DNA from: Candidatus Woesearchaeota archaeon
Lineage (GTDB): Archaea > Nanobdellota > Nanobdellia > Woesearchaeales > DSVV01
DNA length: 37,557 nucleotides
Reading direction: 5' to 3'
Assembly: GCA_016219865.1 (NCBI GenBank)
Contig: JACRKF010000031.1
Coordinates: 1-37,557 of the forward strand
Every line of letters starts with the position of its first letter. Position 1 is the first letter of the stretch. Below, piece by piece: positions 1-37,557 of this stretch. The notes beneath the pieces are model-generated. The model had not been told where the DNA came from and made no database searches. It worked only from the letters and a program-made list of their open reading frames with translations. A program made the position numbers and the translations under genes.

Positions 1-8
1 CTCTTAAA

Positions 9-173
9 ATGTCAAGAAAAATAGAACTTAAGAATGAAAGATTAACATTAACAGATGAAAAAGTTGAAGGATTTTTAGAAAGAACTGTAAATAAGATAGG
101 GACATCAGCAAAAGCGGACATACCACGTAAATATCTTGGAAGAAGAGTTTATGTTATTATTCTTAAAGATTAG
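9..173 (+). CDS. DUF2080-type transposon-associated small protein
   Basis: This short gene encodes 54 residues and is too short for a typical ORF cut-off. The protein has the layout of the DUF2080 family: a first strand rich in K/E, then EGFLERTVNKIGTSAKADIP, and a closing YLGRRVYVIILKD. Known for the family: these proteins occur beside archaeal and bacterial transposases and are annotated transposase-associated, with no established biochemical role. The ATG at position 9 is the only start visible here; the promoter and any neighbouring transposase lie outside the window. No transposase fragment follows it within the window. It may mark the edge of an insertion sequence to the left. The family call is from pattern memory, so confidence is moderate to good. 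Confidence 0.7.
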   Translation: MSRKIELKNERLTLTDEKVEGFLERTVNKIGTSAKADIPRKYLGRRVYVIILKD

Positions 174-222
174 AATTTAGGTTTACTGTCCCACAGCCTT
201 ATTCTTTTTATAATTTATTCCA

Positions 223-852
223 ATGAAAGTTACAGAAGAAGAAAAAATTATTTTGGACAAAAACACATTTAAAGCTTTAGCAGTTGATACACGAATAAAT
301 ATCTTAAAGCTGCTTGCTGGAAAACAATACACTTTGACAGATTTAGCAGATCTGCTCAAGATGCAGCCATCTTCTATTAAAGAACATCTGCAAGTGTTAG
401 TTGATGCTAATTTAGTGCAGCAGTTAGATGAAGGCAGAAAATGGAAGTATTACAAATTGACATGGAAAGGAAAAAAAGTAGTTGCGCCAACAGAGATTAA
501 AGTTTATCTTGCATTTGTTGCTTCATTGGTTGCAGTTGTTGGTTCTGGAATACTTTTGTTTGTAGAATTTTTTAATAAATATTCTTCTAAGATATTTGCA
601 ATTGCAGCAAAATCAGATGCAGTTCAGGCAACTGCTGCAAGTAAAGCTATAGCAGCTGAATCAGCAGAGTCAACTTCTCAAGAATTGGCGATTGAAGCTG
701 CGCAAGCAGCAACGCTGTCAGTATCACCAGCAAATTATTATTTGCATATTGTTATTGTTGTGTTTATTGTTTCAGTAGTTGTTTTAGGATATTGTTTGCG
801 GCATTGGATTAAGAAAAAGAGAAAGAGTTCAGGAAAAGGGTTAAGAAAATAA
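223..852 (+). CDS. membrane-anchored ArsR-like winged-helix regulator
   Basis: The 209-residue protein has an N-terminal winged-helix DNA-binding domain of the ArsR/helix-turn-helix type at about residues 10-85. The signature is ALAVDTRINILKLLAGKQYT, then the recognition helix region MQPSSIKEHLQVL and a wing ending KYYKLTWKGKKV. Two hydrophobic stretches follow, at about residues 93-115 and 171-192, separated by an Ala/Ser-rich segment of some 50 residues with repeated AAA/AIAAES patterns that probably lies outside the membrane. The C-terminus is strongly basic (KKKRKSSGKGLRK), consistent with a cytoplasmic tail. This suggests a membrane-tethered transcription regulator, a layout common in archaea; the ligand or signal cannot be read from sequence. 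A TATA-like stretch at 204-214 lies only about 15 nt before the ATG, so the true promoter may be further upstream. Confidence 0.75.
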   Translation: MKVTEEEKIILDKNTFKALAVDTRINILKLLAGKQYTLTDLADLLKMQPSSIKEHLQVLVDANLVQQLDEGRKWKYYKLTWKGKKVVAPTEIKVYLAFVASLVAVVGSGILLFVEFFNKYSSKIFAIAAKSDAVQATAASKAIAAESAESTSQELAIEAAQAATLSVSPANYYLHIVIVVFIVSVVVLGYCLRHWIKKKRKSSGKGLRK

Positions 853-894
853 GAGTATTCATTTTTTATATTAGTTCTTTTTTCCATTCTTGCA

Positions 895-1509
895 ATGATT
901 TCAATCAACAGAATCTATTCAAATAAATGGCAGAGATTAGATGATCTTTTTGGAATGGATTGGTATGAAAAAGCGCATAGCAGAAATCTCGCTGTATTTC
1001 TTGATGATGCTGTTTTCCATTTCTATCTTGATATTAGTGTTTTCTGGAAGCATGATATACAAAGAGCTTCTCTTCAAGAGTCAATCCACATGTTTGGTGA
1101 TTATCCATCGTTAGGAAGAATAAAAGCGCATTGTGAATTTAATAACAAAGAAGATTATAGATCGCTGAAGAATTACAGGGAAATTACTTTTTATATTGAT
1201 CCTGTTCCTCAGAAAGATTTGCAGGGAGATGTTTTTCCTGCAGTTGATCTATTTTTTCCAGGAAAACCTGTTATTGCATGCAATTATAGATATAAATTGC
1301 TTATACGCTCAGCTGCGCAAACATTTGTTTCAGAACCATTTGCAATACTCAATGATATTGATGAGACAACAGATAGAAAAACAGAGTTTTCAGCTTTCTT
1401 TATAAATTGGTCTCCATCTGGAAAGAATCATCTTGGAAAATTGTATATTGCTAAAAATTATATCTACAAAGGTGGGATAGAGATTATGCTTGAAGACAAA
1501 ACAATTTGA
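895..1509 (+). CDS. hypothetical protein, 204 aa
   Basis: I do not recognise this protein family. The 204 residues are soluble in character, with no signal peptide or membrane segment, and rich in aromatic residues (many Y, F and W). The N-terminal half contains an acidic/aromatic stretch, FLDDAVFHFYLDISVFW; the C-terminal part contains FFPGKPVIACNYRYKL. Codon use matches its neighbours. A TATA-like box at 862-873 lies about 27 nt before the ATG, supporting this start and a leaderless transcript. The stop codon abuts a 40-bp palindromic repeat at 1510-1549 that could end its transcript. It lies in the same direction as the upstream regulator (42 nt gap) and the downstream aguB, but has its own promoter-like box. 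Confidence 0.6.
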   Translation: MISINRIYSNKWQRLDDLFGMDWYEKAHSRNLAVFLDDAVFHFYLDISVFWKHDIQRASLQESIHMFGDYPSLGRIKAHCEFNNKEDYRSLKNYREITFYIDPVPQKDLQGDVFPAVDLFFPGKPVIACNYRYKLLIRSAAQTFVSEPFAILNDIDETTDRKTEFSAFFINWSPSGKNHLGKLYIAKNYIYKGGIEIMLEDKTI

Positions 1510-1549
1510 TAGTATTTTCTGAGTGAACGAAGTGAACTCGGAAATACTA
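1510..1549. repeat. CGAAG-core palindromic repeat, copy 1
   Basis: A 40-bp imperfect inverted repeat starts directly after a stop codon. Outer arms are TAGTATTT and AAATACTA; the centre is GAGTGAACGAAGTGAACTC. The centre can fold as GAGT/ACTC, then tandem G-A mismatches, then AC/GT closing a GAA loop. It is nearly identical, in reverse orientation, to the copy at 25508-25547, so this is a dispersed repeat and not just a terminator. Confidence 0.85.
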
Positions 1550-1595
1550 AAAAACAGAAACATTTTTAATTTAATTCTTTATTACAACTGATATT

Positions 1596-2540
1596 ATGGC
1601 AAAACAATACAAATCAGTAAAGATTGCATTAATCCAAAGCGCAGTTTCAGAAGATATTAACAAAAATCTCCTGACAACTGTTCAGAAAATAAAACAAGCA
1701 GCAAAAAATGGAGCGCAGATTGTTTGTTTGCAGGAGTTGTTTAGAATTATTTATATAGGAGAATCAGAAAAAAAAGAATATTTTTCACTTGCAGAAGCTG
1801 ATAATGGTGAAACTGTTGCAACAATGCAAAAGCTTGCAAAAGAAAATAAAATTGTCATAATTACTCCTTTTTTTGAAGTCGCAATTAAAAAGAATCCTAA
1901 AGTCCGGATTGCCCAACAGGGAGAATTTTGCGAAGCAAAATTCTCCGAATATTTTAACACAACTGTTGTTGTTGATGCTGATGGAACAATTGCCGGCAAA
2001 TATAGAAAAATGCATATTCCTCATGATCCTGGATTCTGGGAAAGATATTATTTCAAAAATGGAGATCTTGGATTTCAAGCAATTCAGACAAAATATGCAA
2101 AAATTGGTGTATTAATCTGCTGGGATCAATGGTTTCCTGAAGCTGCGAGATTAATGACTTTATCTGGAGCAGAAATTCTTTTTTATCCTACTGCAATTGG
2201 ATGGTATAAGGAAAAGGAACCAAAACTTTATGAAGAATATAAACAAGGATGGATGATAATGCAGCGGAGTCATGCAATTGCAAATTCAGTGTATGTTGCA
2301 GCTGTTAATAGAGTTGGAAAAGAATTTGCAGATAAAGTAACTTTCTGGGGCAATTCTTTTGTTTGCGGTAATTTTGGACAATTTCTTGCGTATGCAGGTG
2401 AATCAGAAGAGATTCTGTATGCAGATTGTGATCTTTCAGAGAATAAAGAAGTGCGTGATTCATGGGGATTTTTTAATGGCAGAAGAACAGATGCATATAA
2501 AGGATTGTTAGAGAAAGAGATTAAAGAGATTAAAAAGTGA
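1596..2540 (+). CDS. aguB: N-carbamoylputrescine amidase (nitrilase superfamily)
   Basis: This enzyme hydrolyses N-carbamoylputrescine to putrescine, CO2 and ammonia, the last step of the agmatine deiminase route to polyamines, in the cytoplasm. The nitrilase catalytic triad is visible: Glu47 in CLQELF, Lys138 in GKYRKMHIP, and Cys175 in ICWDQWFPEAARL. The segments SGAEILFYPTAIGW and the C-terminal NGRRTDAYKGL are typical of this subfamily. At 314 residues it is somewhat longer than the usual 290-300. The extra length is an insertion at about residues 95-118, between the PFFE strand and the YFNTTVVVDADG strand, where family members normally have a short linker. That insertion is encoded by a palindromic element (1902-1946). 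The next gene, aguA, starts 6 nt after the stop, forming an operon for consecutive steps in the pathway. A box-A-like tract lies at about 1563-1577. Confidence 0.93.
   Translation: MAKQYKSVKIALIQSAVSEDINKNLLTTVQKIKQAAKNGAQIVCLQELFRIIYIGESEKKEYFSLAEADNGETVATMQKLAKENKIVIITPFFEVAIKKNPKVRIAQQGEFCEAKFSEYFNTTVVVDADGTIAGKYRKMHIPHDPGFWERYYFKNGDLGFQAIQTKYAKIGVLICWDQWFPEAARLMTLSGAEILFYPTAIGWYKEKEPKLYEEYKQGWMIMQRSHAIANSVYVAAVNRVGKEFADKVTFWGNSFVCGNFGQFLAYAGESEEILYADCDLSENKEVRDSWGFFNGRRTDAYKGLLEKEIKEIKK
1902..1946 (-). repeat. in-frame palindromic element inside aguB
   Basis: A perfect 12-bp stem, GGAGAATTTTGC (1920-1931) and GCAAAATTCTCC (1935-1946), closes a GAA loop. Seen on the minus strand it is followed after 7 nt by GGCAATCCGGAC (plus-strand 1902-1913). 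The same stem, spacing and 12-mer recur inside ileS at 28676-28723. Length here is 45 bp, exactly 15 codons, so the reading frame is kept. It coincides with the extra residues in AguB. Confidence 0.88.
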
Positions 2541-2546
2541 TCTTCT

Positions 2547-3647
2547 ATGAAAACGCAGAAATTACAATTGCCAACGCCAAAATCATTAGGTTATCACATG
2601 CCAGCTGAATGGGAAGAACAAGAAGCAATATGGTTAGCGTGGCCTAAGAATGAAGAAACTTGGATGGATTTTCTGCCAAAAGTGCAAGAGATTTTTATTG
2701 AGTTTGTCTATCATTTACATTTTGATCAGAAAATAAATGTTCTTGTTGATGATAAAGCTTCAGAAACTATTGTTCGAGAGAAGTTTAAAAATAAAAAAAT
2801 TGATCTTTCTAAAGTTAATTTTTATCAGATAAAAACAATTGATGCTTGGATGAGAGATATTGGTCCAACATTTGTTGTAAATAGAATAGAAAATAGTCAG
2901 GAAAACAAAAAAGATATTGCAACAGAAAAAAGAATTGCAATGGTTAATTGGATATTTAATGCTTGGGGAAATAAATATGATGATCTCAAAGCAGATAATA
3001 TTATTCCAAAAAAAATGAATGAATTCTTGAATATGAAGCGATTTAAACCAAAGATTGTATTAGAAGGCGGTTCAATTGAAGTGAATGGAAAAGGAACTTG
3101 TTTGACATCAAAACAATGTCTGCTTAATAAAAATAGAAACCCGCAATTGTCCCAGAAAGAGATTGAACAATATCTGAAAGATTATCTTGGCGCAAGCAAT
3201 ATTATTTGGCTGAATGAAGGAATTGTTGGCGATGATACAGATGGCCATATTGATGATCTAGCAAGATTTGTGGATGCAACAACTGTTGTCTGCGTTTATG
3301 AAGATGATAAGAGTGATGAAAATTATAATTTTCTTTCAGAAAATTATACACTTTTAAAACAGGCGAAAGATCAGGATGGAAATGCTTTAAAGATTATTAA
3401 ATTGCCAATGCCCGGCAAAGTGTTTGATGAAGAAACTGGCAAGCGTTTGCCTGCAAGCTATGCAAACTTTTATATTGGAAATAAAACTGTTGTTGTTCCA
3501 ATATTTGGGCATGAAAATGATGAGAAAGCATTGAAGATTCTGCAAGAATGTTTTGTTGGCAGAAAAGTTGTTGGCATTAATTGCGCAGCGCTTGTTTTAG
3601 GGTTTGGAACTTTGCATTGCATTAGTCAGCAGATGCCGATGGTGTAA
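2547..3647 (+). CDS. aguA: agmatine deiminase
   Basis: The 366-residue enzyme of the peptidylarginine-deiminase fold converts agmatine to N-carbamoylputrescine and ammonia. Diagnostic blocks are DAWMRDIGPTFVVN (substrate-binding Asp region), EGGSIEVNGKGT followed by CLLNKNRNP, GDDTDGHIDDLARFV with the catalytic Asp/His, and a C-terminal LHCISQQMP in which Cys358 is the nucleophile. Length matches the family. A stretch of about 12 additional residues, rich in N, K and E, occurs after TFVVNR; unlike the AguB insertion it has no palindrome in its DNA. The gene follows aguB by 6 nt and was probably co-transcribed. Arginine must first be decarboxylated to agmatine elsewhere in the genome. This two-step route is better known from plants and bacteria than from archaea, which often use agmatine ureohydrolase; distribution in this lineage cannot be judged here. 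Confidence 0.94.
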   Translation: MKTQKLQLPTPKSLGYHMPAEWEEQEAIWLAWPKNEETWMDFLPKVQEIFIEFVYHLHFDQKINVLVDDKASETIVREKFKNKKIDLSKVNFYQIKTIDAWMRDIGPTFVVNRIENSQENKKDIATEKRIAMVNWIFNAWGNKYDDLKADNIIPKKMNEFLNMKRFKPKIVLEGGSIEVNGKGTCLTSKQCLLNKNRNPQLSQKEIEQYLKDYLGASNIIWLNEGIVGDDTDGHIDDLARFVDATTVVCVYEDDKSDENYNFLSENYTLLKQAKDQDGNALKIIKLPMPGKVFDEETGKRLPASYANFYIGNKTVVVPIFGHENDEKALKILQECFVGRKVVGINCAALVLGFGTLHCISQQMPMV

Positions 3648-3650
3648 AAG

Positions 3651-3827
3651 TTATTCTCTACTATCGAAATTTACTTTTAACAAAAAATTCTCTTTAGCAA
3701 TTAAGCTTAATGCAGCCATATACATTGCATAGTAGGCAATTACTACAATCCATTCATCGTCCTTATGCTCTTTAGGTATTGTAGGATCTTTTATTAACTG
3801 TTTAAGTCTGATAAATTTTTCAATCAT
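3651..3827 (-). pseudogene. truncated HEPN-domain protein
   Basis: A 58-residue reading frame begins with ATG at 3827 and stops 3 nt before the end of aguA. It carries the second-helix pattern of HEPN proteins, VVIAYYAMYMAALSLIAKEN, but only about half the normal length (family members are usually 110-140 residues), and the C-terminal half with the RX4-6H motif is missing. Its start overlaps the stop of the upstream MNT remnant, the classic arrangement of a HEPN/MNT toxin-antitoxin operon. I infer a decayed toxin whose end was lost where the aguBA operon now abuts it. It may still be translated. Confidence 0.65.
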
Positions 3828-4066
3828 TTAGATACATCTTCTTGAAGAATAAATCGGATTCATCTAAAACAATACCATACTCTATTAAATCTTCCCAGAA
3901 TTGAAGATTATCTTTCTTGATATTGTTGAAATCTGAATCTTGTTTCTGTTCCTTTTGCAAAAGAGCCAAAAATTATCGCCGGGCCTTCTAGTTTTATTTC
4001 ATTGAGAAATTCGTACAATCTCTTGTAAAGTAATATATATTTCTGTTTAAAATTCAATCTTCTATA
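3820..4066 (-). pseudogene. decayed HTH-MNT nucleotidyltransferase (HEPN/MNT antitoxin)
   Basis: Translated on the minus strand, this region first reads a linker helix (KRLYEFLNEIKLEGP) and the nucleotidyltransferase signature AIIFGSFAKGTE, then runs into a stop. Shifting frame at that point restores a plausible MNT C-terminus, NNIKKDNLQFWEDLIEYGI and VLDESDLFFKKMYLND. The normal GS...DxD core between those parts is absent, so there is both an internal deletion and a frameshift. An in-frame stop at 4067-4069 also removes the N-terminal HTH typical of these proteins. Together with the truncated HEPN frame downstream this is a dead toxin-antitoxin locus. Confidence 0.7.
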
Positions 4067-4093
4067 TTATCGTCTGTTGTTATTGATGTGCAA

Positions 4094-5404
4094 TTATTTA
4101 CATGCATATTTTAATGCATTATCTATAAAAGAAATAGCTTCATCTGCTTTTGGTGTTCTTCCAACTGCTAGCCGTATTAATCCAGGGTTTTGTTTTGTTG
4201 GCGCTCCATGTGTAGTTTCACCAAAGAATAGATATGGATCTTCACCAAAACTAACTTTGTATTGATATGAATCTCTGCCATTTTTAAGAATATACTGCAT
4301 AAATAAAGTTTCTCTCCTTGTTTTTATTTTAGAATCATCTCCTGCAATTGTAAAACTAATTATTCCTCCTGCTGATCCAAACCTTGTGAGGCTGTTAAGA
4401 TTGGGGTAATTTACTGATTCTATATATGCTGAATTTCTTAAATAATCTGCAATTTGCGTTGCATTCTCACAATGTGATTTCATTCTTGCGGGAAGTTCAA
4501 GCATTTGTTCATATAATTGTTGGATAATCATTGGTGATTGTATTGTGTTTCCAGTTACCATTTGTAATTTTCTCATCCATTCAATAAATTGTTTTGGTCC
4601 AATTACAGCTCCTGCAGTAAAATCTGCTTTTCCACTGATATATTTTGTTAAGCTATGGATTACAATATCTGCTCCTAATCTCATCTGTTGCTGAAGATAA
4701 GGTGTAAGAGATGTGTTGTCAACAATAAGCGGAATATTAAAATAATTTGCAATTTCTCTTAATCTTCTTGTGTCTGTGTATAATAAATTAGAACTTGAAA
4801 TAGGTTCATAATAAATTCCGGCAATTTTTCCTTTGTGATATGGAAGAATATCAAGAAGATCATTCCCCTGATTCTTACGTAAGTTAATTTTAAGAGGCGC
4901 AGAAAAACCAAGAATGTGCATTATTTCATGCAATACACTATTTGTATCAGAATAAATTTCGTCACTTTCTGCTTGTATAAACTTTTTTTCTTTTTTTTCA
5001 TCAGGTATTATTAAAGAAGCAATTGTAAACAATGTATTGCTGATTGCGGACATTCCTGAAGGAAAAAAAGATGTTGCTATATGTTCTAATGGTTCTAGAC
5101 CACGTTCTTCTAAATAACCTGCTTCTGCTTGTACAAAGAGTTGATTTAGCGCAGTTTCTTCTTTGCTTCCATAGCGCATATAATGATGCGGCGTTTCTTC
5201 ACCTTTTGCAATTCTGCCAAGTTCGCCGACATTTTTGAATGATTGACTAATTTTTCTATTACCTATAGGAAATGCTGCAGATTGCACTCTCCTAATAAAA
5301 TCTGATTCAGTATCAAAATATTGTTCTGGGGTAATTACATTCTTATCTCTGAAGATTTTCCAAATATCATACCATTCTTTATTCATTTTATGCATAGAAA
5401 ACAA
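4094..5404 (-). CDS. PLP-dependent trans-sulfuration-family enzyme (cystathionine gamma-synthase/lyase-like)
   Basis: The 436-residue protein belongs to the Cys/Met-metabolism PLP enzymes (fold type I). The PLP-binding lysine is Lys254 in HSLTKYISGKADFTAGAV, matching the family pattern SxTKYxxGHxD; the cofactor Asp is Asp229 in PLIVDNT. An ATSFFPSGMSA segment corresponds to the phosphate-binding glycine/serine turn. The N-terminal about 100 residues are longer and less typical than in bacterial MetB/MetC, so the exact reaction (cystathionine synthesis, cleavage, or methionine gamma-lyase) cannot be assigned. Three possible starts lie within the first seven residues (M1, M4, M7); a box-A-like ACTTATAAGGG at 5438-5448 and another tract at 5413-5424 do not decide between them. 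It is divergent from the methyltransferase gene at 5504, which may share a sulfur/SAM-related role. Confidence 0.85.
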   Translation of the reverse strand: MFSMHKMNKEWYDIWKIFRDKNVITPEQYFDTESDFIRRVQSAAFPIGNRKISQSFKNVGELGRIAKGEETPHHYMRYGSKEETALNQLFVQAEAGYLEERGLEPLEHIATSFFPSGMSAISNTLFTIASLIIPDEKKEKKFIQAESDEIYSDTNSVLHEIMHILGFSAPLKINLRKNQGNDLLDILPYHKGKIAGIYYEPISSSNLLYTDTRRLREIANYFNIPLIVDNTSLTPYLQQQMRLGADIVIHSLTKYISGKADFTAGAVIGPKQFIEWMRKLQMVTGNTIQSPMIIQQLYEQMLELPARMKSHCENATQIADYLRNSAYIESVNYPNLNSLTRFGSAGGIISFTIAGDDSKIKTRRETLFMQYILKNGRDSYQYKVSFGEDPYLFFGETTHGAPTKQNPGLIRLAVGRTPKADEAISFIDNALKYACK

Positions 5405-5503
5405 ATACTCTTAATAAACTTTCTTAACTTAATCCCTTATAAGTAATTAATTCTATTTTTTAAAACAATATTTTTATAAATTGTTTTATTTTCCTCATAA
5501 AAA

Positions 5504-6643
5504 ATGACTGATACTCAATTTAATAAAGATTTGTATGCAAAAGCAATATTTCCTATGCAATTATTTGATGGAATCTTTTTTAGAAATGGAACAGTTATCA
5601 GAGAAATTGATTCTGCTGCAGATTTTGGTTTGCTTATGGCGCAACTTGTTAATCAGATTGAATCACCACAAGATATTAACCAGAGAAAATTATCTCTTGA
5701 TACTCGTTTAGAGAAAGAATTAGTATTGCTTACTCATTTGATTGATACAAGTAAAACTCTGTATTTTGGCATTCAACATAACTTAGCAAATTCTCGTCAA
5801 GAAAGAGCATATCAGCAATGTTTGTATTCTGAAAGAAAAGCGCATAAAAAAGAGATTCAATCTATTCCTTATCATGTTCTTGCATTTTTGTATTATACTC
5901 TCATGCATGGCCAAAGCACACTTGGGCATTATGATACTGCAGAAAGAAGTTATGTTTCTGCATTGAGAGAATTACGGAATCAAGGAATATCATCTCCAAG
6001 AGTACTTTTATTAGGATTTTCATCTATTTATTCTTTGGAGAATTTAGCAGCAATGCTTCATCTTGTTGGATTCAAGCAGAGCAATATCTTAGCGATAGAT
6101 AAAATGGCTCATCCTTTAAATGCAGGTAAAAGCTATTATGGAAATAAACTTTTTAATTCTACGATAACTTATATACAACAGGATATTCTAGCAGATCAAT
6201 TGGAGGATAGAATTGCAGAAACTCAATTTGATCTAATAGCAACGCATCTCTTCTTCACTCATTTTCCTGATGCGCAAAAAAAGCTGGTATGGAAAAAGAT
6301 ATCTCAATTATTATCACCAAATGGAATTTTTGCAGATGAAGAAATCTTTGTAAATGGCCGGATAAATAGGCAAGCATATAATGATTATTTTAGAACACTT
6401 ACTAATGATTATAAACCTGATGCAACTGATCCTTCTACTCTCCTGAATATAAGCGATTATCTCTATCAATTTGGAAGCGCTGGACCATTTAATCCTTATT
6501 ATAGTATTTCATATGTTTCTTATGATGCGCAAAAAGAAGCAGGATTAAGAATACAAATGCCTTTTCTCAGCACAAGAAATATTTGGGCAGCAGGCGGCGG
6601 AGTAGTTACAGCTGATATGCATGCAATACATGCAAGAAAATAG
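5504..6643 (+). CDS. class I SAM-dependent methyltransferase-like protein
   Basis: The 379-residue protein has an N-terminal mostly helical region (about 1-160) and a Rossmann-fold methyltransferase-like core. The core shows a degenerate motif I at RVLLLGFSSIYSLENLAAML, an acidic end of strand beta2 in ILAIDKMAHPL, a motif-IV-like FDLIATHLFFTHFP, and a post-motif LLSPNGIFADEEIF typical of methyltransferases. The usual GxGxG glycine loop is replaced by GFSSIYS, so SAM binding is likely but not certain. Substrate is unknown. A box A (TTTTTATAAATT) lies about 25-30 nt before the ATG, flanked by AACAAT/ATTGTT half sites at 5466-5488 that could be an operator. It is divergent from the PLP enzyme and convergent with the ACT protein. 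Confidence 0.72.
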   Translation: MTDTQFNKDLYAKAIFPMQLFDGIFFRNGTVIREIDSAADFGLLMAQLVNQIESPQDINQRKLSLDTRLEKELVLLTHLIDTSKTLYFGIQHNLANSRQERAYQQCLYSERKAHKKEIQSIPYHVLAFLYYTLMHGQSTLGHYDTAERSYVSALRELRNQGISSPRVLLLGFSSIYSLENLAAMLHLVGFKQSNILAIDKMAHPLNAGKSYYGNKLFNSTITYIQQDILADQLEDRIAETQFDLIATHLFFTHFPDAQKKLVWKKISQLLSPNGIFADEEIFVNGRINRQAYNDYFRTLTNDYKPDATDPSTLLNISDYLYQFGSAGPFNPYYSISYVSYDAQKEAGLRIQMPFLSTRNIWAAGGGVVTADMHAIHARK

Positions 6644-6651
6644 TCTTATTC

Positions 6652-7284
6652 TTAGAACTTCAAGAATCCCATTGCTTTCTCCAAATCATTTTGGGTGATT
6701 ACAAAAATAGTATCAGTCCAACAGCTCATCACTTCGTAAACATTGACTTGGTTCTCTGCAAAAAGAGATAATAGATATGCCATTACTCCTGGTGTTTCTT
6801 CTATGTCTTTTGAACTTTTGATGATGATCATCACTAATTCTCGTGATTCATTTACAATCTTATGTTTAAAAAATTCAATGCAGTCATCATAATATTTCTC
6901 AGTTGTGATTAATGTAAATGCTGATGTTCCTTCGATTGTGTAAAATAAATCCGCTTTTTTCTTTATTCTTTTTTCAAGATCCAATAAGTTATCGAGATAT
7001 AAGCTTTTCTCAACAATAAAGACAACAATCTTTGTCTTGATTTCAATCTCGCTTTTTTTTAATAATGCAATTATCTCTTTTTCATTTGATTGCTGTTTCT
7101 TTAGTTTTGTCTGATATCTTCTGGCAGCAATCAATAATGCGTCTTTTGTTGTCTTTTTCTCAAGATGCATCTCTTTGATAATCAATCGCGATAACTTTGA
7201 ATAATTGATCAGATTATTCTTTAAACAATTTTTGATAGAAGGATGTTCTTTAATGTAAGTTTCTGTTATCTGGGTGATGTTCAT
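6652..7284 (-). CDS. ACT-domain-containing archaeal regulatory protein
   Basis: I choose the ATG at 7284 (210 residues), because a box A, TTTTTATATATC on the minus strand (7303-7314), is centred about 25 nt upstream; the longer frame to 7383 would include the promoter. The N-terminus (TETYIKEHPSIKNCLKNNL) resembles a small helical, winged-helix-like module seen before ACT domains in DPANN-type proteins. The C-terminal about 80 residues have the ACT-like pattern IEETPGVMAYLLSLFAENQV, followed by NVYEVMSCWTDTIFVI, the same strand-helix layout as amino-acid-sensing domains. The likely role is sensing an amino acid and regulating transcription or enzyme activity; its ligand is unknown. Its neighbours, a sulfur-amino-acid enzyme and a methyltransferase, make such a link plausible but unproven. 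Confidence 0.7.
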   Translation of the reverse strand: MNITQITETYIKEHPSIKNCLKNNLINYSKLSRLIIKEMHLEKKTTKDALLIAARRYQTKLKKQQSNEKEIIALLKKSEIEIKTKIVVFIVEKSLYLDNLLDLEKRIKKKADLFYTIEGTSAFTLITTEKYYDDCIEFFKHKIVNESRELVMIIIKSSKDIEETPGVMAYLLSLFAENQVNVYEVMSCWTDTIFVITQNDLEKAMGFLKF

Positions 7285-7302
7285 TTTTTTTCTAATGAAA
7301 GA

Positions 7303-7314
7303 GATATATAAAAA
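7303..7314 (-). promoter_or_regulatory. box A of the ACT-domain gene
   Basis: A TATA-like TTTTTATATATC on the minus strand is centred about 25 nt upstream of the ATG at 7284. It argues for that start and for a leaderless transcript. Confidence 0.65.
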
Positions 7315-7414
7315 TGTTTTGTTTTGGACATTGCAGTTTTTATTAAGCACCTCAAAAAGAGAATCTTTAAAAACAAAATACATATTCTTTTCTTAATTAA
7401 AAGAGGGAAAATTT

Positions 7415-8164
7415 ATGAGAATTTTATCATTGGCGCCAAGCAATACTGAGATATTATATGCTTTAGGAGCAGAAGAACATATAATCGCCAATACTCGCTA
7501 TTGTGATCATCCTGAAGATGCGCAGAGCAAACCAAAGGTTGGTGGTTGGTTGGATGTTAAGTATCAACTTATTGCAGAGTATCATCCTGATATAATTATT
7601 ACTTCTACATTTGTGCAAGATAAAATAGTTGCAAGATTTAAAATGATGGGAATTGAAATTATGCATCTTGATCCTATAACATTAGATGATGTCTATGATT
7701 CAATTATTCGCATAGGAAAGCTTGTTGGCAAAGAAGGAAAAGCTCATATTATTGTTGGCGAGATGAAAACAGAACTTGAAAGAATTAGACAGCAATCGCT
7801 TCCATTGCCTCGTATGAAAGTATATTGCGAAGAATGGCACAAACCAATAACTGTTTCAGGTAATTGGGTTCCTGCGCTGATTGAAATTGCAGGAGGAGAT
7901 CCAGTGCTGATAAAAGAAGGAATTCATAGCAAAGAAGTGAAATCTGAAGAAGTTATTGCAGAAAATCCTGATGTGATTATTGTTTCATTGTGCGGTATTG
8001 GAATAGGCGCAAATGTTGATGAGATAAAACAGAGAGAAGGCTGGAATTTGATTAAAGCAGTTGAAAATAATAAAGTGTTTGCTATTAATGATTCTTTATT
8101 GAATAGACCTGGACCAAGGTTAGTAGAGGGTGCGAAGCTGTTGTTTGAACTGTTCCATCATTAA
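7415..8164 (+). CDS. BtuF/TroA-like periplasmic-binding-fold protein without signal peptide
   Basis: The 249-residue protein has the BtuF/FhuD-type helical-backbone metal/cobalamin receptor fold. It starts RILSLAPSNTEILYALGAEE and continues TRYCDHPEDAQSKPKVGGW, then DIIITSTF, a helical backbone, KPITVSGNWVPALIEIAGGD and a final NRPGPRLVEGAKLLFELF. These blocks match cobalamin-binding family members closely. There is no signal peptide or lipobox: the first strand begins at residue 2, and the Shine-Dalgarno-like AGAGGGAAAA precedes the ATG. No btuC or btuD transport genes lie nearby. It may therefore work in the cytoplasm, or be exported by another route. Its divergent partner is the ACT-domain gene. 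The family call is strong, the substrate is not known. Confidence 0.82.
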   Translation: MRILSLAPSNTEILYALGAEEHIIANTRYCDHPEDAQSKPKVGGWLDVKYQLIAEYHPDIIITSTFVQDKIVARFKMMGIEIMHLDPITLDDVYDSIIRIGKLVGKEGKAHIIVGEMKTELERIRQQSLPLPRMKVYCEEWHKPITVSGNWVPALIEIAGGDPVLIKEGIHSKEVKSEEVIAENPDVIIVSLCGIGIGANVDEIKQREGWNLIKAVENNKVFAINDSLLNRPGPRLVEGAKLLFELFHH

Positions 8165-8361
8165 GAGTTTTTAATGTGTACTTTTGACAGAGTGTCCAAC
8201 TGTATTCTTTTTGCAGCTTCAAGAATTTCGATTCCTAATATATTGTTATCTTTATCTAAATCAATAATTGTAGAATCATCTACTTTTTTGTTCTTTGCAA
8301 ATCTACCTTTACGAAATTCTATATACATTGCATCCGCTTGTTTGTCGTATGATATTTCCAT
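8161..8361 (-). CDS. DUF2283 family protein, probable antitoxin
   Basis: The 66-residue protein (start at ATG 8361, MEISYDKQADAMYIEFRKG) matches the DUF2283 pattern: SYDxxADAxYI, then VDDSTIIDLDKDNNILGIEI and a short C-terminal helix. A longer frame reaching 8412 would overlap the end of the upstream DUF4258 gene and encode a hydrophobic leader of doubtful reality. It lies 8 nt downstream of the DUF4258 gene in the same operon. DUF4258-DUF2283 pairs are widespread and thought to be toxin-antitoxin modules, with DUF2283 as the antitoxin; the function is inferred from that association. Its stop overlaps the stop of the BtuF-like gene by 4 nt (convergent). Confidence 0.8.
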   Translation of the reverse strand: MEISYDKQADAMYIEFRKGRFAKNKKVDDSTIIDLDKDNNILGIEILEAAKRIQLDTLSKVHIKNS

Positions 8362-8369
8362 AAGTATCA

Positions 8370-8582
8370 CTATAACCAATAAATAGTAAGTATATATAAA
8401 AATCTTTCCCATTTTCTTGCTACAACTTCAATTGTACCTCTTCCTAAATCTTTGCGGAAAAAGTATTTTCCATGTTTCTTTATTATGATATCAGGATAAT
8501 TCAATGAGTAAACAACTTCTTCTCTTGTTATTCCTCTCCTTTCCATTCTGAATCTAGCATGTGCAGTAAATACAATTTCCAC
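8370..8582 (-). CDS. DUF4258 family protein, probable toxin
   Basis: The 70-residue protein starts with GTG at 8582. It shows the DUF4258 signature: VFTAHARFRMERRGITREEV near the N-terminus, a central IIKKHGKYFFRKDLGRGT, and a final strand RFLYILTIYWL. The conserved His10 and Arg residues are typical of this RelE/BrnT-like group. A TATA-like tract on the minus strand at about 8608-8618 sits near the expected distance. It forms a two-gene operon with the DUF2283 gene, toxin first. The toxin function has not been demonstrated for this protein and rests on family association. Confidence 0.75.
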   Translation of the reverse strand: MEIVFTAHARFRMERRGITREEVVYSLNYPDIIIKKHGKYFFRKDLGRGTIEVVARKWERFLYILTIYWL

Positions 8583-8783
8583 AGTATTTTTATAGTATAG
8601 TATTTAATATATGCATCGCTCAAAAACCCGGAAATCTTCTATATTCTTTGGTGACTTTTTCAATAAATCTGAAGAATATTCAGTATAACTGTGTATTCAT
8701 GAAAAGTATCTGGTTATTTTGGAAATAATAAATAATTATTAGTCTAATTAATAACTCTATTAATTATTCAACTATAAAACTGT
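8583..8783. other. intergenic spacer without clear gene
   Basis: This 200-bp AT-rich spacer upstream of the DUF4258 gene and downstream of the permease contains a short open minus-strand stretch (with KKSPKNIEDFRVFERC) interrupted by a stop and lacking a start codon. It could be a remnant of a third small gene, but I cannot identify it. No RNA gene was recognised. Confidence 0.3.
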
Positions 8784-10916
8784 TTAAATCACAGGCACAT
8801 CTTCTTTTGACTTAACGCCGTATACAAACAAATCTGTCCAGAATGTTCTCTTTACATGAACATAATTTATGCTGATGCCTTCTTCTCGGAAGATTTCAAC
8901 AACTTTTTCTGGCTGCGCAATCCAGCCTATGTTTGGCACAAATGAGAATACATCAACTTCTTCTTTAAAGACAATTCTTCCACCATCTGGCAATATTGCT
9001 GCCATTTCTTTTGCAACTTTTCGCAGATCTTGAATATGACCCAGCATTCCTGTAGAAATAATAGCATTTACTTGAGGAATATGCGGATATACTCTGTTAA
9101 CTTGATGTTCATCGTGTATTGCAGTAATTTGCGTAATCTTTCTTCTTTCAATCTTTTCACTTATTTTGAAGATTGTTCTTTCAGATAAATCTGTAACATA
9201 TACTCTTCCAGTGTTTCCAACTTTTTCTGCAACATCTATTGTAAATCGTGTTCCTGTTGTTCCATATAATAATACTTTTTTCCCTGTTATATCTCCAATT
9301 TTTCCATACAATTCATCTCTAATATTTCTTGATAATATTAATGGTTCAGATAGCCAGCTGAAGTAATTCATAAAGTGTTTCAGTTTTGTATAGACGTCAG
9401 GATCAAAATAAACTACTAGCAATGCGTAGATAGGAAAACCTAAAAGAAGCAAAGCAATTGCTGAAAATAAGACAAGCAATCCATTCTCATCATATTTTAC
9501 CCAAAGTATTATTATCATGAAAAGCGCTATGATTATTATGTATGGCAGAATGTTCCCAAATGCTGCTTTATATGGGCGTTTTGCTTCCGGAGATCTTTCT
9601 CTCAGCACAGGAATTGCAAGCAATGTGATGCAGACTAATAAGATTGAGAAGAAGATAAATATTGTTAGAAAGTAGGTAAAAGGATCAATCTCATCAAAGT
9701 AATCATTGAAGATATACATGATGTACATAATTATTATGAATAATGATAATGTTTTTGCCTGAAATCTTATAGCTCTAACTGGCTGCTGAAATTCTTCATC
9801 AATCTTTGCGAAGCTTGTTGGAAATAATTTATCTTTTGCAATTGAGTAAATCAGTCTTGGTCCTGATAATATCCAGCCTAATCCTTCAAAGAAATAAAGT
9901 ATTCCTGCTAAAATAATAAGAAAGCTGACAAAAAGCGCGCTGTACTGGCCAAGTGTTATTTGCGCTATATCTGCAAAGTATGCGCTTGATTCTGCATAAG
10001 TTTCTGTATCTAGAACTCCAAATGATCCAATAACAAATAATAATGTAACTATCCCAACTGTAATCATTGACCATTTGAATACTTTTGGCAATACTTTCTC
10101 AGGCTCTTTTACTTCACCAGATAAATAAGAAATTGCTGATAATCCGAATAGTGAAGTGCAGGAAATAAATATTGCGCCAAATATCAAAGCAAAATTAAGA
10201 CCTGGATCTTCTGCGCTGAAGAATGGTTCATACAAATTAAAATTAACATGAGATCTCACTATGCCATTTTGCGTAAGCGATGGTATATCAATAAACATAG
10301 GTATGATCAATAATGCAAATGCAAACAAAATTATTATTGTAAAATAAAACATAATGCTATTTCCGATGTCCTTGCCTTTTTTTGCAAGATATGAAAGTAA
10401 GAATATAGTTGCTAAACAAATTGCTGCTTTTAAGATATAGGTGTAGGTTATATTTATTACTAATTCTTCAGGAATTAATACTTCTAATCCTGCTGTAATT
10501 GAGATAGCAACACCGATATTTCCAACTAACCAATTCAGCCAACCAACAATAAATGAGATAAATGTGCCAAAAGTTATTTTGCTTACTTCATAAATACCTC
10601 CTGATGATGGAAACATGCTAATAAGTTCTCCGTAACACATTGCAATATAAATTCCAATCATTGTAATTAAAATCCATGAGATTAATGATGCTTTTCCTGC
10701 AAAATTTATCCCATATTGTGGAATATAGAATATAGATGAATCAAAAATAAAGTTTAATGCTAAAATAAACAAAATTCCAAAACCTAATGTTTTTTTAAGC
10801 TCAGCGCTAGTTTGTTCTTTATTTTCCTCTTTTACTTCCATTAATTCATCAGCAGACTTGATGAATTTTAAGTTCTGCTTTGTTTCAGGCAGGGTTGTTT
10901 GTTGGGTTTCTTCCAT
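8784..10916 (-). CDS. APC-family amino-acid permease fused to a C-terminal methyltransferase-like domain
   Basis: The 710-residue protein is a fusion. Residues about 40-500 form an APC-superfamily transporter with about 12 membrane segments. Signature stretches are FPSSGGIYEVSKITFG in the TM3 loop region, GPRLIYSIAKDKLFP, and RERSPEAKRPYKAAF before the last helices, all typical of amino-acid/polyamine transporters. Residues about 535-705 form a soluble Rossmann-like domain: GKKVLLYGTTGTRF (motif I position), GRVYVTDLSERTI (acidic end of beta2), VNAIISTGMLGHI (motif IV) and ILPDGGRIVFKEEV. Motif I lacks the usual glycine-rich consensus, so the domain could bind a nucleotide-type ligand without methylating. 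The N-terminal 35 residues are hydrophilic. It lies 36 nt downstream of the GH57 gene and probably shares its transcript. Confidence 0.85.
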   Translation of the reverse strand: MEETQQTTLPETKQNLKFIKSADELMEVKEENKEQTSAELKKTLGFGILFILALNFIFDSSIFYIPQYGINFAGKASLISWILITMIGIYIAMCYGELISMFPSSGGIYEVSKITFGTFISFIVGWLNWLVGNIGVAISITAGLEVLIPEELVINITYTYILKAAICLATIFLLSYLAKKGKDIGNSIMFYFTIIILFAFALLIIPMFIDIPSLTQNGIVRSHVNFNLYEPFFSAEDPGLNFALIFGAIFISCTSLFGLSAISYLSGEVKEPEKVLPKVFKWSMITVGIVTLLFVIGSFGVLDTETYAESSAYFADIAQITLGQYSALFVSFLIILAGILYFFEGLGWILSGPRLIYSIAKDKLFPTSFAKIDEEFQQPVRAIRFQAKTLSLFIIIMYIMYIFNDYFDEIDPFTYFLTIFIFFSILLVCITLLAIPVLRERSPEAKRPYKAAFGNILPYIIIIALFMIIILWVKYDENGLLVLFSAIALLLLGFPIYALLVVYFDPDVYTKLKHFMNYFSWLSEPLILSRNIRDELYGKIGDITGKKVLLYGTTGTRFTIDVAEKVGNTGRVYVTDLSERTIFKISEKIERRKITQITAIHDEHQVNRVYPHIPQVNAIISTGMLGHIQDLRKVAKEMAAILPDGGRIVFKEEVDVFSFVPNIGWIAQPEKVVEIFREEGISINYVHVKRTFWTDLFVYGVKSKEDVPVI

Positions 10917-10952
10917 TTTATCTTTCTTCTCTTTTCCATTATTTATATTATC

Positions 10953-12263
10953 TTATATTATTAATTCATTATTCTCATTTATATCTTTTTCTTTTAAATT
11001 GTTTTCATTTGCTTTTCTTATTCTTATTTTTATATCTTTTAGGATATTCATAAATGTGATAAATGCATCATAAGGGCTTTCATATGGATTAAAGTATTTG
11101 TGGACATCGCCGTCTTCAAACCATTTTGTGCACATATAATAAAAATGATCTGATGTTTGCAGTTTTCTCCAATCATGCATTAATTTTTTATCATTTGTTT
11201 CAGTTATCTCTTTTTCAAGCTGATATAATTCATGAAATGCTGAGCGTTGTATCTGATTGCCAAGCCATGCAGATAGATCGCGTTCAATATCTGCCCATGA
11301 TATGAAATTATGAACATCAATTATATCTTTTATATTCTTTTTTGCAACCTCGCTAGGCAGCAAAAAAGAATTATCATTGTTATCATCATTAATATTATTA
11401 TTGCTCTTGTTTAGTTTCAAAAACTCAATTGGAAACTGTTTAAGAAAGTCAAATATTCCTGTTGATTCCCATTGATGCTCGCCAAATGTTTCATAATCCA
11501 TAAATAGATTTATAGTTTCATCGTCCCCATTATCTTTGTTATTATCTTTATTATCATTATTATTATTATTACTGTTGTTGTTGATCCAAGAAACATACTT
11601 CTCTGCAGTTAAAGGCCATTCTTTCCAGTCTTTGTTTGAGAAACGAAATGCTATATCATCACTAAGTTTATAATTTTTTAATAGAACTTTTATATTATTG
11701 CTATAAGTTGCGCCATAAATAAGATTAGGAGATCTTTCATTAAGAATATGATCAGCGCCTTCTGCAAGTATTCCAGTATAGCCAAGTGATTCAATAAAAT
11801 TTGCTAATTCATTGTTAAAAATAAGTTCTGTATTTCTAAATATAGTTGGTTCTTGGCCAAAAATTGTTTTTATTGCGCTTTTATGCAGGTTAACCTGTTT
11901 TACAAATTCTTCTTTTGACTGCAGATATGCGAGAGAATGGTAATATGTCTCTGAAAGAAATTCAACACAGCCAGTATTTGCTAATTCTCTAAAGCTTTGT
12001 ATTACTTCAGGAGAATATAAATGAAATTGCTCTAAAGCGCAGCCAGAGATTGAGAATGCAACTCTAAATCTGCCATTTGTTTGTTTGATCAAATCTAAGA
12101 TTATTTTATTTGTTGGAAGATAACATTTATTGGCAACTTTTTTGCAAATCTCTTCATTTTTCTTAGTATCAAAATATTTGCTGTTGTTGCCGATATCAAA
12201 CACAGTGTAATTTCTAAGTCTAAATGGCTGGTGAACTTGGAAATACATGCAGATGTTTACCAT
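10953..12263 (-). CDS. GH57 family alpha-amylase-like glycoside hydrolase
   Basis: The 436-residue protein has the GH57 blocks in order: YFQVHQPFRL at the N-terminus (motif I, His11), SISGCALEQF (motif II), a motif III with IFRNTELIFNN where Glu146 is the expected nucleophile, and FMDYETFGEHQ where Asp256 is the expected acid/base. GH57 enzymes cut alpha-1,4-glucan bonds, so the likely role is cytoplasmic glycogen or maltodextrin breakdown. Between motif III and the catalytic Asp lies a low-complexity Asn/Asp tract at about residues 228-248, encoded by an AAT/GAT microsatellite at roughly 11521-11580; a second Asn-rich loop follows at about 285-300. Both sit in surface-loop positions. The gene starts 2 nt after the GT4 stop, a tight operon. 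No signal peptide. Confidence 0.9.
   Translation of the reverse strand: MVNICMYFQVHQPFRLRNYTVFDIGNNSKYFDTKKNEEICKKVANKCYLPTNKIILDLIKQTNGRFRVAFSISGCALEQFHLYSPEVIQSFRELANTGCVEFLSETYYHSLAYLQSKEEFVKQVNLHKSAIKTIFGQEPTIFRNTELIFNNELANFIESLGYTGILAEGADHILNERSPNLIYGATYSNNIKVLLKNYKLSDDIAFRFSNKDWKEWPLTAEKYVSWINNNSNNNNNDNKDNNKDNGDDETINLFMDYETFGEHQWESTGIFDFLKQFPIEFLKLNKSNNNINDDNNDNSFLLPSEVAKKNIKDIIDVHNFISWADIERDLSAWLGNQIQRSAFHELYQLEKEITETNDKKLMHDWRKLQTSDHFYYMCTKWFEDGDVHKYFNPYESPYDAFITFMNILKDIKIRIRKANENNLKEKDINENNELII
11521..11580. repeat. trinucleotide microsatellite coding Asn/Asp tract in GH57
   Basis: A run of ATT/ATC/GTT-type triplets encodes a mixed Asn/Asp tract of about 20 residues just before the catalytic FMDYETF motif. 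It looks like slippage-generated low complexity in a surface loop; the frame is kept because the units are triplets. Confidence 0.7.
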
Positions 12264-12265
12264 TG

Positions 12266-13498
12266 TTAATCCTCTTTTATCTTATGGAGTTCGATCAGAT
12301 CTTTATAGATATCAACACATTTCTGCGCAGGAATCTGCCAATTAAATCGCATTGCTTCTTTTTTTCCATTAATCTTTAAATTATGATAAAGCTCAGGATA
12401 TTGCAGTACCGCTAATATTTTGTTTGCCATTTGGTTTGTGTCCCAAAAGTCAACTTTTAATACATGGCGCAATACTTCGCTTACTCCTGATTGTTTTGAT
12501 ATTAATACCGGAGTGCCATTGCTTAATGATTCTAATGGAGTAATGCCAAATGGTTCTGATATTGATGGCATTACATATAAATCTGCTAAGTTGTACATCT
12601 TATCAACATCTTTTCCAGTAAGAAATCCAGTAAATACAACTTTATTTGCAATATTTAACTCTGCTGCTTTTTCAATTATCTGAGATTCCATATCTCCAGA
12701 GCCGGTAATGACAAACAGCACATCTGGATTTATCTTAAGAACTTTTTCTGCAGCATAAAGAAAATAATCAGCGCCTTTCTGCACTGTAAGCCTGCCTAAA
12801 AACAGCACAATCTTTTCATGAGATTTTTTGTGTATGTTATGGATGCGTGATTTATGTTCAACTGCATTATGTACAACTGCAATTTTATCTGCTGGAATCT
12901 CATAATTATCAATTATCTTTTGTTTAGTGAAATTGCTGACAGCTATTATTTTATCTGCCCGCATCATTCCTTCTTTCTCTATATCATAAATTATTTGATC
13001 AGGATTGTCTGCTGTTCTATCAAATTCTGTTGCATGGATATGCGCAACTAATGGCTTGTTTGTTTCTTCTTTTGCTTTTATTGCAGCTGGAAATGTCAGC
13101 CAATCATGCGCGTGGATTATGTCACAATCTGATTGTTTTGCTATCTTTTTAGTAATTTCTGCATACCTTTGGACTTCTTCATGCAGGTTATTGCCATATA
13201 ATGCTGAGAAATAATCGCCTTTTCGTTTTATTCTTTTGTAATCTTGTGAACTGATATATGGTTTTAAAATGCTTGCAATTTTCTTAATTTTCATAAATTT
13301 ATCTGTTGAATCATTTTCTATTTTGTTAAGCGCTAAAAGATTAAGATGGCTAGAGCTATTGCTTTGTTCTCCTTGCGGCACAACGAATGTGATATCAACA
13401 TTTTCTTGATTCAATGCTTTTGTTAATCCATAGCACGCTGTACCTAATCCCCCTGAATTTATTGGAGGGAATTCCCATCCAAACATTAATACTTTCAC
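12266..13498 (-). CDS. GT4-family glycosyltransferase, glycogen/alpha-glucan synthase-like
   Basis: The 410-residue protein starts with GTG at 13498 and opens KVLMFGWEFPPINSGGLGTA, the acceptor-side loop of glycogen-synthase-like GT-B enzymes. The GT-B C-terminal half shows FLGRLTVQKGADYFL, VLFVITGSGDM and the donor-site EX7E motif in SEPFGITPLESLSNGTPVL. It probably transfers glucose from UDP- or ADP-glucose to a growing alpha-glucan; the donor is not decided by the sequence. It is first in an operon with the GH57 amylase. A box A on the minus strand at about 13560-13572 predicts a leader of 35-40 nt containing part of the direct repeat pair at 13515-13560. A Shine-Dalgarno-like AAGGGG precedes the GTG by 6-7 nt. 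It is divergent from vapB. Confidence 0.87.
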   Translation of the reverse strand: MKVLMFGWEFPPINSGGLGTACYGLTKALNQENVDITFVVPQGEQSNSSSHLNLLALNKIENDSTDKFMKIKKIASILKPYISSQDYKRIKRKGDYFSALYGNNLHEEVQRYAEITKKIAKQSDCDIIHAHDWLTFPAAIKAKEETNKPLVAHIHATEFDRTADNPDQIIYDIEKEGMMRADKIIAVSNFTKQKIIDNYEIPADKIAVVHNAVEHKSRIHNIHKKSHEKIVLFLGRLTVQKGADYFLYAAEKVLKINPDVLFVITGSGDMESQIIEKAAELNIANKVVFTGFLTGKDVDKMYNLADLYVMPSISEPFGITPLESLSNGTPVLISKQSGVSEVLRHVLKVDFWDTNQMANKILAVLQYPELYHNLKINGKKEAMRFNWQIPAQKCVDIYKDLIELHKIKED

Positions 13499-13514
13499 AA
13501 TACAACCCCTTTTT

Positions 13515-13560
13515 AGAGTATTAACTAACTTATTCTTCTCTTTGAGAGTCTTGACTAACT
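13515..13560. promoter_or_regulatory. direct-repeat operator candidate between GT4 and vapB
   Basis: Two 16-nt direct repeats, AGAGTATTAACTAACT (13515-13530) and AGAGTCTTGACTAACT (13545-13560), match at 14 positions and start exactly 30 nt apart, about three helical turns. They lie just downstream of the GT4 box A. This suits cooperative binding of a regulator of the glycogen operon; which regulator is unknown. Confidence 0.5.
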
Positions 13561-13598
13561 GGGTATATAAACCTTTTGTGAGGTTGTATGATGGAAAT

Positions 13599-13621
13599 GT
13601 TTATATATGTGTATGCGCATA
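13599..13621 (+). promoter_or_regulatory. vapB promoter and palindromic operator
   Basis: Box A GTTTATATATG (13599-13609) is centred 26 nt before the ATG at 13630. The perfect 10-bp palindrome TATGCGCATA (13612-13621) lies between box A and the start, a natural position for VapB/VapC autorepression. Confidence 0.6.
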
Positions 13622-13629
13622 TACTTATG

Positions 13630-13869
13630 ATGACCAAAATAATCTCATTATCTGATAAGGCATATAGCAGAATGAAATCAATAAAAGCAGATTCAGAATC
13701 TTTTTCTGATGTAGTTATACGTTTAACTGAAAAGAAAACTAAAATGCCAATCAGCGCTTTTTTCGGAAAATGGCCGGGCGGGGCAGAAGAATTAAATAAG
13801 ATTGAAAGAATATTGAAAGAAGATAGAAAAAGATTCAAAACAAGGGATGTTCATGAATTATTGTCTTGA
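13630..13869 (+). CDS. vapB: VapB-type antitoxin (DUF217-like)
   Basis: The 79-residue protein starts MTKIISLSDKAYSRMKSIKA, then ESFSDVVIRLTEKK, the ribbon-helix-helix-like N-terminal pattern of the archaeal DUF217/VapB antitoxins, and ends in a charged C-terminal region with the toxin-wrapping GKWPGGAEELNKIERIL. I choose the ATG at 13630: the box A at 13599-13609 is 26 nt upstream, while the longer frame to 13588 starts inside the promoter. An adjacent ATG at 13627 cannot be excluded. The stop overlaps the start of vapC by 17-23 nt, typical of coupled translation. The palindrome at 13612-13621 suggests autoregulation. The module splits the glycogen gene cluster and is in opposite orientation to it, so it looks like an insertion. 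Confidence 0.85.
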   Translation: MTKIISLSDKAYSRMKSIKADSESFSDVVIRLTEKKTKMPISAFFGKWPGGAEELNKIERILKEDRKRFKTRDVHELLS

Positions 13870-14245
13870 TACAAATGTAATTGCTGATATCTTTCGTGGA
13901 AATAATGTTATTAAATTAAACTTTGAAAAAATTCAAAATGATCCTTTATTCATTCCACCTATTGTTTTATGTGAATTGTATAAGGGTGCTTTTCTGTCTA
14001 ATAAAACACAAGATTCTTTGCAATTTATTAATCAGTTTAGGGTAAGTGTGCATTTTATTCATTTTGATGAAAATGCTTGTCTTATTTATGGGAAGCTTTA
14101 TGCATATTTGCAGAAGAAAGGAAAACCAACGCAAGAAGCTGATTTAATGATCGCAAGCATTGCAATTGCTCATGATCTTGTGCTTATTACTAAAAATGGA
14201 AAAGACTTTGCAAATATCCCTGAATTAAAATTAGAAGTATGGTGA
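13853..14245 (+). CDS. vapC: VapC-type PIN-domain ribonuclease toxin
   Basis: The PIN-domain toxin of about 130 residues begins MNYCLDTNVIADIFRGN, where Asp6 is the first catalytic acid. The second acidic position is in VLCELYKGAF (Glu), and the third group in QEADLMIASIAIAHD (Asp), followed by LITKNGKDFANIP with the fourth acid. All key acids are present, so the toxin is probably active as an Mg2+-dependent RNase; known VapCs cut tRNA or rRNA, but the target cannot be predicted. The start is either ATG 13847 or 13853; the second gives the canonical short N-terminus. A 12-bp-stem hairpin follows the stop. Confidence 0.88.
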   Translation: MNYCLDTNVIADIFRGNNVIKLNFEKIQNDPLFIPPIVLCELYKGAFLSNKTQDSLQFINQFRVSVHFIHFDENACLIYGKLYAYLQKKGKPTQEADLMIASIAIAHDLVLITKNGKDFANIPELKLEVW

Positions 14246-14273
14246 TTAATTTTTTACTGTTGTAAAAAATTAA
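14246..14273 (+). terminator. hairpin after vapC
   Basis: TTAATTTTTTAC (14246-14257) and GTAAAAAATTAA (14262-14273) form a perfect 12-bp stem with a 4-nt loop directly after the vapC stop and before the convergent debranching-enzyme gene. A terminator or mRNA 3'-end structure is the simplest reading. Confidence 0.55.
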
Positions 14274-14295
14274 AATTATTTTATTCTGATTTTTT

Positions 14296-16275
14296 TTACT
14301 TTCCATATATCTCCTGCACTAATTCAATGTATGTTCCAGCACTCCAAGCTTGCGCTAAACAACCTTCTGCTCGCTGTTCTTTTGCAGAGCTTAATTCAGA
14401 CGCATGGCCAATAAAACCATTCCAAAGAATATCTTGCGTTGATGCATCAACTATTTTTCTAATTGCATAATCATATTTTGTCTTGTTAATGCGATGGAGG
14501 CAAATAGCGGCAATATTGTTCAAGAAAAACCATGAATCTCCTCGGTGATAGCTTTTATTATTCTCTCCTGTGTGTTCCCATGTGAAATATTTGCTTGTTT
14601 TGTCAATTGTTGTTAATCCGCCCCAATCAACCCAAAGTTGTTTTAACGCAGTATCAAATACTTCTTCCCATTCTTGTTGTGATAATAATTCTGGATATAA
14701 ATAATGCGCTAAAAATATATTTGGACGTATTGTCGCATCGTTTTTGCCGTCTTTAAGAATATATTTTTCTGCGAAAAATATATCTTTTACTTTTTTTGTG
14801 AATTCTTGTTCAATCTTGGCATATTCTTTTGCTTTTTTGTTGTCATTAGTGATATTGCTTAATTCAATCATGAATTTTATCATAAATAATCTTGCTGCTT
14901 GTATTTCTATTCTTTCTCCTTCTCTTGCATCATTTGATGTATTGTCAATTGTTGTGTCCATCCATGTTTCTAATTTAAGGTTGTGGGTTAATCCACTTTT
15001 TGTATGATATTTTTCGTTTTTAATAAGTGATCTTAACAATGCATCTTTAATGCATTGAATATCATTGTCACTAAAATACTGCTGAAACTGTTTCTTTTTC
15101 TTTGTTTCTTCCATCAAATCTGAGATTCTTTTAAACAATAATCCAATGCTGTCGGCGCAGCCAAGTTCTGCTTTTGGAAATCTATTTGCCAGTCTTCCAT
15201 CAGGAAGTATATTTTCAAGCATTCTAAATAAGATTGATTTTGCCTCTGAAAAACGCTCTTCTTTAATAAGGCCAATTAATGCTATGTTTTCATCTCTTGT
15301 CCAGAATTGAAAGAACCACGGCAATCCAGCAAAAATGCCTTTGTTATTTGTTTTTTTTGTTTTGTTGTTGCTCTCATTACTGCTTAATTCAGTTGAAAGT
15401 TGATCCAGAGAATTGATGCAATTCTTATAAGCAAGTGAAACTTCACTGTTTCTTAAATTAATGTTGTGAGTTACAAGTGTTTTTGTATATTCTTGTTTTA
15501 ATCGTGACAATGTTAGTTGATTAAGAGCAACATTATTTGCAGTATCTATTGCTTCTTGTTTTGAATCATTATATGAAAATACTAATCTGGTATTTTTCTT
15601 GATCTTTAATTTTATTGCATCATAAATAAATAATTCATTTGGCTGTGAATTTCTTTTTTTGTCATATTCATATTCTTTTTTGCTCCATTTATTTACTAAT
15701 TCATATTCAATCGGAGAGTTTCTTTCATCACAACTTTTGATCACTAAGCAGACTTTGTAAATTGTGTTTTTCAATGAGTTATCTTTGTATTTAATGTATT
15801 CAATTATTACATTTTCATTTATCTTATTGATGCTGTAGATTCTTCCTTGATCGTCATAATCGTATATCTCTCGCGTATCAAGTGTTAAAAGAATGTCTCC
15901 TGTATAATTCTGCACAGAATAGAGAAATGCATTATTATAAAATTGAGTGAATTGTTCGCTTGCTTTGCCATATCTTCTTGTTATACAAAAAAAATTGTTT
16001 ATAATTTGCGCTGGCACATCATCTAGCTGAAGTGATTCAATTACTTTGTACATCACTGCTTTCTTTTCATTTAATTGTTTTAAGAAATAACATCCTTGAA
16101 ATCTAGAGATATTACTGCATGATGCTAATGATAAGTATCCTCCTTTCTTATTAGTTAATAAAAAGGATGGATTTTCAACCTCTTTTTCTTCTGCTTCATC
16201 CTCAATGATGTGCAGTAATCTTATGTTGTGCAAAAATCTCACCTCATAAAAACAATAAAAATTCGCGTCGCTCAT
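14296..16275 (-). CDS. glycogen debranching enzyme, amylo-alpha-1,6-glucosidase type (GH133/GDE C-terminal)
   Basis: The 659-residue protein has an N-terminal beta-rich domain (about 1-270) and an (alpha/alpha)6-barrel GDE_C domain (about 280-655). Diagnostic blocks are GIFAGLPWFFQFWTRDENIA at 313-332 (family pattern PWFxxxWxRD), ILPDGRLANRFPK, ADSIGLLFKRI, the WMDTTIDNTSNDAREGERIE acid region, and GCLAQAWSAGTYIEL at the end. It should remove alpha-1,6 branches from glycogen. The linker just before the catalytic domain (ELSSNESNNKTKKTNNKG) is Asn/Lys-rich, like the loops of the GH57 protein. The gene begins 3 nt after the stop of the nucleotidyltransferase gene and is the second gene of that operon. 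No signal peptide is visible, so it is likely cytoplasmic. Confidence 0.87.
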   Translation of the reverse strand: MSDANFYCFYEVRFLHNIRLLHIIEDEAEEKEVENPSFLLTNKKGGYLSLASCSNISRFQGCYFLKQLNEKKAVMYKVIESLQLDDVPAQIINNFFCITRRYGKASEQFTQFYNNAFLYSVQNYTGDILLTLDTREIYDYDDQGRIYSINKINENVIIEYIKYKDNSLKNTIYKVCLVIKSCDERNSPIEYELVNKWSKKEYEYDKKRNSQPNELFIYDAIKLKIKKNTRLVFSYNDSKQEAIDTANNVALNQLTLSRLKQEYTKTLVTHNINLRNSEVSLAYKNCINSLDQLSTELSSNESNNKTKKTNNKGIFAGLPWFFQFWTRDENIALIGLIKEERFSEAKSILFRMLENILPDGRLANRFPKAELGCADSIGLLFKRISDLMEETKKKKQFQQYFSDNDIQCIKDALLRSLIKNEKYHTKSGLTHNLKLETWMDTTIDNTSNDAREGERIEIQAARLFMIKFMIELSNITNDNKKAKEYAKIEQEFTKKVKDIFFAEKYILKDGKNDATIRPNIFLAHYLYPELLSQQEWEEVFDTALKQLWVDWGGLTTIDKTSKYFTWEHTGENNKSYHRGDSWFFLNNIAAICLHRINKTKYDYAIRKIVDASTQDILWNGFIGHASELSSAKEQRAEGCLAQAWSAGTYIELVQEIYGK

Positions 16276-16278
16276 TTT

Positions 16279-17037
16279 TTATTGTTTTTTGCATTGCAAA
16301 AAACTCTGAAAAAGTTTATTTACTTCTTTGTACTGCTCGTTATTGCCTATGTCAAACCATATTCCATCTGCAACATAAGCATAAACTTCTTTTTTATTTG
16401 AAAGGTACTTTATAAAATCTCCTGTGTTGTCCGACGCGTTATGCTCTTTGATGCAGTTTTCTAATTCTTCTATGTCTTCTCTTTTGAATAAGTAGCATAA
16501 TGTTGCAGCAAGGGTTGATCTTGGCGCAGCTGGTTTTTCTTCAAAATTAATTATCTTATTTTCTGCATTTATTGTTACACAGCCAAGTTTTCCTGCAATT
16601 ATATCTTTGTCTTTTGTATCGAATAATGCAATTACTGATGAATTTTTCTCTTTGAAATTCTTGCGCAGTTCTTCTAAGCTGAATGTGAACAAGTTGTCTC
16701 CGCCAATTATTAGAAGATCATCATTGATGTTCATTTGTTGAACAACGTAATGAATATCTCCTATTGCTCCCAAACGATCTTCGTTTGAATTAGTGTTATC
16801 ATTTATTATTATTACTGATTTATTTGATGAAAAATTTTCTTTCCAATCAACAAAATGATTGTAAAATCTATTGTTAGTTACAATATAAATGTGATCAATT
16901 GATGAAATCTCTTCAATCTTGTTAATAATATATTCAACCATAGGTATGCCTGCTACAGTTAACAATGGTTTTGGCGTTGTTAATGTTAATGGATACAACC
17001 TTGTTGCATACCCTGCTGCTAAAATTATTGCTTTCAT
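16279..17037 (-). CDS. sugar-1-phosphate nucleotidyltransferase
   Basis: The 252-residue protein is a complete nucleotidyl transferase domain. It begins KAIILAAGYATRLYPLT with the GxATRLxP nucleotide-binding signature, then TPKPLLTVAGIPMVEYI, DLLIIGGDNLF (metal-binding Asp), INFEEKPAAPRST (sugar-binding EKP motif) and IWFDIGNNEQY near the end. It most likely makes UDP- or ADP-glucose from glucose-1-phosphate, feeding the GT4 synthase across the VapBC insertion. There is no C-terminal left-handed beta-helix, so no acyl/acetyl transfer activity. A minus-strand TATA-like tract lies about 25-30 nt before the start. It is first in the operon with the debranching enzyme. Confidence 0.85.
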   Translation of the reverse strand: MKAIILAAGYATRLYPLTLTTPKPLLTVAGIPMVEYIINKIEEISSIDHIYIVTNNRFYNHFVDWKENFSSNKSVIIINDNTNSNEDRLGAIGDIHYVVQQMNINDDLLIIGGDNLFTFSLEELRKNFKEKNSSVIALFDTKDKDIIAGKLGCVTINAENKIINFEEKPAAPRSTLAATLCYLFKREDIEELENCIKEHNASDNTGDFIKYLSNKKEVYAYVADGIWFDIGNNEQYKEVNKLFQSFLQCKKQ

Positions 17038-17076
17038 AAAAATAAGAATTATTGAAATGGTGGTATATAAATGTTA

Positions 17077-17712
17077 TTATAACAGCAAGTGAGGTCTGTA
17101 TCTTGAAACTAAATCAACTAAGTCAGGAGTGTATATTTCTGGTTGAGAGATTATTTCTTTTTCTAAATTATCTAGTGTAATCATTTTTAGATTTATTGCT
17201 TCACCATCAAGATATCTGAGTGCACCTTCATACATACCAACATATGTTTGTACTCTATGGCGTTTTACCCAAGGTTCTTCTTTTTTCATTTTTCGCACTG
17301 ATTTAAACCAAGGATCAAGTGCAATCTTTGTAATGGCAGCTTTTTCATATAAATTTGTTTTTTTGATTACCCATTTGTAAGCTTCAGGTTCAACTATTGC
17401 TGTTTCAAGTTCAAATTCCTCAAAGCATTCTCTTTTTAATCCAATATCATATGCTTCTCCATGAATCATATGAGCGCCAAGGGTTTTATCATAAAGGAAT
17501 GGGTTTTCATCTTTATCTCCTCTTTTTACAATATATAATTCTCCCATCTTATTCATAAGAAATAAGTGAACTACTCGTACAGCAAGGTTTGCATCATTGT
17601 GTTTTTTTGAATATGTTTTTATTTCTTCAAGTAATCTCTTTCTTTCTCTAACTTTTCTTAGTCTACCTTCATGATCATATGCTCCTAGGTATTCTATATT
17701 CTTTTTACTCAC
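17077..17712 (-). CDS. Nudix hydrolase-family protein
   Basis: The 211-residue protein starts with GTG at 17712. The Nudix box is readable as GAHMIHGE, AYDIGLK, RECFEEFEL; the glycine of the terminal GU is replaced by Glu and the second G of the GG pair by Ala, otherwise the catalytic RExxEE is intact. The upstream VVHLFLMNKMGELYIVKRGD is typical of the IDI/YfcD-like Nudix branch. The substrate is unknown; isopentenyl-diphosphate isomerase type 1 is unlikely to be certain without alignment. The minus-strand box A TTTATATAAC is centred about 25 nt upstream of the GTG, suggesting a leaderless message; the GAGGTGAG around the start cannot act as a normal SD for it. It is divergent from the guanylate-kinase-like gene. 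Confidence 0.82.
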   Translation of the reverse strand: MSKKNIEYLGAYDHEGRLRKVRERKRLLEEIKTYSKKHNDANLAVRVVHLFLMNKMGELYIVKRGDKDENPFLYDKTLGAHMIHGEAYDIGLKRECFEEFELETAIVEPEAYKWVIKKTNLYEKAAITKIALDPWFKSVRKMKKEEPWVKRHRVQTYVGMYEGALRYLDGEAINLKMITLDNLEKEIISQPEIYTPDLVDLVSRYRPHLLL

Positions 17713-17806
17713 CTCTTAAAGAAATTTGTTGTTATATAAATTGATGTCTATATAATTATTATAAATTATATATGTCACTCATTGGGTAAGCTCTGTTTTT
17801 AGTAAT

Positions 17807-17817
17807 ATTTATAAATG
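17807..17817 (+). promoter_or_regulatory. box A of the guanylate-kinase-like gene
   Basis: ATTTATAAATG is centred 29 nt before the ATG at 17841, predicting a leaderless or nearly leaderless transcript. Confidence 0.55.
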
Positions 17818-17840
17818 CTTCATTATTACTGGGTAGTACT

Positions 17841-19151
17841 ATGGCAGATGTAGTTATAGGCGGCAGTCTAATTGCTAATGAAGTTGTTGACTTAGAGACA
17901 GCACTAAGAACTGGTGTTAATTGTATTGTTCAACAGTTTAATCCAGGTTTTAATCTTTTTCTTGAAAGATCTGAAAGATATTCTCCTAATTTTGTTTTGC
18001 TAGGCGGTCATAGAGCATCTGGAAAAACAACAATTGTTGATACGCTTATTGATAAAGTAAATCGTAATTTTGTTAAAGTAAGGACTCATGTTACTAGGGA
18101 AGAAAGAAAAACTGAGAAAGCTTTTATTCCAGCTGATCATATGTACTTGGAAAAAGATGCATTTATTAGAAATTATAATAATGCCGCTTATTTTATGGTT
18201 TATTCTTATAATGGTAATTTTTATGGTATTCCAAATGATGCATTGTTTAATTTGAGAGGAAATGAAAATACGTTTCCTGTAATTGGTGTTGTTAATCCAC
18301 ATGCATTTAAATATTTGTTAAACGAAGAATTATTTCCTAATGCAATGAATGTAATGATTACTACAACTTCTCAAAATAATGTTGATCTTAAGGAAAGAGT
18401 TGCTAAGAGATATCAAAGAGAAAGAATTACTGATCCTGTTTTTATCAATCAAGCAATAGATTCAGTTATTTCTGATAAGGATATATTTGCTTCATTAAAT
18501 TCAAGTGTTGATATTATTCTTATTAATAATAATCCTGAGATAGATACTTTGCGTCGTTCAACTGCTGAGATTCATGCATCAAGGATAGAGGAGTATATGA
18601 AATGGCATAAGAGTCGTTATTCTAGTTCTCAACGAGGTAATGAGCAAACAGCAAAATCTTTACTAACAGTAAAACCAGATAAGATGCGTATATTCATTAA
18701 TTATATTAATATTTTTATCAATAAGTTATTTGGTTTTGATTATTCATTACCTCTTCCTGGCAGTTCTGTTAATGTTAATCTTAAGGTAATTAGATCTCAG
18801 GTTATTGATTATGTTTTTAAAAAAGAAATAAAACATAAATATATTCAACGTGCAATATATAAACATGGTGTATTGCATCGTCATAATGGTCTTCTGCAAT
18901 TATTATTTCCTCATACAGGTCATATTTCTAAATTTGAATTAGATAATCTTTCTCCTTTAAATCGCATTCGTTTTGGCACAATTACTTCTTTTTTAGGAAA
19001 CTCTTATGTAATTGATGAAGATGGCATGGGTGTTTACTATGCTTTATCTGACATTAAACCTGAATCTTCAGAATCCGCTTCCAAATCTCCTTATATGTTA
19101 TATATTGGTTTTAGAAATCCGCGTGATATTCAAAAACTTCTAGAACAATAA
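17841..19151 (+). CDS. guanylate kinase-like P-loop protein with novel C-terminal domain
   Basis: The 436-residue protein has a P-loop, GGHRASGKTT (residues 55-64, Lys62), followed by guanylate-kinase landmarks: RTHVTREERK (the substrate-binding TTRxxR region, 81-90), HMYLEKDAF (YxFxsxxeF), and VYSYNGNFYGIPNDAL (the ExxGNxYGTP element, 120-135). The normal second acidic residue of the GMP site is replaced. After about residue 240 there is a 190-residue region I do not recognise, containing a helix (KPDKMRIFINYINIFINKLF), a His/Lys-rich stretch around KHKYIQRAIYKHGVLHRHNG and a final strand-rich part. Guanylate-kinase-like proteins are unusual in archaea, and this fusion is not a standard housekeeping Gmk. 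It overlaps the convergent AbrB-PhoU gene by 12 nt. Confidence 0.7.
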   Translation: MADVVIGGSLIANEVVDLETALRTGVNCIVQQFNPGFNLFLERSERYSPNFVLLGGHRASGKTTIVDTLIDKVNRNFVKVRTHVTREERKTEKAFIPADHMYLEKDAFIRNYNNAAYFMVYSYNGNFYGIPNDALFNLRGNENTFPVIGVVNPHAFKYLLNEELFPNAMNVMITTTSQNNVDLKERVAKRYQRERITDPVFINQAIDSVISDKDIFASLNSSVDIILINNNPEIDTLRRSTAEIHASRIEEYMKWHKSRYSSSQRGNEQTAKSLLTVKPDKMRIFINYINIFINKLFGFDYSLPLPGSSVNVNLKVIRSQVIDYVFKKEIKHKYIQRAIYKHGVLHRHNGLLQLLFPHTGHISKFELDNLSPLNRIRFGTITSFLGNSYVIDEDGMGVYYALSDIKPESSESASKSPYMLYIGFRNPRDIQKLLEQ

Positions 19152-20081
19152 ACTCAATCTATTCTCGACAATTCCTGTAATGTATTCATGGCATTGTCTT
19201 AAATCAGATAGAAGCATTAACTCATTCTTTGGTAATTTACTCTGTAACTTTCTTAATTTATCGATAGTATTATTTCTATTTTGGTATAACTCATACACTT
19301 TTTTTGCTTCATATTTGTAATATAATTCATAATAAATCTGAAATGCTGCGGAAATATTATCAAGGATTTCTTTTGATTCATTGCTTAATTTAAGATCATA
19401 TTCAATAAAATCTCTTCCAGCATATTTTAATATGTCAACTATCTTATCAATAATTACGATTATTGTATAAAGTAATGAGTTCTTATGCTGTTCTGAGAAT
19501 CCACCTTTGTTGATAAGACGCAATGAATAGCTGATAAATCGGGTAATGCTGTCATGGTTTTGTTCAATATTCTCAACTAATACTTTATTGCCTGATTTCA
19601 TTGCAGCAAATAAATTACTAGCAGCGTCAAGCAATAATAAGAAAATTCTTCTTAAAACTGTATCAAAATCTTTGAATGATGCGTTTGAGATATCTTTTAC
19701 TACACAGAATTTATCTTTTTGCTGGATTATCTCAACACCAACTAATCTATTAACTTCTTCATGAATAATTGAGATTACTTTTACTTCTTTACCTATTCTA
19801 AAATGAGTTGCATAATCTTTGTCAAAATTAATCTCTATTAAATTATAACCTCTCCTATATGCGCTTCTTATGTAATACATAATTGAAGTTCTATCCAATC
19901 CAGAAATATCTATTGAGATCTTCTCAAGCTCAATATCTTTCTCGCAACAAATCTCTAATTTATTGCCTTTCATCTCGATATCTAATTCATCACCTTTTTT
20001 GATGCTATATTTCTTAGCCCATTCTCTAGGCAATGAAATCAGTTGAGTGCTGTCAGCTATCTGGATTACTTTTCTTTTCAT
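19140..20081 (-). CDS. AbrB-domain PhoU-like protein
   Basis: The 313-residue protein starts with a SpoVT/AbrB-type swapped-hairpin DNA-binding domain at residues 1-50 (SLPREWAKKYSIKKGDELDI), followed by an all-helical region with PhoU-type repeats at about 120-310. A PhoU-characteristic acidic/helical pattern is visible (FDTVLRRIFLLLLDAASN; EQNHDSITRFISYSLRLI). Archaeal AbrB-PhoU fusions are thought to be regulators of phosphate uptake, binding metals in the PhoU domain. No pst transport genes are nearby, so the target here is not shown. The minus-strand box A AATATTTATAAAC (20105-20117) is centred 29 nt before the ATG, so the transcript is likely leaderless. It is convergent with the guanylate-kinase-like gene, overlapping by 12 nt. 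Confidence 0.82.
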   Translation of the reverse strand: MKRKVIQIADSTQLISLPREWAKKYSIKKGDELDIEMKGNKLEICCEKDIELEKISIDISGLDRTSIMYYIRSAYRRGYNLIEINFDKDYATHFRIGKEVKVISIIHEEVNRLVGVEIIQQKDKFCVVKDISNASFKDFDTVLRRIFLLLLDAASNLFAAMKSGNKVLVENIEQNHDSITRFISYSLRLINKGGFSEQHKNSLLYTIIVIIDKIVDILKYAGRDFIEYDLKLSNESKEILDNISAAFQIYYELYYKYEAKKVYELYQNRNNTIDKLRKLQSKLPKNELMLLSDLRQCHEYITGIVENRLSLLF

Positions 20082-20211
20082 ATATTTAATGGTAGTAACA
20101 ACTTGTTTATAAATATTGCTTAATTATATAATTTATAATTAGTATAAGCATTAATTATAAATAAGGCAAGATAACTTATATTATCATTGTTTTTATAAGG
20201 GGGATGCTGAT

Positions 20212-20319
20212 ATGGCAAAAAATCAAAAGATTAGCATGCTTGACTTGTTTGAACTCGTTGATGAAGAAATTCATGGAGAAAGAGCAAGTAAGGCAAGCAG
20301 ATATAAGAAAGTGGAATAA
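20212..20319 (+). CDS. small protein of 35 residues
   Basis: A short frame encodes MAKNQKISMLDLFELVDEEI and then HGERASKASRYKKVE. Support comes from a strong Shine-Dalgarno AAGGGGG 8 nt before the ATG, box-A-like tracts upstream, normal codon use, and placement between two convergent/divergent genes without overlap. The protein is an amphipathic helix with an acidic centre and a basic tail. I do not recognise it. It ends 17 nt before the convergent L11 gene. Confidence 0.55.
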   Translation: MAKNQKISMLDLFELVDEEIHGERASKASRYKKVE

Positions 20320-20336
20320 AATAATTAAAAAGAAAT

Positions 20337-21083
20337 CTATTTCTTAGCTCCTGCTGCTGGAGCAGTTCCAGGAGTTGCTTCTTTCTTATCTTCAGCTGGC
20401 AGTAATTCGTCGATAATCAACTTAGGAATCTTAGCTTCAATTAATGCAGCTTTGATCTCTTTTTTTTCTTTACCTGCTAAACCAGCAATAATTTGTTTAG
20501 CTTTGGACTCGAATTCTGCTCTTCTTTCCTGAATTTCTTTTTGTAATCTTACTCTTTCTTCTTCTAATTTCTTTAATTCTTCAGAAGATAATTCTGTTTT
20601 TCCTGCAGTAATCTTGTCTTTGAACATACCTTTGTTAATATCTTCAATAGTTTCATGAGCTGGTTTTCCTTCAACCATAACTCCCATTGATTGGCATGTT
20701 CCAATGATCTCTTTAACTCTGCCAAAATTATCTTTTCCTAATAAAGAATCAGATTTCATCTTTGAGATTTTGATAACTTGTTCAATTTTTAAGTCTGCGA
20801 CTTTTTCTGCTAATGGGTTTCCTGAACCTTTTTCTACTCCTGCTTCTTTGCAGATCAAAGCGCTTGCAGGCGGCGTGCCAATAGAAACATCGAATTTTTT
20901 AGTCTCTTTATCAACTGTAACTTTAACTGGAACTCTCATCCCTTTGAAATCAGATGTTTTCTTGTTGATTTCAGCAATAACTTGGCCAATATTAATTCCC
21001 ATTGGACCTAATGCAGGACCTAATGGCGGACCAGCTGTTGCTTTTCCACCTTCAACTAATGTTTCGATTGTTTCTTTTGCCAT
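20337..21083 (-). CDS. rpl11: ribosomal protein L11 (uL11) with C-terminal extension
   Basis: Residues 1-160 are a complete uL11: the N-terminal proline-rich domain (EGGKATAGPPLGPALGPMGI, INIGQVIAEINKKT) that contacts the GTPase centre, and the rRNA-binding C-terminal domain (IKISKMKSDSLLGKDNFGRV, IIGTCQSMGVMVEGKP). The archaeal/eukaryotic type lacks bacterial insertions. Residues about 161-248 form an added tail: a charged coiled coil (SSEELKKLEEERVRLQKEIQ), then a small helical region and an Ala/Pro/Gly-rich end. The usual length for archaeal L11 is about 160-165, so the extension is over 80 residues. The box A AATATTTATAAACC (21105-21118) is 28 nt before the ATG. L11 is normally next to L1/L10 in archaea; here it stands alone. 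Confidence 0.95.
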   Translation of the reverse strand: MAKETIETLVEGGKATAGPPLGPALGPMGINIGQVIAEINKKTSDFKGMRVPVKVTVDKETKKFDVSIGTPPASALICKEAGVEKGSGNPLAEKVADLKIEQVIKISKMKSDSLLGKDNFGRVKEIIGTCQSMGVMVEGKPAHETIEDINKGMFKDKITAGKTELSSEELKKLEEERVRLQKEIQERRAEFESKAKQIIAGLAGKEKKEIKAALIEAKIPKLIIDELLPAEDKKEATPGTAPAAGAKK

Positions 21084-21104
21084 TGTTTATCAGAAAAAAC
21101 AAGT

Positions 21105-21118
21105 GGTTTATAAATATT
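21105..21118 (-). promoter_or_regulatory. box A of rpl11
   Basis: AATATTTATAAACC on the minus strand is centred 28 nt upstream of the L11 start codon. The palindromic repeat at 21123-21160 lies immediately upstream of it. Confidence 0.7.
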
Positions 21119-21122
21119 TGTT

Positions 21123-21160
21123 TTTTTTTGCTTGTTCACTTCGTTCACAATGCAAAAAAA
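21123..21160. repeat. CGAAG-core palindromic repeat, copy 2
   Basis: Arms TTTTTTTGC (21123-21131) and GCAAAAAAA (21152-21160) enclose the core, which on the minus strand reads TTGTGAACGAAGTGAACAA. The inner 19 nt match the copy at 25559-25596 but the outer arms differ while remaining complementary. It lies between the rpl11 promoter and the YgiT gene. Confidence 0.85.
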
Positions 21161-21210
21161 GAGTGGAAAATGGGTCATTTTATATTTTAGACTAAATTTA
21201 TGGTGAAATT

Positions 21211-21447
21211 ATGGAAATAACTAAATGTGATGAATGCAATGGAAAAGTTGTTAAGAAAAATGTAGATTTTAAACTTTATGGAGAATCATTGGGAAAATTT
21301 CCTGCATATGTTTGTACTAAATGCTCAGAAGAAATCTTTGATGAGGAAACATTTGATAAAATTGATGAAACTGCAAAAAAAAAATGTTTATGGGGATTGG
21401 GCGCAAATGGAAAAGTAATGCGCATCCTGAAAATAAGAATAGAATAA
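21211..21447 (+). CDS. YgiT-type zinc-finger protein (orphan antitoxin-like)
   Basis: The 78-residue protein has a YgiT/MqsA-type N-terminal zinc finger: ITKCDECNGKVVKKNVDF with CxxC, a central LYGESLGKFPAYVC and TKCSEEIFDEETFDKI with the second CxxC. In toxin-antitoxin loci such proteins are antitoxins or partners of MqsR-, DUF4258- or HicA-like toxins; many archaeal ones lack the HTH domain, as here. No toxin gene lies next to it, so it is an orphan or acts in trans. The C-terminus is basic (GLGANGKVMRILKIRIE). It is flanked by one strong (21123-21160) and one degenerate (21465-21500) palindromic repeat. Confidence 0.75.
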   Translation: MEITKCDECNGKVVKKNVDFKLYGESLGKFPAYVCTKCSEEIFDEETFDKIDETAKKKCLWGLGANGKVMRILKIRIE

Positions 21448-21464
21448 TTATTGATGTGCAGTAG

Positions 21465-21500
21465 TTTTTAGTTTATTCGCTTTGCTCATATAGTTAAAAA
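21465..21500. repeat. degenerate CGAAG-type palindromic repeat
   Basis: TTTTTA and TAAAAA-type arms flank TTCGCTTTGCTC. On the minus strand this is GAGCAAAGCGA against the family core GAACGAAGTGA: the closing pairs AC/GT are replaced by GC/GC and the loop GAA by AAA, so pairing is retained despite divergence. Confidence 0.5.
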
Positions 21501-21531
21501 TTGAAAGAAAAAACAAAGTAGATTCTCAATA

Positions 21532-22443
21532 TTATCTCGTCAGACACACAACTTTATCTTCTTCAACTAAATATGTGTGTTCTGCTTGCGTTACAATTCC
21601 ATTTGCAACTTCTACAAGAGGAGAATGCGATATAATGTTTCCGTTTGCTTTTAACATGCGTAACGCAGAATCAATGCGTTGTTCATTCAATTTCTGAGAA
21701 ATTAACCAGCGTTTTGCAAATGGCAAGCCTTTGTATTTATCCATAATCTCGGTAAAAACAGCGCGAGCATTGCTGTCTCTGATTGGTTTTCGTTCAATTG
21801 GTTCAAATATGTTTGGATTTGTTCCTTCTTTGATCTTACCTGCGCCGTCTGTTGCAAATGGTTCAACTGCAAATGTTTGGCCAACTGTAATTCTTTGTTT
21901 ATTATTATTGTTATAATTTGGAAATGATGGAGTTTTATGTATTTCATATGTACCAATGCCATGTCCAGAGAGATTCATAACTGGTTTGTAGCCGTAACTT
22001 TCAATTGTTTCTTGGATTGTTTTACCAATATCTCCTAATGTTGTTTTTATTGTTTCTTTTTGGAGTAATTTAGTGACATTTGCTAGAGCTTGATGTGAAG
22101 ATTCAACTAATTTCTCATATTTACCAGTTAAATCAACTGTTAAAGCTGTATCACCAATTGCTCCATTCATGCAAGCGCCAATATCAATTTTTAGAACATG
22201 TTCTTTTGTTAAAATAGTTTGATCATTTACATGCGGTGTATAATGCGCAGCAATTGTGTTTAGTGAGAGATTTGCAGGAAATCCTGTAATTGCGCCATCG
22301 TCAAGAATTTTTTGTTCAACTTTATCTGCAATATCAAGCAATAATGTATTTGGTTTTGCGAGCTTAGCAGCGAAATCTCTTGCTCTTGCTGCAATCTCTC
22401 CTGCTTTGCGCCAATCGTCAATTGTTGGTTGTTTTGTTTCCAT
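21532..22443 (-). CDS. map: methionine aminopeptidase, type II
   Basis: The 303-residue enzyme removes the N-terminal methionine of nascent proteins. The five metal ligands of the pita-bread fold are visible: Asp87 (KIDIGA), Asp98 (GDTALTVDL), His161 (SGHGIGTYEIH), Glu194 (FAVEPFATDG) and Glu288 (QAEHTYLV). His67 in AAHYTPHVND is the conserved substrate-binding His. The type II insertion between the glutamates (RWLISQKLNEQRIDSALRML) is present, as in archaea and eukaryotes. A NYNNNNKQ loop follows the His161 region, another small Asn-rich insertion. No nearby operon partner is evident; the start at 22443 gives the usual N-terminus. Confidence 0.95.
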   Translation of the reverse strand: METKQPTIDDWRKAGEIAARARDFAAKLAKPNTLLLDIADKVEQKILDDGAITGFPANLSLNTIAAHYTPHVNDQTILTKEHVLKIDIGACMNGAIGDTALTVDLTGKYEKLVESSHQALANVTKLLQKETIKTTLGDIGKTIQETIESYGYKPVMNLSGHGIGTYEIHKTPSFPNYNNNNKQRITVGQTFAVEPFATDGAGKIKEGTNPNIFEPIERKPIRDSNARAVFTEIMDKYKGLPFAKRWLISQKLNEQRIDSALRMLKANGNIISHSPLVEVANGIVTQAEHTYLVEEDKVVCLTR

Positions 22444-22475
22444 TGAGATTTGTTTTCTGATTAAGTATAAAAATA

Positions 22476-22623
22476 TTAGTATTTGCTTCTTAAAATATTC
22501 AATAAGTCTCTATTGGTAAATATTTTTACTTCTCTTTGTTTTAGAAAATCAGGATCATGTGTCCAAATGCCTTCGGCATGTATTGTGCAGTTCTTTTGGT
22601 ATTGCTAACGTCATATTTGGCAT
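22476..22623 (-). pseudogene. VapBC deletion scar: vapB N-terminus joined to vapC C-terminus
   Basis: The minus strand begins like an archaeal VapB (MPNMTLAIPKELHNT) with a Shine-Dalgarno GAGGTGA and an upstream promoter, then after about 15 codons the sequence jumps, one base out of frame, into the C-terminal part of a PIN toxin: AEGIWTHDPDFLKQREVKIF and TNRDLLNILRSKY. WTHDxDF and FTNxDLL are typical VapC ends. So one deletion removed the rest of vapB and most of vapC (roughly 500 bp by usual gene sizes, an inference). The upstream palindrome at 22644-22657 is probably the surviving operator. Confidence 0.75.
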
Positions 22624-22640
22624 ATTAATCACCTCACTTA

Positions 22641-22660
22641 TATAAGTATTTTTACTTATT
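22641..22660 (-). promoter_or_regulatory. surviving VapBC operator-like palindrome
   Basis: AAGTA TTTT TACTT (22644-22657), extendable to TATAAGTA and TACTTATT, overlaps the AT-rich box A of the VapBC scar. It sits where VapBC modules bind for autorepression. Confidence 0.45.
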
Positions 22661-22672
22661 TATATATCCTAT

Positions 22673-22702
22673 GTATTCTTCTGAGTTCACTCAGAAAAAT
22701 AC
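22673..22702. repeat. shortened palindromic repeat copy next to the prepilin peptidase promoter
   Basis: Arms GTATT.TTCTGAGT and ACTCAGAA.AATAC match copies 1510-1549 and 25508-25547, but the centre has only one GTTCAC unit where intact copies have GTTCACTTCGTTCAC. Loss of 9 nt between the two direct GTGAAC units explains it. It abuts the box A CTTTTATAAAC at 22702-22712. Confidence 0.75.
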
Positions 22703-22712
22703 TTTTATAAAC
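22702..22712 (+). promoter_or_regulatory. box A of the prepilin peptidase gene
   Basis: CTTTTATAAAC is centred 29 nt before the ATG at 22736, directly after the palindromic repeat. Confidence 0.65.
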
Positions 22713-22735
22713 AAAATCATACTTCTGATATATCA

Positions 22736-23662
22736 ATGATCATTGAGATACTCCTCATAATTGCAATTATTTATCTTCTCATTGGCAGTTATACAGATCT
22801 TAAAACACGAGAAGTTGCAGATCTTGTTAATTTTTCATTGGTTGCTTTGGCATTTGGCATCAATATGGTGCTTTCAGCAATCTATGCAGATTGGAATTTT
22901 ATTATCTCATCAATTCTTGGTTTTTTGTTGGCTGTTTTGATTGCAATGGTCATGTATTATACTGGTCAATGGGGTGGAGGAGATGCAAAGATGTTGTTTG
23001 GCATAGGAGCTTTGTTTGGCATTGGTCTTCAGCTGCCGATTCATTTTTCTGTCTTGTCTCTAAAAACTGTTTTGCTGCAATGGTTTAACCAACCTCCATT
23101 GCTGTTCATCTTTTTTATTTACATGCTTATTGTAGGAGGATTTTATGGTTTATTATGGAGCATTTATTTGGCTGCTGTTTCTTGGAAGAAATTCATTATT
23201 GCATTTGATGAAAGGATTCATCAAAAAGACATACTTCTTCTTCGCAAGTTGTTGATGGGATTTTCTCTTCTGATTGTTGCAGTTGTTTTCTTTGTCAATG
23301 ATATTGCAATAAAATTATTATTAACTAGTTTGCTGCTGATGTTAATCTTCACTTTTTATCTTTATCAATTTATTAAGGTTATTGAGAAAGTTGCAATGCT
23401 AAAACTTGTTCAACCACAAGAATTAACTGAGGGTGATTGGATAGCTGAAGATATTGTTGTTGATGATATTTATATTGCAGGTCCAAAAGATTTAGGTATT
23501 GAAAAAGTTCAGATTATCAAGCTTATTGAATTGCGAAAAGAAGGAAAGATTGATACTGTTAAGATAAAACAAGGCATACCTTTTATTCCAAGTTTCTTAA
23601 TAACTTTGCTGCTGAGTTATTTTGTTGGTTTAGGGTGGTTGATTGCATTATTTAGTTATTAG
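22736..23662 (+). CDS. archaeal prepilin/preflagellin peptidase (A24 family)
   Basis: The 308-residue integral membrane protein belongs to the GxGD aspartic peptidases. The two catalytic acids are Asp21 in GSYTDLKTREV and Asp83 in WGGGDAKMLFG. About eight membrane segments are visible, the catalytic ones in the N-terminal half; a soluble cytoplasmic domain at about 225-285 (QELTEGDWIAEDIVVDDIYI, GIEKVQIIKLIELRKEGKID) corresponds to the C-terminal domain of archaeal family members, followed by a final hydrophobic segment. It should cut class III signal peptides of archaeal pilins. No pilin or secretion ATPase genes are within this window. Box A at 22702-22712 gives a leaderless start. It ends overlapping hisS by 15 nt (convergent). 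Confidence 0.9.
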   Translation: MIIEILLIIAIIYLLIGSYTDLKTREVADLVNFSLVALAFGINMVLSAIYADWNFIISSILGFLLAVLIAMVMYYTGQWGGGDAKMLFGIGALFGIGLQLPIHFSVLSLKTVLLQWFNQPPLLFIFFIYMLIVGGFYGLLWSIYLAAVSWKKFIIAFDERIHQKDILLLRKLLMGFSLLIVAVVFFVNDIAIKLLLTSLLLMLIFTFYLYQFIKVIEKVAMLKLVQPQELTEGDWIAEDIVVDDIYIAGPKDLGIEKVQIIKLIELRKEGKIDTVKIKQGIPFIPSFLITLLLSYFVGLGWLIALFSY

Positions 23663-24979
23663 TTTCTTGATAACATCACTGATACTCAATAATTCTTCTT
23701 TTCCAGAAATCATGTTTTTTAGTTTTATTTTCTTCTGTTTAATTTCTTCTTTCCCTACTATTATTGCATATGGGATGTTGTAATAATTAGCATAATCAAG
23801 ATTTTTTGTAATACCTTTGCCATTAAGATCCATATCTGTTGAAATCTTGTTTTCTCTTAGTTTTTTGCATAATTCTATGCATTCGTTAACTGTGTTGTTT
23901 TCTTTATTCTCTTTATTGATAATTGGTATAATATATACTTGCGTTACTGTTTTCTGTGTCTTTTCGTCTGCATTTTGTTTTTTCCAGACTTCAATAATTG
24001 GTTCTATTCCAAAAGAGATTCCCACTGCTGGATATTCTTGTTTATTCTGCAAAAAGCCGCCAATCATCTTGTCATATCTTCCACCTGCAGCTAATGAAGA
24101 AGTTACTGTATTTTTCTTAGCAAAAATTTCATAGACTGTGCTGGTGTAATATGCAAGTCCGCGCGCTAAGTATGGCGCAAATATCACATTTCTTTCTTTG
24201 CAATAACTTAGAAGTTGTTCTATTTCTGTTATTCCTTCTTTTGCTGTTGAATTTGTTGCTGCTGCTGTTGTATTTATTATTTTCTTAAGCGCATCTATCT
24301 TTTGTTTATTTGTGCCTGGTGTGTTTATTGCGAAAATTATCTTTTTAATCACTTCTTGCTGCAATCCTTTTTCTGTCAATTCTTTCTCAACGCCTTCAGC
24401 TTGAACTTTCTTAAGTTTGTCTATTGTTAAGATTGTTGTGAGTTTTTTATCCTCTGGAACTCCTGCATATTCTAGAATTCCATCTAATATCTTTCTGTTG
24501 TTTACTTCAATGTTGACAGCAATATTTAATGCATTAAAAATATCTTCGCCTAATGAAATACATTGCGCATCAGCAAGCATTGATTTTCCGCCAATAATAT
24601 CAGCATCGCATTGTATAAACTGTCTGAATCTTCCAAGTTTAATTGGACCATCTCTGAATACATCTCCAATTTGATATCTCTTAAATGGCAGTTTTGTTGT
24701 TGGATTCATACCAATAAATCTTGCTAAAGGCACTGTTAGATCATAACGCAAGCAAAGATCTCTGTCTCCTTGATCTTTGAGTTTAAATACTTCTTTTATT
24801 ATTTCTTCTCCTCCAGCATATTTTGCAGTAAGAACATCTAATCGTTCAATAATTGGTGTTTCTAACGGAGAAAATCCGTAAAGTCTGAATAAATTAGTAA
24901 GTTTCTGGATTATTTTATCTCTTTCAATCTTTTGTTCTGGAGGGAAATCTCTTACTCCTTTTGCTGTGTCTAGTTCCAT
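23648..24979 (-). CDS. hisS: histidyl-tRNA synthetase
   Basis: This class II synthetase attaches histidine to tRNA-His. Visible parts are ELDTAKGVRDFPPEQK at the N-terminus, class II motif 1 region (GFSPLETPIIERLDVLTAKY), motif 2 (YQIGDVFRDGPIKLGRFRQF), the HisA motif LARGLAYYTSTVYEIF, motif 3 (VGISFGIEPIIEVW), and a C-terminal anticodon-binding domain (TVTQVYIIPIINKE onward). I choose the ATG at 24979 (443 residues) because the box A GTATATAAATA (25000-25010) is 26 nt upstream; the longer frame to 25048 would be inside the promoter. A helical insertion with a Thr/Ala/Asn stretch (INTTAAATNSTAKEG) sits in the insertion domain. It is convergent with the prepilin peptidase. Confidence 0.96.
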   Translation of the reverse strand: MELDTAKGVRDFPPEQKIERDKIIQKLTNLFRLYGFSPLETPIIERLDVLTAKYAGGEEIIKEVFKLKDQGDRDLCLRYDLTVPLARFIGMNPTTKLPFKRYQIGDVFRDGPIKLGRFRQFIQCDADIIGGKSMLADAQCISLGEDIFNALNIAVNIEVNNRKILDGILEYAGVPEDKKLTTILTIDKLKKVQAEGVEKELTEKGLQQEVIKKIIFAINTPGTNKQKIDALKKIINTTAAATNSTAKEGITEIEQLLSYCKERNVIFAPYLARGLAYYTSTVYEIFAKKNTVTSSLAAGGRYDKMIGGFLQNKQEYPAVGISFGIEPIIEVWKKQNADEKTQKTVTQVYIIPIINKENKENNTVNECIELCKKLRENKISTDMDLNGKGITKNLDYANYYNIPYAIIVGKEEIKQKKIKLKNMISGKEELLSISDVIKKLITK

Positions 24980-24999
24980 AGCAATGTTTAGTTTTCTAT

Positions 25000-25010
25000 T
25001 ATTTATATAC
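25000..25010 (-). promoter_or_regulatory. box A of hisS
   Basis: GTATATAAATA on the minus strand is centred about 26 nt upstream of the ATG at 24979. This decides the start codon and indicates a leaderless transcript. Confidence 0.7.
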
Positions 25011-25057
25011 TTAATTGTTTTTTTTTTGATTGTGCCTCTTTTCGGCAATTGTCAATC

Positions 25058-25312
25058 TTATTCTTTCTTTAAAGGATCTCGTAATAATAATATATACTTC
25101 TCGTCATCTCTAGAACTTGGGAAGCACCTATTTGCAGCTTCACGAATGTTTTCTCTTATCCTTGTAAATAATCGTGAGTTTTCAATCCCGCCTAATATTC
25201 TGCAAGCTGTTTCTGCTGCAAGAGAATCCTCTGCAGTTAATGGCGGCGCATAAAATTTGATCTGAATTTCAGCACTAGAATTCTCTCCGTAAAATGCTTT
25301 ATGATACTTTTT
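25058..25312 (-). pseudogene. open minus-strand frame without start codon, possible gene remnant
   Basis: An open frame of about 84 codons reads AFYGENSSAEIQIKFYAPPL, TAEDSLAAETACRILGGIEN, then RLFTRIRENIREAANRCFPS and RDDEKYILLLRDPLKKE. It looks protein-coding (amphipathic helices, normal codon use) but has no ATG, GTG or TTG near its beginning and is bounded upstream by a stop at about 25313. I do not recognise the family. It may be the C-terminal fragment of a decayed gene or use an unusual start. It occupies the hisS upstream region. Confidence 0.35.
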
Positions 25313-25335
25313 ATATTAAGAGAATTTTGCAAAAT

Positions 25336-25345
25336 CTTTATAAAC
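25336..25345 (+). promoter_or_regulatory. box A of the 47-residue zinc-ribbon gene
   Basis: CTTTATAAAC is centred 27 nt before the ATG at 25367. Just before it lies AAGAGAATTTTGC (25319-25331), identical to the first arm of the ileS palindromic element. Confidence 0.6.
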
Positions 25346-25366
25346 TATCATTTATTATGTATTATC

Positions 25367-25510
25367 ATGTCGCAGCAATACGAACAAAAATCTGTTGATG
25401 CAATCGAATTAGAGGAATCTGTAAAAAAATGTCCTGATTGCGGATGTAAAGAATTTGATCTTCGCGGCGAAGAAAGATTTTGCAAGAAATGCGGATTAGT
25501 TATAGACTAG
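25367..25510 (+). CDS. small TFIIB-like zinc-ribbon protein, 47 aa
   Basis: The protein reads KKCPDCGCKEFDLRGEERFC and KKCGLVID: a single zinc ribbon CPxCG...CxxCG of the type found at the N-terminus of transcription factor B (TFB/TFIIB). Nothing follows it, so it is a stand-alone ribbon of 47 residues with a short acidic N-terminus (AIELEESV). The ATG at 25367 is preferred over an upstream ATG at 25301 because box A (25336-25345) lies 27 nt before it. It could be a transcription modulator or a stray domain; that is a guess. The stop codon TAG is the first three bases of the next palindromic repeat. Confidence 0.75.
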   Translation: MSQQYEQKSVDAIELEESVKKCPDCGCKEFDLRGEERFCKKCGLVID

Positions 25511-25547
25511 TATTTCTGAGTTCACTTCGTTCACTCAAGAAATACTA
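25508..25547. repeat. CGAAG-core palindromic repeat, copy 3
   Basis: Arms TAGTATTTC and GAAATACTA enclose GAGTTCACTTCGTTCACTC (minus strand GAGTGAACGAAGTGAACTC). It is the reverse complement of copy 1510-1549 with about four differences. It begins at the stop codon of the zinc-ribbon gene. Confidence 0.88.
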
Positions 25548-25558
25548 TAATTCTGGGA

Positions 25559-25596
25559 TATATTTGCATTGTGAACGAAGTGAACAAGCAAATATA
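25559..25596. repeat. CGAAG-core palindromic repeat, copy 4
   Basis: Arms TATATTTGC (25559-25567) and GCAAATATA (25588-25596) enclose ATTGTGAACGAAGTGAACAA. The inner part equals copy 21123-21160 (reverse orientation), but two outer base pairs are swapped T-A to A-T on both arms. It is only 11 bp from copy 3 and in inverted orientation to it. Confidence 0.88.
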
Positions 25597-25688
25597 AAAA
25601 CGTTAAATATTTAAATAGAAAATGATATCTTTTTGAATAGTAAGGATATATTGAACTATATAATAAAATATCTCAAAAAGGTGTTCAA

Positions 25689-26012
25689 ATGCCATCAATG
25701 TTATACAAATGTTTTAAATGCAATAAAGACATAGGTTCTATTGATGTGCATTATATTGGAAGCGCAGATAGAACAAATATGATCTGCAGTACTTGTCTAG
25801 AAAAATATAAGATGAGTAAAAAAGGTATGACTCCTGAATCTGATGATTATAAAGAAAAACCAATAATGAGGCAAGAACAAAATGTTCAGAAGATTCAGTA
25901 TCAGTGTCAAGGATGCAATTACATTTTTCATGTTAAAAAAGATTCACCGCAAAAACATCTTTGTCCTTATTGCGGCAAAGATAAGCTGTTGATAAAACAG
26001 CATTTGAATTGA
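25689..26012 (+). CDS. two-zinc-ribbon protein, 107 aa
   Basis: The protein carries two CxxC pairs in each half: YKCFKCNKDIG with ICSTCLEKYK in the N-terminal half, and YQCQGCNYIFHVKK with LCPYCGKDKLL in the C-terminal half. So it has two complete zinc ribbons separated by a Lys/Glu-rich linker. I do not recognise a family beyond zinc ribbon. A Shine-Dalgarno AAAGGTG (25677-25683) supports the ATG at 25689; an AT-rich box A lies at about 25604-25617. It is 81 nt before rpoK and in the same direction; both use the same AAAGGTG ribosome-binding site. A nucleic-acid or transcription role is plausible only from context. Confidence 0.7.
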   Translation: MPSMLYKCFKCNKDIGSIDVHYIGSADRTNMICSTCLEKYKMSKKGMTPESDDYKEKPIMRQEQNVQKIQYQCQGCNYIFHVKKDSPQKHLCPYCGKDKLLIKQHLN

Positions 26013-26015
26013 GAG

Positions 26016-26079
26016 AATAATCATTAACAAAATAAATTATTAATAGGATAATAATCTTAACTAAGTAATAATTATTAAC
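26016..26079. repeat. three spaced AATAATnATTAAC repeats before rpoK
   Basis: Related units lie at 26016-26028, 26050-26061 and 26067-26079 (AATAATCATTAAC, AATAATCTTAAC, AATAATTATTAAC). They occupy the whole 81-nt spacer before rpoK and could hold its promoter and a binding site, or be AT-rich chance. Confidence 0.35.
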
Positions 26080-26092
26080 TAAAGGTGCAACA

Positions 26093-26395
26093 ATGAAATA
26101 TACAAAATATGAAAGAGCAAGATTAATAGGAGCAAGAGCTTTGCAATTGTCAATGGGCGCTCCAATATTATTAAAATTTAATGAACAAGAATTAGAAAGC
26201 ATGAAATATGATGTTGTAGCAATTGCTGCAAAAGAAATTGAAGCTGATGTTATTTCATTCACTATCAAAAGAACAATGCCACAACCAATAGCTCCGCAAA
26301 TCAGGAAAAAGATTTTGATTGAGAATGTTGATGCAGCAGAAAATGTTGCTCCAACGGTTTCTCGAGCGTCAGCACAAGATGATATGGCTGAATAA
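26093..26395 (+). CDS. rpoK: DNA-directed RNA polymerase subunit K (Rpo6/RpoK)
   Basis: The 100-residue protein begins KYTKYERARLIGARALQLSM and GAPILLKF, the highly conserved core of archaeal Rpo6 / eukaryotic Rpb6 / bacterial omega, continues VVAIAAKEIEADVISFTIKR and ends with a variable acidic tail. It helps assemble and stabilise the RNA polymerase clamp. The N-terminal acidic extension of eukaryotic Rpb6 is absent, as usual in archaea; the C-terminal tail of about 30 residues is longer than in most archaeal homologues. The Shine-Dalgarno AAAGGTG is 7-8 nt before the ATG. A perfect 15-bp hairpin follows immediately, overlapping the stop codon. Confidence 0.94.
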   Translation: MKYTKYERARLIGARALQLSMGAPILLKFNEQELESMKYDVVAIAAKEIEADVISFTIKRTMPQPIAPQIRKKILIENVDAAENVAPTVSRASAQDDMAE

Positions 26396-26424
26396 AATTT
26401 CTCAATAAAATTGAGAAATTTTAT
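26392..26424 (+). terminator. 15-bp perfect hairpin at the rpoK stop
   Basis: ATAAAATTTCTCAAT (26392-26406) and ATTGAGAAATTTTAT (26410-26424) pair perfectly around an AAA loop. The stem overlaps the rpoK stop codon. A 3'-end processing or termination role is likely. Confidence 0.6.
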
Positions 26425-26491
26425 CATTATTATTTTTATTATTATCATTCATTATTATTTGAATAATTATCTAAAAAAGAGGGGAATTTAA

Positions 26492-26617
26492 ATGGCAAAT
26501 CCTAATGATGTGAAATGCAATCTTTGCGGTTATGTTGTAGACCCAAAAGAATTTTATTGCACGCAATGCGGCGAAGATATTGATATTCAACCTGAAGAAG
26601 AAGATATTGATAATTAA
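26492..26617 (+). CDS. small zinc-ribbon protein, 41 aa
   Basis: A short frame encodes MANPNDVKCNLCGYVVDPKE, FYCTQCGEDIDIQPEEED and IDN: one complete CxxC...CxxC zinc ribbon followed by an acidic tail. A Shine-Dalgarno AGAGGGG (26478-26484) precedes the ATG by 7 nt. It is bracketed by perfect hairpins at 26392-26424 and 26620-26657. Function unknown; small zinc-ribbon proteins recur around rpoK here (25367, 25689, 26492). Confidence 0.7.
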   Translation: MANPNDVKCNLCGYVVDPKEFYCTQCGEDIDIQPEEEDIDN

Positions 26618-26619
26618 TT

Positions 26620-26657
26620 GAGAATTTTTTAGAAATATCTATTTCTAAAAAATTCTC
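26620..26657 (+). terminator. 18-bp perfect hairpin after the zinc-ribbon gene
   Basis: GAGAATTTTTTAGAAATA (26620-26637) and TATTTCTAAAAAATTCTC (26640-26657) are perfect complements with a 2-nt centre, starting 3 nt after the stop. It is upstream of the rhomboid promoter at about 26668. The GAGAAxTTT arm sequence is shared with the hairpins at 26392 and 1920. Confidence 0.6.
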
Positions 26658-26699
26658 TTACCAAAACATTTAAATCTAGCAGTTTCTTTAAATTAGAAA

Positions 26700-27530
26700 A
26701 TGCCTAGCTTAGAGAATCATAATATCCATTCACAAACGCAATTTTTAATCAAATTCTGCAAAGAATTAGTGAAGTTTCTCTATAATCTGATCCTTGTGCT
26801 GATTGGTAAAGAAGATGCTAAAAAATTGCTTGAACCATTGCAGTTGCTGTTTCAATTTATATTTCAAGCAAAAGTTACAATTTATTTAATTATTGTTAAT
26901 ATTTTAGTATATTATATCTTTCTTATCTTTATTATGATGGGTAAAATTAATTCTGATATAATCTATAATTATATATGGTATCCATCTAATATATTAAAAC
27001 TTAATTTCTTTCCACTGCTGTCATCAATGTTTTTACATGCAAATGCAAAGCATTTATTCTTGAATATGTTTGGAATATTTATATTCGGCAGAATTGTTGA
27101 ACATAAAATTGGTCCATTTAAGACACTTTTTATTTATTTTTTTGCCGGATTTGTTTCAACAATGTTTACTTCTTTGATTTATTTGTTTTTTATTCCAAAT
27201 GATACAGGAAGCCTTGGCGCATCAGGAGCATTAATGGGATTGGTTTCTGCAGCTATTGTTTTGGCGCCATTTTATCTGACGTATAATCTAATTATTCCAA
27301 TTCCTGTAATGGTAATGGGATGGATTACATTGTTTTCAGATCTTAAAGGGTTACTCTCTCCAATTCAAGATAATATTGGTCATTTGGCGCATTTGTTTGG
27401 TTTTTTCTCAATTACAATCTGTTATTATTTTCTCGGTGAGCATCAACAACATGAGATTAAGATAGGGTATATTGTTAACATGGTTTCTTTGCTTGTGTTT
27501 GGGGCAATTGCGGTATATATTTTATTATGA
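26700..27530 (+). CDS. rhomboid-family intramembrane serine protease
   Basis: The 276-residue membrane protein has the rhomboid catalytic dyad: Ser175 in the GASGALMGLV motif and the His of GHLAHLFG (His231 most likely, with His228 nearby). The conserved L1 and TM2 elements are LLSSMFLHANAKHLFLNMFG and FGRIVEHKIGP. About six or seven membrane segments follow a hydrophilic, amphipathic N-terminal region of about 55 residues. The protease cuts membrane proteins near their transmembrane segments; substrates cannot be predicted. A box-A-like CATTTAAATC at about 26668-26677 lies 27 nt upstream of the ATG. Confidence 0.93.
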   Translation: MPSLENHNIHSQTQFLIKFCKELVKFLYNLILVLIGKEDAKKLLEPLQLLFQFIFQAKVTIYLIIVNILVYYIFLIFIMMGKINSDIIYNYIWYPSNILKLNFFPLLSSMFLHANAKHLFLNMFGIFIFGRIVEHKIGPFKTLFIYFFAGFVSTMFTSLIYLFFIPNDTGSLGASGALMGLVSAAIVLAPFYLTYNLIIPIPVMVMGWITLFSDLKGLLSPIQDNIGHLAHLFGFFSITICYYFLGEHQQHEIKIGYIVNMVSLLVFGAIAVYILL

Positions 27531-27575
27531 TTATGATATTATAAGCAATCTAGTTGTAGTTTTATATTTCTTATA

Positions 27576-27677
27576 GTATGTAATAAGTCTGTAGTTGGTA
27601 GTTAGTGGTTTATAGTATTGCAGCAAATTTGCAGCTTACCACTAACTGCTTACTACTAACACTAACTTATTACGTAC
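27576..27677. repeat. 102-bp imperfect inverted repeat upstream of ileS
   Basis: Outer arms GTATGTAATAAGT (27576-27588) and ACTTATTACGTAC (27665-27677) match at 12 of 13 positions; inner arms GTAGTTAGTGGT (27598-27609) and ACCACTAACTGC (27638-27649) at 11 of 12. The centre contains GCAAATTTGC. The whole sits between the rhomboid stop and the ileS promoter and is unlike the CGAAG family. Confidence 0.75.
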
Positions 27678-27690
27678 TTCTCATAGCAAA

Positions 27691-27704
27691 CTTTATATAT
27701 AAAC
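27691..27704 (+). promoter_or_regulatory. box A of ileS
   Basis: CTTTATATATAAAC is centred 26 nt before the ATG at 27723, predicting a leaderless transcript. Confidence 0.7.
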
Positions 27705-27722
27705 CATTTAATTCTTACTCCT

Positions 27723-30700
27723 ATGCATAAAGAAGAGAAAGAAAAACTAACTACAAGAGAGAATGAAGAACCTCTTAAGAAAGCAGGAGTTTATGATTAT
27801 AAAACTGTAGAACAAACAATCTATGATTTCTGGCAGAAACATAAAATCTATCAAACAATTAAACAAAGAAATGCTTCAGGCAAAAAATTCTATTATCTTG
27901 ATGGGCCACCTTATACTTCTGGAAAAATTCACATAGGGCATGCGTGGGGAAGAGCATTGCGTGATTCAGTTTTACGATATAAACGAGCGCAAGGATTTGA
28001 TGTTTGGGATAGAGCTGGATTTGATATGCACGGATTGCCAACAGAAAATGCTGTGCAAAAGAATTTGGGTTTGCCTTATAAAGAAGATATTGAAAAGTTT
28101 GGTGTTGAGAATTTTATCAAAGAATGTAAAAAATTGTCAGTCAATAATATGAATGGAATGATTCAAGATTTCAAAAAATTAGGAATATGGATGGATTATG
28201 ATAATCCTTATATGCCTGTCAATAATTCTTATATTGAAGGAGAATGGTGGCTTATAAAAAAAGCCCATGAAAATGGCAGATTATATGAAGGATTAAGAAC
28301 AATGACTTGGTGCAGCGAATGCAGTTCTGCGCTTGCAAAACATGAATTAGAATATGAAAAATTAACAGATAAATCAATCTATGTCAAACTTCGTCTTGAA
28401 GGAGATAATAATGAATATCTTATCATCTGGACAACAACACCATGGACAATTCCTTTTAATCTTGCAGTAATTGTTAATCCTGCAATCAAATATGTCAAGG
28501 CAGTTGTTGGAGCAGAAACATGGATTGTTGCAAAAGATCTTGCTGAAACTGTTATAAAAAAAATTTGTGACAAAGATTATAAAATAATTGATGAATTTGA
28601 TGGAAGTTGTCTTGAAGGTTTAAAGTATTTGCATCCTTTTGCGAAATCTATTGATTATTTTAAAGAAATTGCTAAAGAGAATTTTGCATCTCTGCAAAAT
28701 TCTCTTCATCAGGCAATCCGGACTCAAACTAATTCATCCAAGCTGCATACTGTCGTATTGTCGGAAGAACATGTTGATACAACTGCAGGAACTGGATTAG
28801 TGCATTGCGCTCCTGGCTGCGGTCCTGAGGATTATGAAGTTGGACATAGAAATAATCTGCCGCCTTTTAATTTTGTAAATGAACGCGGATATTTTGAAAA
28901 TATGGGAAGTTTTACAAGTTTGCAAGCAAAAGAAGATGACAAAGAATTTATCAGAAGACTTGAAGCAGAGAATGTTGTAGTTGCAACTACGCTAATTGAA
29001 CACGATTATCCTCATTGTTGGAGGCATCATACTCCTGTTATATTTAGAGCAACATCGCAATGGTTCTTTAAAGTAGAGGATTTAACTGCAAATATGAAAG
29101 AGATAAATAAAACAATTTATTGGATGCCAGATTGGGCAGGAAACAGGCAGTTTCATTCTTGGTTAGATAATCTTCGTGATAATTCTATCACAAAACAACG
29201 TTATTGGGGAACACCATTGCCTGTATGGAAATGCAAGTCATGCAATGATTATATTGTAATTGGTGATGCTAAAGAATTATTGCAAATATTGCAGGAAACA
29301 AATTCAGGCGCTAAACTTCCAGAAGATCTGCATAAACCGTATATTGATGCTGTAAAAATTAAATGTAAATGCGGCAAGATAAAAGAAAGAGTGCAGGATG
29401 TCTTAGATGTATGGGTTGATGCCGGATGCGCTTCATGGTTATGTTTGGATTATCCTGTCAGAACTGATTTATTTGAAAAATATTTTCCAGCAGATTTTAT
29501 TCTTGAAGGAAAAGATCAAATTCGCGGCTGGTTTAATCTTTTGTTTGTAGCATCAATGGTGAGCATGAGCAAACATTCTTTTAACACAGTGTATATGCAT
29601 GGTTTTATCAATGATGCAATGGGCAGAAAAATGTCAAAATCACTTGGAAATTATATTCTCCCTCAAGAAGTTATTGAGAAATATGGCAGTGATACATGCA
29701 GGTATTATATGATTGGCGCAGCAAATCCCGGAATGGATCTTAATTATAATTTTGAAGATATGAAAGTTAAGTATAAAAATTTGGGAGTATTGTGGAATAT
29801 CCAAAAATTTCTTGCAGATATGCAGAAAAGTTATGATCTGCATATAAAACAGTTATCTGAGCTTGGTGAAGAAACTGATGAAAAAAAGCTTTGTGTTGAA
29901 GATAAATATATGATTTCACTTCTTCATACAACAATAAAATCAGCAACAGAAAAATTTGAAAAATATCAGATCAATGAAATTCCGTGGGCAATTGAAAATC
30001 TATTTTTGCAATTATCCAGAACTTATATTCAGCTGGTGAGGGATAGAATAGCATTTGGCACTCATGAAGAACGAGAGCAGATATTTTCAATAATTTATGC
30101 TGTACTTTATGAAACACTTAAAATGTTTGCAACAATTGCTCCATTTATTTCAGAAAAGATTTATTTGGAATTAAAAGAAGCATTTTCCGGACTAGGAAAA
30201 GGAAATGCTACTCCAGTAAATTCTGATTTAACTGAAGAAAGCATATCTTTAGTATCATGGCCGAAATATGATGAAAAAAGAATTAATAATGTCTTAGAAA
30301 AACACTTTATTCTTTCCCAAGATGTTATTCAAAGTATTCTTGGCGGAAGAGAGAAAATACAATTAGGGATACGTTGGCCTCTTAAAGAAGCAGTAATTGT
30401 TACAGAAAATGAAGAGTTAAAGGCAGCAGTTGAATCATTAGCATCTACTATTCAAACACAAGCAAATGTAAAAAAAGTGCATATTGTGAAAGAATTTAAG
30501 TCAATCAGTATCAAAGCAAAGCCAAATTTTAAAACACTTGGCCCTGATTTTGGAAAAGATGCTCCTGCAATTATTGGAAAACTTGTGCAAGAAAATGAAC
30601 ATGCAATAATAAAGCATTTAGAACAGGGAACTTTGAAAGTAAAGTTAGATCATCGTGATTGCATTCTGCGCAAAGAACATTTTACTATTGAAAGAAAAGT

Positions 30701-31037
30701 TCCAGATCATTTAGCAGTCTGTGATTTTAGATATGGCGATCTTTATATCGACAAAGAAAGAAATTCAGCGTTGGATGCAGAAGGTTATGCAAGAGAAATA
30801 ATGAGAAGAATTCAAATGCTTCGAAAAGATATTGGACTGCAAAAGAAAGACAGAGTTAGTGTAGTGGTATCTATGGAAAATGATCTTCTTGAGATGATTC
30901 GTCCATTAAGCGGAGATATTCAGGAAAAATGCGGCGCTGATGATCTAGAGGTTTCTCTTGAGTTCAATAGCAAGAAGCATAATATTGAAGAGAAGATAAA
31001 AGGAAAGATTGTGCGGATTGGATTGGATATTGTTTGA
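27723..31037 (+). CDS. ileS: isoleucyl-tRNA synthetase
   Basis: The 1104-residue class I synthetase charges tRNA-Ile. The HIGH motif is His70-His73 in GPPYTSGKIHIGHAWG, the KMSKS loop is near residue 636 (GRKMSKSLGNYI), and the CP1 editing domain that hydrolyses Val-tRNA-Ile spans about 200-430, with WTTTPWTIPFNLAV and GTGLVHCAPGCGPEDYEVG. CxxC zinc sites occur at TWCSECSSAL and WKCKSCNDY. Two regions have extra residues. One, at about 316-341 in the editing domain between LHPFAKS and VVLSEEHVD, is encoded by the palindromic element also in aguB. The other, near residues 820-838, lies over a small hairpin at 30179-30209. The family is a standard archaeal/eukaryotic-like IleRS; it ends 9 nt before the convergent DUF4143 gene. 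Confidence 0.96.
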   Translation: MHKEEKEKLTTRENEEPLKKAGVYDYKTVEQTIYDFWQKHKIYQTIKQRNASGKKFYYLDGPPYTSGKIHIGHAWGRALRDSVLRYKRAQGFDVWDRAGFDMHGLPTENAVQKNLGLPYKEDIEKFGVENFIKECKKLSVNNMNGMIQDFKKLGIWMDYDNPYMPVNNSYIEGEWWLIKKAHENGRLYEGLRTMTWCSECSSALAKHELEYEKLTDKSIYVKLRLEGDNNEYLIIWTTTPWTIPFNLAVIVNPAIKYVKAVVGAETWIVAKDLAETVIKKICDKDYKIIDEFDGSCLEGLKYLHPFAKSIDYFKEIAKENFASLQNSLHQAIRTQTNSSKLHTVVLSEEHVDTTAGTGLVHCAPGCGPEDYEVGHRNNLPPFNFVNERGYFENMGSFTSLQAKEDDKEFIRRLEAENVVVATTLIEHDYPHCWRHHTPVIFRATSQWFFKVEDLTANMKEINKTIYWMPDWAGNRQFHSWLDNLRDNSITKQRYWGTPLPVWKCKSCNDYIVIGDAKELLQILQETNSGAKLPEDLHKPYIDAVKIKCKCGKIKERVQDVLDVWVDAGCASWLCLDYPVRTDLFEKYFPADFILEGKDQIRGWFNLLFVASMVSMSKHSFNTVYMHGFINDAMGRKMSKSLGNYILPQEVIEKYGSDTCRYYMIGAANPGMDLNYNFEDMKVKYKNLGVLWNIQKFLADMQKSYDLHIKQLSELGEETDEKKLCVEDKYMISLLHTTIKSATEKFEKYQINEIPWAIENLFLQLSRTYIQLVRDRIAFGTHEEREQIFSIIYAVLYETLKMFATIAPFISEKIYLELKEAFSGLGKGNATPVNSDLTEESISLVSWPKYDEKRINNVLEKHFILSQDVIQSILGGREKIQLGIRWPLKEAVIVTENEELKAAVESLASTIQTQANVKKVHIVKEFKSISIKAKPNFKTLGPDFGKDAPAIIGKLVQENEHAIIKHLEQGTLKVKLDHRDCILRKEHFTIERKVPDHLAVCDFRYGDLYIDKERNSALDAEGYAREIMRRIQMLRKDIGLQKKDRVSVVVSMENDLLEMIRPLSGDIQEKCGADDLEVSLEFNSKKHNIEEKIKGKIVRIGLDIV
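28676..28723 (+). repeat. in-frame palindromic element inside ileS
   Basis: The stem AGAGAATTTTGC (28676-28687) and GCAAAATTCTCT (28694-28705) closes a 6-nt loop and is followed by GGCAATCCGGAC at 28712-28723. Spacing from GCAAAATTCTC to the 12-mer is 7 nt, the same as in aguB. Length 48 bp, 16 codons. It encodes extra residues in the CP1 editing domain. Confidence 0.88.
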
Positions 31038-31046
31038 TTAAAGTAG

Positions 31047-32309
31047 TTATTCTAACATCCATTTATAAGCTGGCAACACTTGTATTCTTTTGTCTTTTAC
31101 ATTTATCTCTTCTGTTTGTTCATATGTTAGTATTGTTCCTTTTTTTAGTTTGAGTTTATTCATTGCTTCAATCAAACCAGTTATTTCTCTCTCCCTATTC
31201 TCTTTATTCAATATATAGCATACTTGTATGGCTTCTGTTATTTTTGTTCCTTTTTTTGTTATGAAATCACATTCATTTTCATTTGCGTAATAAAATATAT
31301 CATTATTTCTTCTCTTTAATTCAATAAATACCATATTCTCCATTATTTTTCCATTATTCTCTGAAAAATTTACTCCGCATATTTGGTTAAATGCAGAATC
31401 CACCAAGTATATTTTTCTTGGTGAATTAAGCTGTTGTTTTACTGAATAAGAAAATTTAAGCAATTCAAAAAACAAATAAGAATTTCCTAAATAAGATATA
31501 TATTCTTTTACTGTTATTGCATTTCCTAATCCTAGAGCTTTTTTTAATGAATTGTATGTGAATTGCGACGAAATATTTGTGCCAAGCATGTTTATTAGTT
31601 CTTTAATTATTTTATGCATTCTTATAGAGTATCTTGCTATAATATCCTTGTATAAAATATTTTCATAAACTGTTCTAATATATTCATTGTCCTTGTTTTT
31701 TAGGTATTCTGGCAGACCACCTAATGACATATATTCACTAAAGAGTTTTATCAAGCTAATTTTCTTTTCGGCGATGTAAAAATCTTTTTTTTCTAATACG
31801 ATATTCTTAAATTTAAGAAATTCTTTGAAAGAGAAAGGATATACTTCAAAAGATTTATATCTTCCTGTCAATCTTGTGCCAAATTCCTTGCTAAGCAAAG
31901 AAGCATTAGGTCCTGCAATTATAATTTTCTTTCCCTCATCCTGCAATCTTCTAACGAACGTCTCAAATTTTTCGATATTCTGTATTTCATCAAAGAAATA
32001 AATCTTTGCATTGCCATACTCTTCAATAAGAACTTCATTAAGTACTTCAAAATCCTGGGCCATAAAGTCTAAGAATCTTTCATCTTCAAAGTTAACATAG
32101 CACCAACCAGATACATTTTGCATGAGTTCCTTGAGCAATGTAGACTTGCCGCATCTTCTAACACCTGTGAGAATAATTACCCTATTATCTTTAATCCACT
32201 TTAAAATATCGTCAAGCAAATCTCTTCTTACAAAGTTCTGCTTAGTTAAAATTTCTTCTTTTTGTCTTATTACAATTTTCCTTAAAATATCTTTGTCAAC
32301 CATACTCAT
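31047..32309 (-). CDS. AAA-type ATPase with DUF4143 domain
   Basis: The 420-residue protein has an N-terminal AAA domain with Walker A GVRRCGKSTLLK, Walker B AKIYFFDEIQN and the arginine-containing LTGRYKSFEVYPFSFKEFL typical of the family, and a C-terminal DUF4143 part ending LKLKKGTILTYEQTEEINV. Such ATPases are abundant in archaea and often seem mobile or paralogous; their substrate is unknown, and restriction-like C-terminal nuclease folds have been suggested for the DUF4143 region. The ATG at 32309 and an in-frame ATG at 32303 are both possible. Long inverted repeats (32297-32316 and 32341-32360) bracket the promoter and overlap the start codons, which suggests autoregulation. It is convergent with ileS. 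Confidence 0.88.
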   Translation of the reverse strand: MSMVDKDILRKIVIRQKEEILTKQNFVRRDLLDDILKWIKDNRVIILTGVRRCGKSTLLKELMQNVSGWCYVNFEDERFLDFMAQDFEVLNEVLIEEYGNAKIYFFDEIQNIEKFETFVRRLQDEGKKIIIAGPNASLLSKEFGTRLTGRYKSFEVYPFSFKEFLKFKNIVLEKKDFYIAEKKISLIKLFSEYMSLGGLPEYLKNKDNEYIRTVYENILYKDIIARYSIRMHKIIKELINMLGTNISSQFTYNSLKKALGLGNAITVKEYISYLGNSYLFFELLKFSYSVKQQLNSPRKIYLVDSAFNQICGVNFSENNGKIMENMVFIELKRRNNDIFYYANENECDFITKKGTKITEAIQVCYILNKENREREITGLIEAMNKLKLKKGTILTYEQTEEINVKDKRIQVLPAYKWMLE

Positions 32310-32360
32310 TAGTAATTAGTACTTATATATAAATCTTCTCATTAGTAATGAGTGTGGTTG
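32297..32360. promoter_or_regulatory. inverted-repeat operator bracketing the DUF4143 promoter
   Basis: CAACCATACTCATTAGTAAT (32297-32316) and ATTAGTAATGAGTGTGGTTG (32341-32360) are inverted copies with 18 of 20 matches, separated by the TATA-like ACTTATATATAAAT. The right arm also contains the small palindrome CTCATTAGTAATGAG. It fits an autoregulatory operator or the end of an inserted element. Confidence 0.6.
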
Positions 32361-32436
32361 ATAATGGATTTTTTCTTAGTAGTTATTCTTAAGTAGTCCC
32401 AAAATAATAAATAGTAATTATTCAAGGGATAATAAT

Positions 32437-32874
32437 ATGGTTAAGAAAAAGAATATCGCTAAAAAAAATAATGTTAATCTAAAAAAAGACACTACAAATT
32501 ATAAAGCAATTGAATGGATTCTTCGCATAGCTTTATTTGGCGAATTCTTTGGGCATGGTATATTTGCAATACAATTAAAACCGCGATTCTTGGAAATGCT
32601 TGCGGCTTTCACAGGGATTACTGGAGTTTATGCGCAATATACAATGATTACTATTGGGGTTTTTGATATAATTATTGCAATTCTTGCATTAGTTTATCCT
32701 TTGCGATTGATGCTTATCTGGGCATCAATTTGGGGATTCTTAACAGCTTTAGCAAGACCAATTGCTGGAGATCCTGTATGGGATTTTGTAGAGAGATGGG
32801 CAAATTGGGGAATACCATTAGCATTGCTTTATCTGCGAGGATTGCCTAAGAAGATTGGTGATTTGTTTAGATAA
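32437..32874 (+). CDS. DoxX-like integral membrane protein
   Basis: The 145-residue protein has a Lys-rich N-terminus (about 20 residues) and about four membrane segments. The first reads RIALFGEFFGHGIFAI; later parts read YPLRLMLIWASIWGFLTALA and DFVERWANWGIPLALLYL, matching the DoxX/DUF-type four-helix membrane proteins found in bacteria and archaea. No catalytic residue pattern is evident and the role is unknown. The positive N-terminus suggests it is cytoplasmic. It stands alone between the DUF4143 gene and the RelE module. Moderate confidence in the family name. Confidence 0.65.
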   Translation: MVKKKNIAKKNNVNLKKDTTNYKAIEWILRIALFGEFFGHGIFAIQLKPRFLEMLAAFTGITGVYAQYTMITIGVFDIIIAILALVYPLRLMLIWASIWGFLTALARPIAGDPVWDFVERWANWGIPLALLYLRGLPKKIGDLFR

Positions 32875-32882
32875 TCTTTCTC

Positions 32883-32945
32883 TTACATTACTCTTTTAAT
32901 TTCTAGATTATCAAAATCTTTATCATAACTTGCAAATTCACTCTG
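32883..32945 (-). pseudogene. C-terminal scrap of a VapC PIN toxin
   Basis: The minus strand reads EFASYDKDFDNLEIKRVM and a stop, the typical last 18 residues of a VapC (conserved SxDKDF). Nothing upstream of this belongs to a PIN gene; instead the frame joins directly to a sequence resembling the CGAAG-type palindromic repeat (32939-32961). Thus only the 3' end of a toxin gene remains, cut at the repeat. Confidence 0.5.
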
Positions 32946-32961
32946 TTCATTCAAGAAATTT
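32939..32961. repeat. degenerate CGAAG-type repeat at the VapC scar
   Basis: TTCACTCTGTTCATTCAAGAAA is about 80 percent identical to the segment TTCACTTCGTTCACTCAAGA of the copy at 25508-25547. The outer arm on the left is missing. It lies at the junction with the VapC fragment. Confidence 0.45.
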
Positions 32962-32970
32962 ATTTTCGTA

Positions 32971-32998
32971 AAATTTATATACTATAATAACTATAGTA
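32971..32998 (+). promoter_or_regulatory. RelE-module promoter and operator-like palindrome
   Basis: Box A AAATTTATATA (32971-32981) lies 26-30 nt before the ATG at 33007. TACTATA (32980-32986) and TATAGTA (32992-32998) are perfect inverted half sites 5 nt apart, overlapping box A, a likely site for antitoxin binding. Confidence 0.55.
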
Positions 32999-33006
32999 GC
33001 TATAAT

Positions 33007-33210
33007 ATGGCAACAACAATTCAGCTTAGTCAAGAAACAAAAAGTCTTATAGCTACATTTGGTACTAAAGAAGATACCTATGAACATATTATTAAAAGAA
33101 TGTACAAACTTGCAGTTAAAGAGCAGTTGCGTGAGTTCCTTCTCTCTTCAGAAAATACTATCTCTTTAGCAGAAGCTTGCAAGAGGCATATAGAAAAATG
33201 GCAAAAGTAG
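33007..33210 (+). CDS. antitoxin of a RelE-type module
   Basis: The 67-residue protein begins ATTIQLSQETKSLIATFGTK, a ribbon-helix-helix-like start with a strand then helix, and continues with helices (HIIKRMYKLAVKEQLREFLL) and a charged C-terminus. It immediately precedes a RelE/ParE-type toxin gene whose start overlaps its end by 13 nt, the usual antitoxin-first order. A palindrome in the promoter (32980-32998) fits autoregulation. The exact antitoxin family is not certain. Confidence 0.75.
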   Translation: MATTIQLSQETKSLIATFGTKEDTYEHIIKRMYKLAVKEQLREFLLSSENTISLAEACKRHIEKWQK

Positions 33211-33539
33211 AGATTGTTGAAAGCCTCTATGAAGAAATTGAAAAAAAGTTTAAGCAAGATGCAATTAAGATATTTGACTTAATGCATGAGCTTGAAACAA
33301 ATCCGCACAAAGGAAAATTACTTAGCAGTGTTGGCGGTATTGTTATTAAGGAATTGAAGTATAACAATTTTCGTTTTTATTTTATTACTGATGGTTTTAA
33401 GCTGAAGTGCATGACCAAGGATGATCTTGTTGATCTTTTGTTGCGATTTGTAAGGATGTCTGACAAAAATCATCAGCAAGAAACAATCAATGAAATAAAA
33501 TATGTTCTTAAAATGCTTGGAACTAAAGGATTTGATTGA
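33198..33539 (+). CDS. RelE/ParE-family toxin
   Basis: The toxin of 113 residues starts at the ATG 33198 (AKVEIVESLYEEIEKKFKQD), in a frame overlapping the antitoxin stop. The RelE-like core is a helical pair followed by the strand-rich GGIVIKELKYNNFRFYFITD, then LKCMTKDDLVDLLLRFVRMSD and a C-terminal helix. RelE family members cut mRNA in the ribosomal A site; catalytic residues are variable and not assignable here. The longer frame from 33177 would overlap the antitoxin further and is less likely. Confidence 0.78.
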   Translation: MAKVEIVESLYEEIEKKFKQDAIKIFDLMHELETNPHKGKLLSSVGGIVIKELKYNNFRFYFITDGFKLKCMTKDDLVDLLLRFVRMSDKNHQQETINEIKYVLKMLGTKGFD

Positions 33540-34027
33540 AGAAATTTAGCTTAAAGTAAATCTGATACTAAAAGTAAGAATGGTAAATTCTAATTGTGCT
33601 GGTTTTTTCCTATCTCAAACCAATATGTTTGATCTTCATTAAGGATGTAAATAACAGAATATATTCCCTTCTTTTAAATCATCAGAAGTCAAATGGATTC
33701 TAGTAGCTGTTTCTATAAACGCACCGTATGGTCTCCCACCATAAAATTCATCCCAGATTCTTCTTGAAACTGCAAATTCTTCCGGATAAGTTGAAGTTGG
33801 TAATTCAACTAATTCTCTAACTTCTTCAATATCTGGAGAAGAATACTTAATTGACCAATAAAAAACGAATATTAACACGGCACCAACTTTTTATGCATGG
33901 TGGTTGGTACGATGCTAAATACATACAACAAAAGTTTAAGCAAGATATTTATATAAGTTCTTACAATAAATAAAAAAAGATTATAATTTTTAAAAAACGA
34001 CGAACGAAGTGAGGAGGTTTTTTATTT
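33540..34027. other. gene-poor spacer with doubtful minus-strand frame
   Basis: Between the RelE toxin and the next gene lie about 490 bp. A minus-strand frame (33639-33878, GTG start) reads SSPDIEEVRELVELPTSTYP, FAVSRRIWDEFYGGRPYGAF and IETATRIHLTSDDLKEGNIF; its composition is protein-like but it has no recognisable domain and only a GTG start in a hydrophobic lead. It may be a remnant. The rest holds a box A at about 33948-33960 and the palindromic repeat at 33992-34023. Confidence 0.35.
33992..34023. repeat. CGAAG-core repeat in the 5' leader of the conserved gene
   Basis: AAAAAAC (33992-33998) and GTTTTTT (34017-34023) flank GAACGAAGTGA. The right part carries GAGGAGG, which serves as the Shine-Dalgarno of the gene at 34028, so the ribosome-binding site lies within the repeat and next to a pairing arm. 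Confidence 0.7.
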
Positions 34028-34492
34028 ATGAAAAAAGTATTGCGTGATACGCCATTAATGGAGATTACTCTCAGAAGATATGAGCGTCCAGATAAATCTA
34101 ATCCTCGTGAATTAGTGAAAAAATTCTGTTTGAGTATTGGTTTATTGCAGCCAGGTGATTCTCGTGATATCATTGTTGATATTCTCTATGTTTTGTTGCG
34201 CGCAAAACAAGAAAAAAAATTAATGGATTCTGAACAAGTAAAGGATGCAGTTATTGCGCTGCGAAAAGAGTTTAATCTGCAATTGCTTGGTGTGGCATCA
34301 TCAAATGTAAGACGGCAAATAAAGCGATTAAGAGATGTTCTGCTTGTTGAAAAAATAAAAAATGATTATAGAATTATTGAATTTTCACATCTATCAGAGA
34401 TTTATCAGCAGAAATTTGAGCAGTTGTTATTGCCAACAATTGTTTCACGAATAAAAGAATACATGAAAGAAGTTGATGCTGTGTTTGGATAA
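34028..34492 (+). CDS. conserved archaeal protein with winged-helix-like region, 154 aa
   Basis: The protein starts KKVLRDTPLMEITLRRYE and contains KKFCLSIGLLQPGDSRDIIV, followed by VDILYVLLRAKQ, a long central region LGVASSNVRRQIKRLRDVLL and a C-terminal helix (LLLPTIVSRIKEYMKEVDAV). The pattern LLQPGDSRDIIVDILYVLL with NVRRQIKRLRDVLLVEK resembles a conserved protein of DPANN-type archaea with a winged-helix-like recognition helix; I know no function. The strong Shine-Dalgarno GAGGAGG is inside the upstream repeat. Box A at about 33948-33960 predicts a leader of about 45 nt containing the repeat hairpin. Confidence 0.72.
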   Translation: MKKVLRDTPLMEITLRRYERPDKSNPRELVKKFCLSIGLLQPGDSRDIIVDILYVLLRAKQEKKLMDSEQVKDAVIALRKEFNLQLLGVASSNVRRQIKRLRDVLLVEKIKNDYRIIEFSHLSEIYQQKFEQLLLPTIVSRIKEYMKEVDAVFG

Positions 34493-34531
34493 AAAATAAT
34501 AGAAAATTATGTGCGCGAGGGTAAACTCTAT

Positions 34532-34924
34532 ATGAAACGTTTAATCAAAGACAAAAATATACAGAAAATTATAGAAAATGCAAAAAAGGATATGTGTGTT
34601 ATAGCTGTAGGCATATTTGGCAGTTATGCTCGAGGTGAAGAATATCGCGATATTGATGTGTGTATTTTTTTGAAGCCTGGCAAATATTCTAGAAAAAAAC
34701 TGTCTCAGTTGCGATTTTCTTATATATTATTTAATGAGAAATATGATGTGCAGGTATTCCAACAACTCCCGTTGTATATACGAAACCGAATTCTGAAAGA
34801 TGCAAAAATCATTTATTGCAAAAACGAAGATGCGCTTTATGATATTTATTTTGATACAATTAAAAAGTTTGATGATTACAAGCAATATTATGAACAATAT
34901 TTAGAGGGGATTCTCTATGGTTGA
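34532..34924 (+). CDS. MNT-type minimal nucleotidyltransferase (antitoxin of a HEPN/MNT pair)
   Basis: The protein of about 130 residues carries the signature GIFGSYARGEEYRDIDVCIF: Gly30-Ser31 and the metal-binding Asp40/Asp42. The C-terminal part VQVFQQLPLYIRNRILKDAK, IIYCKNEDALYDIYFDTIKK matches MNT proteins that work with HEPN toxins, where the MNT protein AMPylates and neutralises the HEPN RNase. The start is ATG 34532 (GCGAGGG is 11 nt upstream) or GTG 34511; both are in frame. Here the HEPN partner downstream is cut to 22 codons, so the pair is broken. Confidence 0.82.
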   Translation: MKRLIKDKNIQKIIENAKKDMCVIAVGIFGSYARGEEYRDIDVCIFLKPGKYSRKKLSQLRFSYILFNEKYDVQVFQQLPLYIRNRILKDAKIIYCKNEDALYDIYFDTIKKFDDYKQYYEQYLEGILYG

Positions 34925-34985
34925 TGTTATAAATGATAAAAGATTTAGAAAATATGAAACAACATACAGATATTATGATATTTAA
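34917..34985 (+). pseudogene. truncated HEPN partner
   Basis: An ATG at 34917 overlaps the MNT stop by 8 nt, the normal position of the HEPN gene, and reads MVDVINDKRFRKYETTYRYY then stops after 22 residues (MVDxI...R is a typical HEPN start). A second frame at 34933-35040 gives 35 residues without recognised domain. So the toxin has been lost beyond its first helix. Confidence 0.5.
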
Positions 34986-35091
34986 AAATGAGATAATGGA
35001 TTTTATAAAAGAAAATAAAGTTCAGAATAAAAAGGTTTAAATATTAGCTCTCACAGAGATTTACTATATACAAAAAAGTGGGTAAAGGAAA

Positions 35092-35487
35092 ATGCAATTA
35101 GAACATAAAACACTTAAAATTATATTTGTTGGCGGGTTAGTGTTATTAGTTCTTATAGTTGGAATATTCTTATTAAATGTTGTAAATCAAGCAAAAGATA
35201 TTGCAGGTAAAGCAATTAGTGACGTTTGCGCAACTGATGCTGATTGCGGCTCTGCTGATTTAGAATGTAAAAATGGTTTCTGCGCTGAAAAAGTATTTGT
35301 TGTGCAAATAATGAGCTGTGCTGATGATGGACAAGGAACTGTAACTTTTAATAAAGAAGAATATAAAAATCAATGTGTTGATGGAAATAATAATCTTAAG
35401 AAATATTCCTGCAGTAATAAACAGTTAGTCCTGGAAATATATAAATGCAGCAAAGGCTGTGATGATACTGCTAATGCATGCAAATAG
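35092..35487 (+). CDS. membrane-anchored Cys-rich surface protein, 131 aa
   Basis: The protein has an N-terminal membrane anchor (about residues 9-32, IIFVGGLVLLVLIVGIFLLN), then an extracellular part with a compact CATDADCGSADLECKNGFC module and a second module CADDGQGTVTFNKEEYKNQC ... YSCSNKQLVLEIYKCSKGCD. This repeated CxxDxDCxxxxLxCKNGxC pattern and the later GTVTFxxxxYxNxC ... C ... CxxGC pattern are typical of DPANN archaeal surface proteins. Both modules recur in the following large gene. The upstream AAGTGGGTAAAGGAAA gives the ribosome-binding site. No enzymatic motif. Confidence 0.7.
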   Translation: MQLEHKTLKIIFVGGLVLLVLIVGIFLLNVVNQAKDIAGKAISDVCATDADCGSADLECKNGFCAEKVFVVQIMSCADDGQGTVTFNKEEYKNQCVDGNNNLKKYSCSNKQLVLEIYKCSKGCDDTANACK

Positions 35488-35516
35488 AATTGAATAATAT
35501 TTTAAGTGAAAATTTA

Positions 35517-37557
35517 ATGAGTAAAAATAAAAAAGCGGTGAAAAGTGGCAATAAAAGGTCAACTAAAATAGTTAAAACTCCAACTAAATCTCAGAGAGAA
35601 GTTGTTAAAATTATTCCTGAAACTCAAACATTACAATCAGCACAGCAATTGCAATCAACAACACAACAAGATAATCAAACTCAGCAATCAATGCATCCGC
35701 ACCATAAAAAAGTGTATGTTTGGGCGGGTATTGGATTGTTGTTGGTGATATTATTTATTATCTTCTTAAATATGAATAAAACAGGAGATGTTGCGGGGAA
35801 AGCGACTGCAGCTCTTGATATGTATGAAAAATCTTGTTCAATTGATTTAGATTGTAAATCATTAACTCTTGTATGTAAGAAAGATGGAAATAGTCTGAAT
35901 GGTAAGTGTATAAAAGATGAACCTTATTTTTCAGGAGAGATTTATGTTAATAATAATAAAGAACTTATTGGAAAAATTAAGTTAGAAGGGTATCCTAGTT
36001 TTAAAGATAAAGACTTGTTTAAACAAGATTTTAAAGATAGTCCTAATGATTTATCAGGTAAGTTCTTCTATGGTTATGCACCTTATTTGAAGAGAATATT
36101 AGTATTAGGAGTTGGAGGAAAATATGTTAATGGATTACCATCTGGAAGTTATGGGACTCAAAAAGAAGATGCTGATAAAGAATATATTGATTTTAGTTGT
36201 ATTGAGGGAGATTCTATTTATACAACTGACTTAGATAAGTATGAATCAATATTAAAATCTCACCTTTCTGGAGTATTGTCAACTGAAGTTAGTAAGAAGT
36301 ACCAAACACAGTATTTATCGAGTGTTTTATCTAATTACAATCAAATGTTTGATGAATATTATAAGGATAAACCTAAACCTGTTTCAAAAGAAACTATATG
36401 CACTTTCAAACAAAAGTTAGATCAATTTAAAGGAGATCAACTGGAAATAGTTTTTAATTATAATCTAAAACAAGATTCTTTAACACTTGATAAATATGGA
36501 TATGCAAACTCTTTTTCTGATTTTGCTGGTCCTAAATTTAAGACTATCAAAGTAATTCTATCACCAGATTCAAAATATTATTTTAATTCAGAATATACAA
36601 TTGATGGTAAACTTAAAGGAAAAAGTTCTACTATGATGAAAAAAGATTATAGTTCTTCAATTAATAAATTAGAATATTATGGCAAAAATAATAAACCTGT
36701 TGCGGACTTTACTTATTCAAAGAAACAACAACAAAATCCACAAGGTTCTGCGAATCAAATTGTTGATACAAGTATTTATGCGAATAATGTTGTAACTTTC
36801 AAAGCAAAAGCAAGTGATGCAGATATGGGTGATAAATTAAGTTATGGGTGGTATATAAGTAATAAAAAAGTATCAACAGAAAAAGAAGCATTAACAGGAA
36901 ATTTTGAATACACTTTTGCTAAATCAGGAAAATATAAAATAGGATTATCCGTTTCAGATGGAAAGGATATTGTCAAGGTTTCAAAAGAAATTATTGTTAA
37001 AGATGTTGTTAAAGGAGCAGATTTGATGGTTAAGGATACAAAGAAATTGGATGTAAAAGATGCAAAAATTGAAAAACCTGCTGTGCAAACAAAAGAATTA
37101 ATACATCCTCAACCACCAATAGATTCATTCACTCTCGCATGCAAAGATACAGATCCTTTACAAAATCCTTATCTTGAAGGCGCTGTGTTTATAGGAAGCA
37201 ATCCTGAAAAAGATACTTGCAATCGAGATGAAGCTGCAAACACAGATAAACTAACACAATATTTCTGTGATGTTAAAACAGCTGGTATAAAATTAGGTTC
37301 AGAAACAACAGTTTGTGAATTTGGCTGTCATAAAACAGAAGGAAGATGTTTGACAGAAAAAGAAAAACCTAAGCCAATTGAATGCAAGCAAACTCCAGCA
37401 TTACAATCTCCTTATTGCGGAACTGGAATAAAGAAAAATGTATTATATAAACCATATTATTCAACTGAGAAGAATGGATTAGGCAATTGCAAGATTAAGA
37501 ATAATCTGGAAACATGTTCACTTGGCTGCAAAGAAGGAAAATGCTTAGAAAAATCTC
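35517..37557 (+). CDS. large membrane-anchored surface protein with PKD-like and Cys-rich modules (partial, runs off the window)
   Basis: The open frame continues for 680 codons to the end of the window without a stop. It opens with a basic Lys/Ser/Gln-rich cytoplasmic tail (about 65 residues), a membrane segment at 66-85 (VYVWAGIGLLLVILFIIFLN), then a Cys module (CSIDLDCKSLTLVCKK) like that of the preceding protein. A long middle region without obvious motif follows, then a PKD-like beta domain (VTFKAKASDADMGDKLSYGW, FAKSGKYKIGLSVSDGKDIV), a short K/D-rich linker, and two C-terminal Cys-rich repeats (CKDTDPLQNPYLEG ... CEFGCHKTEGRC; CKQTPALQSPYC ... CSLGCKEGKC). It is probably exported and anchored, with adhesion or cell-contact role by analogy. 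The real end is unknown. Confidence 0.75.
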   Translation, partial: MSKNKKAVKSGNKRSTKIVKTPTKSQREVVKIIPETQTLQSAQQLQSTTQQDNQTQQSMHPHHKKVYVWAGIGLLLVILFIIFLNMNKTGDVAGKATAALDMYEKSCSIDLDCKSLTLVCKKDGNSLNGKCIKDEPYFSGEIYVNNNKELIGKIKLEGYPSFKDKDLFKQDFKDSPNDLSGKFFYGYAPYLKRILVLGVGGKYVNGLPSGSYGTQKEDADKEYIDFSCIEGDSIYTTDLDKYESILKSHLSGVLSTEVSKKYQTQYLSSVLSNYNQMFDEYYKDKPKPVSKETICTFKQKLDQFKGDQLEIVFNYNLKQDSLTLDKYGYANSFSDFAGPKFKTIKVILSPDSKYYFNSEYTIDGKLKGKSSTMMKKDYSSSINKLEYYGKNNKPVADFTYSKKQQQNPQGSANQIVDTSIYANNVVTFKAKASDADMGDKLSYGWYISNKKVSTEKEALTGNFEYTFAKSGKYKIGLSVSDGKDIVKVSKEIIVKDVVKGADLMVKDTKKLDVKDAKIEKPAVQTKELIHPQPPIDSFTLACKDTDPLQNPYLEGAVFIGSNPEKDTCNRDEAANTDKLTQYFCDVKTAGIKLGSETTVCEFGCHKTEGRCLTEKEKPKPIECKQTPALQSPYCGTGIKKNVLYKPYYSTEKNGLGNCKIKNNLETCSLGCKEGKCLEKS

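Follow-up and report, generated by a model that had tools for sequence, protein, structure and literature searches.

An archaeal family of APC-type permeases fused to a class I methyltransferase-fold domain, a candidate cis-regulatory tail that is altered in one clade

A gene of a Candidatus Woesearchaeota archaeon encodes an APC permease that runs in a single reading frame into a class I methyltransferase (MTase) fold domain. This combination of an APC permease with a presumably cytosolic tail of nucleotide-binding type is real, conserved across related genomes, and undescribed in the open-access literature searched. The gene is located in a 37,557-nucleotide stretch of DNA (contig JACRKF010000031.1 of assembly GCA_016219865.1), hereafter the window. 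In the explanation put forward here, which we give about an even chance of being right, the protein is an APC transporter with a cytosolic MTase-fold tail acting on it in cis; the tail would bind a ligand in most relatives and would be an altered or pseudo-MTase domain in the clade of the window protein. Small-genome archaea of this kind rely on imported nutrients, and a permease with its own metabolite-reading domain would, if this holds, link cell metabolism directly to uptake.

The gene consists of one ORF of 710 codons with an ATG start and no internal stop (Table 1). A whole-protein AlphaFold model generated from an alignment of 51 family members (pLDDT 84.7, pTM 0.80) comprised an APC-type bundle, the linker helix and an alpha/beta domain, in that order. 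An earlier note on this DNA had proposed a complete APC transporter followed by a methyltransferase-like domain; this was borne out by Pfam, the model of the tail, the fold match and the continuity of the frame, and all of the motifs quoted in the note are present in the window protein. A frameshift or misassembly joining two genes was ruled out, since the frame is open here and the same one-ORF fusion recurs in many related genomes.

Table 1. Coordinates of the permease-MTase gene, its parts and its upstream neighbors in the window.
Feature	Position	Strand	Remark
Whole gene: APC permease and class I MTase-fold domain	8784..10916	-	710 aa
N-terminal extension, residues 1-36	10809..10916	-	disordered in predicted model
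APC/LeuT-type permease, residues 37-504, helix breaks at TM1 and TM6	9405..10808	-	Pfam, PDB profile match, model
TM1 break, residues 59-61: D-S-S in window clade versus G-T-G in most relatives	10734..10742	-	
Enlarged TM5-TM6 loop, ~residues 209-237, predicted extracellular	10206..10292	-	topology inferred from APC fold
TM6 helix break, residues 254-260: window clade has T254 and S260 in place of the glutamates	10137..10157	-	
Enlarged TM9-TM10 loop, ~residues 402-413, predicted extracellular	9678..9713	-	topology inferred
Linker helix between TM12 and MTase-fold domain, residues 506-527	9336..9401	-	whole-protein model
Class I methyltransferase-fold domain, residues 530-710	8787..9329	-	Pfam, profile match, model, fold alignment
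SAM motif I position, residues 547-558, VLLYGTTGTRFT	9243..9278	-	degenerate; relatives e.g. VLEFGCSVGTLT
End of strand 2 with acidic D576 (RVYVTDLSER)	9177..9206	-	retained in window clade
IHDEHQVNR, residues 600-608, after strand 3	9093..9119	-	retained in window clade
GH57 glycoside hydrolase, next gene upstream	10953..12263	-	also upstream in L065
Rest of glycogen-type cluster (glycosyltransferase, GDE_C debranching enzyme, nucleotidyltransferase)	12266..17037	-	same order in L065

The permease half matched Pfam AA_permease_2 over residues 49-473 (E 3e-38, 132.2 bits against a cut-off of 27), and its best sequence match in the PDB was BasC (6f2g, E 1.5e-15). According to the model it adopts a 12-helix fold with breaks in TM1 (residues 58-60) and TM6 (residues 257-258), and the full model aligned with SLC7A10 (8wnt) at Z 43.0 (rmsd 3.2, 447 aligned) and with ApcT (3gia) at Z 35.7. 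By sequence and by fold this half is therefore alike to the AA_permease_2 permeases (SLC7/LAT, BasC, GkApcT and ApcT), whereas the BasC, SLC7A10 and ApcT structures are without the MTase-fold tail found in the window protein.

Sequence matches of the tail to MTases were weaker. Pfam Methyltransf_23, Methyltransf_25, Methyltransf_12 and Methyltransf_11 matched at residues ~545-652 with E values of 1e-5 to 4e-4, and only Methyltransf_11 passed its own cut-off (21.5 versus 21.2 bits), while a profile of the tail family matched the phosphoethanolamine methyltransferase 5wp5 in the PDB (E 1.5e-7). The structure prediction of residues 530-710 and fold search recommended in the earlier note yielded a complete class I MTase fold of seven strands when the tail was modeled alone from 75 family members (pLDDT 89.1, pTM 0.87). 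The top Foldseek match was 3dh0_A (E 1.6e-11), which also ranked first by VIA-align (Z 20.1, rmsd 2.7, 183 aligned), and every one of the 1000 chains re-aligned to the tail model had a Z of at least 8. The tail thus shares its complete fold with the Methyltransf_11/UbiE-like class I MTases, including 3dh0 and the phosphoethanolamine MTases, but differs from ordinary class I MTases in its fusion to a permease and in its degenerate motif I.

In order to establish how widely the fusion is distributed, the 371 genomes of the window's phylum were searched with a domain profile (E <= 1e-15), and the MTase domain was found in 106 of them. All hit loci other than the window's own were retrieved. A total of 127 ORFs contained the domain, a set in which some genomes are counted twice, once in each of two collections, and 123 of these held the permease in the same frame. 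Three of the four exceptions were cut by contig ends (L114, L121 and L130). The fourth, L122:6039-6623 (+) in genome G124, is a free-standing MTase-domain protein of 195 aa with an intact motif I and 13 kb of surrounding sequence without a permease; the sole APC gene of G124 is a weak 394-aa match elsewhere in the genome. An APC permease was present in 178 of the 371 phylum genomes (E <= 1e-10), and the MTase domain occurred in 100 of the 121 APC-bearing genomes of the window's order (G124 included) and in 6 of the 57 from the rest of the class. The fusion is accordingly the usual form of the permease in this order. The search of related genomes suggested in the earlier note recovered the same fusion; the architecture that the note called non-standard is real, but it is no singular oddity. 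Furthermore, a peptide-pattern scan of 84,980 species with six patterns from the window protein returned 14 loci, every one with the same fusion, whose titles named Woesearchaeota (11), Nanoarchaeota (1) and Euryarchaeota (2). A recent paralogue was ruled out in the window genome, which contained one APC gene (E <= 0.001), one strong MTase-domain match and two weak ones.

The window protein shows the features by which this woesearchaeal family is defined, a single ORF that joins an APC permease to an A2-type MTase domain at a constant distance. In the window clade, 54 residues separate TM12 from the MTase domain, compared with a median of 54 (range 51-56) in 97 other members, and such near-constancy suggests a fixed geometry between the two parts. 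One relative, L104:4866-7424 (+), has ~220 extra residues beyond the MTase domain.

Cofactor-site residues and permease markers were surveyed in 112 unique full-length proteins and placed on a tree built by FastTree alone. Motif I was intact in 92 proteins and broken in 20, 12 of which belong to one subfamily, which requires at least four changes on the tree. For the strand-2 acid, absent from 27 proteins, the minimum was 12 changes, and for the TM1/TM6 permease markers, lost in 6, it was three. Motif I and the strand-2 acid were both intact in 74 of the 112 proteins, and the permease markers as well in 71. The pocket aromatics Y627, Y653 and W693 were strongly conserved outside the window clade. 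An intact site in 71 of 112 proteins and conserved pocket aromatics are what would be expected if most members were active enzymes, and a possible though rather unlikely alternative is that the tail works as a SAM-dependent MTase tethered to the membrane, which methylates an imported solute or a membrane-near metabolite on the cytosolic side. The nearest solved relatives by sequence and by fold (5wp5/5wp4 and 3dh0) are real small-molecule MTases, a SAM synthetase is encoded in the window genome, and the free-standing copy in G124 is hard to reconcile with a tail that acts in cis alone. Together, that copy and the many members that look capable of binding SAM leave room for an enzyme in most of the family. 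Against catalysis as the general role, the fusion persists in 20 of the 112 proteins, the window clade among them, whose motif I is broken. A regulatory tail accounts better than an incidentally attached catalyst for a lasting fusion whose spacing is fixed and whose cofactor site has been lost repeatedly. These repeated natural losses also offer ready-made comparisons for telling an enzyme from a sensor.

A membrane-anchored MTase has been demonstrated elsewhere. Passages of PMC10349129 describe fungal NHMT as a seven-transmembrane methyltransferase that methylates protein N-termini in the ER; it resembles the window protein in joining an integral membrane part to a C-terminal MTase domain, but its membrane part is described there as a unique 7TM domain, whereas that of the window protein is an APC permease. 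A precedent for a regulatory tail is KimA, an APC-superfamily K+ transporter in which, according to passages of PMC10284832, c-di-AMP on the cytosolic domain locks the permease and blocks transport. Both proteins have an APC-fold permease followed by an alpha/beta domain, cytosolic in KimA, although the domain is PPAT-like in KimA as characterized in that source and MTase-like in the window protein, for which regulation of this kind is proposed by analogy. The good-rmsd match of the full model to KimA spans the permease only, and its long alignments to SLC12 proteins have an rmsd of 11-12 and prove no shared tail; the likeness is thus one of architecture and not of a common tail fold.

In the regulatory explanation, a linker helix would join the cytosolic MTase-fold domain to the C-terminus of an APC-superfamily solute transporter. 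In most relatives the tail would keep a SAM-type nucleotide site and bind SAM, SAH or some related ligand of adenosyl type, and the ligand-bound tail would bias the transport cycle in cis, much as the c-di-AMP-bound domain of KimA traps its permease. In the window clade the input to the tail would be altered or lost, leaving a pseudo-methyltransferase regulatory domain, and the substrate site and extracellular loops of the permease would have been remodeled on the same branch as the tail.

The window clade comprises the window protein, L065 from the same genus and L097 (support 100, branch length 0.85 in the FastTree tree of 112 proteins), and its neighbor L082 looks canonical. The motif I position, where an acidic residue and glycines are expected, reads L550 and T556 in the window protein with G552 retained. 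In the clade as a whole E550 is lost (E or D in 90 of 95 others), as is G556 (G in 93/95), while G552, the acidic D576 at the end of strand 2 and IHDEHQVNR are kept. The last of these had appeared invariant among the first 14 relatives, a set itself collected using IHDEHQVN among its search patterns; invariance was ruled out in a wider set of 100, in which H601 (79/100), D602 (82/100) and R608 (78/100) are common and E603 (44/100), H604 (53/100) and Q605 (41/100) are less so. The permease half has also lost transport-site markers of its own relatives, namely the TM1 glycine of the G-T-G motif (G59 to D; G in 93/95 others) and the TM6 glutamates (E254 and E260, each E in 91/95 others), together with H373, which is kept in 93/95 others. 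The earlier note had suggested that the domain senses SAM or a related ligand, or modifies the cargo on entry. Neither role can be read from the window copy, whose clade lacks E/D550, G556 and the TM1/TM6 transport-site residues; with the motif I residues gone, a SAM reading does not transfer simply from the relatives, and the sequence of the window copy itself weakens the claim of SAM sensing made for it.

The loops of the permease changed unevenly. The predicted extracellular TM5-TM6 loop measured 51 residues from anchor to anchor versus a median of 33, and the TM9-TM10 loop, also predicted to be extracellular, 32 versus 20, with none of 97 other members as long in either case. The TM3-TM4 loop was moderately longer (21, 17 and 21 residues in the three clade members versus a median of 15; 8/97 as long), and the N-terminus up to E39 comprised 39, 34 and 36 residues versus a median of 3 (6/97 as long). 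The intracellular loops measured in the clade were unchanged in length. The long TM5-TM6 and TM9-TM10 loops beside unchanged intracellular ones, the N-terminal extension, the loss of G59, E254 and E260, and the concentration of changes in both domains on one long, fully supported branch could also be accounted for by a non- or weakly transporting, transceptor-like receptor, one that senses an external ligand and passes the signal on via its tail. Yeast Ssy1 may offer a comparison for such a protein. For the window clade this reading appears quite unlikely: the protein may still transport, its altered residues marking a new solute, the model shows the fold of a normal APC transporter with TM1 and TM6 broken, and a single branch amounts to one event.

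The degenerate motif I in all three genomes of the clade could alternatively point to a relic under little constraint, either an incipient pseudogene or a passive spacer. Compared with L065, the permease of the window gene had a dN/dS of 0.093 and its MTase part one of 0.075 (dS about 1.2 and 0.8); the MTase part gave 0.13 against L097. These values are approximate given a dS of about 1.1. The frame has no stops, the MTase domain is more conserved than the permease (88% versus 83% identity to L065), and its complete fold is modeled with confidence. The window gene is under purifying selection and is not decaying, and a relic is very improbable.

The subfamily of 12 proteins with a broken motif I (support 100; members L146-L156 and L132:7119-9449) carries ~100-160 extra N-terminal residues, and its TM1/TM6 markers are intact in all 12. 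Among PDB entries, a profile of eleven of the N-termini matched the voltage sensor of KvAP (1ors, E 9e-6) as well as further voltage-gated channels. Pfam Ion_trans matched 5 of the 11 members (best E 5e-5), the member inspected scoring below the cut-off (22.9 versus 25 bits), and the last helix of the domain bears a row of arginines. The N-terminal domain accordingly reads as a putative voltage sensor, and the architecture as voltage sensor, permease and pseudo-methyltransferase. Such a version, if true, would be an unusual transporter under control of the membrane potential. An unlikely but broader proposal is that permeases of this archaeal order are controlled in cis by an MTase turned sensor whose input has been swapped between lineages: the main family would respond to an adenosyl ligand, the window clade would pair a remodeled pseudo-MTase with a receptor-like permease, and the sister subfamily with the KvAP-like domain would respond to membrane voltage.

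The permease gene is the last in a run of genes assigned by Pfam to GH57, a glycosyltransferase, a GDE_C debranching enzyme and a nucleotidyltransferase, and the distance from the GH57 stop to the permease start is 36 nt in the window and 40 nt in L065. The earlier note had placed the gene in a glycogen operon and taken this as a hint of a link between carbon store and amino-acid uptake. The upstream genes are real, but by neighbor clustering these neighbors were absent at the other 107 of 109 loci examined, including L097, which shares none of them. Their restriction to the window and L065 makes any glycogen link a genus-level one, which leaves the fusion unexplained, and as a cause of the fusion it was ruled out. 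Two small ORFs (102 aa on the - strand, 132 aa on the + strand) lie between the debranching enzyme and glycosyltransferase genes at 13530-14245 of the window; the same two genes are only ~90 nt apart in L065, so this segment may be an insertion.

Across the family, the commonest neighbor was a diphthamide-synthesis-type gene (PF01866; e.g. L099:6790-7572), nearly always upstream and divergent, at 30 of 109 loci. A ribosomal protein S7 gene was likewise near the fusion at 30 of 109, and eIF-1A and eIF2-gamma genes were also frequent; these counts are lower bounds owing to contig ends, with one representative annotated per cluster. No functional reading beyond synteny was found for the diphthamide-type and S7 neighbors at the 109 loci. 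Elsewhere in the window, a carbon-nitrogen hydrolase gene adjoins a peptidyl-arginine-deiminase-type gene at 1596-3647 (+), a pair that suggests an agmatine-to-putrescine pathway, and a 379-aa protein encoded at 5504-6643 (+) has a weak methyltransferase-domain match at residues 188-277.

Follow-up and report, generated by a model that had tools for sequence, protein, structure and literature searches.

Rickettsia palindromic elements (RPEs), reported also from Wolbachia, are small, palindromic, non-autonomous repeats dispersed within and between genes; many copies form in-frame fusions with genes for conserved proteins, and their transposase is not known (PMC2229807, PMC10969869, PMC3733652). 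REPs consist of a hairpin with a conserved tag on one side and occur in many copies, with a preference for gene ends and some intragenic members (PMC3733652, PMC12306157). Small mobile repeats of other kinds, such as MITEs, ERIC/RU-1, Correia and Coxiella QMITE, are also non-autonomous and multicopy, and are occasionally fused in frame to genes (PMC2229807, PMC10969869). In the mitochondrial genes of Nematomorpha, perfect coding hairpins keep the complementarity of their arms, and template switching has been proposed as the mechanism (PMC6649704).

We analysed a 37,557-nt stretch of DNA (the window) from a Ca. Woesearchaeota archaeon, whose genome assembly comprises 1.34 Mb in 55 contigs and is 91% complete. 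We found that ileS, encoding isoleucyl-tRNA synthetase (IleRS), contains a hairpin followed by a short spacer and a 12-nt tag, and that an aguB-like gene in the same window carries a unit of identical architecture on the opposite strand (Table 1). The unit encodes no protein of its own. The ileS feature is very probably a copy of a mobile palindromic repeat that is non-autonomous, restricted to this lineage and RPE-like or REP-like, and the element apparently represents a new family in DPANN archaea.

All the parts that the original prediction described in ileS (two arms, a loop of 6 nt, a spacer of 7 nt and the 12-mer) could be read directly from the sequence, as could the inverted copy of this unit in aguB, with its 3-nt loop and the same 12-mer. 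The unit had also been given as 48 bp, a multiple of three. Measured from arm to 12-mer, the ileS unit has 47 nt and the aguB unit 44 nt; lengths of 48 and 45 result only if one stem-extending flanking base is included, so a multiple of three is no fixed property of the unit. The ileS stem is longer than was described, with A28675-A28676 pairing with T28705-T28706 and A28688 with T28693 to give 14 bp. When folded as single-stranded DNA, the ileS unit gave z = -7.1 and the aguB unit z = -4.3. Two exact copies of the 12-mer in the window compare with 0.49 expected matches with up to two mismatches.

Table 1. Positions in the window of the two element copies, their host genes and a second repeat family
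Feature	Position	Strand	Evidence
ileS, isoleucyl-tRNA synthetase, 1104 aa, host gene	27723-31037	+	ORF; NCBIfam TIGR00392 789.8 bits, above cut-off
ileS unit, AA-GAGAATTTTGC-ATCTCT-GCAAAATTCTC-TTCATCA-GGCAATCCGGAC	28675-28723	+	sequence
ileS hairpin, 14 bp, arms AAGAGAATTTTGCA / TGCAAAATTCTCTT, 4-nt loop TCTC	28675-28706	+	sequence; ssDNA fold; compensatory changes across copies
Left arm as originally predicted, GAGAATTTTGC	28677-28687	+	sequence
Loop as originally predicted, ATCTCT	28688-28693	+	sequence
Right arm as originally predicted, GCAAAATTCTC	28694-28704	+	sequence
7-nt variable spacer TTCATCA, hairpin to tag, ileS	28705-28711	+	sequence
Conserved 12-mer tag GGCAATCCGGAC, ileS	28712-28723	+	21 exact matches in this genome, 0 for the reversed control
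3' tail of ileS insert	28724-28730	+	comparison with the sister's empty site
aguB-like N-carbamoylputrescine amidase, 314 aa, second host gene	1596-2540	+	ORF; TIGR03381 280.9 bits, below 410 cut-off
Element copy in aguB, on the strand opposite to the gene	1902-1946	-	sequence; missing from G004 and G002 AguB
aguB copy, 12-mer	1902-1913	-	sequence
aguB copy, spacer	1914-1920	-	sequence
aguB copy, hairpin (arms 1921-1931 / 1935-1945, loop GAA 1932-1934)	1921-1946	-	sequence
Second palindromic repeat family, core TGAACGAAGTGAAC	1509-1552		
Second palindromic repeat family, core TGAACGAAGTGAAC	21121-21156		
Second palindromic repeat family, core TGAACGAAGTGAAC	25508-25600		

Like RPEs, the woesearchaeal element is palindromic and scattered over its genome, with copies between genes and in-frame copies within conserved protein genes. 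It differs from them in its archaeal (DPANN) host, in its core of ~45 nt (105-150 bp for RPEs) and in having a hairpin at one end and an unpaired tag, where RPEs have a long stem-loop with ~12-bp terminal inverted repeats. A CGTC tag has been reported for the R. conorii RPE (PMC3733652), whereas the tag here is GGCAATCCGGAC, and the sequences of the two elements are unrelated as far as tested. With REPs it shares a short hairpin with a tag on one side, multiple copies, a preference for gene ends and the occurrence of some intragenic copies. Unlike in REPs, however, the tag has 12 nt and is separated from the hairpin by 6-7 nt, no conserved GTAG or CGTC was found in an alignment of 32 copies, the arms are strongly variable and one third of the copies lie inside genes. 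By the features tested (length, tag sequence, RAYT association) the element is neither an RPE nor a REP. It resembles the MITE-like repeats (ERIC/RU-1, Correia, Coxiella QMITE) in being non-autonomous, multicopy and fused in frame to genes, but no clear terminal inverted repeats bound the unit, no evident target-site duplication was seen and no parent IS was found with PF01797, PF07282 or PF01609. As with the palindromes of Nematomorpha, hairpins in protein genes keep their arm complementarity while coding; those palindromes are unique and of varied sequence, whereas the woesearchaeal hairpins form one tagged family across the genome.

A search of the whole genome for the 12-mer gave 21 exact and 24 one-mismatch matches (45 altogether), while the reversed 12-mer, used as a control in the same genome, gave 0. 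Nearly all of these 12-mers have a hairpin upstream, perfect or almost so, whose end lies 3-8 nt away (mostly 6-7). A covariance model was built from 32 copies. At E<=0.1 it produced 137 matches in this genome and 52 in that of the sister species G001, some of them being the same palindrome matched on the opposite strand; the actual copies number about 70 and about 20, respectively. For the analysis of context, 70 and 23 copies were curated, including some weaker ones that are hairpins without a recognisable tag. G001 (Candidatus Woesearchaeota archaeon RIFCSPHIGHO2_02_FULL_32_12, JAGVYW01) belongs to the same genus and is the closest named relative by IleRS (86-88% identity). When 145 sampled genomes of the order were searched with the model, matches at E<=1e-5 were obtained in only these two. 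A strict pattern with one fixed spacer length had no match in GTDB species, in a scan that may have excluded our own genome, and the 12-mer matches detected in other genera (L047-L052) were single, with no hairpin alongside. Ten element loci compared with Rfam 15 gave no match at gathering score, and strict or short queries gave no match pointing to a viral, phage or plasmid origin.

The element hairpin is AT-rich and perfect, with 11-19 bp and a short loop; in a subset of copies the loop is longer and structured (GATAAAAGCCATAATTGC..GCAATTAATTTACC). Many copies have, 3' of the tag, a degenerate ~35-nt tail (roughly AATARGGAATTTGGTATAAAAATTGCA), then (GA)ATTTTGCAAARTTCTC and a second half-hairpin, and little of this tail is retained in ileS and aguB. 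The longest forms reach ~100-110 nt with the hairpin at one end. In these long forms the 5' terminus, GAGAATTTTGC, and the 3' terminus, GCAAARTTCTC, resemble terminal repeats, while the ileS and aguB units stop at the tag.

Arm sequences can differ widely between copies (L008, L018 and L040 are examples). Across the 32 copies, 95.5% of arm cells were paired, and double compensatory changes were found at 9 of the 11 pairs. None of 500 shuffles reached the observed covariation by any of five measures. Related copies could beat shuffles without any structure being present; this is made unlikely by slid controls, which fell to 30-57% paired, and by the varied arms.

Other repeats of similar appearance were noted. 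The window contains a second palindromic repeat family (Table 1), with 4 exact copies of its core against 0.21 expected, and similar sequences lie near copies of the main element at L023, L024, L045 and L153. In G006, a genome of a sister genus, four analogous copies (L199, L201, L202, L203) consist of a variable hairpin, ~7 nt, CCGCTTTGAATTCG and a tail ending in TTCAAAGCTCYCT; the same layout with another tag hints at a wider class of such elements. G009 and G010, from another genus of the family, carry hairpin-only repeats (GAGAATTTTGCATAAATAGCAAAATTCTC) without the 12-mer (L083, L097, L106).

The original prediction had suggested a genome-wide search, a comparison of ileS between relatives and a structure prediction of IleRS. 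The first found the repeat dispersed throughout the genome, as described above. In the second, the insert was missing in all 38 woesearchaeal IleRS homologues (the sister and 37 others), so that the 12-mer and stem are not a conserved feature of related ileS genes. At this position the IleRS of G001 reads HFKEIAKQEIENNSSKLHT and that of our genome YFKEIAKENFASLQNSLHQAIRTQTNSSKLHT; hairpin and tag are both missing from the sister DNA, and the net difference is 39 nt, or 13 codons. Relative to most relatives the insert amounts to 18 residues, and the earlier figure of about 25 extra residues was therefore too high. In the predicted structure the editing domain has a mean pLDDT of 87.8, and the insert forms its sole internal low-confidence stretch (blocks of 53 and 61, with flanks at 83-96), consistent with a flexible surface loop. 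The sister IleRS (L055) has a short insertion of its own, RADMEGIGARG, in a different editing-domain loop; in that loop three further woesearchaeal enzymes (L069, L070, L161) carry a ~35-residue KDN-rich insertion.

The same insertion polymorphism was observed in other genes. The sister orthologues were located with a chimeric query made up of 19 segments that surround genic copies, and ten further genic sites proved to be empty in G001: LeuRS, PfkB (two separate inserts), a long-chain acyl-CoA synthetase, a mevalonate-diphosphate decarboxylase-like protein, a PUA protein, TYW3, a radical SAM protein, a hexapeptide transferase and one unnamed protein. Divergence was too great for a call at L117, L120 and the riboflavin synthase site, and at L011 and L115 the alignment misses the insert. 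No clear target-site duplication was detected at the empty sites. The aguB insert is missing in the AguB of relatives G004 (84% identical) and G002 (53% identical). Judged by these sequence comparisons, many copies, that in ileS included, were inserted in frame after the split from the sister species. Single genes with two independent in-frame copies encode a PfkB-family kinase (L025, contig C9) and a GNAT-domain protein (L033, contig C18).

All genic copies are read through in frame, and the peptides they add are short and polar, with a net gain of 11-29 residues. The peptides vary with strand and frame (ENFAxxQNSxxQAIRT, EFCxxKFSxxGNPD, SGLPxxENFAxxQNSL, VRIAQQGEFCEAKFS), which excludes a common peptide function. 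The idea that one DNA element gives unrelated peptides, proposed from the two window copies, thus extends to other genes, which read it in both orientations and several frames. Since both strands and several frames are used, what is conserved is a DNA or RNA hairpin and no peptide.

Five copies occupy orthologous sites in the two species. One of them, inside a presenilin-family gene (L122/L145), shows a compensated arm change, CTGC/GCAG against TTGC/GCAA. At a shared intergenic site (L018 in our genome, L138 in G001) the two species retain the same tag and right flank and have wholly different hairpins and spacers; on inspection, the AT-rich arms of L018 seem to run into the host flank. Two routes could lead to this, conversion between element copies or rewriting of the hairpin at its site.

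Placement was analysed with simple ORF calling, which makes the following proportions approximate. In our genome 24 of the 70 copies (34%) lie in ORFs of at least 80 aa, compared with 88% of random positions in the same loci; genic insertions are therefore depleted, as expected from purifying selection. Of the 46 copies outside genes, 18 have a hairpin that starts between -20 and +12 nt relative to an upstream stop codon in the same orientation, compared with 7.5% of random intergenic positions, and in G001 the corresponding values are 9 of 20 and 5%. Between co-directional genes, 24 copies of our genome are in sense and 4 in antisense orientation (p = 1.8e-4), a contrast that is independent of the null; the bias is weaker in G001 (6 sense, 3 antisense). 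Copies inside genes are 16 sense and 8 antisense. Compact gene spacing could produce the closeness to stop codons, but it leaves the orientation bias unexplained.

In our best explanation, copies would insert at many places and survive between genes or at tolerated genic sites. Genic survival would involve a net addition that is a multiple of three, free of stops and located in a tolerated surface loop (IleRS, LeuRS, PfkB, TYW3), and purifying selection would then clear harmful insertions. Movement may occur in trans, by a host or mobile-element enzyme reading the folded single strand and the tag, as RAYT does for REPs; to mobilisation in this specific form we give a little less than an even chance. 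Unlike in REP/RAYT systems, no RAYT/Y1 gene (Y1_Tnp) was found in our genome (91% complete), and the one Y1 fragment of G001 lies ~430 nt from a hairpin-only copy, with no obvious IS arrangement or flanking pair. Intact Y1 genes of other genera are not flanked by hairpins of the element type, and mobilisation by IS200/IS605 or RAYT was rejected on these observations. No TnpB zinc-ribbon domain was detected in 11 genomes. Our genome has a DDE_Tnp_1 gene, which the repeat does not flank, and a search for a parent autonomous IS (PF01797, PF07282, PF01609) found none flanked by the repeat in this genome. The interpretation of the ileS feature as a mobile repeat insertion is supported, and a repeat that is dispersed and inserted in genes is what we observe. 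The attribute "selfish", also part of the original prediction, is a matter of interpretation, because no mobiliser was found and the gene-end preference leaves room for function.

Besides the negative searches for a transposase tied to the element and for a clear target-site duplication at the empty sites, two observations count against our best explanation: neutral insertion alone does not predict the strong orientation and stop-codon preference, and the hairpin swap with a kept tag at L018/L138 goes beyond simple insertion. The post-stop sense placement would suit a functional 3'-end element whose hairpin, like that of enterobacterial REPs, acts in the mRNA on 3'-end stability, processing or termination, with the genic copies as tolerated strays. 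The stop-codon and orientation counts given above for both species (for orientation, the 24 to 4 of our genome) favour such a role, and REPs have been described close to gene ends (PMC12306157). We nevertheless consider this reading unlikely, with about one third of the copies in ORFs, several of them antisense to the gene, one genus only among 145 genomes of the order, many copies missing in the sister, and compact intergenic regions that may yield part of the spacing. A 3'-end function and mobility are compatible and not exclusive. The arms themselves might be maintained by template switching in replication (quasi-palindrome correction), which would keep hairpins perfect by copying arm onto arm, with spread only passive and neither selection nor transposition involved. 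The double arm changes at the shared in-ORF site L122/L145 and the apparent extension of the L018 arms into the flank point in this direction, as does the mechanism proposed for the Nematomorpha coding palindromes (PMC6649704). As an account of the whole it is possible but doubtful, since template switching cannot make new dispersed copies that share one non-palindromic 12-mer tag; it may reasonably explain part of the arm upkeep, not the spread, and can act beside mobility.

Intron- or intein-like removal of the unit from mRNA or protein, leaving the proteins unaffected, is a reading for which no support was found; excision from mRNA had been raised in the original prediction. It is very improbable given the in-frame reading of all genic copies as short polar peptides and the lack of an Rfam match at gathering score for the ten loci. 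The chance that IleRS and AguB share a conserved protein motif or functional loop is close to nil. Nothing beyond the two window copies speaks for it, and it was rejected on account of their opposite orientation, different peptides and unrelated hosts and the absence of the insert from 38 homologues. A bolder reading, which we regard as quite unlikely, is a distinct archaeal class of "tagged hairpins", in which the tag would be a stable recognition site and the hairpin a module that turns over (L018/L138), with different-tag sets in sister genera (G006, CCGCTTTGAATTCG). Such elements would spread by a transcription- or single-strand-coupled route favouring stop codons and would repeatedly lengthen essential proteins of minimal archaea.

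In-frame invasion of essential genes by palindromic repeats is known mainly from Rickettsia and Wolbachia, and we found no archaeal report of it. The open-access literature searched yielded no description of such elements in DPANN archaea, which is weak evidence of absence. The sister pair offers the same genes with and without the insert, so that the rate of insertion, the choice of frame, the tolerance of loops and the maintenance of arms can be measured directly. The consistent post-stop position is a testable hint on how the element moves or what role it has, and the parallel found here, in a DPANN archaeon with a small genome, suggests repeated occurrence of the process in reduced genomes.
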